Source: Olsenella profusa DSM 13989 (lineage in GTDB: Bacteria > Actinomycetota > Coriobacteriia > Coriobacteriales > Atopobiaceae). From it: DNA of 64,000 bases. Made by a program: the position numbers and the translations under genes. Positions within the stretch are counted from its first letter, which is position 1, and every line of letters begins with the position of its first letter. The stretch covers positions 1,550,001-1,614,000 of the forward strand of contig NZ_JAUSQK010000001.1 in the NCBI RefSeq assembly GCF_030811115.1, given 5' to 3'. Shown one piece after another: positions 1 to 64,000 of this stretch. Under the pieces are notes generated by a model, which worked only from the letters and a program-made list of their open reading frames with translations, searched no databases and was not told where the DNA came from.

Positions 1-237
1 GCCGTCGCACACGGCGATGGCGGGAAAGACCACCGGCATGCCACCGGCCTCGGCGACGCCCATGCGCACGGCCTCGCAGACCTTGTCGATGTTCATGTGG
101 CCGGGGACGATCTCGTTGAAGGAGCTCACGATGCCCACGAGCGGGCGTGCGACCTCCTCCTCGGTCCAACCGAGCGCGTTGTAGAGGGAGCGGTGGGCCG
201 CCGCCTCCGGTCCAAGCTTTATCGCGTCACTCTTCAT
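1..237 (-). CDS. ilvD: dihydroxy-acid dehydratase, N-terminal fragment (runs off the window)
   Basis: The 79 visible codons match the N-terminus of dihydroxy-acid dehydratase, the Fe-S enzyme that dehydrates 2,3-dihydroxy acids to 2-keto acids in isoleucine and valine synthesis. Family hallmarks are the 'RSLYNALGW' stretch, '[18 protein letters not shown]' and '[14 protein letters not shown]', which heads towards the first cluster cysteine region. The ATG at 237 is preferred because an AAGGAG lies about 9 bases upstream. An in-frame ATG at 243 would sit too close to that site. It is the last visible gene of the leuA-ilv operon, 71 bases after ilvA. The rest of the protein lies outside the window. 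Confidence 0.93.
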
Positions 238-308
238 GTGCATGCTCTCCTTTGCGTGGGCGGCACTCCCGTGCCACCGCGTCCTCTTGCCCCGCAGGGG
301 CGCTCCCC

Positions 309-1508
309 CTAGTCGACGAGCCTGAAGCCCGACTCCTGGAGCTTGGTGCGAATCTGATCGATCTGCTCTTGGTCCCTGGTCTCCATGCCCACGCGTAGCG
401 TACACGAGGAGATGGGAAGGTCGGGATCGGAGAGGTCGTAGTCAACCGAGACCACATTTGCGCCAAGGCCTGCGATGATGCCGCTGACCTCGGTGAGCTG
501 GCCCGGCTTGTCCGTGAGCTTGATGCCCATCGTCACCTTGCGGCCACTCATGGCCAGGCCGCGGTTGATGACGCGCGAGAGGATGTTGACGTCGATGTTG
601 CCACCGCTCACGATGCAGACGGTGCGCCTGCCCTCCACGGGCAGCTTGCCAAACATGCAGGCTGCGACCGGCGTGGCCCCGGCTCCCTCGCTCACGAGCT
701 TCTGCTTCTCCATGAGGGCGAGGATGGCGGCGGCGATCTCGTCATCGCTCACGGTCACGATGTCGTCCACGTACGTCTGCACCATCTGGAAGGTGGTCTC
801 GCCGGGGACCTTCACCTGGATGCCATCGGCAAAGGTGGTGGCCTCGTCGGACGCGGACCAGGCCCCGGCGTGGAAGGCGGCGGCCATGGCCGCCGCGCCC
901 TCGGCCTGCACGCCGTAGACCTTGCATGCGGGGTTCAGGCTCTTGACCGCACAGGCGACACCCGAGATGAGCCCGCCACCGCCCACGGGGACGACCACGG
1001 CCTCGGCATGCTCGAGCTGGTCCATGACCTCCAGGCCGATGGTGCCCTGTCCCGCGATGACGTCCTCGTCGTCATAGGGATGCACGAAGGTGGCGCCCGT
1101 CTCCTCCTGCAGGCGCACGGCCTCGTCGTGTGCGTCATCGTAGACGCCGGGGACGAGGCGCACCTCCGCTCCCAGGCGCCGGGTGTTCTCCACCTTCATG
1201 ATGGGGGCACCGTCGGGCATGCAGACCACGGACCTCACGCCCAGGCGGGTGGCGGCCAGCGCCACGCCCTGGGCATGGTTGCCGGCACTGCAGGCGATGA
1301 CGCCCAGGGCGAGCTCCTCCTTGGGGAGCTGGTTGATCTTGAAGTAGGCGCCTCGCAGCTTGAACGAGCCCGTCACCTGGAGGTTCTCGGTCTTGAGGAA
1401 GAGGTCGGGCACCTCGGGGATGATGTTGGAGGCTGGGATGAGGTCGGTCCTGCGAGCGACCCCCTTGAGGACGTAGGCGGCATGGTAGATCTTGTCGAGT
1501 GACAGCAT
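309..1508 (-). CDS. ilvA: threonine ammonia-lyase with C-terminal ACT domain
   Basis: This 399-residue PLP enzyme deaminates threonine to 2-ketobutyrate, the first committed step of isoleucine synthesis. The PLP lysine sits in '[11 protein letters not shown]' and the phosphate-binding glycine loop is '[11 protein letters not shown]'. Residues from about 325 onward form a single ACT domain ('[25 protein letters not shown]'), which places it in the ~400-residue one-ACT subfamily rather than the ~510-residue two-ACT type. Single-ACT members can be biosynthetic or catabolic; the operon position between acetolactate synthase and ilvD argues for biosynthesis. The start at 1508 has AAGGAGG 9 bases upstream. 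A longer in-frame extension to 1562 lacks such a site. Confidence 0.93.
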
Positions 1509-1592
1509 GGGGCGTGTCCTCCTTGGCTGGTCGCTTGCGGCGCGCGAGGCGCTCGGATGCATCGCCCTTCCTGGCCGGATGCGACGGCACCA

Positions 1593-3296
1593 CTAGATGG
1601 CCAGGAAGTTGGTAATGTGCTGGCCCGCCGGAACCATGGGACGCACCATCTCGTCCGGGTCGATGATGGCATCGATCACGTAGCCGTGCCCACAGGCGAG
1701 GGCCTCCGTGAGGGCGACCTCCAGCTCCTCCATCGTGCTCACGCGCCTGCCCGTGAGGCCATAGGCGTCGGCGAGCCTGACCCAGTCGGGCGGACGGTCG
1801 AGCGTGGTCTGGGAGTAGCGCTCGTCGTAGATGAGCGTCTGCCACTGATGGACCATGCCCAGCACCGCGTTGTCGTACACGATGGTGATGATGGGCAGCC
1901 GGTAGTGTTCGACGGTGGCCAACTCGTTGCAGTTCATGCGGAAGGAGCCGTCGCCCGTCACATGGATCACGCAGGTGCCGGGGTTGCCCACCTGTGCGCC
2001 GATGGCGGCGCCCAGGCCGAAGCCCATGGCGCCGAAGCCCCCGGAGGTGAGCAGCTGCCCGGGGTAGTCATAGTGGAAGTGCTGGATGGCCCACATCTGG
2101 TGCTGGCCCACGTCGGTGGCGACGATGGTGTCCTCGGGACACAGCCGCGCGACCATCTCGTTGACCTGCTTGGGGGTGAGGTGGTCGCCGCCCTCCTCGT
2201 ACTGCGTCTCGGTGGGGAAGGAAAGCACGAACTGCCTCCAGTGCCTGTGGTGCAGCTGTCCCAGGCGCTCGTTGGCCATGGCGAGCACGGTCTTGGCGTC
2301 GCCCAGCACGGAATGGTCGCAGCGCACGTTCTTGCCGATCTCGGTGCTGTCGATGTCCACCTGCACGATCTTGGCCTGGTGCGCGAACGTGGGGGGCTGC
2401 AGCGCCACGCGGTCGGAGAAGCGACAGCCCACGGCGACGAGCAGGTCGCAGTTGTCCACGGCCATGTTGGACGCCTGCGAGCCGTGCATGCCGATCATGC
2501 CCGTGGAGAGCGGGTCCCTCCCACGGAAGCCGCCCGCACCCATGACCGTGATGGCGACAGGCGCATCCACGAGGTTGGCGAACGCGTTGAGCTCCCGGCT
2601 CGCACGGCTGCGCACGACGCCGCCGCCGCACACGATGAGCGGACGCTCGGCCTCCTCGATCATGGCGACGAGCGTGTCCACGTCCTGTGGGTTGGGCTCC
2701 TGCGTGTTGAGGCTGCCCATGAGGCGCTTGGAGAGCCGGTTGGGGAGCTCGAAGACGCGATGCTCCTCGGTAGGGACGGCCTCGTACGCGCAGGTGGCGG
2801 CGGTGACGTCCTTGGTGATGTCCAGCAGCACGGGACCGGGACGTCCGCTTCTGGCCACGAGGAAGGCCTGGCGGACCACGTCGGCGAGGTCATGCACGTC
2901 GTCCACCACGCGGTTCCACTTGGTGATGGGCCTCGTAATGCTGGTGATGTCCACCTCCTGGAAGGAGTCCCTGCCCAGCAGCTTCCGGGAGACGTTGCAG
3001 GTGATGGCAACGATGGGGGAGGAGTCCATGTAGGCGGTGGCGATGCCGGTCACGAGGTTCGTGCAGCCCGGGCCCGACGTGGAGAGGCATACGCCCACCC
3101 TACCCGTGGAGCGGGCGTACCCATCGGCCGCGTGGGCGGCACCCTGCTCGTGGCTCGTGAGGTAGTGGTGGATCTCGGGCGTCTCAAAGAGGGCGTCATA
3201 GACGTCCAGGATCGTGCCGCCCGGGTAGCCAAAGACGCTGTCGACTCCCTGCTCCTTGAGGCATTCGATGAGTATCTGCGCACCTGTCAGCTCCAT
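1593..3296 (-). CDS. ilvB: acetolactate synthase large subunit (tryptophan-containing copy)
   Basis: This 567-residue thiamin-diphosphate enzyme condenses two pyruvates, or pyruvate and 2-ketobutyrate. The catalytic glutamate is in 'SHEQGAAHAADGYAR', the FAD/binding middle domain follows, and the TPP motif is 'GDGSFRMNCNEL...YDN'. It keeps the conserved tryptophan ('MVHQWQ', W485) linked in the family to preference for 2-ketobutyrate and to herbicide binding. It lies between ilvC and ilvA and is the second large subunit in the operon. No small subunit follows it directly. The reading frame stays open upstream into ilvC in another frame, but the family start and the only sensible ATG are at 3296. 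The gap to ilvC holds a strong hairpin. Confidence 0.92.
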   Translation of the reverse strand: MELTGAQILIECLKEQGVDSVFGYPGGTILDVYDALFETPEIHHYLTSHEQGAAHAADGYARSTGRVGVCLSTSGPGCTNLVTGIATAYMDSSPIVAITCNVSRKLLGRDSFQEVDITSITRPITKWNRVVDDVHDLADVVRQAFLVARSGRPGPVLLDITKDVTAATCAYEAVPTEEHRVFELPNRLSKRLMGSLNTQEPNPQDVDTLVAMIEEAERPLIVCGGGVVRSRASRELNAFANLVDAPVAITVMGAGGFRGRDPLSTGMIGMHGSQASNMAVDNCDLLVAVGCRFSDRVALQPPTFAHQAKIVQVDIDSTEIGKNVRCDHSVLGDAKTVLAMANERLGQLHHRHWRQFVLSFPTETQYEEGGDHLTPKQVNEMVARLCPEDTIVATDVGQHQMWAIQHFHYDYPGQLLTSGGFGAMGFGLGAAIGAQVGNPGTCVIHVTGDGSFRMNCNELATVEHYRLPIITIVYDNAVLGMVHQWQTLIYDERYSQTTLDRPPDWVRLADAYGLTGRRVSTMEELEVALTEALACGHGYVIDAIIDPDEMVRPMVPAGQHITNFLAI

Positions 3297-3382
3297 GCGC
3301 GCCCCTTCCCGCGTGTCTCTCCTGCGCCGGCGAGGCGCCTTGTGCCCGAGGAACCGCCTTGTCTGACACGTCCGCGCGCACA

Positions 3383-3415
3383 GGCGCCTGGTCATCCCCC
3401 GGATGCCCAGGCGCC
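3383..3415 (-). other. intercistronic hairpin between ilvC and ilvB
   Basis: A near-perfect stem of 14 base pairs: GGCGCCTGG (3383-3391) pairs with CCAGGCGCC (3407-3415), and inside it CATCC pairs with GGATG around a three-base loop. No T-run follows on the minus strand, so a simple intrinsic terminator is unlikely. It may mark RNA processing, protect the 3' end of upstream mRNA, or cause partial attenuation. Function is inferred only. Confidence 0.6.
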
Positions 3416-3421
3416 ACCATG

Positions 3422-4441
<1,020 letters not shown>

Positions 4442-4512
4442 GAAACGCTTCCTTTCGCCGTTCCTACAGTACCAATCCATAACGACGCCGCTGGTGTACG
4501 GCGGAGTTACCC

Positions 4513-5019
4513 CTAGAGCGTGGCCACGTCGCGCATGACGGATGGGCCGCGCTCGAGCGAGACGACCCCGGTGCGACAGACCTCGAGGATCTTGAAGTCG
4601 CGCATGAGGTCGATGAAGTTGTCGATGCGTCTCGTGCCTCCTGCGATGCGGAAGACGATGGAGTCGCGCGTGTAGTCCACGGTCTTGGCGTGGAAGGCCT
4701 CCGCCGCATCGAGCACCTGGGAGCGCGTACTCTCCTCGTTGGCCATCTTGATGAGCAGCAGCTCGCAGCTGATGGAGTCCTCGGGATCGAACTCCTTGTA
4801 CGAGATGACGTCGGGGAGCTTGGCAAGCTGGGCCACGAGCTGGTTCTTGGCGCGCCGCTCGCCCTCGAACTGCACGGTGATGCGCGAGAGGTCCTCCGTC
4901 TCGGTCTCCGAGACGGTGAGTCCCGTGATGTTGAACTGCCGGCGGCGGAACATGCTCGTCACGCGGTTGAGGACACCGTACTCGTTGCGCACCATGATGG
5001 CGATGCTATAGCTGCTCAT
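4513..5019 (-). CDS. ilvN: acetolactate synthase small (regulatory) subunit
   Basis: A 168-residue ACT-domain protein that activates the acetolactate synthase catalytic subunit and confers valine feedback. The N-terminal ACT domain begins 'YSIAIMVRNEYGVLNRVTSMFRRRQFNITGLTVSET'. The C-terminal ALS_ss_C region ends 'EVCRTGVVSLERG'. The start at 5019 lies 2 bases after the stop of the upstream large subunit and has GGGAGG 5 bases upstream, so translation is probably coupled and the cognate partner is the 5022-6713 product. It is the only small subunit visible, so it may also serve the second large subunit; that is inference. Confidence 0.95.
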   Translation of the reverse strand: MSSYSIAIMVRNEYGVLNRVTSMFRRRQFNITGLTVSETETEDLSRITVQFEGERRAKNQLVAQLAKLPDVISYKEFDPEDSISCELLLIKMANEESTRSQVLDAAEAFHAKTVDYTRDSIVFRIAGGTRRIDNFIDLMRDFKILEVCRTGVVSLERGPSVMRDVATL

Positions 5020-5021
5020 GC

Positions 5022-6713
5022 CTACCTCCCCATCCTGGCGCGCACGTCGTCCATGTTGACGATGAGGTCGTCCATCGAGGCACCGATCTGCAGCACGGGC
5101 GTCACGAACTCGTCGATGCCGATGGGGCATTCGATGAGCGTGGGGCCGTCCGCCGAGAGCGAGTCGGCGAGGGCCCGCTCGAAGTCCTCGATCGTGTCCA
5201 CGCGCGTGCCTTCCGTGCCCGTCGCCTGGGCGAGCGCCACGTAGTCGACCCTGCGGTCGAGCGTGGTGTTGGCATGGCGCCCCTTCCTGAACAGGGACTG
5301 CATCTGGCGCACCATGCCCAGGGTCCCGTTGTTGAGCAGCACGATGGTCACGGGCACGCCATAGTCGGCTGCCGTGACGAGCTCGGCCATGTTCATGGCA
5401 AAGGAGCCGTCGCCCGTGACGAGCAGGGATCGTCCCCGTGTGGCGAGGGAGGCGCCGATGGCCGCCCCCAGGCCGAACCCCATGGTGCCCAGCCCCCCCG
5501 ACGTGATGAAGCTGCGTGGCCTCGTGAAGCTGAGGTACTGGGCGGCCCACATCTGGTGCTGGCCCACATCGGTCACGACGGGAACGTCCTCGGGGCGCAC
5601 GCGATTGATGGCGTCCATCACGTTCTTGGGCGTGATGCCCTCGCGGTAGTCCGCATAGCCCCGCTCCTGGGCGGAGAGCTCGTGGACGTGACGGAGCCAC
5701 TCCTCGTGGGTGTTGGGGGAGACCAGCCCCACGAGCCTCTGGAGCGCACTCTTGACGTCCCCATGCACGTCGGCCATGTCGTCCAGGGTCTTGGAGAACT
5801 CCGAGGAGTCCACGTCGACATGCACCACCTTGCCGCTGGGTGCAAACGTCCTGCGGTCGCCCGTGGAGCGGTCGTTGAAGCGGGCGCCCAGGGCGATGAG
5901 GCAGTCGCACTCGTTCATGGCTCGCGTGCTGGCAAAGTGGCCGTGCATGCCCTCCATGCCCAGGAAGTTCCGCGTGGCGGTGGGGATGCCCGAGATGCCC
6001 ATGAGCGAACAGCCCATCGGTGCCCCTATGATGCGGGCAAGCTGGACGACCTCCTCCCCCGCATCCGCCGAGACGACGCCGCCGCCAAAGTAGACGAAGG
6101 GGCGCTGGGCCTTGTCGATGAGCCGTGCCGCCCGCTCGAGCGACCCCTCGCTGGGCTCGAGCGGATCGTCCGCCTCCACGGGGCCAAGCTCATGGTAGCC
6201 GATGAGCGCGCGCTGCACGTCGGCGGGGATGTCCACGAGGACGGGGCCCCTGCGACCCGAGCAGGCGAGCTTGAAGGCCTCGCGCAGCATGCGCTGGAGG
6301 TCGTTCGCGTTGCGCACGAAGTAGTTGTGCTTCGTGATGGGCAGCGTCACGCCCGTGATGTCCAGCTCCTGGAAGGCGTCCGTGCCGATCATGGCGTTGC
6401 TCACGTTGCCCGTGATGGCAACCATGGGCACGGAGTCGAGGTAGGCGGTGGCGATGCCCGTGACGAGGTTGGTGGCGCCGGGCCCCGAGGTGGCGATCAT
6501 GACGCCACATCTGCCCGTGGCGCGGGCGTAGCCGTCCGCCGCATGCGTGCCATGCTGCTCGTGCGTGGGCTCGACCACGCGGATGCGGTCCGCGTGGTCG
6601 TACAGCACGTCAAAGATGTCGAGCACCGTGCCCCCGGGATAGCCGAAGACCGTGTCGACCCCCTGTTCCACCAGACAGCGGGCGAGGACCTGTGCTCCCG
6701 TCAGCCTCTCCAT
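5022..6713 (-). CDS. ilvB: acetolactate synthase large subunit (Trp-to-Met variant copy)
   Basis: A 563-residue TPP-dependent acetolactate synthase catalytic subunit. It has the catalytic glutamate in 'THEQHGTHAADGYARATG', 'TSGPGATNLVTGIATAYLDSVPMVAITG', and the TPP motif 'GDGSFAMNMAEL...LNN'. Where acetohydroxyacid synthases have 'VRQWQ', this protein has 'VRQMQ' (M471, codon at 5301-5303). The missing tryptophan normally favours 2-ketobutyrate over pyruvate as second substrate, so this copy may be biased towards acetolactate (valine/leucine). It sits 10 bases after leuA and directly before ilvN, with which it most likely forms the holoenzyme. A purely catabolic acetolactate synthase is less likely because of the ilvN pairing. 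Confidence 0.93.
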   Translation of the reverse strand: MERLTGAQVLARCLVEQGVDTVFGYPGGTVLDIFDVLYDHADRIRVVEPTHEQHGTHAADGYARATGRCGVMIATSGPGATNLVTGIATAYLDSVPMVAITGNVSNAMIGTDAFQELDITGVTLPITKHNYFVRNANDLQRMLREAFKLACSGRRGPVLVDIPADVQRALIGYHELGPVEADDPLEPSEGSLERAARLIDKAQRPFVYFGGGVVSADAGEEVVQLARIIGAPMGCSLMGISGIPTATRNFLGMEGMHGHFASTRAMNECDCLIALGARFNDRSTGDRRTFAPSGKVVHVDVDSSEFSKTLDDMADVHGDVKSALQRLVGLVSPNTHEEWLRHVHELSAQERGYADYREGITPKNVMDAINRVRPEDVPVVTDVGQHQMWAAQYLSFTRPRSFITSGGLGTMGFGLGAAIGASLATRGRSLLVTGDGSFAMNMAELVTAADYGVPVTIVLLNNGTLGMVRQMQSLFRKGRHANTTLDRRVDYVALAQATGTEGTRVDTIEDFERALADSLSADGPTLIECPIGIDEFVTPVLQIGASMDDLIVNMDDVRARMGR

Positions 6714-6723
6714 GGTCGGGCCC

Positions 6724-8262
6724 CTAGGCTTCCTGCTGCTTGGAGCGGGTGGTCGAGATCATGCGGTTGATGGCGTTGACGTAGGCCTTTGCCGAGGAGA
6801 CGATGATGTCGTTGTCGGCGCCCCGGCCGGTGTAGACCCTGCCACCTGCCGCCTCCACGCGCACGGTGACCTCGCCGATGGCGTCGATGCCGCGCGTGAC
6901 GGCCTTGACGGCAAACTCCTGCAGGTCGCCATGGACGCTCACGACCTGGTCGATGGCCTTGTAGGCGGCGTCGACGGGACCGGCGCCCGTGGCGCAGACC
7001 ACGTGCCTGTCACCCTCCTCGTCGGTGATGGTGGCCGTCGCGGTGGGCACCAGGGGGTCGCCACAGGACACCTGCAGCGCGTTCAGCGTGTAGATGGCCT
7101 CGATGTCGCGCTGGCGCTCCTGCACCATGGACTCGAGGTCCTCGTCGTAGACCTCCTTCTTCTGGTCCGCGATCTCGAGGAAGCGGTCGTAGACCTCGTC
7201 AAACTCGGCGTCGTCGAAGCGGTAGCCCAGCTCGCCCAGACGGTGCCTGAGGGCGGCGTGGCCGGAGCGTGCCGAGAGGATGATCTCGGAGCCGGCGGCG
7301 CCCACATCGGCGGGGTCAATGATCTCGTAGGTGTCGCGCGCCTTGAGGACGCCGTCCTGGTGGATGCCGGAGGAGTGGGCGAAGGCGTTGGCACCCACGA
7401 TGGCCTTGTTGGCCTGCACCTGCATGCCGGTGATGCGGCTCACCAGGTGGGAGGCGCGCGTGAGCTCGCCGGTCACGACGTCGGTGTGGCCATCCAGCTC
7501 CTGCCCATGCATCCTGAGGGCCATGACGACCTCTTCGAGCGCAGTGTTGCCGGCCCGCTCGCCCAGGCCGTTGATGGTGCACTCGATCTGGCGGGCACCG
7601 CTCTTCACGCCGGCAAGGGCGAGTGCGGTGGCCATGCCCAGGTCGTTGTGGGTGTGAACCGAGATGGTGACGTTCTCGATGCCACGGACGTTGTCGGCGA
7701 GGCCCTTGATGCGGGCGCCAAAGTCGTCGGGCAGCTGGTAGCCGGTGGTGTCGGGGATGTTGACGACGGTGGCGCCGGCGTCAACGGCGGCCTGGATGAC
7801 GCGTTCGAGGAACCCCTGGTCGGAACGGCCGGCGTCCTCGGCATAGAACTCGACGTCCTCCACGTAGCGCTTGGCGTACGTGACGCAGTGGATGGCCCCC
7901 TCGATGACCTGATCCTCCGTCAGGTGCAGCTTGTCACGCATGTGCTGAGGGGAGACGCCCAGGCCCGTGTGGATGCGGGGACGCTTGGCGCACGCGAGGG
8001 CCTCGGCCGCACGATCGATGTCCTTGTCCACGGCGCGCGTGAGGCCGACGACGACGGCATCGTCCCCGGCCAGCTTGCCGATCTCCTGCACGGAGCGAAA
8101 GTCACCGGGACTCGAGATGGGGAAGCCCGCCTCGATGACGTCCACGTGCATGCGGAGCAGCTCCTGTGCGATGACGAGCTTCTCCTCGGTGTTCATGGAC
8201 GCGCCGGGCGACTGCTCGCCGTCCCTCAGGGTGGTGTCGAAGATGTCGATCTTGCGTGTCAT
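6724..8262 (-). CDS. leuA: 2-isopropylmalate synthase
   Basis: This 512-residue enzyme condenses 2-ketoisovalerate with acetyl-CoA, the first step of leucine synthesis. The N-terminal HMGL-like TIM barrel starts '[19 protein letters not shown]', with '[14 protein letters not shown]' carrying metal-binding histidines. The C-terminal LeuA allosteric domain, the site of leucine feedback in this family, covers roughly residues 375-505. It is first in the operon. GGGAGG lies 7 bases before the ATG at 8262. The 480-base untranslated leader upstream suggests regulation at RNA level. Confidence 0.95.
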
Positions 8263-8446
8263 GGTAGGTCCTCCCGATAGATGAGTCTGACGCTGGTCGC
8301 CTGCCGAACCGGGGGCATGGTGCCAAGGGCGCTGCGGACCGCGGTATGCCGTTTGTCTTGTCGTGACGTGAGGAGGTGCTCGGTGCCGGGGAGCCGTTTT
8401 TGTCTGCGTGCGGGGTGCGACGCGACAGGGCGACGAATGCGAGCGG

Positions 8447-8557
8447 CTAGGCTAGTAGTCGGTCGGGGACGCCAGGTAGAATTCGCGCACGGCAATCGCT
8501 CGCGGCGCGTCCGACGCGCTCGGCAATCCGTGCGTATGCAAGCTCTACCTGTGACAT
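8447..8557 (-). CDS. candidate leader peptide upstream of leuA
   Basis: A 36-codon reading frame starts at an ATG preceded by GAGGG at about 9 bases. It contains three CTA leucine codons, two adjacent immediately before the end (codons 34-35), then GCC and TAG. CTA is hardly used in the neighbouring genes. The frame overlaps a long nested hairpin (8473-8551). This layout fits leucine-dependent attenuation, but no intrinsic terminator with a T-run follows, so control would have to act on translation or on Rho access. It could also be chance in GC-rich leader DNA. Confidence 0.4.
8473..8551 (-). promoter_or_regulatory. nested long hairpin in the leuA leader
   Basis: Three concentric inverted repeats: CAGGTAGA/TCTACCTG (8473-8480 with 8544-8551), CGCACGG/CCGTGCG (8486-8492 with 8528-8534), and a tip palindrome at 8505-8519. 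Such a long interrupted stem is expected of a regulatory leader RNA. Upstream, an interrupted palindrome GTTTCCGTTTGGAAAC at 8641-8656 could be a protein operator. What either structure binds is unknown. Confidence 0.5.
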
Positions 8558-8739
8558 GGCTCAGTCCCTCGACCGTTCGTATCGACCGCTCCGATACCTT
8601 ATGGGTATGGTGCCATGCGGGTCACGCAGGGGCGCCAAGCGTTTCCGTTTGGAAACAAAGGAGACACGGTTTCCCTGTGCCCGTCCCTGCGTCTTCCCGA
8701 TCCGCGCCCGCTGGCTCTTGGCCGCGACCCTCCGTGCCG

Positions 8740-9423
8740 TCAGCGCACCGTCCGCACCTTGCGTTGGTACGCTGCGGCAATGATGTCGCAGCAGCCCTCC
8801 ACGCCAAACACCGATCGGTCCACGATCAGATCCTTGTCCATGTACAGGTCCCACTTGCCGGCGGAGTAGCGCGTGTAGAAGCGCTCACGCTGGTGCTGCA
8901 TGCGTCTCACCAGGGCCAGCGCCTCGTGGCTCTTGAGCCCGCGCTTGTCGCCCACGATCTTCACGCGGCACTCGAGCGGGGCCGTCACCAGCACGGTGAT
9001 GAGGTTGGGGCTGCCGCGCAGGATGTAGTCGGAGAGGCGTCCCTCCACGATGCAGTCCTGGGAGCTGGCCAGGTCGATGATCACCTGCCTGATGGCCTTG
9101 AAGACGCGGTCGCCCCTCGTGCTCTGGTCCATGGCGTCGGGCAGGAAGGCGAGCGGTCCGTGTGCGGCGCGCTCGTCGTAGCTGGCGATCTGATCCACGT
9201 CGATGCCCGAGCGTATGGCGGAGCGCACGAGCAGCTCGTTGTCGTACAGGGGGATCCCCAGACGCTCCGAGAGGAGCTTGCCCACCTCATGACCCTCGGC
9301 GCCATAGTCGCGTGCGATGGAGATGACCACGGGCTCGTGGGATGAGGCCGCGGCTGCGTTCAGGACGTCATCCCCGCCCCGGAGGAACAGCTCGTGCCGT
9401 GCGTCGTCAAAGGATGCGCTCAT
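8740..9423 (-). CDS. cytidylate-kinase-like family protein
   Basis: A 227-residue P-loop-fold protein of the cytidylate kinase-like family (PF13189 type). After about 30 extra N-terminal residues comes 'VISIARDYGAEGHEVGKLLSERLGIPLYDNELL', the family's modified nucleotide-binding loop. 'CIVEGRLSDYILRGSPNLITVLVTAP' and an Arg-rich lid ('RRMQHQRERFYTRYSAGKWDLYMDKDLIVD') follow. Its substrate is not known; relatives occur near transport and regulatory genes. It is the last gene of the amino acid ABC transporter operon, 41 bases after the final permease, with GGGAG before the ATG. A housekeeping cmk is shorter in the N-terminus and differs here. Confidence 0.8.
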   Translation of the reverse strand: MSASFDDARHELFLRGGDDVLNAAAASSHEPVVISIARDYGAEGHEVGKLLSERLGIPLYDNELLVRSAIRSGIDVDQIASYDERAAHGPLAFLPDAMDQSTRGDRVFKAIRQVIIDLASSQDCIVEGRLSDYILRGSPNLITVLVTAPLECRVKIVGDKRGLKSHEALALVRRMQHQRERFYTRYSAGKWDLYMDKDLIVDRSVFGVEGCCDIIAAAYQRKVRTVR

Positions 9424-9464
9424 ACATGTCTCCCTGGAGGTTGGTGTCTGTCGTCATCATAGTC

Positions 9465-10115
9465 CTACGCTGCGGAAATACGACGCTGGTAGGCACGTAC
9501 GGCAAGCGAGATGGCAAAGTTGAGCACGAAGTACGTGAGCAGCACGAAGCCGTAGAGCACGAGGATCTCCCCCAGCGTGGAGGCCTGGCCCATCACCACG
9601 GCGGAGTTGCGCATGAACTCATGGACGTCGATGCCGCGCAGGTACGAGGTGTCCTTGATGACGGTCGTGCACTGGCTGAAGAGCGCGGGCACGATCATCT
9701 TGAACGTCTGCGGCAGCACGACGAAGCGCATGGTGGCAAAGAAGCCGAAGCCCTGCGACTGTGCCGCCTCGAACTGTCCTGTGGGCATGGCGTTGAGACC
9801 GCCGCGCACGATCTCGGCCATGACGGCGGAGGTGAACACCGTGAACGCGAGGATGGAGATCACGACGTTGTCACCCTGCACCGTGAAGCGGAAGATGAGT
9901 ATCCACAGCAGGTTGGGCGTGCAGCGGAAGAGCTCGATGTAGGCGCTCACGAGCCAGCTGACCCAGCGCAGGCGGCCCGTGCAGTACGACTTCGCGAGGG
10001 CGAGGACCGTGCCCACGATGATGGACAAAAGGATGGAGGCGAGCGAGATGATGATGGTGTTGAGCAGGCCCTGCAACATGAAGGCCACGTTGCTTGCGGA
10101 GAAGATCGCTGCCAT
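9465..10115 (-). CDS. amino acid ABC transporter permease (HisM/GlnP type), second subunit
   Basis: A 216-residue inner-membrane permease with an N-terminal 'LLNTIIISLASILLSIIVGTVLALAK' segment and four to five membrane helices. The EAA cytoplasmic loop 'AAQSQGFGFFATMRFVVLPQTFKMIVPAL' contacts the ATPase. The family imports polar amino acids such as glutamine, glutamate, arginine or cystine. The start is 3 bases after the other permease's stop, so the two are co-translated and probably form a heterodimer. Confidence 0.92.
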   Translation of the reverse strand: MAAIFSASNVAFMLQGLLNTIIISLASILLSIIVGTVLALAKSYCTGRLRWVSWLVSAYIELFRCTPNLLWILIFRFTVQGDNVVISILAFTVFTSAVMAEIVRGGLNAMPTGQFEAAQSQGFGFFATMRFVVLPQTFKMIVPALFSQCTTVIKDTSYLRGIDVHEFMRNSAVVMGQASTLGEILVLYGFVLLTYFVLNFAISLAVRAYQRRISAA

Positions 10116-10118
10116 GCG

Positions 10119-10880
10119 CTACGCCTCCTCTGCGGTCGGGGGGGCAGTGGCGCCGGCCGCCTCGACGGTGTCGGTCGGCTTGGCCTTGCGGGGGGCCTTG
10201 CTGCGCCTTTCCAGCCACGTGATGAGCATGGCCAGAGGGAAGCAGATGAGGAAGTACATGACGCAGCAGACGATGTAGCCCTGCAGGTAGCCCGTGTCGG
10301 ACACGATGATGTCCGCCTGGTACATGAGGTCGCCGCCGGCGATGAGCGCGAGCACCGAGGTGTTCTTGATGAGGTTGAGCGCCTGGTTCGCGAGCGGCGG
10401 AAGGATGATGCGGAACGTCTGGGGCAGGATGATGTAGCGGTACGCCTGCACGCGCGAGAAGCCCTGCGACTGTGCGCCCTCCATCTGCCCGCGTGGTATG
10501 GCCTCGATGCCCGTGCGGATGACCTCGGCCACATAGGCGCCGTGGTACAGGCCCACACAGAGGACCACGAGCACGAACGGCGCGATGCGCACCACGTGCT
10601 CTGCCCCCGTCATGGCCTGCAGGATCATGGGACCGGCGGTATAGACGAAGAACACCTGCACCACGATGGGCGTGTTCTGGAAGAACTCCACGTACACGCG
10701 GGCGATGGCGCGCAGCACGCGTGAGCGTGTGGTGGAGCATATGCCGATCAGCGTGCCTATGACGAGCGAGACGGCGAGTCCCGCCAGGGAGACCTCGATC
10801 GTGAAGAGGAAGCCCTGCCACAGGAGGTCGGAGCTTGCGAGTGTCGTGGCCCAGCGCTCCGCGTTGAAGAGCTCGTTCAT
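10119..10880 (-). CDS. amino acid ABC transporter permease, first subunit
   Basis: A 253-residue permease of the His/Glu/Gln/Arg/opine family. It has 'LWQGFLFTIEVSLAGLAVSLVIGTLIGI', several membrane helices and the EAA loop 'GAQSQGFSRVQAYRYIILPQTFRIILPPL'. The C-terminus carries a charged and Pro/Ala-rich cytoplasmic tail ('RRSKAPRKAKPTDTVEAAG'). It lies between the binding protein (18 bases upstream) and the second permease. The exact amino acid is not evident. Confidence 0.92.
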   Translation of the reverse strand: MNELFNAERWATTLASSDLLWQGFLFTIEVSLAGLAVSLVIGTLIGICSTTRSRVLRAIARVYVEFFQNTPIVVQVFFVYTAGPMILQAMTGAEHVVRIAPFVLVVLCVGLYHGAYVAEVIRTGIEAIPRGQMEGAQSQGFSRVQAYRYIILPQTFRIILPPLANQALNLIKNTSVLALIAGGDLMYQADIIVSDTGYLQGYIVCCVMYFLICFPLAMLITWLERRSKAPRKAKPTDTVEAAGATAPPTAEEA

Positions 10881-10898
10881 CGTTGGTCAGCCCCCTTC

Positions 10899-11783
10899 CT
10901 AGAGCAGATGGTAGTATGCGGCCAGCTCATTGATGCGGCCGGACGACACCAGCTGGGTGACGACGTCCTCGCACACGGCGGAGAGCTCCGTCGAGCGCAG
11001 GTTGGTGCACACGCCATAGTCCTGCTGGCCAAAGACCAGGTCGGGCTCGAGGAGCTCGTTGCTGTCGTTCATGTAGCCGCCCAGGATGGAGCGGTCGATC
11101 GCAAAGACGTCGATGTTGCCGGACGCGAGGGCGGCCGCCAGGGTGGGGTAGTCCATGTACTCGGCGAAGGACAGGTGCACCCGGTCGACGAGGCCCTGGT
11201 CCTCGAGCATCTTCTGCAGCTCCTTGCGCGTGTTGGCGCCCTCGCCCACACCGATGACCCGCCCGTCGAGGTCCGTCACGCTCCTCAGGCCCGCGGACTT
11301 GAGCACGAGCATGCCCACCGAGTCGGTGTAGTACGGATCGGTGAAGTTCCACGACTTCTTGCGCGCCTCCGTGATGGTGTAGGTGGCGCAGACGAGGTCC
11401 ACCTCGCCGGAGTCCACGAGGGGTCCGCGCGTCTTGGCCGTGACGCCCGTGAACTCCACGAGGTTGTCGGCGCGGGCATCGTCCGCCGTCGTGGAGAAGA
11501 CGCTGGCCGCGATCTCATGGCAGATGTCTATCTCCATGCCCTGATACCTGCCCGTGGCGGTGTCCTGGTAACCATAGCCGGGGACGTCCGTCTTGACGCC
11601 GCACTTGAGCGTGCCGCGGCCCTGGATGGCGGAGAGCCCGTCCATGGCCGTCGCGCCGCCCGAGCGTGCGCAGCCTGCCAGCGAGAGGCCCGCAAGCGCG
11701 GCCGTCGCCGTACCACAGACGGCAAGGAAGCCCCTGCGCGTAAGGGCGGGGCGGGCGTCTGCCCTGGCGTTTCCATTCCGCAT
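10899..11783 (-). CDS. amino acid ABC transporter substrate-binding lipoprotein
   Basis: A 294-residue family-3 extracellular solute-binding protein. The N-terminus carries a twin-arginine signal ('LTRRGFLAVCGTATAALAGLSLAGC') ending in a lipobox cysteine, so it is a Tat-exported lipoprotein anchored outside the membrane. The mature part has the family signature 'YQGMEIDICHEIAASVF' and 'VDLVCATYTITEARKKSWNFTDPYYTDSVGMLV'. The ATG at 11783 is preferred. GTG codons at 11789 and 11792 overlap the ATPase stop and are possible starts. Ligand specificity is not readable from sequence. Confidence 0.9.
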   Translation of the reverse strand: MRNGNARADARPALTRRGFLAVCGTATAALAGLSLAGCARSGGATAMDGLSAIQGRGTLKCGVKTDVPGYGYQDTATGRYQGMEIDICHEIAASVFSTTADDARADNLVEFTGVTAKTRGPLVDSGEVDLVCATYTITEARKKSWNFTDPYYTDSVGMLVLKSAGLRSVTDLDGRVIGVGEGANTRKELQKMLEDQGLVDRVHLSFAEYMDYPTLAAALASGNIDVFAIDRSILGGYMNDSNELLEPDLVFGQQDYGVCTNLRSTELSAVCEDVVTQLVSSGRINELAAYYHLL

Positions 11784-11792
11784 GCGCACCAC

Positions 11793-12524
11793 CTACTTAA
11801 GGATCTTGTCGAGGAAGGCCTGACAGCGGGGGTTGTCCGGATGCGTGAAGAAGTGTTCCGGCGTGCCCGTCTCCAGGATCTGGCCATCGTCCATGAACAC
11901 CACGCGATCGGCCACCTGGCGGGCAAAGCCCATCTCGTGCGTCACGCAGATCATGGTGATGTTCTCCTGGGCCAGCTCCACCATGACGTTCAGAACCTCG
12001 CTCACCATCTCCGGGTCCAGGGCGCTCGTGGGCTCGTCGAGCAGCATGATGGGCTGCTTGGTGCAGAGCGCCCGTGCGATGGCGATGCGCTGCTGCTGGC
12101 CACCGGAGAGGTTCTGGGGATACTCGCCTGCCTTGTGGGCAAGCCCCACGCGCTCCAGGCTGGCCATGGCCGTCTCCTCGGCCTCCTTCCTGGTCTTGCC
12201 CTGCAGCTTGATGGGGGCGAGCGTGAGGTTGCCCATGACGGTCATGTTGGGGTAGAGGTTGAACTGCTGGAACACCATGGAGGTGTACGTGCGCGTGATG
12301 GCCAGGTGGTTCTTCTTGGTCATGAGCTCCCCACCCACGCGCACCTCGCCACTCGAGGGCTCCTCGAGCCAGTTGATGGAGCGGATGAGCGTGGACTTGC
12401 CCGAGCCGGACGGCCCGATGAGCACGACCTTCTCGCCCTCCGCGACGGAGAGGTCTATGTCCCTGAGCACGTGCAGGTCGCCAAAGTACTTGTTGAGATG
12501 GCTGATCTCGATCATGTTGGCCAT
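11793..12524 (-). CDS. amino acid ABC transporter ATP-binding protein
   Basis: A 243-residue ATPase of the GlnQ/HisP group: Walker A '[11 protein letters not shown]', signature '[15 protein letters not shown]', Walker B '[14 protein letters not shown]' and switch histidine 'CVTHEMGFA'. It energises the importer encoded downstream. The start at 12524 has AAGAGG 8 bases upstream; an in-frame extension to 12569 has no such site and overlaps the promoter. It is the first gene of the operon. Confidence 0.94.
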
Positions 12525-12568
12525 GATGCGCGCCTCTTTTCTGCGAACACGTCGGTCAGAAAGTGCCA

Positions 12569-12574
12569 ATTATA
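12569..12574 (-). promoter_or_regulatory. -10 element for the amino acid transporter operon
   Basis: A perfect TATAAT on the minus strand, about 45 bases before the ATPase start. No convincing -35 is seen 17 bases further upstream. The element lies in the divergent gap with the aminotransferase gene. Confidence 0.55.
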
Positions 12575-12734
12575 AGAGATAGGGGAGGAGCATGCCGAGC
12601 CCACCACCCTGCACCCCTTTGTATCACGCCTTTTCCGTCTCGCCATCATTTTGAAAAGCTTGCCGGTCGCTGATGCGGTGCGCCGTGGCGCCACGCTAGA
12701 ATAGGCGGGGACAATCCGAGACCGGGGGGATCCC

Positions 12735-13895
12735 ATGCAGTTTTCCAGGCGGCTCGACCTGTTTGGTGACGAGGTGTTTGCGGCGCTCAATGCCAGGAGG
12801 CGCGCGCTCGAGGCACAGGGGCGCACGGTGTTTGATCTCTCCGTGGGCACGCCGGACTTCCGACCTCCCCAACACGTCATCGATGCGCTCGTCGCGTCCG
12901 CCCAGGACCCCGTCAACTGGAAGTACTCCCTGCATGACACCGACGAGCTGCTCGAGGCCGTATGCACCTACTACCAGGATCGCTTTGGTGTTGTGGGCAT
13001 CACGCCCGACATGGTCATGAGCTGCCGCGGCACGCAGGAGGGCATGCGGTACGCCTGCGAGGCGCTGGCCGACCCCGGCGACGTGGCGCTCATCCCCGAC
13101 CCCTGCTATCCCGTGTTCCAGGCGGGCACGCTCCTTGCCGGCGCCACGCCTCACTACTATCGTCTCACGGCAGAGAATGGCTTCCTGCCCGATGTGGACG
13201 AGATCCCCGCCGATGTGGCCCGCGCCGCCCGCTACCTGGTGGTCTCCCTGCCGGCCAACCCCGTGGGCTCGGTGGGGACGCCCGAGGTCTACGGGCGCAT
13301 CATCGCCTTTGCCAAGGAGCACGACATCGTCGTCATCCACGACAACGCGTACTCCGACATCGTCTTCGACGGTCCCGCGGGCGGGTCGTTCCTCGGCTAT
13401 CCCGGGGCGCTCGACGTGGGCGTGGAGTTCTTCTCGCTCTCCAAGTCATTTGACGTCACGGGAGCCCGCCTGTCGTTCGTGGTGGGGCGCACGGACATCG
13501 TCGCCGCCGTGCGCAAGCTGCGGAGCCAGGTTGACTTCGGCATGTTCTACCCCGAGCAGGCGGCGGCCGTCGCTGCCCTCACGGGCCCGCGCGAGCAGGT
13601 GGAGCGCCAGCGCCTGGCATACCAGGCACGGCGTGACGCCCTCTGTGACGGTCTCGAGGCCATCGGCTGGGAGCGGCCCAACGCGCACGGCTCCATGTTC
13701 GTGTGGGCACGGATTCCGGGAGGGCGTACGAGCTCGCAGGACTTCGTCCTCGAGCTCATGGAGCGGTCGGGCGTCATCGTCACGCCGGGGGCGAGCTTCG
13801 GCCCCTCGGGCGAGGGCTACGTGCGCATGGCGCTCGTGCTTCCGCCCGACCAGCTGCGCGAGGCCGTTCATGCCATCGAGAGGGCGGGGGTGTAG
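12735..13895 (+). CDS. class I/II PLP-dependent aminotransferase
   Basis: A 386-residue fold-type I aminotransferase. It shows 'FDLSVGTPDFRPPQHVIDAL', 'GTQEGMRYACEALADPGD', the Asn/Asp-Tyr positions in 'HDNAYSDIVFDGP', the PLP lysine in 'SLSKSFDVTGARLSFVVG' and a C-terminal substrate arginine near 'GYVRMALVL'. It resembles alanine or LL-diaminopimelate aminotransferases, but the substrate cannot be assigned. A run of G residues 5 bases before the ATG serves as ribosome site. It is co-transcribed with the oxidoreductase that starts 3 bases after its stop. A TAGAAT -10-like box lies at 12697-12702. Confidence 0.9.
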   Translation: MQFSRRLDLFGDEVFAALNARRRALEAQGRTVFDLSVGTPDFRPPQHVIDALVASAQDPVNWKYSLHDTDELLEAVCTYYQDRFGVVGITPDMVMSCRGTQEGMRYACEALADPGDVALIPDPCYPVFQAGTLLAGATPHYYRLTAENGFLPDVDEIPADVARAARYLVVSLPANPVGSVGTPEVYGRIIAFAKEHDIVVIHDNAYSDIVFDGPAGGSFLGYPGALDVGVEFFSLSKSFDVTGARLSFVVGRTDIVAAVRKLRSQVDFGMFYPEQAAAVAALTGPREQVERQRLAYQARRDALCDGLEAIGWERPNAHGSMFVWARIPGGRTSSQDFVLELMERSGVIVTPGASFGPSGEGYVRMALVLPPDQLREAVHAIERAGV

Positions 13896-13898
13896 GCC

Positions 13899-14951
13899 AT
13901 GGGCGTCGTGCGCATTGCCACCATCGGGTCGAGTGCCATTGCCGAGCGCTTCGTGGATGCCGTGGGGCAGGTGGAGGGCGTCGAGTACGTTGCCGCCTAT
14001 TCCCGCGCGCTCGGGCGTGCGCGCGCATTCGGCGAGCCGCATGGTGCGTCGCTCTTCTTTGATGGCCTGGACGAGCTTGCCGCCAGCGACGTGGTGGACG
14101 CCGTCTACATCGCCTCGCCCAATGGCGTGCATGCCGACCAGGCGTCGCTGTTGGCCCATGCCGGCAAGCACGTGCTGGTGGAGAAGTCGTTCGCGCCGAC
14201 GGAGCGCGAGGCTCGCAGGGTCTTCGACGCGGCGCATGGAGGTGACGTGGTTGCGCTCGAGGCCGCGCGCAACCTCCATACGCAGGGGTTCGCCACCATC
14301 GAGCGAACCCTGTCCCGTCTGGGTGCCGTCACGCAGGCGTCGCTGCGCTTTGGCAAGGTGACGTCGCGCATCGCGCGGCTCGAGGCAGGGGAGTACGTGG
14401 GGCAACTCGACCCCATGATGGGGGAGGGCGCCCTCACGGACATCGGCGTCTACTGCGTGGAGCCGGCCGTCGCGCTGTTTGGCACGCCAGACTCCGTCTC
14501 CGCCTCGCTCGTGACGCGTCATGTTCCCTGGCGGACCACAGAGCCCCTCACCACCATGGACGTTGCCGGCAGCATCGCCCTGCGCTATGCGGACAAGGTG
14601 GTCGACCTCTCGTTCTCCAAGGTGGGAGACGACCTTGCGCCCTCGCAGGTCATTGGCCAGAGGGGCACGCTGCTCATTCCCGCGATCAACTGCCCGCGCG
14701 ACCTCACGTTGGTGCTCCACGAGGACGTGGGCATGGCCTATGGGACCGTGGGCGGCGTCGAGGAGCCCCTCGCCTCGTCCGACCCCGAGAACGACATGGT
14801 CTGCGAGGTCACCACCTTCCGCGATGCCATCCTGGGCGTGGGCGACGCGCCCGCTCGCGTGCGGCACTTCGAGCGCGTGACGGTGGAGTCGCTCGCCATC
14901 ATGGACGAGGCCCGTCGGCAGGCAGGCGTGCGCTTCCCCTGGGACGAGTAG
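13899..14951 (+). CDS. Gfo/Idh/MocA family NAD(P)-dependent oxidoreductase
   Basis: A 350-residue enzyme with an N-terminal Rossmann fold ('RIATIGSSAIAERFVDAVGQVEGVEYVAAYSR') and the family motif 'VEKSFAPTEREARRVFDAA', where the EK(S/P) lysine contacts substrate and cofactor. The C-terminal alpha/beta domain is 'MMGEGALTDIGVYCVEP'. The family reduces or oxidises sugars, inositols, dihydrodiols and related compounds; this substrate is unknown. It is tightly coupled to the upstream aminotransferase, suggesting a shared small pathway, but no further evidence is visible. Confidence 0.88.
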   Translation: MGVVRIATIGSSAIAERFVDAVGQVEGVEYVAAYSRALGRARAFGEPHGASLFFDGLDELAASDVVDAVYIASPNGVHADQASLLAHAGKHVLVEKSFAPTEREARRVFDAAHGGDVVALEAARNLHTQGFATIERTLSRLGAVTQASLRFGKVTSRIARLEAGEYVGQLDPMMGEGALTDIGVYCVEPAVALFGTPDSVSASLVTRHVPWRTTEPLTTMDVAGSIALRYADKVVDLSFSKVGDDLAPSQVIGQRGTLLIPAINCPRDLTLVLHEDVGMAYGTVGGVEEPLASSDPENDMVCEVTTFRDAILGVGDAPARVRHFERVTVESLAIMDEARRQAGVRFPWDE

Positions 14952-15107
14952 GGAGGGGCGCCTCGCCGCACGGGCGTCCATCCTCGTCTATAAGTCACCT
15001 TAATATAACTTATCTGCCACTCATGCTACGCTTGGCATGCGTAATAAGTAGCCTACGTCTAACTAGCTCGGACGTACTGCGCCGGCGATACAAGAGATTG
15101 ACAGGCC

Positions 15108-15992
15108 ATGGTAGCTCTCGTGCTCGACTCCATCCCCCGAATCGCCATCGCCCTTGCGGTGGTCCTCCCCCTTGCGCTCTGCTGCGACGGGGTGCTCAAG
15201 CGTCATGCGCGCACGTTCTACGCCGTCGCCGGCGTGTTGACCGTTGCCGAGTACTGGGTCTCCGTGCTGCAGCTCCTCATGGGCAAGGACGTCCCGGCGT
15301 GGGCCGTGAGCTATCAGCAGGCGGTGCAGGGGCTCATCGCCACCACCAACCCCGTCGGCTATCTCCTGCGCACGGCACTGTTCTCCGCGGAGGCGGGCGT
15401 GGCGCTGTTCACCATGGTCATGTTCATCGGGGCCCTGCCCAAGACCGAGCGGGTGCGATGCCTCTATGCCGTACGTTCCGAGATGGCCATCCTGGGAGGC
15501 ATCCCCGCCTTCGGACACGGCCTCTCGCGCGTCAGCACGGTGCTGCGGTACTGGGGCGGTGGCTCCAGTCATGGCACCGAGGGGCTGCCCGAGTGGTTCA
15601 CGGTCATGAATCTCGTCATCTATGGCGTCCTCTTCGTGATCGTGTTCGTCGCGCTCATCGTGGGCTGGGTCACCTCGTTCAGGGTGGTACGCCGCAGGAT
15701 GCGGGGAAGGACCTGGAAGCGCGTGCAGCGGATCTGCGCCTACCCGTTCTATGGCCTCACGCTGGTCTGCGGTGCGCTCGTGGGCTTCATGTACACGGCT
15801 CAGGGGCTCGCCCAGTTTGGGGCCGGCGGCTCGAAGATCGTGGTTGGCGACCTGTCCACCTTCCCGACGCGCGTCATACAGGGCTCCGGCCAGTTCTGGA
15901 TCTACGTCGCACTTGCGATTGCCTACCTCGTGCTGCGCGTGGGCAGGGCGCGCGCCGACGCCGCGCGGCAGGCGACCAGGGCCGTGCGGTAG
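15108..15992 (+). CDS. multi-spanning membrane protein of unknown function
   Basis: A 294-residue hydrophobic protein with about seven predicted membrane segments (around residues 8-25, 38-56, 82-112, 163-190, 215-235, 263-282). A basic loop follows the fifth segment ('RVVRRRMRGRTWKRVQR'). I do not recognise a family. It stands alone between the oxidoreductase and the two-component system. The upstream gap has an interrupted palindrome of ATAAGT and ACTTAT (14992-15013 region) that may belong to a promoter or operator. The start ATG lies shortly after 'GAGATTGACAGGCC', a weak ribosome site. Confidence 0.75.
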   Translation: MVALVLDSIPRIAIALAVVLPLALCCDGVLKRHARTFYAVAGVLTVAEYWVSVLQLLMGKDVPAWAVSYQQAVQGLIATTNPVGYLLRTALFSAEAGVALFTMVMFIGALPKTERVRCLYAVRSEMAILGGIPAFGHGLSRVSTVLRYWGGGSSHGTEGLPEWFTVMNLVIYGVLFVIVFVALIVGWVTSFRVVRRRMRGRTWKRVQRICAYPFYGLTLVCGALVGFMYTAQGLAQFGAGGSKIVVGDLSTFPTRVIQGSGQFWIYVALAIAYLVLRVGRARADAARQATRAVR

Positions 15993-16208
15993 GGGGTACG
16001 ACACGGATGCGCGACGTTTGGGGCGTGGCTTGGGACGCTCGGCGTGGCGGGCCCGCTCCCTGCCTGCGTTCGGATGGCACTGGATGGGGCACGGCTCACG
16101 GGCGAGACAGGGGCCTTCCGGCAGCGTGGGGATTGCTGGTCCTGATGCGCTGAACAGTGGCCGTAGGCGGGTGCCATGGCCATGAGGCAGGGGACGGGGG
16201 GGTGGCCC

Positions 16209-16877
16209 ATGGCGCAGCGCGTCTTCATCATCGAGGATGACCCCTCGCTGCGCGAGGAGTGCGCGCGCCTGCTGGGGCTCTCGGGCTATGCGACGTCCGC
16301 CTGCACGGACTTCTCCCACGCGGCGGACGAGGCGCTCGCCGCCGTTCCCGACTGCGTGCTCCTTGACCTCAAGCTGCCCGGCGCCGATGGCCTGGCCGTC
16401 TGCCGCGAGCTGCGCGGACGCTCGGACGTCCCCATCGTGATCCTCACGTCGTCCGACAGCGAGTTCGATGAGGTCATGGGCATCAACCTCGGTGCGGATG
16501 ACTATGTGACGAAGCCCTACGCCCCGCCCGTGCTGCTGGCGCGCGTGGCGGCGGCCATCCGCCGCGCGCACCCCGACGTGGACGTCCTGTCCGAGTGGCA
16601 GGGCCTCACGCTCGACCCCACGCGCTCGCAGGCGTCGTACGACGGCTCCACCTGCGAGCTCTCACGCAACGAGCTCAGGATCCTCGCCGCGCTCGTGCGG
16701 GCACGGGGCGCCATCGTCAGCCGGAGCGACCTCATCTTCGAGCTCTGGCAGTCCGACGAGTTCGTGGATGACAACACCCTCACGGTCAACGTCAACCGCC
16801 TGCGCAAGAGCCTCGCGTCCATCGGCGTCCCCAGGGGCTTCCTCAGGACCCATCGCGGCCAGGGGTACTCGCTGTGA
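16209..16877 (+). CDS. OmpR-family response regulator (BceR-like)
   Basis: A 222-residue two-domain regulator. The receiver domain has acidic residues 'IIEDD', phospho-acceptor D53 in 'VLLDLKLPGADG', a Ser/Thr switch in 'ILTSSDS', and K102 in 'YVTKPYAP'. The C-terminal winged helix includes 'CELSRNELRILAALVRARGAIVSRSDL' and 'LTVNVNRLRKSL'. An upstream in-frame ATG at 16176 would add 11 residues. The ATG at 16209 fits the family start. It overlaps the histidine kinase by 4 bases (GTGA) and probably controls the downstream ABC exporter. Confidence 0.9.
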   Translation: MAQRVFIIEDDPSLREECARLLGLSGYATSACTDFSHAADEALAAVPDCVLLDLKLPGADGLAVCRELRGRSDVPIVILTSSDSEFDEVMGINLGADDYVTKPYAPPVLLARVAAAIRRAHPDVDVLSEWQGLTLDPTRSQASYDGSTCELSRNELRILAALVRARGAIVSRSDLIFELWQSDEFVDDNTLTVNVNRLRKSLASIGVPRGFLRTHRGQGYSL

Positions 16878-17911
16878 GGCCGCGTGACTATCTGGCCGAC
16901 CATGCGCCGCAGCTGGCCTGCTGGCTGGTGACGCTCCTGCTCGCCGACCTGCTCGCGCAGGCGGTCGGTCTCACGATGGACGTCCGCGCCGTGCTCGCGG
17001 CCATCCTTGCGCTGGGTGGTGCCACCGCGCTGGTTCTGGGGTACGTGCGCGACCGTCGCTTCCTGCGCGACCTTGCGGACAACGCCGCCACGCTCGAGCA
17101 CGCCTGGCAGCTCCCCCTCGTGATTGAGGAGCCCGACTCGCGTGCGGGGCGCCTGGTCTTCGAGGCGCTCTCGGCCCAGGGGCGCTCGGCGGCTGACGAC
17201 GTGCATGAGGCGCAGCGGCGGCTCTCCGCCTACCGCTCCTACATCGAGGCATGGATCCACGAGGTCAAGGTGCCCATTGCCGCCGCGGGCCTCGTGGCGT
17301 CGCGTCTGGACGCGGCCGAGCGCCCCGCCGTCCTGCGCGAGCTCGACCGCATCAACGCCCAGGTCGAGCAGGCGCTCTGGTACGCGCGCTCCGAATCCGC
17401 CGAGCTTGACTACACGATTCGCGAGGTGCCGCTTGTCCGCATCGTCAAGGGTGCCTGCAAGGACAACGCGCGCCTGCTCATCGAGTCGGGCGTCTCGGTC
17501 GAGGTGGCGATTGCCGAGACGGAGCGCGTGTTCACGGATGCCAAGTGGGCGGCCTTCGTCGTCTCCCAGGCCATGGTCAACGCGGCAAAGTACGGTGCCT
17601 GCCACGTGCGCGCGTCTGCCTGCGTCGAGGGTGCGGGCTCCGTCGATGAGCGTACCGTGCTCGAGCTGGCCGACGATGGCTGGGGCATCCCCGCCGCTGA
17701 CGTCCCGCGCGTGTTCGAGCGGGGCTTCACGGGCGAGCACGGCCATGCGCAGGCGCGCTCGACGGGCATGGGTCTCTACCTTGCGGCGCGCATCTGCGAG
17801 AAGCTGGGCCTGGGGCTGGAGATCGCCTCCGAGGAGGGCAGGGGCACGCGCGTGCTCGTGAACTTTCCCCATGACCGCCGCCGGCTCACCCTGGCGGAGC
17901 GGACGCGCTGA
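16874..17911 (+). CDS. intramembrane-sensing sensor histidine kinase (BceS-like)
   Basis: A 345-residue kinase with two N-terminal membrane helices (about 12-32 and 36-58), almost no extracellular loop, and the phosphorylated H129 in 'AWIHEVKVPIAA'. The ATPase domain has an N-box 'SQAMVNAAKYGA', G1 'ELADDGWGIPAADVPRVFERGF' and G2 'STGMGLYLAARI'. Kinases of this build do not sense ligand themselves but read the state of a BceAB-type transporter, as found just downstream. The GTG start overlaps the regulator's stop. Confidence 0.9.
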   Translation: MRPRDYLADHAPQLACWLVTLLLADLLAQAVGLTMDVRAVLAAILALGGATALVLGYVRDRRFLRDLADNAATLEHAWQLPLVIEEPDSRAGRLVFEALSAQGRSAADDVHEAQRRLSAYRSYIEAWIHEVKVPIAAAGLVASRLDAAERPAVLRELDRINAQVEQALWYARSESAELDYTIREVPLVRIVKGACKDNARLLIESGVSVEVAIAETERVFTDAKWAAFVVSQAMVNAAKYGACHVRASACVEGAGSVDERTVLELADDGWGIPAADVPRVFERGFTGEHGHAQARSTGMGLYLAARICEKLGLGLEIASEEGRGTRVLVNFPHDRRRLTLAERTR

Positions 17912-17915
17912 GGTC

Positions 17916-17966
17916 GCGCTGTCCCAGCGCTGTCCCACCTTACAGAATCGTAAGCCCCCGGTAAGC
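17916..17966 (+). promoter_or_regulatory. candidate response-regulator binding region before the ABC exporter
   Basis: Two exact tandem copies of an 11-base word (17916-17926, 17927-17937) are followed by the inverted repeat CTTAC-6-GTAAG (17939-17954). A second GTAAGC sits 11 bases on (17961-17966). Repeats with one-helical-turn spacing are typical for OmpR-type regulators, and BceR-type operators are inverted. Binding is inferred. Confidence 0.45.
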
Positions 17967-18031
17967 TCATTCGATGGAAGCCCGTGGGTGCGCCCCGTAC
18001 GATGATGCCACCCTCTTGAAAGGAGCATCGC

Positions 18032-18904
18032 ATGGCAGAGACGCATGCCACGCCGGCCCATGCGGCCACGCGGACGAGCCTGCTGGACGTTCGCCACATC
18101 GGCAAGGTCTTCGGCGCCCGCGGTAGCCGCGGCGTGACGACCACGGCCCTCTCCGACCTGAGCTTCACGGTGGACGCCGGCGAGTTCGTGGGCATCATGG
18201 GCCCCTCTGGCTCGGGCAAGACCACCCTCCTCAACTGCATCTCCACCATCGACGTTCCCACGTCGGGCAGCATCCTGCTCGACGGCCAGGACGTCACCAG
18301 GCTGCGCGGGCGCGCCCTCGCCCGCTTCCGGCGCGAGCAGCTGGGCTTCGTGTTCCAGGATGCCAACCTCGTGGAGACGCTCACGGGCTTCGAGAACATC
18401 GCCCTCTCGCTTACCATCAAGGGCGAGCGCCCGGCGCTCGTCGACCCGCTCGTGCGCGGCATGGCCAAGCGCCTGGGGGTGAGCGACGTGCTCGACAAGT
18501 ACCCCAACCAGATGTCGGGCGGTCAGCGCCAGCGCACGGCGGCGGCGCGTGCCTTTGTGGGCAACCCCAAGCTCGTGTTGGCCGACGAACCCACCGGCGC
18601 GCTCGACTCACGCAATGCCAACGTCATGCTCGAGACGCTCGAGAGCACCAACCGCATGGACAGGACCACCATCATGATGGTCACGCACGACGCCTATGCC
18701 GCCTCGTTCACGAGGCGTGTGCTCTTCATCAAGGACGGCGCCCTCTTCAACGAGATCGTCCGCGGCGACCTGCCCCGCGAGGAGTTCTTCGACCGCATCA
18801 TCGAGGTCGTCACCTTCCTGGGGGGGAGGTGCCCGTCATGCTGGCTAGGCTCGCCCTGCGCAACGTCCGCCGCAGCGCCCGCGACTACGGCATCTACTTC
18901 GTGA
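18032..18904 (+). CDS. ABC transporter ATP-binding protein (BceA/MacB type)
   Basis: A 290-residue ATPase with Walker A 'GPSGSGKTTLLNCISTID', signature 'MSGGQRQRTAAARAFV', Walker B 'LVLADEPTGALDSR' and switch histidine 'MVTHDAYAA'. It pairs with the large FtsX-type permease that follows, forming a peptide-antibiotic resistance and sensing transporter. The reading frame extends about 22 residues past the permease start in another frame, so the two genes overlap by 67 bases; this tail is probably unstructured. The ribosome site AAAGGAGCATCGC precedes the ATG. Confidence 0.9.
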   Translation: MAETHATPAHAATRTSLLDVRHIGKVFGARGSRGVTTTALSDLSFTVDAGEFVGIMGPSGSGKTTLLNCISTIDVPTSGSILLDGQDVTRLRGRALARFRREQLGFVFQDANLVETLTGFENIALSLTIKGERPALVDPLVRGMAKRLGVSDVLDKYPNQMSGGQRQRTAAARAFVGNPKLVLADEPTGALDSRNANVMLETLESTNRMDRTTIMMVTHDAYAASFTRRVLFIKDGALFNEIVRGDLPREEFFDRIIEVVTFLGGRCPSCWLGSPCATSAAAPATTASTS

Positions 18905-20961
18905 CCATCCTCCTGGGCGTGTCCGTGTTCTATGCCTTCAACTCCATTCCCAGCCAGCGCGTGCTCTTCGACCTCAAGGCTGCGGACTTCGGCGTGTTCT
19001 CCACGGTCAACGAGTTCATGGGGATCTTCTCGGTCGTGGTCGCCTGCGTGCTGGGGTTTCTCGTGGTGTACTCCAACCGCTTCCTCATCAGGAGGCGCAG
19101 GTACGAGTTTGGGATGTACCTGCTGCTTGGCATGACCTCGGGGCAGGTCGCGCGCGTGGTGCTCATGGAGACCGTCTCGGTCGGCCTGCTCTCGCTGGTC
19201 GTTGGCCTGGGTGCGGGCATCGCCCTCTCGCAGGTGCTCTCGTTTGCCACGGCCGCACTCTTCCAGGTGGACATGGCGCAGTACCGCCTCGTGCTCTCGG
19301 GCGAGGCAATCGTGCGCACCGTCCTCTGCTTCGCCCTCATCTTCGCGGTCGCCGCGGCATTCAACGTCATCGAGGTGCGGCGCTGCAGGCTGGCCACGCT
19401 GCTCTCGGCGCGTCCGGACAACCAACGCATCGTGATGCGCAATCCCCTGGTGTCGCTTGCGGCCTTCGTCGTGAGCATCGTGCTGCTGGTCTGTGCCTAC
19501 CAGGCGCTCATTAGGAACGGGCTCGTCGAGATGGGCGACGATGACTTCAAGCGCGCCACGGTGCTCATGCTCGCCGGCACGCTCCTGCTGTTCTGGTCGC
19601 TCTCGGGCTTCGTTATCGCCGTCGCGCAGCACCTGCGCCGCGTGTACTGCCACGGCCTCGCGATGTTCGACATCCGTCAGTTCGCGAGCAAGGTCAACAC
19701 GGCGTTCGTCTCGCTTTGGGTCATCTGCGTGCCGCTCTTCTTCGCCATCACGGTGTTCTCCGAGGGCATGGGTCTGGCGAGCATCTTCTCGGGCGACCTT
19801 AGCGAGAGCACGCTCTTCGATGCTGGGCTCACGGCCAACATAGGGCTCTACGCCAACTCGAAGGGCGCGGAGGAATACGCCTCGACGAACGGCGACATCG
19901 CGGCCTACCTCTCCAGCCACTCGTCGACGTGGAACCAGGTGGTGGGGCGGACGGCCCAGGTGGACCTGTGGGCCCTGCCCGACCTCACGTACGGCCAGCT
20001 GGCGAGCGACAGCGGCTTCGACGCCCGGGGTACCGCGCTCGAGGCCAGCGACACGTTCCGCTCGATGCCCGTGCAGGCGATGAGCCTGAGTCACCTCAAC
20101 GCCGCCCGTGCGCTTGCGGGGCGCGCGCCCCTCACGCTTGCCCCCGATCAGTACCTGGTGGACAACACCTCGACCATCACGGCGGGGCTTGCCTCGTCGG
20201 TCGTGCGTTCGGACCTTGCCCTCACCGTGAGCGGCACCCAGCTGCACCCCGCGGGCGAGGTCGTCGCGCAGGGCGTCCAGGTGGCACAGATAGCCAGCGA
20301 GACCTGCCTCCTCGTTCTGCCCGATGCGGTCATCGACATGCTCAAGGCGCAGGGTGGCAAGCCCTTCATGAGCTTTCTCGACATCGACTATCGGGAGGGG
20401 CTCGACCCTGCCACAGCCGACCGGATGCTCGAGACGGCACTGGGCGAGGCCCTGCCCGACTCTCGGTACGGTGCGGGCGGGGAGGAAAGCCTTGCGTATG
20501 CCTGGCCGGTGAGCACGGACCTCACGGCCAACACGGTGCGGGCCCAGTCCATGGGCACCAAGATGACGGCCACCTACCTTGCCGTGTACATCGGCTTCGT
20601 GCTGCTCGTTGCCACGGCGGCCATCCTTGCGGTGCAGCAGCTCTCCGAGACGAGTGACTCCACCTCGCGCTATCGCACGCTGGCAAAGATCGGCTGTGAC
20701 CGTCGCATGATCCTCGGCAGCCTGCGCCGTCAGGTGCTCGTGTACTTCCTTGCCCCGCTGGCGGTGGCGGCGTGCCATGCGACCTGCGCCATCGCCGTCT
20801 CCCAGAGGACGCTGTTCTCGGCCTTTGGCATCGACGCGGGCCCCACGATCCTGATGGCCGCCCTGGCCACTCTCGGCATCTATGGCATGTACTTGGTGGT
20901 GACGTATCTGGGCTGCCGCAGTGTCGTGTGCGGTGCCCTGGGCAGGCACCTTCTGGGGTAG
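18838..20961 (+). CDS. FtsX-like ABC permease (BceB type)
   Basis: A 707-residue membrane protein with the BceB arrangement. The N-terminus is 'ARLALRNVRRSARDYGIYFVTILLGVSVFYAF', with two further early helices. A first FtsX unit covers about residues 60-180. A large extracellular domain (about 300-570) sits between helices seven and eight, and the C-terminal FtsX unit is 'YLAVYIGFVLLVATAAILAVQQLSE'. The large ectodomain of this family captures peptide antibiotics such as bacitracin or lantibiotics; the actual ligand is unknown. The ATG at 18838 has GGGGAGG 8 bases upstream. A GTG at 18829 is a weaker choice. Confidence 0.9.
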   Translation: MLARLALRNVRRSARDYGIYFVTILLGVSVFYAFNSIPSQRVLFDLKAADFGVFSTVNEFMGIFSVVVACVLGFLVVYSNRFLIRRRRYEFGMYLLLGMTSGQVARVVLMETVSVGLLSLVVGLGAGIALSQVLSFATAALFQVDMAQYRLVLSGEAIVRTVLCFALIFAVAAAFNVIEVRRCRLATLLSARPDNQRIVMRNPLVSLAAFVVSIVLLVCAYQALIRNGLVEMGDDDFKRATVLMLAGTLLLFWSLSGFVIAVAQHLRRVYCHGLAMFDIRQFASKVNTAFVSLWVICVPLFFAITVFSEGMGLASIFSGDLSESTLFDAGLTANIGLYANSKGAEEYASTNGDIAAYLSSHSSTWNQVVGRTAQVDLWALPDLTYGQLASDSGFDARGTALEASDTFRSMPVQAMSLSHLNAARALAGRAPLTLAPDQYLVDNTSTITAGLASSVVRSDLALTVSGTQLHPAGEVVAQGVQVAQIASETCLLVLPDAVIDMLKAQGGKPFMSFLDIDYREGLDPATADRMLETALGEALPDSRYGAGGEESLAYAWPVSTDLTANTVRAQSMGTKMTATYLAVYIGFVLLVATAAILAVQQLSETSDSTSRYRTLAKIGCDRRMILGSLRRQVLVYFLAPLAVAACHATCAIAVSQRTLFSAFGIDAGPTILMAALATLGIYGMYLVVTYLGCRSVVCGALGRHLLG

Positions 20962-21010
20962 GGAGACGGGATTTCCTCCCTGCCATCCCTCTCATCCCAT
21001 GCTCGTATGC

Positions 21011-21163
21011 GGTCGTGCGAGGTTCTCCTACGGTCATGCGAGGTTTTTTCGATGGAAACGCCTCGCGTGCGGACTAGAGTCAGCACGCGAGACGAAATCG
21101 GCCGAAAAACCTCGCACGACGGAGGTGAGACCTCACACGACCGTAGGGGAACCGCGCACGGTC
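21011..21163 (+). repeat. palindromic word array, 21-base period
   Basis: A word like GGTCGTGCGAGGTT occurs at 21011 and 21032. Its reverse complement occurs three times at 21108-21120, 21130-21142 and 21151-21163. All spacings within a block are 21 bases. The centre has a perfect 9-base inverted repeat (21062-21070 with 21083-21091). The element fills most of the 322-base gap between the ABC exporter and the alcohol dehydrogenase. No gene is seen in it. Confidence 0.8.
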
Positions 21164-21283
21164 AAGGAGAAGTGCGGCCAGGGGGGTGCGGCGTGTAGAT
21201 ACCGTGTGGCAGGAGTACCATGAATCTGGTGTTGCCTATGGTACCGATGGGCATGTTCGCCCAGTTACAGAAGGGGGAGTTTC

Positions 21284-22465
21284 ATGGCACAGCTCAGCTA
21301 CCGTTTCTGGGGTCCCACGCAGGTGCTCTTTGGCGCGGGCCAGCTCGACAACCTGCATACGCTGCCCATGCCGGGCAAGAAGGCGATGGTCGTCATCTCC
21401 AACGGGAAGTCCACCAGCGCCAACGGCTCCCTTGACCGCACGCTCGACCAGCTCAGGCAGGCCGGCGTCGAGACACTCGTCTTCGACAGGGTCGGAGCCA
21501 ACCCCACCAAGGAGGCCACCGAGGAGGGCGCCTTCTTTGCCCGCGAGCATGGCTGCGACTTCGTCGTGGCGCTCGGCGGCGGCTCGGTCATGGACTCCGC
21601 CAAGGTCATGGCGCTCTTCGTCCCGCAGCCTAGCAACGACCTGTGGGACTATGCCGGGGGCAAGACCGGCAAGGGCCTTCCCCTCGTGAACCCCGAGCTG
21701 CCTTGGATCGCCATCACCACGACGGCCGGCACCGGCTCCGAGGTCGACTCGGCTGGCGTCATCTCCAACGAGGCCACGCACGAGAAGATCGGCGTGGGCA
21801 CGCCCACGGACTTCGCGCGCTACGCCATCGTCGACCCCGAGCTCATGCTCACGGTGCCCCCCACGTTCACCGCCTACCAGGGCTTCGATGCCCTCTTCCA
21901 CAGCCTCGAGGGCTACATCTCCAAGCCCGCCAACCCCTTCTCCGAGATGGTCCAGCTTGCTGCCATCGAGAACATCGGGACGTGGCTGCCCGTGGCCGTC
22001 AAGGACGGATCCAACCTCGAGGCCCGCACGCACGTGGCCTTTGCCAACACGATGAGCGGCTACTCCATGGTGGCGAGTTCCTGCACCTCCGAGCACTCGA
22101 TGGAGCATGCGATGAGCGCCTACCATCCCGCGCTTCCGCACGGTGCCGGCCTCATCATGATCAGCCGCGCGTACTTCCAGTTCTGGGTCGACAGGCACGT
22201 CTGCGACGACCGCTTCGTGCGCATGGCCCAGGCGCTCGGCAGGGCCGATGCGACCGAGGCGCAGGACTTCATCGGTGCCCTCACCGACCTGCAGCGCGCC
22301 TGCGGGGTGGACGGGCTCAGGATGAGTGACTATGGCATCGCGCGCGAGGAGGCCATGACGCTCGCCATCAACTCGCGCGAGACCATGGGCGTCCTCTACC
22401 TGGCGGACCCGGCTGAGACCACCAACGAGGAGATCGCCGGCATCTACGAGAGCGCGTGGCGGTAG
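21284..22465 (+). CDS. iron-containing alcohol dehydrogenase
   Basis: A 393-residue group III alcohol dehydrogenase (butanol dehydrogenase-like). The N-terminal dinucleotide domain has 'GGGSVMDSAKVMALF' and 'TTAGTGSEVDSAGVI'. The metal ligands lie in 'GFDALFHSLEG' and 'SEHSMEHAMSAYHPALPHGAGL' (one Asp, three His). It reduces aldehydes to alcohols, or the reverse, with NAD(P)H, and in fermenters usually recycles reduced cofactor. GGGGGAG precedes the ATG. It stands alone, with a long repeat element upstream. Confidence 0.9.
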   Translation: MAQLSYRFWGPTQVLFGAGQLDNLHTLPMPGKKAMVVISNGKSTSANGSLDRTLDQLRQAGVETLVFDRVGANPTKEATEEGAFFAREHGCDFVVALGGGSVMDSAKVMALFVPQPSNDLWDYAGGKTGKGLPLVNPELPWIAITTTAGTGSEVDSAGVISNEATHEKIGVGTPTDFARYAIVDPELMLTVPPTFTAYQGFDALFHSLEGYISKPANPFSEMVQLAAIENIGTWLPVAVKDGSNLEARTHVAFANTMSGYSMVASSCTSEHSMEHAMSAYHPALPHGAGLIMISRAYFQFWVDRHVCDDRFVRMAQALGRADATEAQDFIGALTDLQRACGVDGLRMSDYGIAREEAMTLAINSRETMGVLYLADPAETTNEEIAGIYESAWR

Positions 22466-22643
22466 GCGTGGCAGGCGGGTGGCCGTGAGGTCACGTGCCA
22501 GCTTGCCCGCGGCCCCCTGGGCACGCTCGGGTGGTAGGGTGGGCGGCCTGGATGGCTTGGCCGTCCCTGGCTGATGTACAATCGGGCACCGTGTGCCACA
22601 CTGGCACCACTGGCCACCACTTCCGTCATCAGGAGAGCAGCAC

Positions 22644-24257
22644 ATGCCCACGACCGACAAGCCGTCCTTCTTCATCACCACCCCCATCTACTACGTCAAC
22701 GCCAAGCCCCACCTGGGAACGGCCTACTCCACGATCCTCTGCGACGTGCAGGCACGCTACCGTCGCGCCAGGGGCTTTGACGTCAAGTTCCTCACGGGCA
22801 TGGACGAGCACGGTGAGAAGGTCGAGGAGGCCGCCCGCGAGCATGGCATGACGCCGCAGGAATGGTGCGACAATCAAGTTCCCTTCTTCGAGGAGCTCTG
22901 GCGGACGCTCGAGATCTCCAACGATGACTTCATCCGCACGACCGAGCCGCGCCAGGTGCGTGCCGTCCAGTACCTCTGGGAGCGCATGCGGGAGTCTGGC
23001 TACCTCTACAAGGGCTCCTATGATGGCTGGTACTGCGTGCCCGAGGAGACCTACTTCACCGAGAGTCAGGTGTGCAAGTCCGACGAGGAGAACCACACCG
23101 AGGGTCGACACCTCTGTCCCGACTGCGGTCGCCCCCTGGAACGCGTGCAGGAGGAGTCCTGGTTCTTCAGGCTCTCCGCCTTCCAGGACAGGTTGCTGGC
23201 ACTCTATGACGAGCATCCGGACTTCGTGATGCCCGACTTCCGCATGAGGGAGGTGCGCAGCTTCGTCGAGGGGGGCCTCACGGACCTCTCCGTGAGCCGC
23301 ACAAGCTTCGACTGGGGCATCAAGCTGCCCTTCGACGAGCGACACGTGACCTACGTGTGGTTTGACGCCCTGCTCAACTACATGACGGCCGTGGGCTATG
23401 GCCAGGGGGGCGACGAGGCTGCCGCCGAGTTGGCCTTCCGCTGGCCCGCCCAGTACCACGTGGTGGGCAAGGACATCATCCGCTTCCACTGCGTCATCTG
23501 GCCCGCCATGCTCATGGCCGTGGGCGAGGCCCTGCCCGGGCACGTGTTCGCCCATGGCTTCCTCATGGTCAAGAACGAGGAGACCGGCCAGGGCGAGAAG
23601 ATGTCCAAGAGCCGTGGCAACGCCATCGCGCCCCAGGACGTCATCGACCTTCTGGGCGTGGAGGGCTACCGCTACTACTTCATGACCGACGTGGTGCCCG
23701 GCGAGGACGGTGCCATCAGCTTCTCCCGCATGGAGCAGGTCTACAACGCCGACCTCGCCAACAGCTGGGGCAACCTCGTGAGCCGTGCCCTCAACATGAG
23801 CGCCAAGTACTTCGGCGGCAGGACGCCGGCCTTCGACGGGGGCTGGGCCGTCCGCGAGAACCCCCTGCGCGCCATTGCGGAGGGCATCGCGGGACGCTAC
23901 GCGGCCCACATGGATAAGATGGAGTACGTGGGCGCCCGCGACGTGGTCATGGAGCTCGTGCATGCGGCCAACCACTACGTGGAGGACTCCACCCCCTGGG
24001 CCGTGGCCAAGGACCCCACCCGCGTTGGTGAGCTCTCCGACATCATCTGCAACCTGCTTGAGGCCATCCGCATCAGCGCGCACCTGCTGGCGCCCTTCAT
24101 GCCCGAGACATCTGCCGAGGTGCTGCGCCGCATGGACCTTGCCGCGGAGGTGGACTCCGACGACCTCGCTGCCGCGTGCGCGTGGGGGCAGATCAAAGGT
24201 GGCGTCGAGGTCACCAAGGGCGCTGCGCTCTTCCCGCGCCTGGGTGGCAAGAGATAG
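22644..24257 (+). CDS. metG: methionyl-tRNA synthetase
   Basis: A 537-residue class I synthetase that charges tRNA-Met. The HIGH-like motif is 'PHLGTAYS' near residue 22, a zinc-type knuckle 'LCPDCGRPLERVQEESWFF' lies in the connective domain, and the KMSKS loop is 'GEKMSKSRGNAI' near residue 319. It lacks the C-terminal tRNA-binding/dimerisation domain found in longer MetG proteins. The ATG at 22644 has AGGAG 9 bases upstream; an upstream in-frame ATG at 22593 is rejected. It heads a run with rsmA and tatD, a common order. Confidence 0.96.
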   Translation: MPTTDKPSFFITTPIYYVNAKPHLGTAYSTILCDVQARYRRARGFDVKFLTGMDEHGEKVEEAAREHGMTPQEWCDNQVPFFEELWRTLEISNDDFIRTTEPRQVRAVQYLWERMRESGYLYKGSYDGWYCVPEETYFTESQVCKSDEENHTEGRHLCPDCGRPLERVQEESWFFRLSAFQDRLLALYDEHPDFVMPDFRMREVRSFVEGGLTDLSVSRTSFDWGIKLPFDERHVTYVWFDALLNYMTAVGYGQGGDEAAAELAFRWPAQYHVVGKDIIRFHCVIWPAMLMAVGEALPGHVFAHGFLMVKNEETGQGEKMSKSRGNAIAPQDVIDLLGVEGYRYYFMTDVVPGEDGAISFSRMEQVYNADLANSWGNLVSRALNMSAKYFGGRTPAFDGGWAVRENPLRAIAEGIAGRYAAHMDKMEYVGARDVVMELVHAANHYVEDSTPWAVAKDPTRVGELSDIICNLLEAIRISAHLLAPFMPETSAEVLRRMDLAAEVDSDDLAAACAWGQIKGGVEVTKGAALFPRLGGKR

Positions 24258-24266
24258 GGACGTGCG

Positions 24267-25121
24267 ATGACGGCACCCTGCTCATACCTTGCCGACCGGC
24301 GCGAGACCCGCTCCACGCTCGAGCGGCATGGGCTCTGTGCCAAGCATCGGCTGGGACAGAACTTCCTGGTGAGCGATGGCGTCATCGCGCACATCCTGGC
24401 GCTTGCCGAGCTCACGTGCGATGACGTGGTGATCGAGGTGGGGCCGGGCATCGGCACGCTCACGGTTGCGCTCCTGGCGCGCGCCGGCGAGGTGCGTGCC
24501 ATCGAGGCGGACCGTTCGCTTGCCCCGGTGCTGGCAGAGACCTGCGCGCGGGACGGCGAGCGCCTGACGCTGACGTGGGGAGATGCGCTCAAGGTGCTCC
24601 CCCAGGGCGTGGCGCAGGAGCCGCGCCCCACCATGCTCGTGGCCAACCTGCCCTACCAGGTGGCGGCCACGCTCGTCCTCAAGGTGCTTGAGGAGCTACC
24701 CAGTGTGCGGCGGCTGGTGGTGATGGTCCAGGCCGAGGTGGCCGACCGCATCGCAGCTGCGCCCGGGAGCAAGGCGTACGGTGCCTACACGGCTAAGCTG
24801 CGGCTGTGGGGAAGGGTGACGGGCCGCTTCGAGGTGGGGCCGGGCAGCTTCATGCCGCCACCGCATGTGGACTCCGCCGTGGTGCGCATCGATCGCGCGC
24901 CGCTGCTGGATGCCGCCGAGATCCCCTGGGTCGCGCAGGTCATCGATGCCGCCTTCGCCCAGCGGCGCAAGACCATCCGCAACTCCCTTGCGACCAATGG
25001 CTTCGAGCGGGATGTGCTCGATGCGGCCCTGGCCCGCACGGGTATCATGCCCACGGTGCGCGCGGAGTCCCTCACACCCGACGATCTCGTCCGCCTTGCC
25101 GGGGCCCTGCGCCATGAGTGA
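24267..25121 (+). CDS. rsmA: 16S rRNA dimethyladenosine transferase
   Basis: A 284-residue KsgA/RsmA methyltransferase that dimethylates two adjacent adenosines near the 3' end of 16S rRNA. Motifs: 'LGQNFLVSDGVIAHIL', SAM-binding 'VIEVGPGIGTLT' and catalytic 'ANLPYQV'. The C-terminal 'AFAQRRKTIRNSL' is typical. It starts 9 bases after metG and its stop overlaps the tatD start by 8 bases, so the three are one transcript. Confidence 0.95.
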   Translation: MTAPCSYLADRRETRSTLERHGLCAKHRLGQNFLVSDGVIAHILALAELTCDDVVIEVGPGIGTLTVALLARAGEVRAIEADRSLAPVLAETCARDGERLTLTWGDALKVLPQGVAQEPRPTMLVANLPYQVAATLVLKVLEELPSVRRLVVMVQAEVADRIAAAPGSKAYGAYTAKLRLWGRVTGRFEVGPGSFMPPPHVDSAVVRIDRAPLLDAAEIPWVAQVIDAAFAQRRKTIRNSLATNGFERDVLDAALARTGIMPTVRAESLTPDDLVRLAGALRHE

Positions 25122-26124
25122 GGCGTTCCGGCTCATGCTCGAGGATGGCATGCCCCTGCACGACCGCACGGGGCGTCCCGTCCAGGTGCCTGAGCCCCAG
25201 GTCCCGCTCGCGGACACCCACGGGCACCTCACCTGCTTCCGTACGGTGGACGTTGCCGAGGCGCTCTGCCGGGCAGCGCTCGTGGGAGTGCGCCTGCTGG
25301 TGGTGCCCATCGACCCGGTTGGTGACTTCGGGTCCGACGAGACGCGCTGGCATGACGTGGCCGGGCTGCTCGCGTGGCTGGACGGACAGGTGGAATGCGC
25401 GCGAGCGCTGCTCGCCACGAGCGTGCGCGCAGGCCTGAGGCAACCCACATACGGCGGTGACGTGCCGCAGCTGCTTGACAACGTGCGCATCGTGGCGGGC
25501 GTCCACCCGTACGGTGCGCTGCGCGTGCGTGAACCCGCGGTGCGGGAGCGCCTCGAGGCCCTGCTCGCCAACCCCCGCTGCGTGGGCGTGGGAGAGATCG
25601 GGCTGGACGCGGGCCCCTACGCGGAGCTTGCGCTCGAGCGGCAGGAGCAGGCGCTCCGCTGGCAGCTCACGGTGGCACGCGAGCGGCATCTGCCCGTCGA
25701 GCTGCACCTGCGCGATGGCGAGCACGATACGGCGGCGCATGACCTCGCAGCGCACGTACTCGCGGAGGAAGGTGTGCCCCAGGCGGGCTGTGACCTTCAC
25801 TGCTTCACGCAGGGTCCCGAGGTCCTGCGGCCGTTCGCGGAGCTTGGCTGCCACATCGCCTTCGGGGGAGCCGCCACGTTCAAGCGCTCGGACGCCATCC
25901 GCGCCGCGGCTGCCGCCTGCCCCGCCGAGCGGATGCTTTCTGAGACCGACTGCCCCTACATGGCACCCGTGCCGCTGCGCGGACGGGAGTGCGAGCCTGC
26001 CATGGTGGCCCTGACCTCGTCATTGCTCGCCGATGTGCGTGAGCGCGAGCTGGGTGTCTCCCGCACGGCGACCTATCGGGCACTCTGGCGCAACGCCTGC
26101 ACGCTCTTTGGTCTGCAGGGGTAA
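25114..26124 (+). CDS. TatD-family metal-dependent hydrolase
   Basis: A 336-residue amidohydrolase-fold nuclease/hydrolase. Metal ligands are seen in 'LADTHGHL', 'GVGEIGLDAG', 'PVELHLRD', 'DLHCFTQG' and 'SETDCPYMAPVPLRG'. TatD proteins are 3'-5' exonucleases or deoxyribonucleases in known cases. An N-terminal extension of about 30 residues precedes the usual start, and an insertion of around 50 residues follows the HxH motif. The ATG overlaps the rsmA stop. Confidence 0.88.
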   Translation: MSEAFRLMLEDGMPLHDRTGRPVQVPEPQVPLADTHGHLTCFRTVDVAEALCRAALVGVRLLVVPIDPVGDFGSDETRWHDVAGLLAWLDGQVECARALLATSVRAGLRQPTYGGDVPQLLDNVRIVAGVHPYGALRVREPAVRERLEALLANPRCVGVGEIGLDAGPYAELALERQEQALRWQLTVARERHLPVELHLRDGEHDTAAHDLAAHVLAEEGVPQAGCDLHCFTQGPEVLRPFAELGCHIAFGGAATFKRSDAIRAAAAACPAERMLSETDCPYMAPVPLRGRECEPAMVALTSSLLADVRERELGVSRTATYRALWRNACTLFGLQG

Positions 26125-26257
26125 CGGATGTCGGATACAGCTCGGACGGCATCACTCGTACAAATGTTGCGAGAGACACAGAGAGCGCGTACGCTAGGTT
26201 GGTATCTCACGCATCAGGTCATCCGCGTGCCCCCTGGCCGAAAGAAAGGGGAAGGCT

Positions 26258-26734
26258 GTGGGACGCAGACGCAATCTCACGAGAAGGTCGCTCCTTAGCG
26301 TGGCAATTGCCAGTGCCATCACGCTTCCCAGCTGCTCTGGAGAGACGTCTGAGGGTACTGAGAAGGGTGAGGTCGCTCCAGCTCGCATGCCGTGGGATTG
26401 GCATGGCCTTGCAGGGATAGTGGATGATGCGGGCACATGGATCGTGACGCCACGGTACCAGAATCCCTACAGCATGTTTGCCATCTCGTCAGATGGCGCC
26501 TCACTTGCCGTTGCGGCCGAGGGACTCACGGGCATTGCCGAGCCGGGCGGCGTGTGGGTCCTTGAGCCGCTTTGGGCTGATGTAAGCGAGGTGCGTGCGG
26601 GCATGGTGACTGCGGCATCGCACCAGGCCGGCCCCTGGGGTATCGGAAGGCCTGACGGCTCATGGCAGATCGCGCCCAAGTACACAAGTGCGACCTGGCT
26701 TCCGACGCCAGGAACCGCGTTGGTTTCGGTATAG
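26258..26734 (+). CDS. Tat-type lipoprotein with WG-like repeats, probably shortened
   Basis: A 158-residue product with a twin-arginine lipoprotein signal ('LTRRSLLSVAIASAITLPSC'). The rest holds about three units ending in W-x-(V/I/L)-x-P-x-(Y/W) ('TWIVTPRYQN', 'VWVLEPLWAD', 'SWQIAPKYTS'), the WG beta-repeat pattern. Family members are usually several hundred residues long, and this one stops after three units, so it may be the remnant of a larger gene. A GTG start follows AAGGGGAAGG. Function unknown. Confidence 0.6.
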   Translation: MGRRRNLTRRSLLSVAIASAITLPSCSGETSEGTEKGEVAPARMPWDWHGLAGIVDDAGTWIVTPRYQNPYSMFAISSDGASLAVAAEGLTGIAEPGGVWVLEPLWADVSEVRAGMVTAASHQAGPWGIGRPDGSWQIAPKYTSATWLPTPGTALVSV

Positions 26735-26820
26735 CGGATGAGGTTGTCTCTGTGCCGGTTGATGCGATATGGCTGTCGCATGCGCTAGTCGTGCATGCCT
26801 GCGTCGTATCCCATCGGTTC

Positions 26821-26939
26821 ATGTGGGTGCGATTTGATTCGTGTGGGTGCCAATCTCCCTATCACAGTCGACAAAACCCCAGTTCAGCGAGAGCGGCAGG
26901 ATGCGATTCGCACCCACACGCAGCAAAAGGCACCCACAG
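26821..26939 (+). repeat. palindromic word array, 20-base period (CACCCACAC family, copy 1)
   Basis: The word (A/G)TGTGGGTGC occurs at 26821 and 26841. Its reverse complement GCACCCACA occurs at 26910 and 26930. Both blocks have 20-base spacing, with about 60 bases between them. It occupies the 315-base gap before comF, which otherwise shows no gene. Confidence 0.8.
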
Positions 26940-27049
26940 GATGCATGGAGGAGGCATGACCGCCTCGTCCCATTGCGTCCGATCGTCGTGCCTGCTATCG
27001 TAGGCGTACATCGGATGCCTGCCCGCGCGCCCCATCAGTGAGGTGTGCC

Positions 27050-27796
27050 ATGGTGCCCGCATCCGTCTCTTCCCAGCTCATCCTCTCCCATCTCGTCGAT
27101 GGTGCCGCGGAGGCGCTCTGGCCCACGCGGTGCGTGGGCTGTGATCGTCCCGGTACGCTGCTGTGCCCCCATTGCCGGGCGGCACTTCCCTGGATAGACC
27201 AGCGCTGGGCGTGCCTCAACTGCGGCGCCCCGGCAGGATGGCTTGCCTGCTCCGAATGCGACGAGCCGTGGGAGACGCGCACGGTCGCCTGCGCGCTGCC
27301 CTTCGCCGGCGTGGGCACGCGTCTGGTCACCGCCTACAAGGACGGGCACGAGCGCCGCCTGGCCCCCGTCCTCGCCGTCGCCATCGCCTGCGCCCTGGAC
27401 GAGGCACGCGCATGGCCCGCTCCCGACAGCCGTCCCCGCTTCGATCCTGCGGCAACGGATGCGCTCTGCTTTGTCCCAGCTACCGAGCGCGCCTTTGTGC
27501 GCAGGGGCTTCGATCACATGGAGGGCGTTGCTCGCGCCCTCTCGGCGCTCGAGGGCATCCCGATGGCGGACGTGCTCGCGCGGGGGCCGGCACGGGACCA
27601 GCGCTCACTCGGCAGGAGCGAACGCGCTGCGAACCTTCGTGACAGCGTGGAGGTCGTGTCGGACGTGGCGGGGCTGAGCCTGCTCCTCGTGGACGATGTC
27701 ATCACGACCGGCGCGTCGATACGAGCTTGCGCGCAGGCCCTGCGCGACCACGGTGCGCGGGAGGTGAGCGCCTGTGCGCTTGCCCGCGTATGGTAG
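27050..27796 (+). CDS. comF: ComF-family phosphoribosyltransferase-like protein
   Basis: A 248-residue protein of the ComFC group. The N-terminal double zinc ribbon has CxxC pairs ('CVGCDRPGTLLCPHC', 'CLNCGAPAGWLACSEC') and the C-terminal phosphoribosyltransferase fold has PRPP loop 'LLLVDDVITTGASI'. Relatives are needed for DNA uptake in competent bacteria, though many carriers are not known to be competent. The ATG at 27050 with GAGG 6 bases upstream is preferred over a GTG at 27038. The adjoining RNA candidate and nearby hpf gene match known raiA-RNA neighbourhoods. Confidence 0.88.
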   Translation: MVPASVSSQLILSHLVDGAAEALWPTRCVGCDRPGTLLCPHCRAALPWIDQRWACLNCGAPAGWLACSECDEPWETRTVACALPFAGVGTRLVTAYKDGHERRLAPVLAVAIACALDEARAWPAPDSRPRFDPAATDALCFVPATERAFVRRGFDHMEGVARALSALEGIPMADVLARGPARDQRSLGRSERAANLRDSVEVVSDVAGLSLLLVDDVITTGASIRACAQALRDHGAREVSACALARVW

Positions 27797-27869
27797 GGGT
27801 CGTCTCTGTACCGATGCGCAGATACGGCCTGTGGATCATACGAGAGGGATCGAAACGCCCACGGGCTGG

Positions 27870-27875
27870 TATACT
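27870..27875 (+). promoter_or_regulatory. -10 box of the RNA candidate downstream of comF
   Basis: TATACT preceded by GG (GGTATACTTT) gives a good -10 about 7 bases before the presumed RNA start near 27882. No clear -35 was found. Confidence 0.45.
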
Positions 27876-27881
27876 TTCTGC

Positions 27882-28170
27882 GTTCCGTTCAGGTCTGTGG
27901 TTGCGGGTGGCGCGCTTTGGCAGGTCTCCCTAGTCCATGGCAGACGAGGTCAAAAGGATCCACGTAAGCCGGGCGTGAGCGTGCCGGCGAGCATGGCTCG
28001 TCCTAGAAGCAAGTCGTACCGTCCGCGGCTGGGGGCATCTGGCCCCACGGGCGAGAGGGCCGATAGTGGGGGGCCGTAGCCCCGAAGCGAAGGCTCCCGT
28101 ACGCGAGTGTGGGGTCAAATACCAGGTCAGCTGGAGGGAACAGGGAGGGGACGGACGCCCTTGGCGGGCG
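27882..28170 (+). ncRNA. structured RNA candidate, probably raiA-type RNA
   Basis: The 396-base gap between comF and the next gene has no plausible coding frame but several GC-rich stem-loops: GCCGG/CCGGC (27968-27988), GAGC/GCTC (27989-28000), a G-run/GGCCCC hairpin (28031-28046), and GGGGG/CCCC (28068-28083). Short single-stranded A-rich joins lie between (GGTCAAAAGG, GGGTCAAATACC). raiA RNAs of Firmicutes and Actinobacteria are typically found beside comFC and raiA/hpf, and both genes are here. The class is assigned from context and remembered features; ends are approximate. Confidence 0.5.
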
Positions 28171-28192
28171 GCCTGCCGAAAACGGGGGAGCG

Positions 28193-29266
28193 ATGGGCAT
28201 CACAGTCACGAGCATCGGCATGCGGGGTCGCACATGCGTTGGGGCTCTTGCCCTTGTTGGTGCCCTCGTGGTGGGAGGATGCGGCGCGCAGGGGCTGTCG
28301 GGCGCCATGCGGTCCACGCCCTCGGTCGACCAGGCGCTTGCCACGCTGGCCTCGGAGCACGCGCAGAGCGTGCCTGATGGCGCCCTCGTGACTGCGGGCA
28401 CGCTTACGGTGGGCATCAATACCAAGGTGGAGACCGTCCCTCTCTACTTTGCCAACGCGGACGGTGCCATATCGGGCTTGGACGTGGACCTTGCCTCCGC
28501 CCTTGCCGAGCAGATGGGGCTCAAGGTCTCCTTCGTGAGTGTGAGCGACCCCGCCGCTGCGCTGGGTGTCACCTGCGACGTGGTCATGAACTACTCCGGA
28601 ACGGACGCGGCGGGTACGGTGGCACCTGCCGGCACGGATGTCACGACGGCCTGCTCCTATGCCGAGACGGCCCCCGCGCTCTTTGGCAAGAAGCTCAGTG
28701 GCACCCTCAGCGGCTCCGATCTCACGGGCAAGAGGGTCGGCGTGCAGGCAGGCTCCAAGTCCGCCTCGGCGCTCGAGCGGACCAGCCTTTCCCTGCAGTC
28801 CACGGGCTACAACAACCTCAATGACGCCTTCTCGGCACTCGAGGGCGGTGATGTGGACTATGTGCTCTGCGAGGCCTATCCCGGCGCGTACCTCGCACAG
28901 TCGCATGCCGATGTCGCCATGGGCGGCATCCTGGGCGAGCCCACCCCCAAGGGCATCGCGGTGCTCGGCACCAACGCCGACCTCAGGCAGGGCGTCTCGG
29001 ACGCCTTCTCTGCGCTGCGGGAATCAGGCGCATACGATCTGGTGCGCGCGCACTGGGTGGGGAGCCTCCCCAATCTCGGTGCGGCAGACCAGGTCAAGGG
29101 GGTCCCGACCAAGGGGACGCCCGAGGCGGCAGCCAATGCGGCAGGTTCGCTCGCGGGTGGACAGTCTGCCAGCGCCTCCACGGGCACCATGGGCGCCAAC
29201 GAGGGAGCGTCGTCTGCGGGCAATGCGGGCGATGGGTCCACGGCAGGCGCCAATGCCGTTAGCTAG
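28193..29266 (+). CDS. family-3 solute-binding lipoprotein
   Basis: A 357-residue secreted lipoprotein. The signal peptide ends at a lipobox ('ALVVGGC'). The mature domain shows the amino-acid-binding fold ('TAGTLTVGINTKVETVPLYFANADGAISGLDVDLASALAEQMGL', 'GKRVGVQAGSKSASALE'). The last 60 residues are a low-complexity Ala/Gly/Ser tail. No permease or ATPase lies next to it, so it may feed a distant transporter or act as a sensor. The start is uncertain: ATG 28193 sits very close to GGGGGAG, and ATG 28220 is possible. Confidence 0.8.
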   Translation: MGITVTSIGMRGRTCVGALALVGALVVGGCGAQGLSGAMRSTPSVDQALATLASEHAQSVPDGALVTAGTLTVGINTKVETVPLYFANADGAISGLDVDLASALAEQMGLKVSFVSVSDPAAALGVTCDVVMNYSGTDAAGTVAPAGTDVTTACSYAETAPALFGKKLSGTLSGSDLTGKRVGVQAGSKSASALERTSLSLQSTGYNNLNDAFSALEGGDVDYVLCEAYPGAYLAQSHADVAMGGILGEPTPKGIAVLGTNADLRQGVSDAFSALRESGAYDLVRAHWVGSLPNLGAADQVKGVPTKGTPEAAANAAGSLAGGQSASASTGTMGANEGASSAGNAGDGSTAGANAVS

Positions 29267-29388
29267 CCTGTGCGGCGCGCGGATGTGCGTCCGGTCGCCA
29301 GGGGATCTGCCTTCCCCGCAAAGTCCCCAAGGGGTACAACTAGGCTAGTCACCTCTTCCAGAGGATGATCTCTAAGAAGGAGGAACAC

Positions 29389-29982
29389 ATGGTTGACATC
29401 AAGATTACGGGTCGGAAGGTCTCCATCACCGACGGCATGCGCGAGCATGTGACGGACAAGGTCGGCGGGGCCCTCAAGGTGTTCGACATCAGCCCCATGA
29501 GCTGTGATGTCGTGCTGCGCGTGGGACGCAATCGCTCCAACCCGGATCGCAAGACCTGTGAGATCACCGTCTTCGTGCGCGATGCGGTGGTGCGCGTGGA
29601 GGCCAGCCAGGAAGACATGTACGTCGCCATCGACGAGGCGGCCGAGAAGGTCACCCGCCAGCTGCGCAAGTACAAGACGCGCGTCATCGACCATACCCGC
29701 CGCTCTGCCGGCGCACGGGGCGATGTGGCACCCGAGGGGATCGGTGACCTTTCGAGCCTCATCGAGCCCCCCAAGGAGGAGGACAACCTCCTGGTGCGCG
29801 AGAAGTACATCGACCTCAAACCCATGAGCGAGGAGCAGGCCCTGATCCAGACCGATCTGCTCGGGCATGACTTCTATGTGTTCGAGAATGCCAACACGGG
29901 CCTCATCAACGTCATCTACCATCGTAACAACGGCGGCTACGGCATCATCAAGCCCAAGGTCGAGACGAACGACGAGGCGTAA
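29389..29982 (+). CDS. hpf: ribosome hibernation promoting factor, long form
   Basis: A 197-residue protein that dimerises idle 70S ribosomes into 100S particles. The N-terminal ribosome-binding domain ('VDIKITGRKVSITDGMREHVTDKVG') covers about residues 1-100. A linker leads to the C-terminal dimerisation domain ('LIQTDLLGHDFYVFENANTGLINVIYHRNNGGYGIIKP'). AAGGAGG lies 5 bases before the ATG at 29389. It is followed closely by a DegV gene. Confidence 0.95.
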   Translation: MVDIKITGRKVSITDGMREHVTDKVGGALKVFDISPMSCDVVLRVGRNRSNPDRKTCEITVFVRDAVVRVEASQEDMYVAIDEAAEKVTRQLRKYKTRVIDHTRRSAGARGDVAPEGIGDLSSLIEPPKEEDNLLVREKYIDLKPMSEEQALIQTDLLGHDFYVFENANTGLINVIYHRNNGGYGIIKPKVETNDEA

Positions 29983-29990
29983 GGAAGCAC

Positions 29991-31016
29991 ATGCCCACGG
30001 ACTCTCCCCTTACCAGCGCGGATGCTCAGGATCCGACCGACGTCAAGCGCGTCGGCCGAGCCTATCACCAACGGCGCAACGTACGATTCATCGTTGACTC
30101 TACGTCGGACTATGCCCCTGGCGTCACGGATGCCCTGGGGGTGGAGGTCATACCGTTCACCTACATGACCCCCGAGGGGGAGCAGGTGGACGACCTCTGG
30201 GCCACGAGCGACCCCCACGAGTTCTACGAGGCCATGCGCAAGAACCCCACGGTGCACTACACCACCTCTGCCGTCACGCCAGGGCGCTACTATGAGGCCT
30301 TCGAGCGCGCGGCACTGGACGGCATGCCCACGGTGTACATCGGCCTCTCCGGCGGACTCTCCTCCTCGATCGACTCCGCACGTCAGGCGCAGGAGATGAT
30401 CAAGGAGAGGTATCCCGGATTCGAGCTCTATGTGCTCGACACCACCTGCGACTCTGCGGCGGGCGAGCTCCTTGCCATCGAGATGGTGCACCAGGCGAGC
30501 CTGGGCCTCTCGGCCGAGGGGCTCTATGCCTGGGCGTGCGACGCCCGCTACTTCGTCCATGGGTACTTCACGCTGGATAGCTTTGACAGCCTGGCCGCTG
30601 GTGGCCGCATTCCTCCGGCAGCGGCCAATGTGGGCAGCAAGCTGGACATCAAGCCCGAGCTGTCCTATGACCTCACCGGCGCCCTCACGCTGCGCGGCAT
30701 GTGCCGTGGTCGCAAGAAGGCGCTCAAGGCCATCATCCAGGACTTTCGTGACAACTATGCCCATGATGCGTCGCTTCCCCTGGCTATCGTCTCCACGGAC
30801 GCCGAGAAGGACGCCGACTGGCTCGAGCGTGAGGTGCGCAAGGAGGAGGGCTGCGAGGACGTGACCATCATCCGCAGCCAGGTGTCACCCATCCTGGGCA
30901 GCCATGTCGGCCCCGGCATGGTGGCGCTCTGCTTCTGGGGCACCGATCGCCGCGAGAAGCTCTCGCTGACCGATCGCATCGCACGCAAGGTCCGCAAGGG
31001 GAGGCAACCCTCCTGA
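29991..31016 (+). CDS. DegV-family fatty-acid-binding protein
   Basis: A 341-residue DegV protein. The core begins at about residue 31 ('RFIVDSTSDYAPGVTDALGVEVIPF') after a polar extension. The fatty-acid head-group region is 'VHYTTSAVTPGRYYEAFERA' and 'IGLSGGLSSSIDSARQA', and a Gly-rich hinge is 'LAAGGRIPPAAANVGSKLDIKPEL'. Related FakB proteins bind fatty acids for phosphorylation by FakA; no fakA is nearby. It starts 8 bases after hpf with AAGGA before the ATG. Confidence 0.9.
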   Translation: MPTDSPLTSADAQDPTDVKRVGRAYHQRRNVRFIVDSTSDYAPGVTDALGVEVIPFTYMTPEGEQVDDLWATSDPHEFYEAMRKNPTVHYTTSAVTPGRYYEAFERAALDGMPTVYIGLSGGLSSSIDSARQAQEMIKERYPGFELYVLDTTCDSAAGELLAIEMVHQASLGLSAEGLYAWACDARYFVHGYFTLDSFDSLAAGGRIPPAAANVGSKLDIKPELSYDLTGALTLRGMCRGRKKALKAIIQDFRDNYAHDASLPLAIVSTDAEKDADWLEREVRKEEGCEDVTIIRSQVSPILGSHVGPGMVALCFWGTDRREKLSLTDRIARKVRKGRQPS

Positions 31017-31068
31017 CGGGCGCCCCTCTGGCGCTGTCTGCCCATCATCCGATACGAAGAGGAGGCCT

Positions 31069-32040
31069 ATGTCATCGACCATCCACAGCGTTGCCTTCAT
31101 TGGCACCGGCATCATGGGCGCCCCCATTGCGGGCCACCTTCTGGATGCCGGCTATGGCCTTACGGTCCACAACCGCACCAAGGCCAAGGCGGACGCGCTC
31201 GTCGCCCGGGGTGCCATGTGGGCGCCCTCGCCCGGCGAGGCCGCCTCGCAGGCGGACGTCGTCTTCACCATGTTGGGCTACCCCACCGATGTCGAGGAGG
31301 TGTACCTCGACAAGGGCGGCATCATCGCAGCCTCGAGGAAGGGCGCCTGGCTCGTGGACCTCACCACCAGCTCCTCCCAGCTTGCCCGCGACATCCACGA
31401 TGCCGCGGAGGTCATGGACAAACATGCGCTCGACTGCCCGGTGACGGGCGGCGAGCAAGGTGCCATCGACGGCACGCTCACGCTCATGGTGGGTGCCGCG
31501 GAGACGGATGCCGCCCCCATTCTGCCCCTGCTCGAGTGCTTCTCGGACACGGTCTACTATCTGGGCGCTGCTGGACGCGGCCAGACGGTCAAGCTCTGCA
31601 ACCAGGTCGCCTTGGCCTCGGCCATGGTTGGCTATGCTGATGCCCTTGCCCTTGCCGAGACAGCGGGCATCGATGGGGCCCAGATGGTCGACATCGTCTC
31701 GCACGGCATGGGCGGCTCGGTCGCCCTGAGCAAGCTTGCCCCGAGGTCCGTGGTGGGGGACTACAGGCCTGGTTTTCTGGTGGAACATCTGCGCAAGGAC
31801 CTTGGCCTGGCTCTCATGCAGGCGGATGATGCCGGCATGGCCCTGCCAGGCGCCCAGAACGCCTTCGACCTGTATGACGCCCTGTGCAAGGTCGGCGGCT
31901 CGCGCCTGGGGACACAGGCCATCACCCTGCTCTACCAGGATCAGGAGACGGGAGCCTCTGTCGGGCTCGATTGGTCGCTGCTTGAGCAGCCTGCCGAGCA
32001 CGACCACGGGCATCATCATCGTGATGGGCGCCAGCACTAG
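31069..32040 (+). CDS. NAD(P)-dependent beta-hydroxyacid dehydrogenase
   Basis: A 323-residue 3-hydroxyisobutyrate dehydrogenase-family enzyme. The Rossmann motif is 'FIGTGIMGAPIAGHLLDAG', the substrate loop 'DCPVTGGEQGAIDGTLTLMVGG'-like at about 125-140, and the catalytic lysine is in 'GQTVKLCNQVALA'. It could act on 3-hydroxyisobutyrate, tartronate semialdehyde or a related 3-hydroxy acid. The C-terminus ends in a His/Asp-rich tail ('HDHGHHHRDGRQH'), a possible metal-binding extension. GAGGAGG precedes the ATG. Confidence 0.87.
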   Translation: MSSTIHSVAFIGTGIMGAPIAGHLLDAGYGLTVHNRTKAKADALVARGAMWAPSPGEAASQADVVFTMLGYPTDVEEVYLDKGGIIAASRKGAWLVDLTTSSSQLARDIHDAAEVMDKHALDCPVTGGEQGAIDGTLTLMVGAAETDAAPILPLLECFSDTVYYLGAAGRGQTVKLCNQVALASAMVGYADALALAETAGIDGAQMVDIVSHGMGGSVALSKLAPRSVVGDYRPGFLVEHLRKDLGLALMQADDAGMALPGAQNAFDLYDALCKVGGSRLGTQAITLLYQDQETGASVGLDWSLLEQPAEHDHGHHHRDGRQH

Positions 32041-32067
32041 GGCGTCCCGAAGGGAACCATCGACCAC

Positions 32068-32844
32068 ATGAACGAAGCAGCACAGAGCTCGCTCGCCGTC
32101 CTCATCGACTACGAGAACCTCGCCCTAGGGACGGGCAGGCGCAAGCGCAACGGCCATCAGGAGCCAGGGCCGCGTCCCGACGTCAAGCGCATCCTCGAGC
32201 GTCTCGTCGACAAGGGGCGCATCACCGCCAAGCGCGCCTACTGCGACTGGCAGCGCTTCGATGACGCCATCACGCCCCTGCACGAGCTGGGCATCGAGCT
32301 CATCGAGATCCCAGACCGTGCCTATACCGGCAAGAACTCGGCTGACATCCGCCTTGCCGTGGACGCGATGGAGATGTGCCTCACCAAGGAGCACATCGAC
32401 ACCTTTGCCATCCTCTCCGGCGACTCCGACTTCTCGCCGCTCGTGGCAAAGCTCAAGGAGTTCGGCAAGACCGTCATCGGCGTGGGCATGAAGGAGTCCA
32501 CGAGCAGCCTGCTCGCCGAGGTGTGCGACGAGTTCCTCTTCTATGAGGACATCGTGAGCAAGGGAGGCACGCCCGACTTCACCGCCACGGTGCCCAAGGA
32601 GCGCCATGCCTGCTACGAGCTGCTGTTCGAGACCATCGACGCGCTGCAGGGCGAGAGCGACAGTGCCATACTTGCCTCGCGCCTCAAGGACACCATGAAG
32701 CGCAAGCGTCCGCAGTTCTCGGAGCGCAGCTACGGCTACCGCTCCTTCAGCAACCTGCTGCGTGAGGCGTCGAAGCTGGGGTTCATCGAACTCCATCAGG
32801 ATCCGCGCAGCGGCACGATCATGGTGGATGGGTTTAGCGAATAG
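32068..32844 (+). CDS. NYN-domain (PIN-like) protein with OST-HTH/LOTUS domain
   Basis: A 258-residue protein. The NYN nuclease-like domain (about 9-155) has acidic residues in 'VLIDYENLAL', 'KNSADIRLAVDAME' and 'FAILSGDSDFSPLVAKLKEFGK'. It is joined to an OST-HTH domain (about 180-255, 'CYELLFETIDALQGE...PQFSERSYGYRSFSNLLREA'). NYN proteins are RNA-processing nucleases or RNA-binding proteins, and OST-HTH/LOTUS domains bind RNA. The target is not known. It starts 28 bases after the dehydrogenase and 8 bases before the next gene. Confidence 0.88.
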   Translation: MNEAAQSSLAVLIDYENLALGTGRRKRNGHQEPGPRPDVKRILERLVDKGRITAKRAYCDWQRFDDAITPLHELGIELIEIPDRAYTGKNSADIRLAVDAMEMCLTKEHIDTFAILSGDSDFSPLVAKLKEFGKTVIGVGMKESTSSLLAEVCDEFLFYEDIVSKGGTPDFTATVPKERHACYELLFETIDALQGESDSAILASRLKDTMKRKRPQFSERSYGYRSFSNLLREASKLGFIELHQDPRSGTIMVDGFSE

Positions 32845-32851
32845 GGGAGAC

Positions 32852-33424
32852 ATGGCAGACAAGGAAACCGAGAAGGATCTAGAGACGCTCGTGGCGGAGC
32901 TGGATGGCTCCAACCGTCGCCATAGGCAGGAGTCTGCACGTGAGTTGGCCCGTCGTGCCAGGGAGGGTGTCAGCGATCTCTTTGAGTACGCCGGCGACGT
33001 CATCGACGGCCTCGACCGTCCCGAGGCGCAGACGCGCTGGGAGCTCTTGGATGTCCTGTCCGAGATGGCCAAGGAGGACCCCGGCTGCGTGGAGGAGGCC
33101 TTCGAAGGTGCCGAGGCGTCCCTGTTCGACGAGGAGTCCTCTGCCGTGCGCCTTGCGGCATTCCGCTTTCTCACGAGCTTTGGTGCCACCGAGCCGGCCC
33201 GTTCCGCTCAGGTGTGGCCCATCCTCGATGAGGCGGTACAGTGCTATCACGGGGATCCGGAATACCGTGACATGCTCGGTTGTCTTCTGGAGTTTGCGGG
33301 CGGTTCCATCGCTCCTGATGTGGCAGACGCACTGCATGCGCGCATCGACTTCGACGCCCAGAACGGTAGGGGCTATATAAAGGCATTTTCGTGTGAGATT
33401 GTGGAGGCCCTCAACAAGAGGTAG
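32852..33424 (+). CDS. conserved helical protein, HEAT-like
   Basis: A 190-residue acidic protein with no recognised catalytic motif. Repeating helices such as 'HRQESARELARRAREGVSDLFEYAGDVIDGL', 'QTRWELLDVLSEMAKEDP' and 'SAVRLAAFRFLTSFG' suggest ARM/HEAT-like repeats. It follows the NYN gene by 8 bases and is likely co-expressed with it. The start at 32852 has GGGGAG just upstream. Function unknown. Confidence 0.78.
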   Translation: MADKETEKDLETLVAELDGSNRRHRQESARELARRAREGVSDLFEYAGDVIDGLDRPEAQTRWELLDVLSEMAKEDPGCVEEAFEGAEASLFDEESSAVRLAAFRFLTSFGATEPARSAQVWPILDEAVQCYHGDPEYRDMLGCLLEFAGGSIAPDVADALHARIDFDAQNGRGYIKAFSCEIVEALNKR

Positions 33425-33513
33425 TGCCTCGCCTACAATTTCGAGGATTGGTTGACGATAGGCGGCCATCATGGCCCTGCAATCAGTGCCCCTAGGTGCG
33501 TAGGAGGATGAGC

Positions 33514-34755
33514 ATGTCACGTAAGCACAACAAACGCGGCAACAAGAACAAGGGTAAGAAGGAAAAGAGGAATGCGCGGGCCTCGAAGGTGGCGACTGAC
33601 GGGGCTCTGCCTGACATCCAGGATGACGAGGACACGCTCGAGGACGAGGAGTCCACGACCTCCAGCGAAAAGCCCAAGAGAGGTCGCACGTCCAAGAGGC
33701 ACAAGGAGTCCACGGACGACCATGAGGACAATGCGCCAAAGCGGAGCAAGCGATCCAAAAAGTCCGGGAAGTCCGAGGAAGACTCTCAGGACGAAGGGTC
33801 CAAGGACAAGGGACGTAAGAACGCTCCTCGCAGCAAGGGCAAGGGGTCTTCCCAGACCTCCCATAGGGGTTCCGCAGGCACCAGGTCATCCAGGTCGCCC
33901 CGTACGATTGGCCGTCGCCAGGGTCTCACGACCACCTCGTGGGTCTGGATTGCCATTGCCTGCGCACTTGTGGGCATGCTGTTCGGCCGCTTCGTGCTCA
34001 CGCGCATTACCGGCGGCGTGATTGACGGCTCCCTCTCTGGCAAGACCACGGTCACCGCCGATCAGCTCAATACGGTCATGGGCACCTACACGTACAAGGG
34101 CCAGACCTACAACATCACGGCGCAGGACGTGCTCGATACCACTTCCAGCCAGAACCAGGCCAATGCCGATGGCACCTACAACCTGCCCTCCGCCGATGGC
34201 GTCCTCGCCGTCGCGCGTACGCAGATTCTCACGAAGGCGGCAGACGATCAGGGCATCACTGTCTCCGATGACGAGCTGAGCCAGTTTGCCCAGCAACATG
34301 CCGGCACCTCCGACTTCGACCAGATCGCCTCCAACTTCGGCATCTCGGCCGATAAGGTAAAACAGGAGGTTGCTGATACCGCCAAGATAGACAAGCTGCG
34401 CGACTCCGTGGTTACTACCACCGTGCCCGATGCGCCCACGGCCCCCACCGAGCCCTCCGATGGCAACAAGGATGCCACGAGCAAGGAGTATGCGGACTAC
34501 ATCATCAACCTTGCGGGTAGCGAGTGGGATGCGAATGCAGGTACCTGGGCCGCTACGGATGGTCCCTACGCCTCGGCCCTGGCCAACTACACCGTCACGC
34601 CCGACTCCGCCAGCTATAACGCTGCGTGGGCTGCCTATGTGGTTGCCTCGCAGAAGTACCAGGCAGCCGCTCAGCAGGCCTCCCAGGGCTGGACGAACTA
34701 CGTCAACAGCCAGCTGGCGCAGGCCAACCTCCAGCTGGGCACCTTGGTGATCTAG
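33514..34755 (+). CDS. membrane-anchored SurA-N-like protein with a long charged N-terminus
   Basis: A 413-residue protein. Residues 1-145 are a very basic/acidic disordered cytoplasmic segment. One membrane helix follows ('TTSWVWIAIACALVGMLFGRFVL', about 147-169). The extracellular part resembles the helical N-terminal domain of SurA/PrsA-type chaperones ('VARTQILTKAADDQGITVSDDELSQFAQQHAGTSDFDQIASNFGISADKVKQEV'). No peptidyl-prolyl isomerase domain is visible, so it may be a folding helper or have only the fold. The ATG at 33514 has TAGGAGG 6 bases upstream. Confidence 0.7.
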   Translation: MSRKHNKRGNKNKGKKEKRNARASKVATDGALPDIQDDEDTLEDEESTTSSEKPKRGRTSKRHKESTDDHEDNAPKRSKRSKKSGKSEEDSQDEGSKDKGRKNAPRSKGKGSSQTSHRGSAGTRSSRSPRTIGRRQGLTTTSWVWIAIACALVGMLFGRFVLTRITGGVIDGSLSGKTTVTADQLNTVMGTYTYKGQTYNITAQDVLDTTSSQNQANADGTYNLPSADGVLAVARTQILTKAADDQGITVSDDELSQFAQQHAGTSDFDQIASNFGISADKVKQEVADTAKIDKLRDSVVTTTVPDAPTAPTEPSDGNKDATSKEYADYIINLAGSEWDANAGTWAATDGPYASALANYTVTPDSASYNAAWAAYVVASQKYQAAAQQASQGWTNYVNSQLAQANLQLGTLVI

Positions 34756-34777
34756 TCGCCCTGCCACGGTGCCGCGC

Positions 34778-35983
34778 ATGCGCGCGTTGGTGAGCAGATG
34801 CCTCTTGGGCAGCGCCTGCCGTTACGATGGTGGGGCGAAGCCCGTGCCCGAGGTGAAGGAGCTCTGTGGGAAAGTCGACGCCGTGGGAATCTGTCCCGAG
34901 CTTGCCTCGGGGCTTCCCATACCCAGGCCTCCCGCCGAGCAGCGCGGCGGACGCGTCATGCTCGAAGACGGCAGGGATGTCACGGAGGACTTCGAGCGGG
35001 GTGCGCATCTCTCTCTGGAGCGGGCACGCCAAGAGGGCATCTGCGCCGCGGCGGCACCTCTCGCCGTTCTGAAGGCGAAGAGCCCCTCCTGCGGCGTGGA
35101 TGTGATTTACGATGGTTCCTACACTGGCACGCTGACGCGGGGAGACGGGCTGCTCGCACGTCTCCTGAGGGAGGAGGGATTCTGCGTGGTCACCGAGGAT
35201 CTCGTCAAGAGCTGCAAGCCGTCCGTCGAGCATCCCGTCGCCATCGTCTTGGGGACGGGCCTTGGGCACCTCAAGAGTCTGGTCAAGCCTGTGCGTCGCA
35301 TCGACTATCACGATATCGAGGGCTTCCCCACAAACGCCATGCCCGTGAGCGGTCATTGCTTCGAGGCCACGGTCGGCACGGTGGACGACGTCCCGGTGGT
35401 GGTCTATCCGGGGCGCATCCACCTGTATCAGGGCTATAGCGCCGCGGAGGTCACGTCCCTCGTGCGCCATGCGCACCACCTGGGCTGCCGTGACATCATC
35501 TTTGCCTGTGCCACGGGAGCCGTCCCGGGCAACGCCAGCCTGGGCCTGGGCATACTCTCCGACCAGGTCAACCTCACGGGACGCAATCCCCTTGCCGAAT
35601 GGGAGGGGGAGCGCGACGTGAAGACGCCCTTTGTGGACATGAAGGATGCCTATACGCCCTATCTGCGCACGCTGGCTCGTGGCGTGGCGGACGACCTGGG
35701 CATCGCGGTGGAGGAGGGCGTCTATGCGGGCGTCCTGGGACCGTGCTTCGAGACGCCGGCCGAGGTGGCCCTGATGCGGCAGCTGGGCGTCTCATATGTG
35801 GGCATGTCTACGGTCAACGAGGTCATCATGGCCCATGCCCTGGATATGCACGTGCTGGGGCTCACGCTCGCAGCCAACGCATCCGGTGCGCCGGGGACAT
35901 CGCACGAGTCGGTGCGCGCAGGGGCACAGCACCATGCGGACAGCTTCGAGCGGCTGGTGCGCGGCGTGCTGCGTCTGCTCTAG
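34778..35983 (+). CDS. fusion of DUF523 (TudS-like desulfurase) and purine nucleoside phosphorylase
   Basis: A 401-residue two-domain protein. Residues 1-145 match DUF523/TudS: 'VSRCLLGSACRYDGG' (C8, C14), 'ICPELASGLPIPRPPAEQR' (C39) and 'KAKSPSCG' (C105), the cysteines that ligate a [4Fe-4S] cluster in thiouracil desulfurase. Residues 150-401 match trimeric purine nucleoside phosphorylase: 'IVLGTGLGHL', 'YPGRIHLYQGY' phosphate site, 'GPCFETPAEVALMRQLGVSYVGMSTVNEVIMA' and 'AANASG'. A fusion points to linked salvage, perhaps desulfuration of thiolated bases together with phosphorolysis of nucleosides; that link is inference. An ATG at 34778 or GTG at 34769 could start it. Confidence 0.88.
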   Translation: MRALVSRCLLGSACRYDGGAKPVPEVKELCGKVDAVGICPELASGLPIPRPPAEQRGGRVMLEDGRDVTEDFERGAHLSLERARQEGICAAAAPLAVLKAKSPSCGVDVIYDGSYTGTLTRGDGLLARLLREEGFCVVTEDLVKSCKPSVEHPVAIVLGTGLGHLKSLVKPVRRIDYHDIEGFPTNAMPVSGHCFEATVGTVDDVPVVVYPGRIHLYQGYSAAEVTSLVRHAHHLGCRDIIFACATGAVPGNASLGLGILSDQVNLTGRNPLAEWEGERDVKTPFVDMKDAYTPYLRTLARGVADDLGIAVEEGVYAGVLGPCFETPAEVALMRQLGVSYVGMSTVNEVIMAHALDMHVLGLTLAANASGAPGTSHESVRAGAQHHADSFERLVRGVLRLL

Positions 35984-36131
35984 GGCGCCCGCGTGAGAAG
36001 GATGACACCTCGCTCGCCATCCCTCCCAGAGCGCGTTGGCCGTTTCCATCTTGTATCGTTGAGTGTGCAATTACCGATTGGTGCTAGGCTAGGAGCGTTA
36101 CCATCCACCATTCGATGACAGGGGAGCAATC

Positions 36132-37172
36132 ATGTCTGGCGGCTCTCTGTGCGCTCGCCCTCTTGACCGTCGCTCCCTGCTGGGCGCTGCACTGGGCCTG
36201 GGACTTCTCGCACCAGCCCTGGCAGGCTGCAGCAGCCCATTCGACCAGATCGAGCGTGTCATCGGACTCAAGAGGGCCCCCCTCTACGTGTTGACGGGTT
36301 ACAAGAGTACATCGAGCGGTTTCTCCGTTGGGACGTCTGATGTCACCGTCGACCTTACCCTAGATGAGCATGGGAACGTCATGCAACGTACGACCGACTT
36401 CACTGATCCAGAGGGGACGGAGGATGACAGTGGTGGCATACAGCGCATGCTGTCCACCTACACGCGTGACGAGAACGGATGGGTGACCTCCGTGGAGTCG
36501 ACCTATACGTTGACCACCGCAGGAGGCTCGAGCGGCTCGTCGACCTCGAGGAAGGATTCGCAGAGGAGCACCACTGACAGTTCGAGTAGCGATGTGACGT
36601 ACGAGTTCAACGGCGATGGCCAGCCGTACAGGCTGACGCACACCACATACGGGAACGCTAACGACCAGGATGGCACGTCCTCTGAGACGACCTATGAGTA
36701 CGACGACGGTGTCATCACGAAGGTGACAAACACGTCAGGATCCTCGTCCGACGAGAGCGGACAGTCGAGATCTGTCACCGACTACAACGAGCAGGGTTTC
36801 CCCACGCGGAGCAAATACACCTTTACGCGGAGGAAGGGATCAGGAAGCACCTCGTTGAGCACCTATACGTACCAGATGGATGACGATGGTGTGATAACGG
36901 GGGCGCACGTGGAGCTAACGTCCGATGCTTCGGGAAGCAGCCCATCGACGCCGAGCCCCTCCGCCTACGAGGATGCGTACACATACGACGACAACGGCAA
37001 CCTCGTTCAGTGCGAGAGAACCGCCGAGATGGACGTGGACGTCTATGGAACCGTTGACACAGGGGCGAAGCGGCGGCCGGTCACAAGGACCACCAGCACG
37101 ACCTACACATACACGCTCATCGACGACCCCTCACCCGCAGCGGTGTTTGACTCCTTGCTCGTGACCGTGTAG
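36132..37172 (+). CDS. Tat-type lipoprotein with YD/RHS-like beta-strand repeats
   Basis: A 346-residue secreted protein. The signal 'RRSLLGAALGLGLLAPALAGC' has twin arginines and a lipobox. The mature chain is rich in Ser, Thr, Asp and Tyr and has recurring strands of the form Y-E-(Y/F)-(D/N)-x-D-G ('TYEYDDGVITKV', 'YEFNGDGQPYRL', 'YTYDDNGNLVQC'), as in RHS/YD-type beta repeats, but no toxin or catalytic domain. It is the upstream member of a tandem pair. GGGGAG lies 5 bases before the ATG. Function unknown. Confidence 0.72.
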   Translation: MSGGSLCARPLDRRSLLGAALGLGLLAPALAGCSSPFDQIERVIGLKRAPLYVLTGYKSTSSGFSVGTSDVTVDLTLDEHGNVMQRTTDFTDPEGTEDDSGGIQRMLSTYTRDENGWVTSVESTYTLTTAGGSSGSSTSRKDSQRSTTDSSSSDVTYEFNGDGQPYRLTHTTYGNANDQDGTSSETTYEYDDGVITKVTNTSGSSSDESGQSRSVTDYNEQGFPTRSKYTFTRRKGSGSTSLSTYTYQMDDDGVITGAHVELTSDASGSSPSTPSPSAYEDAYTYDDNGNLVQCERTAEMDVDVYGTVDTGAKRRPVTRTTSTTYTYTLIDDPSPAAVFDSLLVTV

Positions 37173-37207
37173 CCATCACATTCGTGTGTCAGCGATTGGA
37201 GCAGAGC

Positions 37208-38164
37208 ATGTCCACCAGCAGTCCCGTCCCTCACTTCGGTGCCCACTCCCTGAGCAGGCGTGCGCTTCTGTCATCGGCTGCAGGCGGCACGCTGGCAGCA
37301 CTCTCCGCCTGCAGCAATCCCTTGGGATTCACATCCCCTGACAGCTCGGGCGATGGGGGGCTCGGGGTTCTGGCACCCAAGCATCAGCCCATCTTTGTGA
37401 CGGCATCACGCAAGCACACGGACTCCTCGGGACTGGATTCGGATGTCACGTACGAGCTGGATGATCATGGCAATATGATTTCCGCGAGCGGCACACGAAG
37501 CGACCACAAACGCGATGAGAATGGCAAGTCAACTCAGGAAGTAGAGGAATACTCGTTCACAACCACCTTTGCTGTGGACGAGAATGGCTGGACCACCGAC
37601 TGGGAGACCACGGGCGATACCGACGAGCACTCAGGCAAGGGTCACTATGACCTCGAGTTCAATGATGATGGGACCCTGGCAAGGCGGGTGGCGACGAATC
37701 CCGATGATGGTACGGAAGTATCCACGGTCGAGTACGAGTACGATGCCGACGGCAACCTCACCAAGGAGACAACGACGTCCTCATCCAAGGACGGCTCATC
37801 CACATACGTATCCACGATGCTGTTCAACACGGATGGTTTCGTGACCGAGACGGATGACGAGGGGGACGGCTTCACCTCCACGTCCACGTATGAGTATGAG
37901 ACGGATGATGACGGCGTCGTGACGGCTGCGAACATCTCGAACGACTACGGGCAAGGCGACCCGCTGCGCTCTCGCCTCGAGTTCGAGTATGACGACGACG
38001 GTAACATCTCCAAGGTGACAACCAAGATGGAGTCCTTTACCGGTACGTCGAGCGGCGGCAAGACATCGTATCACGCCACGGGGGATTCCGAGTACACCTA
38101 TCAGTGGATAACCGACCCCTCCGATGCCGCCGTGCTCGGTGCATCAACCCGACCCATTCGGTAG
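37208..38164 (+). CDS. Tat-type lipoprotein, paralogue of the preceding gene
   Basis: A 318-residue lipoprotein with signal 'LSRRALLSSAAGGTLAALSAC' and the same Y-E-Y-D-x-D-G strand pattern ('YEYDADGNLTKETTT', 'FEYDDDGNISKVTT'). The ending is shared with its neighbour ('Y-T-Y-x-x-x-x-D-P-S-x-A-A-V'). The pair probably arose by tandem duplication followed by divergence. The start at 37208 has GGAG 7 bases upstream and lies 35 bases after the first gene. Function unknown. Confidence 0.72.
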   Translation: MSTSSPVPHFGAHSLSRRALLSSAAGGTLAALSACSNPLGFTSPDSSGDGGLGVLAPKHQPIFVTASRKHTDSSGLDSDVTYELDDHGNMISASGTRSDHKRDENGKSTQEVEEYSFTTTFAVDENGWTTDWETTGDTDEHSGKGHYDLEFNDDGTLARRVATNPDDGTEVSTVEYEYDADGNLTKETTTSSSKDGSSTYVSTMLFNTDGFVTETDDEGDGFTSTSTYEYETDDDGVVTAANISNDYGQGDPLRSRLEFEYDDDGNISKVTTKMESFTGTSSGGKTSYHATGDSEYTYQWITDPSDAAVLGASTRPIR

Positions 38165-38179
38165 ATTCGAGGACGGCGC

Positions 38180-38209
38180 TTGCATTCGTAGCGATGGTTC
38201 ATATAGAAT
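38180..38209 (+). promoter_or_regulatory. promoter of tRNA-Thr
   Basis: TTGCAT (38180-38185) lies 18 bases before TAGAAT (38204-38209); the overlapping TATAGA gives a 16-base spacer. The tRNA begins about 30 bases later. The same TTGCAT -35 is used by the tRNA-Gly promoter. Confidence 0.65.
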
Positions 38210-38239
38210 CTGTGCCGCATCTGCGGGTGTGCTGGGGAT

Positions 38240-38315
38240 GCCAGCTTAGCTCAGTTGGTAGAGCATCGCTCTCGTAAAGCGGGGGTCATCAGTTCGAGTC
38301 TGATAGCTGGCTCCA
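38240..38315 (+). tRNA. tRNA-Thr (anticodon CGT)
   Basis: A 76-base cloverleaf with acceptor GCCAGCT/AGCTGGC, D-arm GCTC...GAGC, anticodon loop CTCGTAA (CGT, reads ACG), T-arm ATCAG-TTCGAGT-CTGAT, and encoded CCA. Confidence 0.97.
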
Positions 38316-38325
38316 GAAGATGCAG

Positions 38326-38353
38326 AGGCCGGGGCTTCGTTGTCCCGGCCTTC
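38326..38353 (+). terminator. terminator after tRNA-Thr
   Basis: AGGCCGGG (38326-38333) pairs with CCCGGCCT (38344-38351) around a 10-base loop, followed by TTCCTC, a weak T-rich tail. Confidence 0.6.
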
Positions 38354-38436
38354 CTCATTGATGGCGTCCGCGAGCTTGTCTCGGGTCATGGGTCTCCTTC
38401 GCTGTCGCGTGTGCGAGCACGCCGGGGTTTCCTGTC

Positions 38437-38510
38437 ATGTGGGTACCAATCGTTGCATGTGGGTGTCAATCGATTCATGTGGGTGTCTTTCTCCCGAAAG
38501 TCACCCACAA
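38437..38510 (+). repeat. 20-base-period word array (CACCCACAC family, copy 2, left block)
   Basis: ATGTGGGT(A/G)(C/T) occurs at 38437, 38457 and 38477, exactly 20 bases apart, with near-identical linkers (CAATCG..). One inverted word (GTCACCCACA) follows at 38500. It lies just outside the IS110 element. Confidence 0.78.
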
Positions 38511-38573
38511 AACCGCACATATGTTCGTCGGCCTGTCAAGTGAGACATTTTTAGCAGAGCTCGCCAGCCCCTA

Positions 38574-38886
38574 GATAGCTAAGCCAGGGGCTGGCTTCCA
38601 AACCCTTTGGGCTCTCATCTTCCTGCGTGTCCTCATAGCGGATAAAAAGATCTATCCAGCTTCGGATGCTTCACATGCGATCCACTCACATATTCGCGGG
38701 TCTTCGGTTATACACTGAGCCGCACTACGATGCTTTCGGTATAGATGGAGCCGCATGACCACCGCATAAGGTGATCTGTCAGGTCTCACACATGACCCCT
38801 TTGGCTGCGTGTGCGGTTTTCGCGGGTCATCTTCACGCATCGATGATAAGAATGCTCGAAAGGATGTGGCTCTGTCAGTGGCAGGC
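38574..38886 (-). ncRNA. untranslated IS110 end, possible bridge RNA locus
   Basis: This is 313 bases without a coding frame, lying 3' of the transposase gene. It contains stem-loops, for example ATGACCC/GGGTCAT (38792-38798 with 38824-38830), and a degenerate direct repeat around TTCGGTATA...GAGCCGCA (about 38706 and 38735). IS110-family elements express a bridge RNA from a non-coding end (the 3' end in the IS1111 subgroup). The RNA itself is not demonstrated, and strand and ends are uncertain. Confidence 0.3.
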
Positions 38887-40026
38887 CTAGGCCATGGAGC
38901 CTATCCCAGACTCCACCTTAAGCCCAATTACCCAAATCCAACAAGCAAGCTCGCGCACCACCGCCACTCTTGCGACGTTGGGATGTTTGCCTGAATCAAC
39001 AAGCTCGTCAAAGCGGGACTTGAGACGTCTGTTGGCCTTACGGGCAAGTCGCCCAATCTCAGGCGACACCCCACACGTACGCACATGCCTCTTGGTATAG
39101 TCCTTCCTTCTGCAGATGGATGCAGGACCCTCAATAAGCAAGCGGCGCAGAAGGGTCGGCCCTTCCCTGGGGATGTGCCCGGGGCTGCATCTTGGGCCAC
39201 CTGAGCGATCGGTTGCAGAACATCCTATCCACCGAGAGACCTTCCTGCCTGAGCTAAAGCGAGAAAGGCTCCCAAACTCGGCTGCCGCAGGAAGAGCAGT
39301 GGCACTGCCTATACCCAAGGGCAAAGAAATCGCATCAACATAAGGTGCCCAGCGCAAAGACTGACGGAGTCCCTCTACACTCTCTTTGAAGGCAGCACGG
39401 CTCTCTTCTAAGGCGCAGAGCCCTCCAGGCATGAGTTTCGGTGTGAGACTTGCGCCCTCACATCCCAGATCACAGCTTGCGACCCAGGCTCTGTAGGTCG
39501 CAGTATGAGTTGACTTCAATCTTCCTGAGGAGGTCCTCTCGTTCCAAACGCAGCCATGTCTAAGAAGAAAGGCTGCTATCCTGCGCCTCCGTGAGCTTAC
39601 AAGAGTAGCCGGGGATGTGTACGCTCTCACGAGGTCACGTGCCCCTTCGGTCTCACGATCAGGAATCCAGACGTAGGAAATGTCACTTGCGGGACTGGGC
39701 ATCTCTCTCAAGAGTATCGATGCGTCATTGCGATCGTTTTTGTGCCGGTTGTTCTTCGGGGACTTAGGAATGCTTGTTGCCGCAGCAATGTCACAGCTGA
39801 AGCCTGCAGCCTTCAGTGTGCGAGCAAGCTCATGGCCCGTACAGCCCGACTCGTACGCAAGGCGCACGGGCTGAGGTAGCTTCCCCAGCCACTCAAGAAG
39901 GTCCAAGACCATAGTAGAGCCACGAAGGCAGTGCTCCTTTACCTCTCCCGAAGTGACAACAGGCGCCTTGCACACGATACTCCTGGCGTGAACGTCCATT
40001 CCTACCTGCGTGGTATGCTCCCTCAT
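38887..40026 (-). CDS. IS110-family transposase (DEDD recombinase)
   Basis: A 379-residue transposase that looks intact. The N-terminal RuvC-like DEDD domain shows 'GMDVHARSIVCKAPV' (D), 'RLAYESGCTGHELARTL' (E) and 'KNDRNDASILLR' (D, D). The C-terminal Transposase_20 domain has 'SLPLGIGSATALPAAAEFG' and the serine region 'GCSATDRSGG'. IS110 enzymes recombine DNA guided by a bridge RNA. Codon usage is less GC-rich than the neighbours, fitting recent arrival. Confidence 0.9.
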   Translation of the reverse strand: MREHTTQVGMDVHARSIVCKAPVVTSGEVKEHCLRGSTMVLDLLEWLGKLPQPVRLAYESGCTGHELARTLKAAGFSCDIAAATSIPKSPKNNRHKNDRNDASILLREMPSPASDISYVWIPDRETEGARDLVRAYTSPATLVSSRRRRIAAFLLRHGCVWNERTSSGRLKSTHTATYRAWVASCDLGCEGASLTPKLMPGGLCALEESRAAFKESVEGLRQSLRWAPYVDAISLPLGIGSATALPAAAEFGSLSRFSSGRKVSRWIGCSATDRSGGPRCSPGHIPREGPTLLRRLLIEGPASICRRKDYTKRHVRTCGVSPEIGRLARKANRRLKSRFDELVDSGKHPNVARVAVVRELACWIWVIGLKVESGIGSMA

Positions 40027-40192
40027 GAAGGCCCCCTTTCTTCTCTTTGTGACCCTGGCTGAGGTTTGATGGTCTCATGCTGGCTCACGACTCAGGAGAC
40101 AAGGGGGCTGTCTTGCTTTGGAGGAGACAGCCCACCAGCCTCTAAGCCGATGAACATATCGTCAGGTCGAGGGAAGCCAAGCCGGGAGATTA

Positions 40193-40262
40193 GCACCCAC
40201 ACGCGGCAGATGGCACCCACACGCGGCGGATCGCACCCACACGGATCGATCGGGACCCACAC
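40193..40262 (+). repeat. 20-base-period word array (CACCCACAC family, copy 2, right block)
   Basis: Four copies of G(C/G)ACCCACAC start at 40193, 40213, 40233 and 40253, exactly 20 bases apart. They are inverted relative to the block at 38437, which lies on the other side of the IS110 element. The rest of the 475-base gap to the next gene holds the IS end (including a hairpin around 40105-40133) and no gene. Confidence 0.8.
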
Positions 40263-40501
40263 GGCGCCACAGGGGAGCTCCTGTCGCCACAAGATGCCAA
40301 CGTGGCCCGCACGCGGTGCGCTGCCCCGTCTTCTCTGGGCCCCGCTCCTCCTCACGATCCTTCGTGCCCGTGGTCACGCTCACCCACGGCTAACCCCGCG
40401 CTCGTCGAATACTGCCCAAAAGCTCCCACTTTATTGCGAGACTGTGTCTGGGCATGCACGACGTGTGCATCGCATCTCGTTGGGCAATGAAGGGATATGA
40501 C

Positions 40502-41638
40502 ATGGCCATGAATCTGTCTCGTAGGAACTTCCTGGGCGCTGCCGCCGCCTCGGCCACCACACTTGGCCTTGCTGCCTGTGGCGGCTCCAATGCCGGCGAC
40601 TCTGGCTCGGGTGGTTCTGGCACCGACGCCGTCGGTGCGGACGAGAGTCTCAGGTCTGCCGCGCAGAACGAGGGCAGCCTCGTGGTCTATGGCTCCTGCG
40701 AGGAGGAGTACCTGGCCGCCGCCTGCGAGCACTTCCAGGAGCTCTATGGCATCCAGACGCAGTACCAGCGCCTTTCCACGGGCGAGGTCCAGGCCAAGGT
40801 CGAGGAGGAGAACGGCAACCCCTCCGGTGACGTCTGGTTCGGGGGCACCACCGACCCATACAACGTTGCGTCCGGCAAGGGCCTGCTCGAGAAGTACGAG
40901 CCCACAAACGCCTCGCACCTCATCGCGGACACCTTCAGGTCCACCGAGGGCGACTGGTACGGCATCTACAAGGGCATCCTAGGCATCATGTACAACAAGG
41001 AGGAGATCGACCGTCTGGGCATAGACGTCCCTGCCGACTACGCCGATCTCACGGATGCCACGTACAAGGGTCTCATCTGGTCATCCAACTACAACACGTC
41101 TGGTACGGCCAAGCTGCTCATCAACACCATCATCCAGAAGTACGGCCACGATGCGGGCATCCAGTACCTGGTGGACCTCGACAAGAACATCGCCCAGTAC
41201 ACCAAGAGCGGCTCCGGTCCCTCCAAGTCCATCGGCATCGGTGAGTGCACCATCGGCATCGGCATGCTGCATGACGGCATCTACCAGATCGCCGACAAGG
41301 GCTATGACAACATCGGCCTCGTCATCCCATCCTCTGGCGCCTCCTATGAGGTGGGCGCCACGGCCATCTTCAGGGGTGCCCAGCATGAGAGCGCGGCCAA
41401 GCTCTGGGTGGAGTATGCGCTCTCGCCCGCATGCGTCAACCTGGCGGCGCAGAATGGCTCCTACCAGTTCCTGGTCATTGACAATGCCACGCAGCCCAAG
41501 CTTGCCGACGAGTACGGTCTCGACCCTGACAACGTGATGGACTACGATTTCGATGACGCCAAGGACAACACCGAGCAGTACGTCTCTGACGTCATGGCCG
41601 CCCTCGGCGGCGGTGACGACCGCTTCAAGACCGAGTAA
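40502..41638 (+). CDS. iron(III) ABC transporter substrate-binding lipoprotein
   Basis: A 378-residue family-1 extracellular binding protein of the FbpA/FutA group. A twin-arginine lipoprotein signal ('SRRNFLGAAAASATTLGLAAC') leads to a Ser/Gly linker and the mature fold ('GSLVVYGSCEEEYLAAACEHFQELYGIQTQYQRLSTGEVQAKVEEE', 'GDVWFGGTTDPYNVASGKGLLEKY'). It could bind ferric iron or a related ligand such as phosphonate. The ATG at 40502 has AAGGGA 7 bases upstream. It begins a three-gene operon with permease and ATPase. Confidence 0.9.
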   Translation: MAMNLSRRNFLGAAAASATTLGLAACGGSNAGDSGSGGSGTDAVGADESLRSAAQNEGSLVVYGSCEEEYLAAACEHFQELYGIQTQYQRLSTGEVQAKVEEENGNPSGDVWFGGTTDPYNVASGKGLLEKYEPTNASHLIADTFRSTEGDWYGIYKGILGIMYNKEEIDRLGIDVPADYADLTDATYKGLIWSSNYNTSGTAKLLINTIIQKYGHDAGIQYLVDLDKNIAQYTKSGSGPSKSIGIGECTIGIGMLHDGIYQIADKGYDNIGLVIPSSGASYEVGATAIFRGAQHESAAKLWVEYALSPACVNLAAQNGSYQFLVIDNATQPKLADEYGLDPDNVMDYDFDDAKDNTEQYVSDVMAALGGGDDRFKTE

Positions 41639-41738
41639 CGCCACCGCTCGCATATGCACCCCGGGAGCATGTCAGGGCGGACGGGCACGTCCCGTCCGCT
41701 CGCTCGTTGCAGGGCGTGATCGCAGGAAGGATCGCCGC

Positions 41739-43451
41739 ATGGCCACAAACCAAGGAGCCAGGCTCGATCGCAGGAAGCTGATGGCCGACCCCATCATGGT
41801 CACCACCATCGTCGTCCTCATCGCCTTCCTGACGCTGTTCATCCTCTATCCGCTGGCCATCCTGCTGGTGGACTCGTTCGTCACCGACAGGGGCATCACC
41901 CTCGACGTGTTCGCGCGGGTGCTCGCCCTGCCATCGTTCGACACGGCCATCACCAACACGCTGTCGGTGGGCTTCTGCGTGAGCGTCGTCTCGGCGCTGG
42001 TGGGACTGCTCTTTGCCTACGTTGAGGTGTACGTGCGACTCGGGGGCAGGTTCATGGCAGGGCTCTTCAGGGTGGTCTCCATCCTGCCGGTGGTCTCCCC
42101 TCCCTTCGTGCTCTCGCTTTCCATGATCCTGCTCTTTGGCAAGTCGGGCCTCATCACCCGTGGCCTTTTGGGCATCCCCGACAACAACATCTATGGCTTC
42201 TGGGGCATCTTCGTGGTGCAGAGCCTCACGTTCTTCCCGGTGTGCTACATGATGCTCAAGGGCCTGCTCAAGAACATCGATCCCTCCCTCGAGGAGGCCG
42301 CCCGCGACATGGGGGCCTCGCGCTGGAAGGTCTTCACCTCCGTCACCCTGCCGCTCATCCTGCCCGGTCTGGGCAACGCGTTTCTGGTGACCTTCATCGA
42401 GTCCATCGCCGACTTCGCCAACCCCATGATCATCGGTGGCTCCTACGACACGCTGGCGACCACCATCTACCTGCAGATCACGGGAGCCTACGACAAGGAG
42501 GGCGCTGCGGCCATGGCCGTCGTCCTCCTGTGCATCACCCTGCTCATGTTCGTCGTCCAGAAGTACGTGCTCGAGGCCAGGAGCACCTCCACGCTCTCCG
42601 GCAAGGCCTCGCGCGCCCGCATGCTCATCACGGACGCCTCCGTGCGGCTGCCACTCTCCATCCTCTGTGGCGCCGTGGCCCTGTTCGTGGTGGTCATGTA
42701 TGCCTGCGTGCCGCTTGGGGCCCTCTTCAAGACCTGGGGACGCGACTACTCGCTCACCACCAAGTGGTTTGGCCTCGTGTTCTCGCGCTACCATGGCCTG
42801 CAGGCGTTCCGTGACTCCTTCCTGCTCTCGTTCGTGTCGGCACCCATCACCGCCCTGCTCTCCATGATCATCTCCTACCTGGTGGTCAAGCGAAGCTTCC
42901 GCTCCAAGGGCTTCATCGAGGCGGTGTCGATGCTCGCGATGGCCGTACCCGGCACCGTGCTGGGCGTGGGCTACATCCGCGGCTTCTCGGGAGGCCTCTT
43001 CCATACGGGGGTCATGAAGGGACTCTATGGCTCGGCGGCCATCCTGGTCATCGTCTTCATCGTGCGCTCGCTGCCCACCGGCACGCGCTCGGGCATCTCG
43101 GCCCTGCGCCAGATCGACAAGTCCATCGAGGAGTCCGCCTACGACATGGGCGCCGACAGCTTCACGGTGTTCATGACCGTCACCCTGCCGCTCATCAAGG
43201 ACTCGTTCCTCTCCGGCCTCGTGACCGCCTTCGTGCGCTCCATCACGGCCATCTCGGCCATCATCCTGCTCGTGACGCCCCAGTTCCTGCTCATCACGGT
43301 GCAGATCAACGAGTTCGCCGGCAAGGGGGACTACGGTGTCGCCTGCGCCTTCTCCACCATCCTGATCGTCATCACCTATGCCGCCGTCCTGCTCATGAAC
43401 CTCATCATCGGGCGCTTTGGCACCAGTACCGCAACCTCCAAGGAGGAATAG
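41739..43451 (+). CDS. iron(III) ABC transporter permease, double-domain
   Basis: A 570-residue FbpB-like permease carrying two fused BPD_transp_1 domains and about 12 membrane helices. Each half has an EAA loop ('SLEEAARDMGASRWKVFTSVTLPLILPGLG' and 'SIEESAYDMGADSFTVFMTVTLPLIKDSFL') that docks the ATPase. The ATG at 41739 has GGAAGG 8 bases upstream. The frame is open further upstream but lies over the preceding gene. Confidence 0.92.
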   Translation: MATNQGARLDRRKLMADPIMVTTIVVLIAFLTLFILYPLAILLVDSFVTDRGITLDVFARVLALPSFDTAITNTLSVGFCVSVVSALVGLLFAYVEVYVRLGGRFMAGLFRVVSILPVVSPPFVLSLSMILLFGKSGLITRGLLGIPDNNIYGFWGIFVVQSLTFFPVCYMMLKGLLKNIDPSLEEAARDMGASRWKVFTSVTLPLILPGLGNAFLVTFIESIADFANPMIIGGSYDTLATTIYLQITGAYDKEGAAAMAVVLLCITLLMFVVQKYVLEARSTSTLSGKASRARMLITDASVRLPLSILCGAVALFVVVMYACVPLGALFKTWGRDYSLTTKWFGLVFSRYHGLQAFRDSFLLSFVSAPITALLSMIISYLVVKRSFRSKGFIEAVSMLAMAVPGTVLGVGYIRGFSGGLFHTGVMKGLYGSAAILVIVFIVRSLPTGTRSGISALRQIDKSIEESAYDMGADSFTVFMTVTLPLIKDSFLSGLVTAFVRSITAISAIILLVTPQFLLITVQINEFAGKGDYGVACAFSTILIVITYAAVLLMNLIIGRFGTSTATSKEE

Positions 43452-43455
43452 TTCC

Positions 43456-44547
43456 ATGGCCAAGGAGAAGAAGAGCGTGCGTCTGGAGCACGTGTCCAAG
43501 ATCTACCAGGATCCCAAGACCGGCAAGGACTTCTATGCGGTCCACGACGCCACCATCACCATCGAGCCGGGCTCGTTCGTGTGCCTGCTGGGTCCCTCGG
43601 GCTGTGGCAAGACCACGATCCTGCGCATGATCGCCGGCTTCGAATCGCCGGACGAGGGCGAGATCTACATGGACAGCGAGCCCATCAACGGCCTGACGCC
43701 CAACAAGCGCGACACGGCCATGGTGTTCCAGAGCTATGCCCTGCTGCCTCAATACAACATCTTCGACAACGTCGCCTATGGCCTCAAGCTGCGCAAGATG
43801 CCCAAGGACGTCATCCGCGAGAAGGTTGCCGACATCCTGCACCTCGTGGGACTGGACGGCATGGAGGACCGCATGACCAACCAGCTCTCAGGGGGCCAGC
43901 AGCAGCGCGTGGCCCTCGCCCGCGCGCTGGTGATCGAGCCGGGCGTGCTCCTGTTCGACGAGCCGCTCTCCAACCTCGACGCCAAGCTGCGCGTGAGCAT
44001 GCGTACCGAGGTCCGCCGCATCCAGCAGGAGGCGGGCATCACGGCCATCTATGTCACGCACGACCAGTCGGAGGCCATGGCCATCTCCGACGACATCATC
44101 ATCATGAGGGGCGGCGTCGTGGAGCAGGTCGGCGATCCCCACGCGGTGTATGACCGTCCCGCCAACGAGTTCGTGGCCGACTTCATCGGCGAGTCCAACT
44201 TCCTGCGGGGCAGGGTTTCGGCGGCAGAGGGCACAGGCGGTGTGGTTGCCGTGGAGGATCAGGCCATCGAGGTGGCCGACCTCAATGGTGCCCAGGAGGG
44301 TCAGGACGTGACGCTGGTGCTGCGCCCCGAGGCCGCACACTTGGCCGACGAGGGTGTGCTGCCAGGCACGGTGACGCTCTCGCGCTTCATGGGCGCCTAC
44401 CAGAACTATCAGGTCACGTGCGGCGACCACCTCGTGAGGGTGACGGAGTACGACACCAAGAGCAAGCACATCTACGGGGTGGGAGATGCGGCCTGCGTCA
44501 CGTTTGGCCCGAGCGACGTGCACGTGCTCCCCGTCACCACCTCGTAG
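43456..44547 (+). CDS. iron(III) ABC transporter ATP-binding protein
   Basis: A 363-residue CUT1/FbpC-type ATPase: Walker A 'LGPSGCGKTTILRMIAG', Q-loop 'MVFQSYALLPQYN', signature '[15 protein letters not shown]', Walker B 'LLFDEPLSNLDAKLR' and switch 'VTHDQSEAMA'. A C-terminal TOBE-like domain lies at about 245-363. It starts 4 bases after the permease stop, with AAGGAGG overlapping that stop. The trio forms a complete importer, probably for ferric iron. Confidence 0.92.
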   Translation: MAKEKKSVRLEHVSKIYQDPKTGKDFYAVHDATITIEPGSFVCLLGPSGCGKTTILRMIAGFESPDEGEIYMDSEPINGLTPNKRDTAMVFQSYALLPQYNIFDNVAYGLKLRKMPKDVIREKVADILHLVGLDGMEDRMTNQLSGGQQQRVALARALVIEPGVLLFDEPLSNLDAKLRVSMRTEVRRIQQEAGITAIYVTHDQSEAMAISDDIIIMRGGVVEQVGDPHAVYDRPANEFVADFIGESNFLRGRVSAAEGTGGVVAVEDQAIEVADLNGAQEGQDVTLVLRPEAAHLADEGVLPGTVTLSRFMGAYQNYQVTCGDHLVRVTEYDTKSKHIYGVGDAACVTFGPSDVHVLPVTTS

Positions 44548-44718
44548 TCGCCTCGCCGGGCGGGTGTGCCAGGGCCGAGAGCCCGCCATGGGTGTCTTGG
44601 GCAGCGGCGGGAGCGCATGACCCCTTGGAAGCCGCCCCCAGCACCTCGGATCGCGCCGTGCACATGCGATGCCATCATCGGGGTATGCTGGCGGGAAGAC
44701 GGGGAAGGGAGTGCGGTG

Positions 44719-46911
44719 ATGCAGGAAGAGGGCATCGAGGGCGTTGCGCGGCGCTCGCATGTGATGGGCAGCCGTGCCACGGAATCCGTGCTGGCCAGGT
44801 TGCTTGCGCTCATGTCCGATGCCGCGGTGCTGTTTGATGACGCGGGACGCATAGCCCTCACCAACGATGCCGCGGAGCATCTCTTCGTGCATGGCGGCGG
44901 GTCGGAAAGCCTGATTGGCACCGATGTGCGGGCCATCTTCCCCCCTGCGGTGGGCGTTGCTCCCCGGACTCCCTTTCACCTCTCCGAGCTGCCCTTCACG
45001 GTGGATGGACAGCGCAACGCCCTCACGTGCCTAGGGAGGGATGGCACCTCGGTCGACTTTGACATCCGCTGTGAGCACCTGAACGCGGGCGCCTTCCTGC
45101 TCGTGGCACACGTGGCCGATGCCCTGCAGGCAGCCCAGGCAGAGCATGACCGCTTGGTGGGCGAGCTCTCCCGGGCAAACCAACGCCTTGCGGGCACGCT
45201 CGGCATCGTCTTGGACACCCTTGGGGCCCAGGACATCCCCACGCTCTTCGGACACGTGCTCGAGGAGATCACCCAGACCATGGAGGCCACGGGCACCATC
45301 CTCTACGTGGTGGGAAGGGAGGGCTATCACCTGCGCGGCCGTAGCTCGTCGCTCGAGGGCGTCCCGGTGTCTCCCTATGTGCCGCTCGGCCGTTCCATCG
45401 AAACGCTGTCCGTACGGGTGGGCACGGCCCTCATGCTACGGGTGCTCGCGCCTCATCGGGACGACCTCAGGCAGGGGAGCGTTGCCTATCGGGACGTGGT
45501 GGATGAGACCACGCGCGAGACACATCGCGTGCGTGCCGCGACCCTGCCGCCATTCACGAGCCTCATGGCGGTTCCCATCTGGTTCGGCGGTCATGTCATC
45601 GCCCTGTTCGAGGTCGGTTGGGAGCGTGTGCACCCTATGCGTTGCGAGGATGCCGAGCTGCTCGATGCCGTGGCACAGTATCTCTCCGTGCAGTTGGCGG
45701 GGGCGCTCCAGACCATGCGTACGCGTCGCGAGATGCATCTCGACAGCGTCGCCTCGTCTATCCGCGAGATGCTCATGGAGGATGAGGGCACGTCGGAGCG
45801 GGAAGTCCTCTCCTGTCTCGCCCATGCGTGCGAGGAGCTGGGGGGCACCATCCTTCAGCCCCTTGTGGAAGGTGAGGACGGTCTGCTTTCCGCGGACCTT
45901 TCCGAACTGGGGGTCGTGCACGTCGATGGCGCGCTGCTGGGGGAGGCGGCTCCTGCCGTCATGGTCGTGGAGCCCGAGAGCCCCCTTGGAGAGCAGGTGA
46001 ATGTGGCCGACATGCCAACGGCCCTCATCGATCTTGGTGTGCTCTGGGGCGCACGCAGGGTGTTCCTGCTTGCAAGGCCCCAGGGCAGCGAGCCCTTCAT
46101 GGAGGTGGAGCGGGCATTTCTTGGGACGGTCGCCCACGACATCCACGAGCTGGTGCTGGGCGGCGAGGCGCAGCGTCAGAACAGGCACATCGCGCAGGCC
46201 CTGCAGACGGGCATGCGCAACGAGCTCCAACAGGTGGATGGCATCACGGCGCAGGGCATCTACAGCTCTGCGACGGCGACGGCCGTCATTGGCGGGGACT
46301 TCTACGACCTCATCCGCCTGCCCGACCAGCGTGCCTGCGTGATCATGGGCGACGTGTCTGGCAAGGGTGTGGAGGCGGCTTCGGTCTCTGCCGCCGTGAA
46401 GACCGCGCTCGGCGCCTACGCCTGGCAGGGCCTCTCGCCAGCGCATATGGTGAGGCTGCTCAATGAGTTTCTGCTGGGCTTCTCGCGCGTCGAGACGTTT
46501 GCGACGCTCTTTGTGGGCATCATCGACCTCAAGGGGGCGGCGCTCGCGTACTGCTCGGCGGGGCATCCCCCGGCGCTGCTCGTGCGCGGCGACTCGGGTG
46601 AGCTGGAAGGTCTGGACGTGCAGTCAGGCGTGGTGGGGGCGTTCCACGACATGGTGTATCGGGACGGCCAGATGAGCCTGCGACCGGGTGATGCGCTGCT
46701 GCTCTATACCGATGGCACCACAGAGGCGCGCGCCCCGAGCGGCGCGTTCTTCGGGGAGGATGGCCTGCGCGATGCCGTCATGACCCAGGAGCCCAAGGGA
46801 TTCGATGGCCTGCTCGACCGCCTGCTTGCCACGCTTGACGACTTCACGGGGCGCACCTTGGATGACGACGTCGCCATGGTCGCCCTGCGCTTTGATGACG
46901 TGGGGGGATAG
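44719..46911 (+). CDS. PAS-GAF-SpoIIE protein phosphatase (RsbU-like)
   Basis: A 730-residue signalling phosphatase. It has an N-terminal PAS-like domain ('VLARLLALMSDAAVLFDDAGRIALTNDAAEHLF'), a coiled linker ('QAAQAEHDRLVGELSRANQRLAGTL'), a GAF region (about 170-480), and a C-terminal PP2C/SpoIIE domain with 'AVIGGDFYDLI', 'IMGDVSGKGVEA', 'YCSAGHPPALLV', 'LLYTDGTTEA' and 'LDDDVAMVAL' metal sites. Such enzymes dephosphorylate STAS anti-anti-sigma proteins. The next gene encodes exactly such a STAS domain. The ATG at 44719 follows GGGAG at 7 bases. Confidence 0.9.
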   Translation: MQEEGIEGVARRSHVMGSRATESVLARLLALMSDAAVLFDDAGRIALTNDAAEHLFVHGGGSESLIGTDVRAIFPPAVGVAPRTPFHLSELPFTVDGQRNALTCLGRDGTSVDFDIRCEHLNAGAFLLVAHVADALQAAQAEHDRLVGELSRANQRLAGTLGIVLDTLGAQDIPTLFGHVLEEITQTMEATGTILYVVGREGYHLRGRSSSLEGVPVSPYVPLGRSIETLSVRVGTALMLRVLAPHRDDLRQGSVAYRDVVDETTRETHRVRAATLPPFTSLMAVPIWFGGHVIALFEVGWERVHPMRCEDAELLDAVAQYLSVQLAGALQTMRTRREMHLDSVASSIREMLMEDEGTSEREVLSCLAHACEELGGTILQPLVEGEDGLLSADLSELGVVHVDGALLGEAAPAVMVVEPESPLGEQVNVADMPTALIDLGVLWGARRVFLLARPQGSEPFMEVERAFLGTVAHDIHELVLGGEAQRQNRHIAQALQTGMRNELQQVDGITAQGIYSSATATAVIGGDFYDLIRLPDQRACVIMGDVSGKGVEAASVSAAVKTALGAYAWQGLSPAHMVRLLNEFLLGFSRVETFATLFVGIIDLKGAALAYCSAGHPPALLVRGDSGELEGLDVQSGVVGAFHDMVYRDGQMSLRPGDALLLYTDGTTEARAPSGAFFGEDGLRDAVMTQEPKGFDGLLDRLLATLDDFTGRTLDDDVAMVALRFDDVGG

Positions 46912-46969
46912 CCGTCGTGACGGGGCGGACGCCAGACGCATTCCGCCTGGCTCACACGTTCTCTGATAG

Positions 46970-47740
46970 ATGCTCTCCATGATGGGGAACAAGCACCGTA
47001 TGGAACGTTCCACCAACATCGCACTCGTTCCCGTGGAGGGGGACGTTGACGTCACGACCGCCCCGTGCCTGCGCCGCATGGTGGATGCCCTGGTAGCGGG
47101 GGGGTGTCGACGCATCGTGCTCAACATGGCCGACGTGGGCTATATCGACTCCGCGGGCGTGGGGCTGCTTTTGGGGGAGATGCGCGCCATCCGCTCGCTG
47201 GGGGGTCTGCTCTCCATCGTCAATGCGAGTCCCTGCGTGATGCATACGCTGCGCATCTGTCGTCTGGTTGACCTCATGCCCGTCTCATGGGTGGGGGAGC
47301 GTCGCACGATCGAGGAGCTTGATCCCTCTGCCGAGCCCCTCTGGCGCTGCTCCCTGCGCGTCAACCCCATGGACATGCTCGCAACGCGTGCGGGTGTCAG
47401 ACGGCGCCTCTCCCATGTTGGCCTTACGCCCGATGAGCTCTTTGACCTTACGCTTGCGGTGGGAGAGGCCATGGGCAATGCCGTTGACCATGCCTGTTGC
47501 GAGTGCTCCGCCATCTCCATGGCATGCTACTCGGATCGTGTGGTGGTGGACGTCACGGACTGCGGCTGTGGGTTTGACGCGCGGGAGGTGGCCGCCCGTC
47601 CCCACGACGACGTCGAGCGGGGTCGTGGCATCAGGCTCATGCGCCTGCTGACCGATTCGGTGACCATCGCGCGGCGGCCCAGTGGCACGGGGACCATCGT
47701 GCGCCTGGTCAAGCTGCTGGGGCAGACGTCCCTGCGGTAA
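46970..47740 (+). CDS. STAS anti-anti-sigma domain fused to RsbW-type anti-sigma kinase
   Basis: A 256-residue fusion. Residues 15-115 form a STAS domain with the phosphorylatable serine S61 in 'VGYIDSAGVGLLLGEM'. Residues 125-250 form a GHKL ATPase of the RsbW/SpoIIAB type, with N-box 'ELFDLTLAVGEAMGNAVDHA', G1 'DVTDCGCGFD' and G2 'RGRGIRLMRLL'. Normally antagonist and kinase are separate proteins that compete for a sigma factor. No sigma gene is adjacent. The start is uncertain: ATGs at 46970, 46979 and 47000 all lack a strong ribosome site. Confidence 0.85.
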   Translation: MLSMMGNKHRMERSTNIALVPVEGDVDVTTAPCLRRMVDALVAGGCRRIVLNMADVGYIDSAGVGLLLGEMRAIRSLGGLLSIVNASPCVMHTLRICRLVDLMPVSWVGERRTIEELDPSAEPLWRCSLRVNPMDMLATRAGVRRRLSHVGLTPDELFDLTLAVGEAMGNAVDHACCECSAISMACYSDRVVVDVTDCGCGFDAREVAARPHDDVERGRGIRLMRLLTDSVTIARRPSGTGTIVRLVKLLGQTSLR

Positions 47741-47840
47741 GGGATGCCTTGCATGCGGCACACTGACGGGAGGCTGGCTGCCGACGATGGGACGGGAGAT
47801 GAGAGAGGGCGACTGCTCACGCAGCCGCCCGACACGTTCT

Positions 47841-47914
47841 TGGAGGCGAGACCCGGATTCGAACCGGGGATAAAGGCTTTGCAGGCCTCTGCCTTACCAC
47901 TTGGCCATCTCGCC
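47841..47914 (-). tRNA. tRNA-Cys (anticodon GCA)
   Basis: A 74-base cloverleaf with acceptor GGCGAGA/TCTCGCC, anticodon loop CTGCAAA (GCA), T-arm CCCGG-TTCGAAT-CCGGG, and encoded CCA. Confidence 0.97.
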
Positions 47915-47927
47915 ATGTAACCATATG

Positions 47928-47950
47928 AAAAAGGCCGAATGAATCCGGCC
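47928..47950 (-). terminator. terminator between tRNA-Gly and tRNA-Cys
   Basis: On the minus strand, GGCCG (47946-47950) and CGGCC (47933-47937) flank an 8-base loop and are followed by five T. It lies between the two tRNA genes, so tRNA-Cys needs read-through or its own promoter. Confidence 0.6.
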
Positions 47951-47961
47951 GGTGCATCGCA

Positions 47962-48037
47962 TGGAGCGGGCTACGGGGTTCGAACCCGCGACCTCCACCT
48001 TGGCAAGGTGGCGCGCTACCAACTGCGCCAAGCCCGC
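47962..48037 (-). tRNA. tRNA-Gly (anticodon GCC)
   Basis: A 76-base cloverleaf with acceptor GCGGGCT/AGCCCGC, anticodon loop TTGCCAA (GCC), T-arm GCGGG-TTCGAAC-CCCGT, and encoded CCA. Confidence 0.97.
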
Positions 48038-48050
48038 GAATGCGAGGAAT

Positions 48051-48079
48051 AATATACGTGAGCCACGATGGCGATGCAA
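48051..48079 (-). promoter_or_regulatory. promoter of tRNA-Gly
   Basis: On the minus strand TTGCAT (48079-48074) is separated by exactly 17 bases from TATATT (48056-48051). The tRNA starts 14 bases beyond the -10. Confidence 0.75.
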
Positions 48080-48250
48080 GCCTGAATTGCAAAAAGTTGG
48101 GAAACATTTCGTCCCATGCTGTCGAACATGCCACTGTACCTGGCCGGATGGTATGAGAAATTACTATGGGAGCGGGAGGGTGCCCCAGGGCATGGGCTAT
48201 GCTGGAATCGAGAGAAATGCATACATCCCTGCGAGTATTTCCGGAGGCCC

Positions 48251-49129
48251 ATGCTTACCAGCATCCTGACCCTTCTTGCCCTCATGCTCATCGTGCGTCT
48301 CGTGGCCTTTGCCATCCACTGGCTGTGGGCATGGCTCGGACGCGGCAAGGACCTGGCCCATGCGGTTGACCACAAGCGTCTCTCCGAGGAGGCGGTTGCC
48401 ACCCATCTGAACGGTGAGCGCCTGGCGCGCAGCCAAATCCAAGAAGTGTGGCGCGCGGTCGTCGCGGAGCGCGAGTACTATCTGGACTCCCTGTACTTCG
48501 GATGGTATCAGGTGGTGTATCTCTTTCTGATCGGTTCCGTGAGCGGCCTTGTGCTCGAGGAGGCCTGGATGTATGTGACGGCCGGCCTCACGCAGAGCCG
48601 TGTGGGGCTGGTGTGGGGGCCGTTCTCGCCGCTGTATGGGGTGGGGACGGTACTGCTGACCCTCGTCGCCTTCCGCCTGCGTCGTCGGCATGCCAACCTG
48701 GCCACGATCTTTCTCGTGTGCATGGTGGTTGGTGGTGTGCTGGAGCAGGTCACGGGCTGGGGCATGGACCACTTCTTCCATGCGCAGTCGTGGACGTACC
48801 TTGCCGAGCCCGACCATATCACACAGTGGGTTGCCTGGCGCTTCCTCTTCTTCTGGGGGGCGTTGGGACTCATCTGGACGAAGCTGATCATGCCCGAGAT
48901 GCTGTTTCGCATCGGCGAGCCCACCACCGTCAGGCAAGTCGTCTTCGTCAGCCTGCTTGCGCTCTACCTTGCGCTGGACATCTTCATGACGCTCATGGCC
49001 TTTCAGCAGCGTGCGGCACGCTATGAGGGCAGGGAGCCACGCAACCAGCTTGAGGAGTGGGTGAGCGACCACTACACGGATTCGTGGATGGCGAGCCGCT
49101 TCCAGAATATGGTGATGAGCGGTGACTAG
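48251..49129 (+). CDS. CmpB-type putative ABC transporter membrane protein
   Basis: A 292-residue membrane protein of the PF06541 family ('putative ABC-transporter type IV'). The family block 'LYFGWYQVVYLFLIGSVSGLVLEEAWMYV...GLVWGPFSPLYGVGTVLL' is followed by four to five helices. Transport substrate and even transporter status are unproven for the family. The ATG at 48251 with GGAGG close upstream starts the first helix. The frame remains open to 48116, but that stretch lacks a signal or ribosome site. The 3' end overlaps the next gene by 8 bases. Confidence 0.8.
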   Translation: MLTSILTLLALMLIVRLVAFAIHWLWAWLGRGKDLAHAVDHKRLSEEAVATHLNGERLARSQIQEVWRAVVAEREYYLDSLYFGWYQVVYLFLIGSVSGLVLEEAWMYVTAGLTQSRVGLVWGPFSPLYGVGTVLLTLVAFRLRRRHANLATIFLVCMVVGGVLEQVTGWGMDHFFHAQSWTYLAEPDHITQWVAWRFLFFWGALGLIWTKLIMPEMLFRIGEPTTVRQVVFVSLLALYLALDIFMTLMAFQQRAARYEGREPRNQLEEWVSDHYTDSWMASRFQNMVMSGD

Positions 49130-50360
49130 TCAGGCGGCTGGTGCGGATGTCGGTGCCGTGGGCGCATCCGTGCATGGGGCATACCTGGACTATGCCGCGG
49201 CGACACCCATGGATCCTGCCGTTGTCGAGGCCATGCTGCCGTGGCTTACGGAGCGATTCTGGAACCCCTCGGCACCGTATGCCCATGCGCGTGAGGCCAA
49301 GCGCGCGCTCGAGGAGGCGCGCACGACGCTTGCCCGGGCCATTGGTGCGCGTGCGGATGGGCTGACCCTCACCGCAGGCGCCACCGAGGCCAACAACCTT
49401 GCCGTGGCTGCAGCCGATGGGGTCGTGGTCACGGATGCGGCAGAGCATGAGAGCGTGCTGGCGTGCGCCGGTGCACGGCCCCATACGCTTGTGGGCGTGG
49501 ATGCGCGCTGCCGTGTGGACATGGGTGCCGTCGAGCGCGCCATCACGCCCGAGGTGGGGCTTGTCTCGGTGGGGCTTGCCAATGGCGAAGTGGGCACGGT
49601 GCAGCCCATACGGGAGCTCTCCCAGATGGTCGGCCGCGAGCGCGCGCGTCGGCTTGCGGCGGGGGAGCGGCGTCCCATCTGGTTACATGTGGATGCGTCC
49701 CAGGCAGCGGGCCATCTCTCGGTGAACGTGGGCTCGCTCGGTGCGGATCTCATGACCCTCTCGGCAGCCAAGGCCTATGGACCAAAGCAAGTCGGCCTGC
49801 TGTGGAGCAGTGACGACGTGCGCCTGCGCCCACTTGTGCTGGGCGGCGGCCAGGAGGGTGGCGTGCGCTCCGGTACGGAGAACGTGGCGGGCGTCGTGGC
49901 CTTTGCGCGAGCCCTCGAGCTTGCCGAGGAGATGCGAGGCGTGGAGTCCCGTCGTCTGGCGGGCCTGCGCGATGGGCTGGAGAGCACGCTGATGCGGGCG
50001 TTTCCCTGGGCGTGGGTGGCCGGCCCGCGCAGGGGCAAGGGCCGCCTGCCGGGGCTGCTGCACATCAGCTTCCCCCGCCTGGATGCGCGCCGCCTGGTCA
50101 TCCTGCTCGAGCGTCGGGGCGTGAGCGTGGGGACGGGCTCTGCCTGCGCCGCCAGCAGGATGCGCGTGAGCCACGTGCTCGCGGCCATGGGCGTGCCTGA
50201 GGAGGTCGCCGCAGGGAGCTTGCGCATCACTCTCGGTCGGCCCACCACCGAGGCCGAGGTGGCCTATGCCGCCCAGTGCATCACTGAGGTCGTGCGGGAT
50301 GAGGCGGGACGTCTGGGGCGCTCCGAGAGCGGGCTGCCATGTGGAGGAGGGCACCGGTGA
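49122..50360 (+). CDS. cysteine desulfurase (IscS/NifS type)
   Basis: A 412-residue PLP enzyme that takes sulfur from cysteine. It shows 'AYLDYAAATPMDPAVVEAM', the PLP-stacking histidine H109 in 'TDAAEHESV', 'LANGEVGTVQPI', 'HVDASQAAGH', PLP lysine K217 in 'SAAKAYGPKQVG', and the persulfide cysteine in 'GTGSACAASRMRVSHVL'. The residue before the lysine is Ala rather than the usual His. The GTG start overlaps the preceding stop. The adjacent mnmA suggests it supplies sulfur for tRNA 2-thiouridine. Confidence 0.92.
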   Translation: MTSQAAGADVGAVGASVHGAYLDYAAATPMDPAVVEAMLPWLTERFWNPSAPYAHAREAKRALEEARTTLARAIGARADGLTLTAGATEANNLAVAAADGVVVTDAAEHESVLACAGARPHTLVGVDARCRVDMGAVERAITPEVGLVSVGLANGEVGTVQPIRELSQMVGRERARRLAAGERRPIWLHVDASQAAGHLSVNVGSLGADLMTLSAAKAYGPKQVGLLWSSDDVRLRPLVLGGGQEGGVRSGTENVAGVVAFARALELAEEMRGVESRRLAGLRDGLESTLMRAFPWAWVAGPRRGKGRLPGLLHISFPRLDARRLVILLERRGVSVGTGSACAASRMRVSHVLAAMGVPEEVAAGSLRITLGRPTTEAEVAYAAQCITEVVRDEAGRLGRSESGLPCGGGHR

Positions 50361-51427
50361 GTGGAGGACAGAAGGTCTACCTGGGCATGAGCGGTGGTGT
50401 TGACTCCGCGCTGGCAGCGGCCCTGCTGCAGGAGCGGGGGTACGACGTGCGTGCCGTCTACATGCGCAACTGGAGCCGGGACCTGCCGGGCTTCAGGTGT
50501 CGTTGGGCCGACGACCTGGCTGACGCCGAGCGCGTGGCCGTCACGCTGGGCATCCCGCTCGACGTGTGGGACTGCGAGGCAGAGTACAGGGCCACGGTGG
50601 TGGACTATCTTGTGGATGCCTATGCGCGGGGCTACACGCCCAACCCCGACGTCATGTGCAACCGGACGGTCAAGTTTGGGACGTTTGCCGATCGGGCCTT
50701 CGCCGAGGGGGCAGACCTTGTGGCCATGGGACACTATGCCCAGGTGGTTACGGACGCGGGTGGAACGCGGCTGATGCGTGCGGTGGACGAGCGCAAGGAC
50801 CAGACGTACTTCCTGTGGCGCGTGGGCGCCTCGGTGCTTGCGCGGATCCTCTTCCCCGTGGGGGACATCGCCAGCAAGGCGGAGGTGCGCCGCAGGTGCG
50901 CCGAGCGCGGTCTGGGCGTGGAGGACAAGCCCGACTCGGACGGCATCTGCTTCGTGGGCGAGGTGGGCATCCGCACGTTCCTGCTCGATGCGCTGGAGCG
51001 CCGTCCCGGTGACGTCGTGGAGCTGGAGACGGGCCGCGTGCTCGGGCGCCACGAGGGGGCGTTCCTGTTCACCGTGGGCCAGCGCAAGGGGCTCGACCTG
51101 GGTGGGGGACCCAGACGCTACGTCGCCTCCACGGACGTGGGGAGCAACGTCGTCTACGTGACGGCGGATCGCGACAGCCCGGCCCTGCTTGCCGACGAGC
51201 TGGAGCTGGAGGACACGCGCTGGATTGCGGGGACGCCACCTGTGGCGGGGGCGTATCGGGTGCGTTGCCGCCACACGGGTGCGCTCATGGATGCATGGGT
51301 TGAGTGTCCCGAGGACGGACATGCGCACGTCCGCTTCGCCCGGACCCAGCGTCGCGTGGCCCCGGGCCAGAGCGTGGTGGTGTACGACGGCCTCACCTGC
51401 CTCGGCGGTGGCCTTGTCGCCCGCTAG
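50357..51427 (+). CDS. mnmA: tRNA-specific 2-thiouridylase
   Basis: A 356-residue enzyme that thiolates the wobble uridine 34 of tRNA-Glu, -Gln and -Lys. The PP-loop is 'GMSGGVDSALAAALL'. The two catalytic cysteines lie in 'NPDVMCNRTVKFG' and 'SDGICFVGE'. The C-terminal region covers 'HEGAFLFTVGQRKGL' to the beta-barrel end. The GTG at 50357 overlaps the desulfurase stop by 4 bases and has GGAGG 9 bases upstream; an ATG at 50339 would add six residues. Sulfur probably comes from the upstream enzyme. Confidence 0.93.
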   Translation: MSGGQKVYLGMSGGVDSALAAALLQERGYDVRAVYMRNWSRDLPGFRCRWADDLADAERVAVTLGIPLDVWDCEAEYRATVVDYLVDAYARGYTPNPDVMCNRTVKFGTFADRAFAEGADLVAMGHYAQVVTDAGGTRLMRAVDERKDQTYFLWRVGASVLARILFPVGDIASKAEVRRRCAERGLGVEDKPDSDGICFVGEVGIRTFLLDALERRPGDVVELETGRVLGRHEGAFLFTVGQRKGLDLGGGPRRYVASTDVGSNVVYVTADRDSPALLADELELEDTRWIAGTPPVAGAYRVRCRHTGALMDAWVECPEDGHAHVRFARTQRRVAPGQSVVVYDGLTCLGGGLVAR

Positions 51428-51447
51428 CCAGCCCGCGGCACCCTGTC

Positions 51448-51661
51448 GAGTCGTATGCAATCGCGACTCATGTGCCTGCGAGTCGTTCGCAATTTTGTCA
51501 GATGGGTCGTTTAAGGAATTGCAGGTAGATTGCGCGCTGTTCCTTTCTCGGTACGAATGAGGAGTGATAATTTGCGAACGACTCGGCAGGGTGACATTGG
51601 AAATCGCATACGACTCAGAATCACGACTCGAAACTATGACTCGGAACCACGACTCAAGACG
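51448..51661 (+). repeat. GAGTCGT palindromic repeat, copy A
   Basis: GAGTCGTATGCAAT at 51448 and GAGTCGTTCGCAATTT at 51480 lie 32 bases apart. The reverse complements end at 51584 and 51616, also 32 apart, so the element is a long nested inverted repeat. Its right end runs on as four 13-base units (A(C/T)GACTC plus six bases) between 51610 and 51661, overlapping the last codons of the DUF559 gene. Confidence 0.82.
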
Positions 51662-52622
51662 CTGGGGATAGGAGCTCGCGACGGGCGGCATAGATGGCGT
51701 TCCAGAACTCGTGATCACTAGGCGGGGGCTTGACACCCAGCCGGGGCGCGACGCGATGGCGTACCAGATCGTCGAAACGATGGGGATCCATGAAGCGCTT
51801 GGTACGCAAGGATATGACCGTAAAGCCCAGTTCCTCAAGCGCGCATCGGCGGTCGTCATCGCGGTCACGTTCCTGCTCGAGGCTGTGATACCTCTTGCTG
51901 TCATACTCCATCGCGAGCTTCTTGCAGGGCCAGCAGAGGTCTGGAAGTATATAGGGGGTGTTGAGCAGCGCGTCCCATTGGGTGGGGAGCGAGAACGGTA
52001 TGTTGAGCTCCGGCTTCGTCAGACCATAGCCGCCTTGCCTGGGCGGGGCGCAGAGCAAGAGGTAGAGCTCGGTCTCTGCCGGGGAGCGCGAGCCCTCACG
52101 CGCCAACTCGACCGCACGGCGCATGTGGCCTTTGACGAGAGGCCACCTGAGCTGGGAATAGAAGTGCCGTAACTGAGCTTGCGTCGTTATGGGCTGCACA
52201 GCAGACAGATGCCCATCTGGATCCAGAGAGTAGGCTCCCATGAGCTCCATCGCATAGGCAGCTCTCTGCAGCGGCGAGAGCGTGAGCGAGAGCTGCGCAA
52301 GCGTGAGCTCGGGAGAGGTTACGTACAGGCCCTCTCCCAGCCGCAGGATCTGCTCGTCCGTGGTCTCATCGGAAAGCAGATGCCCACGGACGTCCTTCCC
52401 GCGCATGAGTGCCTCGCGGCTGTGTGAACAGACGTGGAGTGGACGACTGAGCGAACCGACGATGGCCTCTGCTTGGGACAGGTGATCGAGCACGTGCCGC
52501 TGCAACCGACACGGGTCCGGTACCTCGTCGATGGCGCATGAGGGCATGGCGGAGAGGGAGCCCTTACGCAAAAGACCCCAGAGCTCGCGTGCGGATGAGT
52601 GTGACAGGCAGATGGTTGGCAT
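51654..52622 (-). CDS. DUF559/Vsr-like nuclease-fold protein with AbiEi-like N-terminal part
   Basis: A 322-residue protein. The C-terminal third (about 190-300) looks like a restriction-endonuclease-fold domain of the DUF559/Vsr group: 'SPAETELYLLLCAPP', 'NIPFSLPTQWD', 'ILPDLCWPCKKLAMEYDSKRYHS' (candidate D and ExD active-site residues) and 'LEELGFTVISLRTKRF'. The N-terminal part resembles the AbiEi-type domains often attached to this family. No methylase or toxin gene is adjacent. The ATG at 52622 has AGGGA 7 bases upstream; an open extension to 52730 is rejected. The gene is flanked by two copies of the GAGTCGT repeat. Confidence 0.72.
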   Translation of the reverse strand: MPTICLSHSSARELWGLLRKGSLSAMPSCAIDEVPDPCRLQRHVLDHLSQAEAIVGSLSRPLHVCSHSREALMRGKDVRGHLLSDETTDEQILRLGEGLYVTSPELTLAQLSLTLSPLQRAAYAMELMGAYSLDPDGHLSAVQPITTQAQLRHFYSQLRWPLVKGHMRRAVELAREGSRSPAETELYLLLCAPPRQGGYGLTKPELNIPFSLPTQWDALLNTPYILPDLCWPCKKLAMEYDSKRYHSLEQERDRDDDRRCALEELGFTVISLRTKRFMDPHRFDDLVRHRVAPRLGVKPPPSDHEFWNAIYAARRELLSPAS

Positions 52623-52820
52623 GGGCGTCCCTATCCTTACGATGCCCCTGCCCGACAGTGTGCAGGGGCTATCTGGCAGAAATGCCCGCAAGACCTGCAG
52701 CGTTCTGCACTGACCCGGCGAGCGCACCATGAGCGTCCGAGTTCATCGTGTCTTTGTGGCCATCGTCGTCGAGCCCTGCCCCATTTTTGGCATCTGCCCG
52801 CTCCATGCCCTTTTCACATG

Positions 52821-52989
52821 GAGTTGTATGCAATTTCGCCCCACGTACTTGGGAGTCGTTCGCAAATTATCGGGGGACTTCTTGGGATTCAAGGAAGAGG
52901 CAACTCGTGTACCTGCGGCGCTGCAAAAAGGGAGTCGCCCGCAATTGCGAACGACTCCCCCGGAGAGATGCGAGGATTGCGAATGACCC
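52821..52989 (+). repeat. GAGTCGT palindromic repeat, copy B
   Basis: GAGTTGTATGCAATTT at 52821 and GAGTCGTTCGCAAATT at 52853 (32 apart) have inverted partners at 52952 and 52984 (32 apart). An extra tight palindrome, GGGAGTCG...CGACTCCC, lies at 52930-52959. Layout and spacing match copy A, 1.4 kb away. It abuts the fruA stop and may double as its terminator. Confidence 0.82.
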
Positions 52990-54978
52990 CTACGCCAGGC
53001 CGGCCTCCTCGGCGGGCAGCCCCCTCTTCCACACGGAGAGGATCAGCGCGCCAACGATGGAACCAACCACCAGTGCCACAAAGTACATGAGCGGGTGGCC
53101 GATGACGGCGATGACCCAGATGCCGCCGTGCGGGGCGGGCAGCGTGCAGCCGAAGGCCGCGGAGAGCGCGCCGGCGACGGCGGAACCCACGATGCAGGAG
53201 GGCAGCACGTGGCCGGGATCGGCCGCCGCGTAGGGGATGGCGCCCTCGGAGATGAAGGACAGACCCATGATGTAGTTCACCAGGCCGGCGTCGCGGTCGG
53301 CACGGGTCCACCTGTTCTTGAAGAACGTGGTGGATAGGGCGATGACCAGCGGGGGAACCATGCCGCCCGCCATGACGGAGCCCATGATCATCTGGCCGGT
53401 GGACCCACCGGGCGAGACGAGTGCCGCCGTGCCAAAGACGTAGGCAGCCTTGTTGAACGGACCGCCCATGTCGATGGACATCATGCCGCCGACGATGGCG
53501 CCCAAGAGCACGATGTTGCCCGTACCCATGCCGTTCAGGAAGTTGGAGAGGCCGGTGTTGATCGCACCAAAGAGTGGATCGAGGATGAGCATGATGGCGC
53601 CGATGCCCAACACGCCCAAAAGCGGGTAGAGCAGGATGGGCTTGATGCCTTCGAGCGAGGCAGGCAGGTGGTCGCACAGGCGTTCGATGCCCAGCACGAG
53701 GTAGCCCGCCACGAAGCCGGCGAACAGGGCACCAAGGAAGCCGCCCGAGACGAGTGCTTTGTCATTAAGCGTGGAGAGGTAGGTGAGGTCGTAGCCCACC
53801 TTGGCAAAGAGCCCGCCCACGAAGCCGGGCGCGAGGCCGGGCCTGTCGGCGATGGACTCGGCGATGAAGGCCGCAAGGATGGGGAGCATCAGTCCAAACG
53901 CTTGCGAACCGATAGTGTTGAACAGTGCGGCGGCAGCGATGGTATGGCCATAGGTCGAGACGCCACTAGCATCGACGTTGCCGGCGTTGGCAATGTCCAC
54001 GAGGAAGGAGATGGCCGTGAGGATGCCGCCGCCGATGACGAAGGGCAGCATGTGGCTCACGCCGTTCATCAGGTGCTTGTAGATCACGTGCCAGGCGGAG
54101 TCCTTCTCGCCCGCCGCATCCGTGGAGCCCGCCGACGTGGCCTGGCCCTCCTGCACGGGGGCCTCGTTGTCGAGGATGATCCTGAGGAGCCTCTCGGGCT
54201 CCTGGATGCCGGCGGAGACGTTGGTGGAGTACACCCGCTTGCCGGCGAAGCGCGTGCGGTCGACGTTCTTGTCTGCGGCAATGATGATGCCCTTGGCGTG
54301 CGCGATCTCCTCGGACGTGAGGACGTTCTTGGCCCCCGCGGAGCCCTGGGTCTCCACCTTCACCTTGACGCCCAGCTCGGCACCCTTCTTCCCCAGGGCC
54401 TCGGCGGCCATGTAGGTGTGGGCGATGCCGGTGGGGCAGGCGGTGATGGCCAGGATCTCCGGCAGGTCGGACTCGCCTCTGGGGGCGGCGGCCTGGGTCC
54501 TTGCGGCATCCATCTCGTCGCGCTTGGCCTCCGCCGAGTCGATCGTGGCAAGGAGCTCCTGGGGGGTCTTGGCGGTGCGCAGGGCGTCGGCGAACTCGGG
54601 GTGCATGAGCAGCTGAGAGAGCTTTGCCAGAATCTGCAGGTGCGTGTTGGCCTCGCCCTCGGGTGCCGCGATCATGAACGCCAACGTTGCCGGCGCCCCG
54701 TCCGGGGCGTTCCAGTCCACGCCCTTGGGCATGGTTATGGCGGCAAGGCCGGGCTGCCTGACGGCTGCCGTCTTGGCATGCGGGATGGCAATGCCGTCCC
54801 CCACGGCCGTGGAGAACTCCTTCTCGCGTGCGAGGATGGCCTCCTTGTACGCGATCGTGTCGTTGATGTTGCCCGATGCATCCTGCAGGGCGATCAACTG
54901 GTCGATCGCGTCCATCTGGTCAGACGGTTCCACCCCAATCCTGATTCCCTCTGGTCTGAGTAGGTCGGTGATCTTCAT
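52990..54978 (-). CDS. fruA: PTS fructose transporter subunit IIABC
   Basis: A 662-residue sugar phosphotransferase permease that imports and phosphorylates fructose. The IIA domain (1-150) has phospho-His H67 in 'GIAIPHAKT'. The IIB domain (172-270) has phospho-Cys C181 in 'ITACPTGIAHTYMAAEAL'. The IIC membrane domain (300-650) has 'GVSHMLPFVIGGGILTAISFL' and 'FISEGAIPYAA'. The start at 54978 has GAAGG 7 bases upstream. fruK and a fru regulator, its usual partners, are absent from both sides, so regulation and the 1-phosphofructokinase must be encoded elsewhere. Confidence 0.93.
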   Translation of the reverse strand: MKITDLLRPEGIRIGVEPSDQMDAIDQLIALQDASGNINDTIAYKEAILAREKEFSTAVGDGIAIPHAKTAAVRQPGLAAITMPKGVDWNAPDGAPATLAFMIAAPEGEANTHLQILAKLSQLLMHPEFADALRTAKTPQELLATIDSAEAKRDEMDAARTQAAAPRGESDLPEILAITACPTGIAHTYMAAEALGKKGAELGVKVKVETQGSAGAKNVLTSEEIAHAKGIIIAADKNVDRTRFAGKRVYSTNVSAGIQEPERLLRIILDNEAPVQEGQATSAGSTDAAGEKDSAWHVIYKHLMNGVSHMLPFVIGGGILTAISFLVDIANAGNVDASGVSTYGHTIAAAALFNTIGSQAFGLMLPILAAFIAESIADRPGLAPGFVGGLFAKVGYDLTYLSTLNDKALVSGGFLGALFAGFVAGYLVLGIERLCDHLPASLEGIKPILLYPLLGVLGIGAIMLILDPLFGAINTGLSNFLNGMGTGNIVLLGAIVGGMMSIDMGGPFNKAAYVFGTAALVSPGGSTGQMIMGSVMAGGMVPPLVIALSTTFFKNRWTRADRDAGLVNYIMGLSFISEGAIPYAAADPGHVLPSCIVGSAVAGALSAAFGCTLPAPHGGIWVIAVIGHPLMYFVALVVGSIVGALILSVWKRGLPAEEAGLA

Positions 54979-55184
54979 GCGTATGCCTTCCCTCATTACC
55001 TGGCACGTGGCCAAAGGACAGAAGCGGTTGCCTGGATGCAGGAAACCGCTTCTAGTATGACGCTTTTGAGGAGAGGTGCGCATTCCATCTTGGCATAAGG
55101 TGACTCTATGGCGGTAATCGTGGTGTTCGAAGCCTGCATATCCGTTCATTTCGTGCATATTTTCTTTCAGGTTATCTTATAAAG

Positions 55185-55211
55185 TTGATTACGCATCAGC
55201 TACGCTAGAAT
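55185..55211 (+). promoter_or_regulatory. promoter upstream of the proline-rich membrane protein
   Basis: TTGATT (55185-55190) and TAGAAT (55206-55211) are 15 bases apart. The 273-base divergent gap with fruA has an AT-rich core (55141-55190) likely to hold both promoters. Confidence 0.45.
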
Positions 55212-55251
55212 GAGATGGCCAGTCCGTTCCTCATACAAGGAGATGTATGCC

Positions 55252-56664
55252 ATGGCAGATCAGCCAAACCCCATGGGAGCGCCCGATGCGCCCCAGCAGC
55301 CACAGGATGCGCCCCAGCAGCCAGTGCCTCAGCCCGCCCAGCCACCGGCAGGGCAGCCTGGAGGGCAGCCCGCCACGCAGACGGATCAGTCCCAGGATGC
55401 GCCCCAGCAGCCCGCCCAGCCCCAAGAGGCGGCCCCTCAGGAAGCCATGGACGCCACGACGGTGCAACCCCAACCCACAGGGGTGCCCGGTGCTGCCCCG
55501 GCGGACGCTGCACCCGCACAGCCCCAGCCCACAGGGGTGCCCGGTGCTGCCCCCATGGATGCCACGCAGGTGGCGTCTGGTGTTGGTGCGCCCGCCCCAG
55601 GTGGTTCCGGTGCTCCCGCTGACGCACAAGCTGCTGCTCCCGGTGTTCCCAACGGTCCGGCCGTACCGGACGCATATGCTGCCCCCGGTGCTCCCGCACC
55701 CAAGAAGCCGATGAGCAAGGGGCTCCTCGCTGCCATCATTGCAGTGGTCGTGGTGCTCGTGGGCGGTGGCATCTTCCTGCTCGTGCGGAACAACGTCGCA
55801 CAGCAGGCGGAGGCAAAGATCAAGGACACCGCCAGCTCCATCGTTGAGGCGGATGACAGCCTGCATGGCCTTGATGCCTACGCAAAGATTGACAGCGGCT
55901 TTGACACCGACCTTGACACCGATGGCGACCGCAACAAGGTCTCCGATGCCACCTCGGCTCTTGACACTGCCGAGGCAAGTCTGAACGAGGCCAAGCAGTC
56001 CGAGTGGGCGTTGAGCGACGCGGACAAGTCGACCATCACTGCGCTTGAGGCGGGCATCCAGTCTCGCAGGGACGCCACGGATACCGTTGGCAAACTCATG
56101 GATGCGACTGACCAGGCAAAGACCGTCTCTGATGACGCCAGCACCTTTTTGAATGATTTTGCTGCCGCATATGTTTACCTAGGCTTGGCCGATGACGCCC
56201 GTGGACAGGCCATATCCTCAGCAAACAATGGCGGCGGTATGGATACAAGCGCAATAAGCACCTACCTTGACAAGTGCTCAAGCGCGCTTGAGCAGGCAAA
56301 GAAGGATTTGGATGCGCTGGAGCAGGATGCGCCGGATGCGGATTTCTCAAGCTATGATGACGTGTGCGACGCTCTGAGCACAACTGTCGACGATCTCAGC
56401 GCGGCCATTGACAAGATGAACCAGGGGGATGTCGATGGGACCAATGCGGCCTTGGGTACCTATTATTCCCAGCGGGATGATCTGGTGAAAAAGGCGAAGG
56501 GCATGGAAGGCACCTCGGCCGTGCTCAAAAAGCTGGTCACCGATGGTGACAAGCAAAACGCAAAGAATCTCAAGTCTAACTTTAGCGACATCAAAGGCAA
56601 CGTGAGTGATCTTATCGATGACGAGCTTGTGGGTGACACCATGGACACCTCGACGTTCGCGTAG
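55252..56664 (+). CDS. proline-rich single-pass membrane protein
   Basis: A 470-residue protein. Residues 1-140 are Pro/Gln/Ala-rich and cytoplasmic, including two copies of 'QPQPTGVPGAAP'. A single membrane helix follows ('GLLAAIIAVVVVLVGGGIFLLV', about 153-174). A 290-residue extracellular part is predicted to be all-helical, with heptad-like Ala/Asp/Leu spacing. No enzyme motif is seen. It could be a cell-envelope or signalling protein. The ATG at 55252 has AAGGAG 9 bases upstream. Confidence 0.78.
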   Translation: MADQPNPMGAPDAPQQPQDAPQQPVPQPAQPPAGQPGGQPATQTDQSQDAPQQPAQPQEAAPQEAMDATTVQPQPTGVPGAAPADAAPAQPQPTGVPGAAPMDATQVASGVGAPAPGGSGAPADAQAAAPGVPNGPAVPDAYAAPGAPAPKKPMSKGLLAAIIAVVVVLVGGGIFLLVRNNVAQQAEAKIKDTASSIVEADDSLHGLDAYAKIDSGFDTDLDTDGDRNKVSDATSALDTAEASLNEAKQSEWALSDADKSTITALEAGIQSRRDATDTVGKLMDATDQAKTVSDDASTFLNDFAAAYVYLGLADDARGQAISSANNGGGMDTSAISTYLDKCSSALEQAKKDLDALEQDAPDADFSSYDDVCDALSTTVDDLSAAIDKMNQGDVDGTNAALGTYYSQRDDLVKKAKGMEGTSAVLKKLVTDGDKQNAKNLKSNFSDIKGNVSDLIDDELVGDTMDTSTFA

Positions 56665-56700
56665 ACCAAGCTGCCCGAGCGCAACACACGTCAGACAGGG

Positions 56701-56735
56701 GGAGGCCGTCCACCAGCAGGTGGGCGGCCTCCTTT
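56701..56735 (+). terminator. hairpin terminator after the proline-rich protein gene
   Basis: GGAGGCCG and CCACC pair with GGTGG and CGGCCTCC around a four-base loop (one mismatch), then TTT. It lies between convergent coding remnants and may serve both strands. Confidence 0.6.
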
Positions 56736-56745
56736 CCCATGTCCT

Positions 56746-57172
56746 GCAATCGCGGCGAGTCGCTCGCCGCATGCAGGCCCCCACGAACTGGCGCATGAGT
56801 GCGCGCTGCCTTCCGTTGGTTACCCACATGAAGCTCGGGGTGCCATTGCACGGCACAGAGGTAGCGCCTGTTGGGCATCTCGAGCACCAGGCACACGAGC
56901 GCGAGCTCGAAGTCGTCGAGGTTCCTGAAGACGGGGTGCGTCGCGGGAAGGCACCTCTCGCCATAGAGCGCAGGGTCGACGTCCGCGCCACCCGTGAGCA
57001 GTAACCTGTCTATACCCTTCAGCAGCTGGCCAAGGTCAGAGGGGCCATCGGTCATGGGGTGTATGACCGACAGCCCGCCCACATGTTGGAGCGCAGGAAA
57101 GTAGGCGGGACGAACGCCAATCGTTCCCTCGGTGCTCTCGTAGTGTGGCGTGACTCCTATCAGTGGCTTCAT
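56746..57172 (-). pseudogene. broken gamma-glutamyl-GABA hydrolase (PuuD/peptidase C26)
   Basis: The N-terminal 100 codons match class I glutamine-amidotransferase-like hydrolases of the PuuD family ('PLIGVTPHYESTEG', 'LLLTGGADVDPALYGE', 'DDFELALVCLVLE'). The next codons are already the C-terminal 'RRYLCAVQWHPE', so about 110 residues holding the catalytic cysteine are missing. One base further on (near 56833) the frame shifts, and the proper ending 'FMWVTNGRQRALMRQFVGACMRRATR' continues in another frame. Deletion plus frameshift make it non-functional. Confidence 0.82.
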
Positions 57173-57297
57173 GGCATGTCCCGACTGCCCTTCACGGGGA
57201 TCGCTCTATTCCACTGCGGCGGGCCGCCCCCGCATGTGCAGGCGGCGCCACTCGAGTAAAATCCCCCCTGGGACCATGATTCCATGGAGGTGGCGGC

Positions 57298-57948
57298 ATG
57301 TCAGACCGACTGACGGAACGGCAGATAACCGACGCGGGCAATCCTGCCAAGCCTACGGGCGTCTACGGCGCACGAATGCTGCACCGCATGAACCGCAGCC
57401 ATGCGGACGTCACCAACTGGGCGCTTGACTTCATCGACTTCTCGAATGTGGCCCATGCCCTCGATATCGGCTGCGGTGGGGGAGCCACCATGGCTCGCCT
57501 GCTTGCGCGCATGGGTGGACGGGATGGCACCGTGTGTGGCGTCGACCATTCCGAGATCTCGTGCGAGGAGTCGCGTGCCCTCAATGCCGAGGCGATTGCC
57601 GCTGGAAGGGCTGAGGTCCTGCAGGCGGACGTCGAGAGCCTCCCCTTTGCGGACGGGAGCTTTGACGTTGCCGTGACGGTGGAGAGCTTCTACTTCTGGC
57701 CTCGTCCCCAGGAGGACCTTGTCGAGGTCGCACGTGTGCTTGCGCCAGGAGCGCACTTCCTGTTGGTGGCAGACGTGTACCAGAAGGATGGTCTTCCCGC
57801 GGAGACGCTGGAGAACATTCGCAAGCGCAACCTGACGGTGCTCGCACCCGATGAGTACGAGGCGTCGCTGACTAGGGCGGGGCTCTCGAGTGTCACGGTG
57901 CACCTTAGGGACGGTACCACCTGGATTGCCGTCGAGGGCGTGCGCTGA
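57298..57948 (+). CDS. class I SAM-dependent methyltransferase
   Basis: A 216-residue methyltransferase of the UbiE/type-11 group. The SAM motif is 'ALDIGCGGGATMARLL', followed by 'CGVDHSEISCEESRALNAEAI', the acidic 'LQADVESLPFADGSFDVAVTVESFYFW', and 'EVARVLAPGAHFLLV'. Substrate unknown. It stands alone after the broken puuD gene. Confidence 0.87.
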   Translation: MSDRLTERQITDAGNPAKPTGVYGARMLHRMNRSHADVTNWALDFIDFSNVAHALDIGCGGGATMARLLARMGGRDGTVCGVDHSEISCEESRALNAEAIAAGRAEVLQADVESLPFADGSFDVAVTVESFYFWPRPQEDLVEVARVLAPGAHFLLVADVYQKDGLPAETLENIRKRNLTVLAPDEYEASLTRAGLSSVTVHLRDGTTWIAVEGVR

Positions 57949-58271
57949 GCGGGGACATCGGTCACCCTTTTGCGGCCCCATCCTCTGTATGGGATGAGAG
58001 TTCGCATCCTGACGTGTCCGAGAGCTGCAGGGGGCGCTACCGTGGGTGCCCTTGGGCGTTGACGCCGACGGGCGCCGCACTCGGGATACGAGATTCTATT
58101 CCAGACCTTGCTCCATCGGTGTCGTTTGACGACGGTCACGCCTGGGGCGTCCTAGACTTAAGTGTCATCGCATGAGGTTTTATGCCTCATACCGGTATAT
58201 GGTGTGCACTTAGGGGTAGGAACACAGGGTGCCGTGTCATATCCACCTCGAGAGAAGGGATTTCGCCAACC
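57949..58271 (+). other. intergenic region before htpG
   Basis: This is 323 bases without a convincing gene. It contains the dyad ATGAGG...CCTCAT (58172-58190) and a TAGACT/TTGACG pair whose spacing (21) is too long for a standard promoter. No CIRCE or HAIR heat-shock operator was found. Confidence 0.5.
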
Positions 58272-60242
58272 GTGAAGCAGTTCAAGACAGAGAGCAAGAA
58301 GCTGCTCGACCTCATGATCAACTCGGTCTATACCAACAAGGAGATCTTCCTGCGCGAGTTGATCTCCAATGCGTCTGATGCGCTCGACAAGCTCGCCTTC
58401 GAGGCCATCAAGAACCCCGACTTGGGCATCGACCAGTCCGATCTGGCCATTCGCCTGTCGTTTGACAAGGATGCCCGCACCATCACCGTGAGTGACAACG
58501 GCGTCGGCATGGGCAAGGACGACCTGGACAAGAACCTGGGCACCATCGCGCACTCCGGCTCCAAGGCCTTCAAGGAGGAGAACGCCGAGCATCAGGGTGA
58601 TGACATCGACATCATCGGCCAGTTTGGCGTGGGCTTCTACTCGAGCTTCATGGTTGCCGACAAGGTGCGCGTCGTGAGCCGTGCGCTGGGGGCGGATGCC
58701 GCCTATGCCTGGGAGTCCGATGGCATCAAGGGCTACACGCTTACCGAGGCCAAGCCCGACGAGCGTGGAGGGGCGAACGACCACGGCACCGACGTGACCC
58801 TCTGGCTGCGTGACTCCACCGAGGACGAGGACACGGATCGCTACCTCTCCGAGTGGGGCCTGCGTGACCTCGTGAAGCGCTACTCGAACTATGTGCGCCA
58901 CCCGGTGCGGATGATGGTCACCAAGAGCCGCGAGAAGCCCAGGCCCGCCGACGCCGGGGACGACTACAAACCCGAGTACGAGAGCTACGAGGAGCTCGAG
59001 ACCATCAACTCGATGACTCCCATTTGGAAGAAGCGTCAGAACGAGGTCAAGCAGGAGGACTACAACGAGTTCTATCAGTCTACCTTCCATGACTTCGCCG
59101 ATCCCGCACGCACCATCAGCTTCCACGCCGAGGGTGCCCTCAGCTATGATGCGCTGCTGTTCATCCCCAGCCGGCAGCCCTTCGACCTCTACAGCAAGGA
59201 CTACGAGAAGGGTCTGGCGCTCTACACTTCCAACGTGCTTATCCAGGAGAAGTGCGCCGACCTTCTGCCCGACTACTACAACTTCGTGCGCGGCGTGGTG
59301 GACAGCCCAGACGTCTCGCTCAACATCTCCCGTGAGACCCTGCAGCAGAACTCGCAACTGCGTGCCATCGCCCGCCGTGTGGAGAAGAAGATTCGCTCCG
59401 AGCTCGAGGACATGCGCGACAACGACCGCAAGGCCTACGAGAAGTTCTTCGAGAACTTTGGCCGTGGCCTCAAGTTTGGCATCTACAACAGCTATGGGTC
59501 GAAGGCGTCCGACCTTGCCGACCTGCTGCTCTTCTGGTCGGCCAAGGAGGGCGGGCAGGTGACCTTCGCCGAATACGCCGCCGCCATGCCCGAGGGGCAG
59601 AACAAGGTCTACTTTGCCTCCGGCGACTCCCGCGAGCGCCTGGAGCAGGTGCCCGCCGTGCGCTCTGCCCTCGACCATGGCTTTGACGTGCTGCTCTGTA
59701 CGCAGGACGTGGACGAGTTCATGTTCCAGGTGATGCATGTCTATCACCAGGCCGCCGTTGCCGGTGACTCCGAGCACAAGGGCACCGACGAACGTGACCT
59801 CGAGCTTGCGAACGTCGCCAGCGCCGACCTCGACCTCGCGACCGAGGACGAGAAGAGGGAGGCCGAGAAGGCCACCGAGGACAACAGGGGCCTCTTTGAT
59901 CAGCTTAAGGAGGACCTGGGCGACAAGGTGTCCGCCGTACGCGTGGCCGCGGGTCTAGGCGATGCTCCGGCAGCGATCGCCGCCGAGGGTCCCGTCTCCC
60001 TCGAGATGGAGCGCGTCATCAGTCAGGGGCCCGAGGCGCAGAGCGCTCCCAAGGCGCAGCGCGTGCTGCAGCTCAACGCGGCCCACCCCGTCTTCGGGAA
60101 GCTCAAGGCCGCCCAGGACGCCGGCGACAAGGACCGCCTCAAGCTGCTGGGTTCCATCCTCTACGATCAGGCGCTGCTTGTCGAGGGGCTGCCCATCGAC
60201 GATCCGGTCGCATTTGCCCGCAACGTCACCGAGCTGATGTAA
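58272..60242 (+). CDS. htpG: chaperone HtpG (Hsp90)
   Basis: A 656-residue ATP-dependent chaperone. The N-terminal GHKL ATPase domain has 'LDLMINSVYTNKEIFLRELISNASDALDKL', 'SDNGVGMGKDDL' and 'GQFGVGFYSSFMVADKV'. The middle domain follows from about 240 ('LPDYYNFVRGVVDSPDVSLNISRE' lies within it), and a C-terminal dimerisation domain ends '...FARNVTELM'. The GTG at 58272 is chosen because the protein then begins 'VKQFKTESKKLLDLM' as in the family; the ribosome site AAGGGA is about 11 bases away. The frame is open 30 codons further upstream without support. Confidence 0.95.
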   Translation: MKQFKTESKKLLDLMINSVYTNKEIFLRELISNASDALDKLAFEAIKNPDLGIDQSDLAIRLSFDKDARTITVSDNGVGMGKDDLDKNLGTIAHSGSKAFKEENAEHQGDDIDIIGQFGVGFYSSFMVADKVRVVSRALGADAAYAWESDGIKGYTLTEAKPDERGGANDHGTDVTLWLRDSTEDEDTDRYLSEWGLRDLVKRYSNYVRHPVRMMVTKSREKPRPADAGDDYKPEYESYEELETINSMTPIWKKRQNEVKQEDYNEFYQSTFHDFADPARTISFHAEGALSYDALLFIPSRQPFDLYSKDYEKGLALYTSNVLIQEKCADLLPDYYNFVRGVVDSPDVSLNISRETLQQNSQLRAIARRVEKKIRSELEDMRDNDRKAYEKFFENFGRGLKFGIYNSYGSKASDLADLLLFWSAKEGGQVTFAEYAAAMPEGQNKVYFASGDSRERLEQVPAVRSALDHGFDVLLCTQDVDEFMFQVMHVYHQAAVAGDSEHKGTDERDLELANVASADLDLATEDEKREAEKATEDNRGLFDQLKEDLGDKVSAVRVAAGLGDAPAAIAAEGPVSLEMERVISQGPEAQSAPKAQRVLQLNAAHPVFGKLKAAQDAGDKDRLKLLGSILYDQALLVEGLPIDDPVAFARNVTELM

Positions 60243-60266
60243 GCCATCGACATGTTCCACCGAGTC

Positions 60267-60300
60267 ACATGGCCGCCCATCCCTGGATGGTCGGCCATGT
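60267..60300 (+). terminator. long hairpin after htpG
   Basis: ACATGGCCG and CCATCC pair with GGATGG and CGGCCATGT around a two-to-three-base loop, an almost perfect 15-pair stem 25 bases after the htpG stop. Only a weak T-rich tail follows. Confidence 0.6.
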
Positions 60301-60587
60301 TCGATCGTCTCCCGGGCCGTCACATGTGTGGATACCTTGCATGTCCCTGCCTGTATGGGGAGGCATGCGCGATGGGATGTCGAGAGAGGTGCGGTGACAT
60401 CGGCGGGCTTTAGATATGCCGAGACACGTCATTCAATGTGGTTTCTTGCATTTGTGTTGCAAGGCAGCATTACCCGCGGAATCTGATACCATAGGAGAAA
60501 ATAATCCTCTAGACGGTTTATTTTTCCGGCGAAGGCTTGTTTTGTCCGTAAGCGTGAGTGCAGTCAACTGAGGGATTGGAAGGTATC
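60301..60587 (+). other. intergenic region upstream of the 78-residue protein gene
   Basis: No gene is seen. The stretch 60476-60535 is unusually AT-rich for this genome, with a small AGGA/TCCT hairpin and TTTATTTTT, and is the likely promoter/leader of the following gene. No confident -35/-10 pair was found. Confidence 0.4.
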
Positions 60588-60824
60588 ATGCGCAAGGTTA
60601 AGACGTTCCAGGGCAAGCGCCACACGTACGACACGGCCACCTCTACCGAGGTTGCCAGCCGCAGCTTTGGCGAGTTTGGCGATCCGGCAGGTTATGAGGA
60701 GACCCTCTACAAGACCAAGCAGGGCCTGTACTTCGTCGTTGGCGCCGGTGGCGCCGACTCTCCGTATCCCACGGAGGACGTCAAGCCTCTTGCCAAGAAG
60801 GAGGCCGAGGCCTTCGAGGCCTAG
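60588..60824 (+). CDS. small conserved-looking protein of 78 residues
   Basis: A compact, highly charged protein with aromatic residues ('GYEETLYKTKQGLYFVVGAGG') and a C-terminal Lys/Glu helix. No family is recognised. A strong ribosome site (GGAAGG), the long AT-rich leader and a good downstream hairpin support expression. It could be a small regulatory or structural protein. Confidence 0.7.
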   Translation: MRKVKTFQGKRHTYDTATSTEVASRSFGEFGDPAGYEETLYKTKQGLYFVVGAGGADSPYPTEDVKPLAKKEAEAFEA

Positions 60825-60843
60825 GCTACGCACATGCTCGTAC

Positions 60844-60879
60844 GAGGGGGCGGACGGGGTGCTTTCCTTCCGCCCCCTC
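60844..60879 (+). terminator. bidirectional hairpin between convergent genes
   Basis: An 11-base perfect stem, GAGGGGGCGGA (60844-60854) with TCCGCCCCCTC (60869-60879), lies in the 73-base gap between convergent stops. The loop contains a short pyrimidine run. There is no strong T-run on either side. Confidence 0.6.
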
Positions 60880-60897
60880 CGTGCCCTGCGACCAGCA

Positions 60898-61863
60898 CTA
60901 CGCAAACATGTTGCGTTCCATGAACTCTGCCTGTACCGTGCGGAACATGAGGTCGACGTCCTCGAGGCCCAGATGGGTCTCCTGCTGGTTGGCATCCAGG
61001 GTGCCGCGGCGGCGCGCCCAGCTCTCCAAGGCGGCAGGGCGCGAGTCGCGGGGGAGCATGCGGTACTCAGGGTCGATGCGCCGGCAGATGTCGCGTGTGT
61101 CTATGGGCACGATCTTGCCGGCCTTGCGTGCCTCGGCGTAGCCGTCGATGGTGAGTATGAACCATGAGTCCTCGAATGCGGCATTGTGTGCCATGAACGG
61201 ATAGGTCTCAAGCGTGGTCAGGAGGGCCCGCTGCATCTTCCCATTGGAGCGCAGGGGCTTCTTGTTGGCAATGTCATCCCAGGTGATGTGGTGCACAAAC
61301 GAGAGGGGGATGCCCGTCTTCCTGTACATCTCGGGAATGCCGCAGTAGGCGCTGAAGGGGTGCTCGGGCCTTGCCCGTGCCGAGAGCTCCATGAACTCCA
61401 GGCCGACATTGAGCACGTAGCCGCGGCCGGGGTCGCGCTCGGTCGTCTCGATGTCGATGCCGCACACCATGCCCGAAACGGGAGCCTCCACATAGGCGAT
61501 GCCCAAGTCCACACAGTTGGGGCCTGCCGTCTTGGCCACCTCGTCCTCGCTGCGGTGCTGCATCCGTGCAACGGCACGAATGAGGTCCTCGTCCGAGAGG
61601 CGTTTGGAGAGCATGGCAGGGGAGACGTTGCGCAGGCGATCGATGCCGTAGCTGTCACAGGCGGTGCGGTTGCGATCGGCAAGGCCTCTCACGAGGTCAT
61701 ACGAGAAGGGCTCCTGTCCGAGTGGCGCTTCCCACCAGGCAGCCGAGAGAAGCTCCATGGCCTCCTCGTTGCGCTCGCGCTCGGCCGTGAGCGTGGCGTC
61801 ATCCGCCACGAATCCTGGAAAGACGAAAGCGCTTGCATGCTCCAGTGCCTGACTCAGGTTCAT
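60898..61863 (-). CDS. DnaQ-like 3'-5' exonuclease-domain protein
   Basis: A 321-residue protein. The second half carries an RNase H-fold exonuclease with 'CGIDIETTERDPGRGYVLNVGLEFMEL' (D and E of motif I), 'FMAHNAAFEDSWF' (motif II) and 'THLGLEDVDLMF' (H and D of motif III), the DEDDh pattern. The first 130 residues are helical and unrecognised. It may act on DNA or RNA ends. The ATG at 61863 has GGGGG 6 bases upstream and is preferred over 61869. Confidence 0.82.
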   Translation of the reverse strand: MNLSQALEHASAFVFPGFVADDATLTAERERNEEAMELLSAAWWEAPLGQEPFSYDLVRGLADRNRTACDSYGIDRLRNVSPAMLSKRLSDEDLIRAVARMQHRSEDEVAKTAGPNCVDLGIAYVEAPVSGMVCGIDIETTERDPGRGYVLNVGLEFMELSARARPEHPFSAYCGIPEMYRKTGIPLSFVHHITWDDIANKKPLRSNGKMQRALLTTLETYPFMAHNAAFEDSWFILTIDGYAEARKAGKIVPIDTRDICRRIDPEYRMLPRDSRPAALESWARRRGTLDANQQETHLGLEDVDLMFRTVQAEFMERNMFA

Positions 61864-61947
61864 ATGCATCCCCCGTCGTTCGAAGACCCGCCAATCACAT
61901 CAAGTGTAGCCTGTGCGACAGGGAAGCGCTTGGCAAGTGGACGCCCC

Positions 61948-62787
61948 TTAGGCACTCAGGGCTTGGGGGGCCTCCTGTGGGTTCCAGAGACTGCCCGTGA
62001 GCGCCTTCCGTGCCTCGAGGAGCGCCTCGCAGAACACGTTGCCATGCGGCACGCTTGCGCGCACGAGCCGACCGTTGCGATAGGCAAGGAGCCGGTAGCG
62101 CGGAACCGGCTTCCACAGGGCCTTCTCATCGTCGGTGCCCAGGGGTGTGGTGGCAAAGAGGAGCGTGTCATCCTTGGGCTGGAAGCAGTAGAGCGTCGTG
62201 CTCGATGTGTTGGTGTGCACGTAGGTATAGCTGCCATCGTCCAAGACGAGGTTAAGCTTGTTGAGGTTTCCCAGCTGTGTGATGGAGCCTGCCAAAGCCG
62301 AGAAGGTCTGGTCAAAGCCCAGGTTGCCACCTGCGCGCAGCACGGCCTCGTTGATGATGTCCATCAGGAACAACGACATGCGCTCGGAATCCGTCTGGCC
62401 GGCCGTGCGCTCCTCATATCCCCAGAGCATGCCCTCATTGAACAGGATGCCATTGTGGATGAGCGTCCAGTCGCGCCCCATGATGTCCGTCTGCAGGAAG
62501 GGGTGGCAGTTGGGCTCGGAAAGGGCTCCGCAGGTGGCATTGCGGATGTGCGCCTGCATATGGCGCGCCACGATGGGCTCTCTGAGCAGTGTGGGAAGCA
62601 GGGACGATGCGTATGCGGGAACGGGCTCGCGCCAGAGCCGCACGTTGTCCTGTGAGGCGGGGACGGCGTCGTCACGATAGGTGAGGCCCCATCCATGGGG
62701 ATGCTGGCGGCTGTGGGTGTAGAACTCAGCGAGATAGGGGCTGGCGTTTATGGGTGAGGCCGCATTGACGGCAAACAGCTCGCACAT
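61948..62787 (-). CDS. class II glutamine amidotransferase (YafJ/EgtC-like)
   Basis: A 279-residue N-terminal-nucleophile amidohydrolase. After removal of Met1, Cys2 ('MCELFAVNA') is the catalytic nucleophile. 'HPHGWGLTY', 'ARHMQAHIRNATCGALSEPNCHPF' and 'LIHNGILFN' form the glutamine pocket. It belongs to the GATase_4 group that acts alone or with unknown partners. The upstream gap is shared with the cysK leader on the other strand. Confidence 0.87.
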   Translation of the reverse strand: MCELFAVNAASPINASPYLAEFYTHSRQHPHGWGLTYRDDAVPASQDNVRLWREPVPAYASSLLPTLLREPIVARHMQAHIRNATCGALSEPNCHPFLQTDIMGRDWTLIHNGILFNEGMLWGYEERTAGQTDSERMSLFLMDIINEAVLRAGGNLGFDQTFSALAGSITQLGNLNKLNLVLDDGSYTYVHTNTSSTTLYCFQPKDDTLLFATTPLGTDDEKALWKPVPRYRLLAYRNGRLVRASVPHGNVFCEALLEARKALTGSLWNPQEAPQALSA

Positions 62788-63030
62788 GAGAGGAATCCTT
62801 CTTGGACGGTACGTACGGACGGTGGTGGATGGCTGACAGGCAACACGTGCAACAGATACGGCGGTGCATGCCCATGACCGTCTCCCCCCGTATGCATCCG
62901 GCGTTCCTGCTCAGTGTACCCCATGCGTCAGGATATGCCGTTACGTCTTTGTTGCGCCGCATCGACGTTTCCTATCACAGGCGTACGCATATGACTATAC
63001 CCCTGCGACGAATAATTCCTACCATTTTGC

Positions 63031-63059
63031 TTGACATTGCAGGGGTCGGGTCATAGATT
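63031..63059 (+). promoter_or_regulatory. promoter of the cysK leader transcript
   Basis: TTGACA (63031-63036), a 17-base spacer, then TAGATT (63054-63059). This is close to the consensus promoter and the best in the window. Transcription should begin near 63066, leaving a 260-base leader before cysK. Confidence 0.85.
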
Positions 63060-63103
63060 GTCTTCCAGGAGCATAGGACATCGATCGACAAGGGGAGAGG
63101 AGC

Positions 63104-63190
63104 ATGCCCGTGCGTCAGTGCATCGCACCATGTTGTTGTACGCCCGCGCTCCCTTCGCCGTGTCGCACGGATGTTCGTAGCATACGCTAG
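63104..63190 (+). CDS. poly-cysteine leader peptide of cysK
   Basis: A 28-codon frame with GGGGAGAGG 4 bases before its ATG. It has five cysteines, at codons 6, 10-12 (three consecutive TGT) and 20. It lies between a strong promoter and an intrinsic terminator, upstream of cysteine synthase. This is the layout of amino-acid attenuation: when charged tRNA-Cys is scarce the ribosome should stall at the TGT triplet and alter folding so the terminator does not form. Cys-rich upstream frames acting on cysteine genes are known in mycobacteria. The exact anti-terminator pairing was not resolved. Confidence 0.8.
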   Translation: MPVRQCIAPCCCTPALPSPCRTDVRSIR

Positions 63191-63238
63191 CCTGCATCCG
63201 GTCGGGCGCCATGCCCCTCACTCAGACACAGGTTGAAC

Positions 63239-63262
63239 GGGACGCCGTAGCGTCCCTTTTTT
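63239..63262 (+). terminator. intrinsic terminator (attenuator) in the cysK leader
   Basis: GGGACGC (63239-63245) and GCGTCCC (63250-63256) form a perfect seven-pair stem with loop CGTA, followed by six T. It lies 49 bases after the leader-peptide stop and 65 bases before cysK. With the strong promoter ahead of it, it should cut off cysK transcription unless disrupted. Confidence 0.9.
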
Positions 63263-63327
63263 GTGGGCGTCCTGCTCGGCTGGTCATAGGTTCAAGTTGG
63301 GAACGCATGTCATTTGGAGGAAGCACC

Positions 63328-64000
63328 ATGAAGTATGCAAGCAAGGTAGAGTCCGTCATTGGTTCCACGCCCCTCATCGATCTCTCGGTCCTCGCAGATG
63401 GCGCGGCCACCGTCCTGGGCAAGTACGAGGCAACGAACCCCGGTGGATCCGTGAAGGATCGTATCGCCAAGGCCATGGTCGACGCTGCCGAGGGGGACGG
63501 CAGCCTCAGGCCCGGCGGCACCATCATCGAGCCTACGAGCGGCAACACCGGTGTCGGGCTGGCGATGATCGCGGCCGAGCGCGGCTACAGGATGGTGCTC
63601 GTCATGCCCGAGACCATGTCCATCGAGCGGCGCAAGCTTGCTGCCAGCTACGGTGCGCAGATCGTGCTCACGCCGGGTCCCGAAGGCATGACCGGTGCCG
63701 TCAGGCGGGCCGACGAGCTCAAGGACGAGACCCTCGGCGCCATCGTCGCTGGCCAGTTTGTGAACCCCGCGAACCCCGAGGCCCACTACAAGACCACGGG
63801 CCCCGAGGTCTGGACCGACACCGATGGCACGGTCGATGCCTTCGTGGCCGGTGTCGGCACGGGCGGTACCGTGAGCGGTGCCGGTAGGTACCTCAAGGAA
63901 CGGAGGTCCTCGGTGAGGGTCGTTGCCGTCGAGCCGGCGGAGAGCCAGGTGCTTGCCGGCAAGCCCTCTGGATCCCATCGCATCCAGGGAATCGGTGCCG
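63328..64000 (+). CDS. cysK: cysteine synthase (O-acetylserine sulfhydrylase), N-terminal part
   Basis: A PLP enzyme that makes cysteine from O-acetylserine and sulfide. The visible 224 codons show 'VIGSTPLIDLS', PLP lysine in 'NPGGSVKDRIAKAM', 'IIEPTSGNTGVGLAM', the conserved 'MPETMSIERRKLAASYGAQ', and the phosphate loop 'GVGTGGTVSGAGRYL'. GGAGG lies 7 bases before the ATG. The gene runs off the window. It is preceded by a poly-cysteine leader peptide and terminator, so cysteine supply probably controls it. A cystathionine beta-synthase-like relative is less likely given the leader. Confidence 0.94.
   Translation, partial: MKYASKVESVIGSTPLIDLSVLADGAATVLGKYEATNPGGSVKDRIAKAMVDAAEGDGSLRPGGTIIEPTSGNTGVGLAMIAAERGYRMVLVMPETMSIERRKLAASYGAQIVLTPGPEGMTGAVRRADELKDETLGAIVAGQFVNPANPEAHYKTTGPEVWTDTDGTVDAFVAGVGTGGTVSGAGRYLKERRSSVRVVAVEPAESQVLAGKPSGSHRIQGIGA

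What the first reader, a model, noticed from the sequence alone, without database searches (positions are those of the whole stretch)
26821..26939. 20-base-pitch GTGTGGGTGC array before comF
Two forward and two inverted words at exact 20-base pitch. The same word recurs at 38.4 kb and 40.2 kb with the same pitch, so this is a dispersed family within one window.
Basis: seen in the sequence. Interest (0 to 1): 0.55.

Follow-up and report, generated by a model that had tools for sequence, protein, structure and literature searches.

The report
Repeat family tied to AbiEi-like gene

Summary
The site (26822-26938) is one of 33 intact copies in an Olsenella profusa-like genome, plus 2 weak and 2 split copies. 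Arrays of TGTGGGTGC point inward at about 20-bp pitch around a 59-bp core, fixed in 32 of 33. The words at 38.4 and 40.2 kb are the halves of one copy, split by an IS1111-type element whose noncoding region carries guide stretches matching the core centre. Core columns are constrained between two strains.

Two near-identical copies bracket the genome's only detected member of a protein family (P0001, 338 aa) with a weak AbiEi-like region and nuclease-like conserved residues. The family occurs in 171 of 395 Coriobacteriales genomes. Of 30 such loci, 25 share a word of 12 nt or more on both sides of the gene, against 3 of 30 in distant windows. In two other genera the bracketing word is also dispersed at fixed spacing (70 bp, 51 bp).

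My reading is a REPIN/RAYT-like system with an AbiEi-like protein in place of the Y1 transposase. Binding, cleavage and mobility are inferred, not shown. My literature searches (capped listings) showed no description of it.

The parts
26822..26938 (+). whole element: 2 inward words, 59-bp core, 2 inward words
   Evidence: model R1 E 1.6e-14 in the own genome, though it is one of the sequences R1 was built from
26821..26830 (+). outer left word (ATGTGGGTGC)
26841..26850 (+). inner left word (GTGTGGGTGC)
26842..26918 (+). 77-bp core unit (word, 59 bp, inverted word), aligned with the other copies in A1
26871..26885 (+). conserved centre ACAAAACCCCAGTTC; its CA at 26880-26881 lies at the dyad axis
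   Evidence: axis in other genomes:
26910..26919 (-). inner right word, inverted
26930..26939 (-). outer right word, inverted (one mismatch)
38438..38517 (+). left half of a second element (3 words, left core up to ACAAAACCG-CA), interrupted at its centre
38518..40162 (-). IS1111-type insertion sequence; it lies in a 1663-bp block (38506-40168) identical to G000 1020863-1022525, which also lies in a repeat element
38887..40026 (-). IS110/IS1111 DEDD transposase, 379 aa
   Evidence: PF02371 above its cut-off; PF01548 and NF033542 just below theirs
38780..38820 (-). guide pair in the noncoding region downstream of tnp: AAAACCGCA (38820-38812) and GACCTG (38785-38780), matching the two strands of the element centre
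   Evidence: 12 of 200000 shuffles have AAAACCGC and GACCTG within 60 nt
40163..40262 (-). right half of the second element (CAGGTC half core and 4 inverted words)

Best explanation
The finding is one copy of a dispersed population of binding-site palindromes that belongs with one resident gene. SHOWN: about 37 copies in the genome (33 intact, 2 weak, 2 split); inward word arrays around a core of fixed length; sequence constraint at the sites; the genome's single detected P0001-family gene bracketed by two near-identical copies; the same gene-plus-dispersed-palindromes arrangement, with other words and another fixed spacing, in two further genera; shared words on both sides of most family genes tested. 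INFERRED: the AbiEi-like protein binds the words, pairing across the core, as AbiEi and Rv2827c do at their own promoters; extra 20-bp-pitch words add binding sites; the C-terminal part (invariant E, D, E-x-D-G, K) is a PD-(D/E)XK-type nuclease that cuts at or near the centre; break repair copies or rearranges the elements, so that gene and repeats persist together like RAYTs and REPINs. The IS1111 element is a parasite that uses the conserved centre as its RNA-guided landing site.
For: 33 intact copies, 32 with a 68-bp word-to-inverted-word distance; the first pitch is 20 in 57 of the 60 arms that have a second word, 21 in two and 19 in one (my count). P0001 at G000 180201-181217 lies between elements 179964 and 181349, whose cores are identical, and in F0195 between the corresponding two; one family match in each strain. 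The word family has 34 model matches in each O. profusa genome and 2 places in one other genome among 140 of the family. Family-gene flanks: inverted repeat within 450 bp in 23 of 30 loci against 4 of 30 at 990-1450 bp, p 1.3e-6; shared word of 12 nt or more up/down in 25 of 30 against 3 of 30 far and 17 of 235 cross-locus pairs, p 1.1e-8 for the far control. The 30 include both O. profusa strains and two other close pairs, so they are not fully independent. Second set: 15 of 20 with an inverted repeat in the flanks against 6 of 20 inside the genes. G027: bracketing word GTTCTCTATGC in 6 clusters per 400 kb, spacing 70 in 6 of 6. G033: CATCTGGATATGC in 4 clusters per 400 kb, spacing 51 in 4 of 4; four shuffled words each gave 0. 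AbiEi: one PADLOC model matches 26 of 28 family members at E up to 0.1, best E of any AbiEi model 8.4e-13, for P0001 itself 2.3e-6. Between strains, 7 of 52 core substitutions fall in the 31 of 77 conserved columns, p 2.5e-5. AbiEi and Rv2827c bind paired 23-bp inverted repeats (PMC3985639, PMC7319586, passages read).
Against: No binding, cutting or movement was shown. Flush target duplications of 3 nt or more in only 2 of 33 and no clean empty site in the strain comparisons made. Structure prediction failed (pLDDT 34), Pfam gives only weak AbiEi_4 (6 of 28) and nothing for the C-terminus, NCBIfam AbiEi 2 of 28 at best 0.03, and no PDB relative was found, so the nuclease reading rests on conserved residues read by eye. 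In other genomes the dispersed ACAAAACCGCAGGTC elements mostly do not share words with the family genes fetched there (4 of 23 share 13 nt or more, control 5 of 460), and five genomes with clear elements (G039, G090, G091, G094, G117) are not among the 171 with a family gene; the listing does not show which of them were searched. The centre motif was found beside only 1 of 28 non-self family genes and is absent from the G033 elements. 7 of 28 non-self loci showed no nearby inverted repeat by my rule. Counted with indel bases, the strain comparison is 20 of 87 differences in conserved columns. One cluster of the O. profusa word (up to 1 mismatch) also turned up in the G027 sample.
Confidence: 0.6

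Rival explanations
1. Global regulator: the P0001 protein is a non-mobile, AbiEi-like repressor or chromosome-organising protein and the roughly 37 palindromes are its operators, conserved for host gene regulation or nucleoid structure.
For: Constraint at the sites between strains; 29 of 33 elements are spanned by one match in the second strain; AbiEi proteins are known autorepressors on inverted repeats.
Against: Sites have no consistent relation to gene starts and 13 of 35 are between convergent genes; of 10 neighbouring genes scanned, 8 have family matches and these are of unrelated kinds; the word pair and the element model are not found in three other genomes of the genus; words are shared on both sides of the gene, not only upstream.
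Confidence: 0.22
2. Ordinary MITE family: non-autonomous remnants of an insertion sequence with complex, multi-site ends (IS21-like), moved by a transposase now lost.
For: Palindromic, intergenic, dispersed; inward word arrays at about 20-bp pitch resemble the multi-site ends of some transposons (recalled); IS21-type elements exist in the genome.
Against: None of the 20 IstB or rve loci inspected (of 20 and 26 matches) has these words; flush target duplications in 2 of 33 only; conserved and free columns evolve differently; words track a gene without a transposase match in three genera.
Confidence: 0.12
3. RNA or single-stranded DNA hairpins (transcript-end elements or REP-like hairpins) are the functional form.
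For: Five stretches tested fold well (z -3.3 to -8.1), as any palindrome must; in genome G151 the arms differ between copies in matching ways (by eye); convergent gene pairs are mildly enriched, p 0.035.
Against: In O. profusa the two arms vary nearly independently, with a weak excess at pairs 11/67 and 19/59; arrays of repeated words add little to a hairpin; no Rfam match to the element at gathering score in the window, and none over it in 20 related loci except tRNA.
Confidence: 0.05

Closest known systems
REPIN / RAYT systems (REP doublets with Y1 tyrosine transposases), PMC3116915 (passages)
   Same: Dispersed extragenic palindromes of two inverted units, lineage-specific sequences, a single-copy gene per family flanked by copies of its own palindrome, long-term residence; REPs are also targets of IS110-family elements (PMC1525189, passages).
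   Different: The bracketed gene has no Y1/HUH match and looks AbiEi-like with a nuclease-like tail; arms are arrays of words at 20-22 bp pitch in several lineages; a conserved asymmetric centre sits at the dyad in many families.
AbiE type IV toxin-antitoxin systems (AbiEi, Rv2827c), PMC3985639, PMC7319586 (passages)
   Same: AbiEi-like region in the protein; inverted repeats of comparable size (11-bp identical part, 23-bp box) next to the gene; two repeat pairs in tandem known for Rv2827c.
   Different: Repeats on both sides of the gene and dispersed over the genome; C-terminal part with E/D/E-x-D-G/K invariants not mentioned in the passages read; no AbiEii partner was looked for with a model.
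IS1111 / IS110 elements with seekRNA or bridge RNA (PMC11187229, PMC11208160; passages)
   Same: The element at 38.5-40.2 kb has subterminal inverted repeats, the long noncoding region downstream of tnp and two guide stretches in the IS1111 order, and inserts at one point of a palindromic repeat, as ISPa11 and IS621 do in REPs.
   Different: It targets this new repeat family; no RNA was mapped.
BOX / MITE-type modular intergenic repeats (recalled, not tested)
   Same: Modular, intergenic, variable number of units.
   Different: Fixed core, inward arrays and a bracketed cognate gene.

Membership tests
REPIN / RAYT | extragenic palindromic doublets dispersed in many copies | tested here: met
   (33 intact copies; 2 of 35 sites flagged inside small predicted ORFs by a home-made caller)
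REPIN / RAYT | cognate single-copy gene flanked by the palindromes | tested here: met
   one family match in G000, flanked on both sides; other genomes hold several different family genes, and dispersal of the bracketing word was tested for only two of them
REPIN / RAYT | gene is a Y1 (HUH) transposase | tested here: not met
   no Y1 or transposase family for P0001 or any of 28 family members
AbiE type IV TA | AbiEi-type antitoxin domain | tested here: met
   weakly: a PADLOC AbiEi model matches 26 of 28 at E up to 0.1; Pfam AbiEi_4 only 6 of 28, best 1.4e-4
AbiE type IV TA | adjacent AbiEii nucleotidyltransferase toxin gene in an operon | not tested
   only the left neighbour (polA) and a gene further left (HAD hydrolase) were scanned
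AbiE type IV TA | protein binds the inverted repeats | not testable with these tools
   -
MITE | terminal inverted repeats with target duplications | tested here: not met
   2 of 33 with a flush duplication of 3 nt or more; other offsets not tested
IS1111 group (element at 38518-40162) | IS110-type transposase | tested here: met
   PF02371 34.5 bits against cut-off 21.3; PF01548 27.7 against 29 and NF033542 132.8 against 140, both just below
IS1111 group (element at 38518-40162) | subterminal inverted repeats, long noncoding region downstream of tnp, guides matching both target strands | tested here: met
   criteria from PMC11187229 passages

The most novel reading that the evidence does not exclude
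Coriobacteriales carry a previously undescribed class of gene-plus-palindrome systems in which a hypervariable AbiEi-like DNA-binding protein with a nuclease-like tail maintains and spreads its own genome-wide population of word-array palindromes: a functional analogue of RAYT/REPIN that evolved from an antitoxin-type regulator, with word specificity turning over between species, and with some lineages acquiring a common 17-bp centre that IS1111 elements use as a landing pad.
Probability: 0.35. Interest if true: 0.88.

Novelty: new variant of a known kind. Interest (0 to 1): 0.72.

Why it matters
Bacterial palindromic repeat populations with a cognate gene are known to me only with Y1 transposases. 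A second, unrelated protein family with the same genomic logic would show that such partnerships arise repeatedly, and would give many naturally diversified protein-word pairs (171 of 395 genomes carry the gene family) for reading out how AbiEi-type proteins choose DNA. It would also account for dispersed intergenic repeats in Coriobacteriales genomes and add a new natural target class for RNA-guided IS1111 elements.

Tried and rejected
IS21-end origin of the words: the 20 IstB or rve loci inspected lack them. Target duplications: none convincing. RNA family: Rfam gave nothing for the elements at gathering score. Covariation along the core: weak, pairs 19/59 and 11/67 above most shuffles, the rest near expectation. 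Element polymorphism between strains: the three extra F0195 elements compared (C69:7871, C69:19081, C6:105272) lie in DNA that mostly did not match the G000 stretches fetched, so no empty site was found; a fourth (C20:9399) was not placed. P0001 homologs in viral contigs: no match or none confirmed. Structure of P0001 without an alignment: useless, pLDDT 34; no fold search was run on it. Word match between dispersed centre-motif elements and family-gene flanks in other genomes: mostly negative. Centre motif beside family genes: 1 of 28 loci. The first flank scan used shuffled flanks as control (22 of 30 against 26 of 140); a second ignored strand (19 of 30 near, 8 of 30 far) and was replaced. 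Dropped rows: one search used 31 of 33 cores (one duplicate and the 76-bp core left out); one search kept 89 non-redundant sites with at least 60 bp on both sides; one search covered 29 of 33 elements.

Full report
Observation. The window holds forward words at 26821 and 26841 and inverted words at 26910 and 26930, each pair at a pitch of exactly 20. A single word is only marginally enriched in the window (16 against 9.0 expected) but the spaced pair is not a chance event (7 against 0.13). In the whole genome the exact word occurs 83 times against 10 for the reversed control and the exact spaced pair 44 times against 0.

Anatomy. Scanning the stretches around these words gives 33 intact elements: an innermost word, 59 bp, and the inverted word, a start-to-start distance of 68 bp in 32 of 33 (67 in the other; the F0195 counterpart of 989580 carries a 5-base insertion). 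Further words extend outward, 1 to 6 words on a side by a rule allowing 2 mismatches; the first pitch is 20 in 57 of 60 arms with a second word (21 in two, 19 in one), later pitches are mostly 20, 21 or 22 with some of 24 to 32. The core mostly has TTTCTCCCG and CGGGAGAAA ends and an asymmetric centre, consensus ACAAAACCGCAGGTCGC, with columns T13, C14, A30, C39, A40, G41 and T43 invariant in the 31 aligned copies. A sequence model from these cores finds the same 33, two weak copies and two copies in halves.

The 38.4 and 40.2 kb words. They are the two halves of one element. Between them lies an IS110/IS1111-type insertion sequence whose other, identical copy in the genome sits in the centre of another element. 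Both insertions are at ACAAAACCG[CA]GGTC. The long noncoding region lies downstream of the transposase and contains AAAACCGCA followed by GACCTG, the two guide stretches in the order described for IS1111 seekRNAs (PMC11187229, passages read); 12 of 200000 shuffles of that region have AAAACCGC and GACCTG within 60 nt.

Age and constraint. The organism is Olsenella profusa-like: strain F0195 carries the same family and appears as the same species. Of the 33 elements, 29 are spanned by one match in F0195, with 1.1% differences in the flanks. Of 52 substitutions in these cores (my count from the list, indels left out), 7 fall in the 31 conserved columns of 77 (p 2.5e-5); with indel bases the count is 20 of 87. 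So the sites seem kept by selection, or by conversion, where they are. Array lengths differ between strains: at element 179964 the long array has 4 exact words and 1 near word in G000 and 7 exact and 1 near in F0195, and at 181349 it has 5 against 2.

Wider spread. The word family is otherwise found only at two places in one other genome among 140 genomes of the family; two more genomes have weak partial matches to the core. The centre alone is different: CAAAACCGCAGGTC occurs in 129 of 297 Coriobacteriales genomes, while the reversed control occurs in 6 by my reading of the table. Of 89 non-redundant sites from 40 genomes (F0195 among them), 53 lie inside inverted repeats above the 99% null level, in 21 genomes, with lineage-specific arms, and 33 of those 53 share one dyad axis, at or next to the C of CCG-CA-GG. 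Outside the order the motif is also common (81 of 396 genomes of a phylum sample that includes some of the order, reversed control in 4 by my reading; viral contigs at least 120, a capped list, against 9 for a scrambled pattern that lacked the one two-fold position) but without arms (2 of 117 viral sites and 1 of 15 other actinobacterial sites). Some of these sites directly follow tRNA genes and look like terminators. What the bare motif does is open.

The partner gene. In both strains one 338-aa protein gene (P0001, G000 180201-181217) lies between two near-identical elements, and one family match was found in each strain. The family is found in 171 of 395 genomes of the order (at most 5 candidates were scored per genome, so counts per genome are lower bounds). 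Around 30 such genes, 23 have an inverted repeat within 450 bp, against 4 of 30 in windows 990-1450 bp away, and 25 of 30 share a word of at least 12 nt between upstream and downstream flanks, against 3 of 30 far windows and 17 of 235 cross-locus pairs. A second set of 20 genes, taken from genomes with the centre motif, gives 15 with a flanking inverted repeat against 6 with one inside the gene. The words differ from gene to gene, apart from close relatives.

Dispersal in other genera. In G027 the family gene closest to P0001 outside O. profusa (50% identity) is bracketed by GTTCTCTATGC elements with the centre ACAAAACCCCAGTTG or a variant; 20 sampled stretches of 20 kb contain 6 such elements, all with a 70-bp spacing and some with extra outer words. 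In G033 the bracketing word CATCTGGATATGC occurs in 4 elements per 400 kb, all at 51 bp, two of them away from the gene, without the central motif. Four shuffled words in each give none; the G027 and G033 words do not occur in each other's sample, while one cluster of the O. profusa word does occur in the G027 sample. So the shared feature is gene plus dispersed cognate palindrome at a fixed spacing; word arrays and the common centre are additions in some lineages.

The protein. 27 aligned members are 38-48% identical to P0001 and share with it invariant E211, D244, E258-x-D260-G and K264. A PADLOC AbiEi model matches 26 of 28 at E up to 0.1, Pfam AbiEi_4 weakly 6 of 28. A PD-(D/E)XK nuclease in the C-terminal part is my reading of the invariant residues; no library and no usable model supports it. 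AbiEi and Rv2827c bind paired 23-bp inverted repeats at their own promoters, the latter two pairs in tandem (PMC3985639 and PMC7319586, passages read), which fits the arms and arrays here.

Against. In 23 other gene loci tested, the dispersed centre-motif elements of the same genome share 13 nt or more with the gene flank in only 4, though the control is 5 of 460, and five genomes with good elements are not among those listed with a family gene. Movement was not seen: no clean empty sites, no convincing target duplications. Gene segments bounded by elements are present in one strain or species and absent in another in two cases, but homologous recombination between repeats explains that.

Verdict. 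The best reading is a REPIN-like population tied to an AbiEi-like protein. I found no description of it in the held literature (searches; capped listings, of which I saw titles and starts of abstracts).

Noticed in passing
window 27884-28139: raiA RNA (RF03072), 159.5 bits, downstream of comF.
   Followed up: no
G000 1264519 to 1270111 (L020) against F0195 L118: A 5.6-kb segment with an ABC transporter gene pair lies between two elements in one strain; F0195 has a single element there and lacks the segment.
   Followed up: partly
L231 (G236), L240 and L241 (G230), L243 (G302): A segment of about 4 kb between two elements in G230 seems missing in G236, where one element carries the left flank of one copy and the right flank of the other.
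   Followed up: partly
L022 near 1374226 and L008 near 381554: DNA identity between the two O. profusa strains jumps at the element, from 88% to 98% and from 98% to 93%.
   Followed up: partly
viral contigs, e.g. L299, L333, L347: The motif ACAAAACCGCAGGTCR is very common in phage contigs without inverted arms; in three loci it lies beside genes that look by eye like HNH endonuclease and terminase genes.
   Followed up: partly
viral loci L336, L359, L362: The same motif stands between arrays of CTCACGC words at 11-12 bp pitch (by eye).
   Followed up: no
L157, L172, L179, L417, L419, L444: The centre motif directly follows tRNA genes; in several of these it is one arm of a terminator-like hairpin.
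   Followed up: partly
G000, e.g. 38369, 996562, 2571939: 13 rve matches with the same score in a 530-aa frame in one genome, and an IS21-like element with its own GTGCACG end repeats.
   Followed up: no
L198-L202 (G151): Five elements with about 30-bp arms in which changes in one arm are matched in the other.
   Followed up: partly
genus g4 loci (e.g. L184, L185, L284, L445, L456): GAGAAGAAC or part of it recurs both in dispersed elements and beside P0001-family genes.
   Followed up: partly
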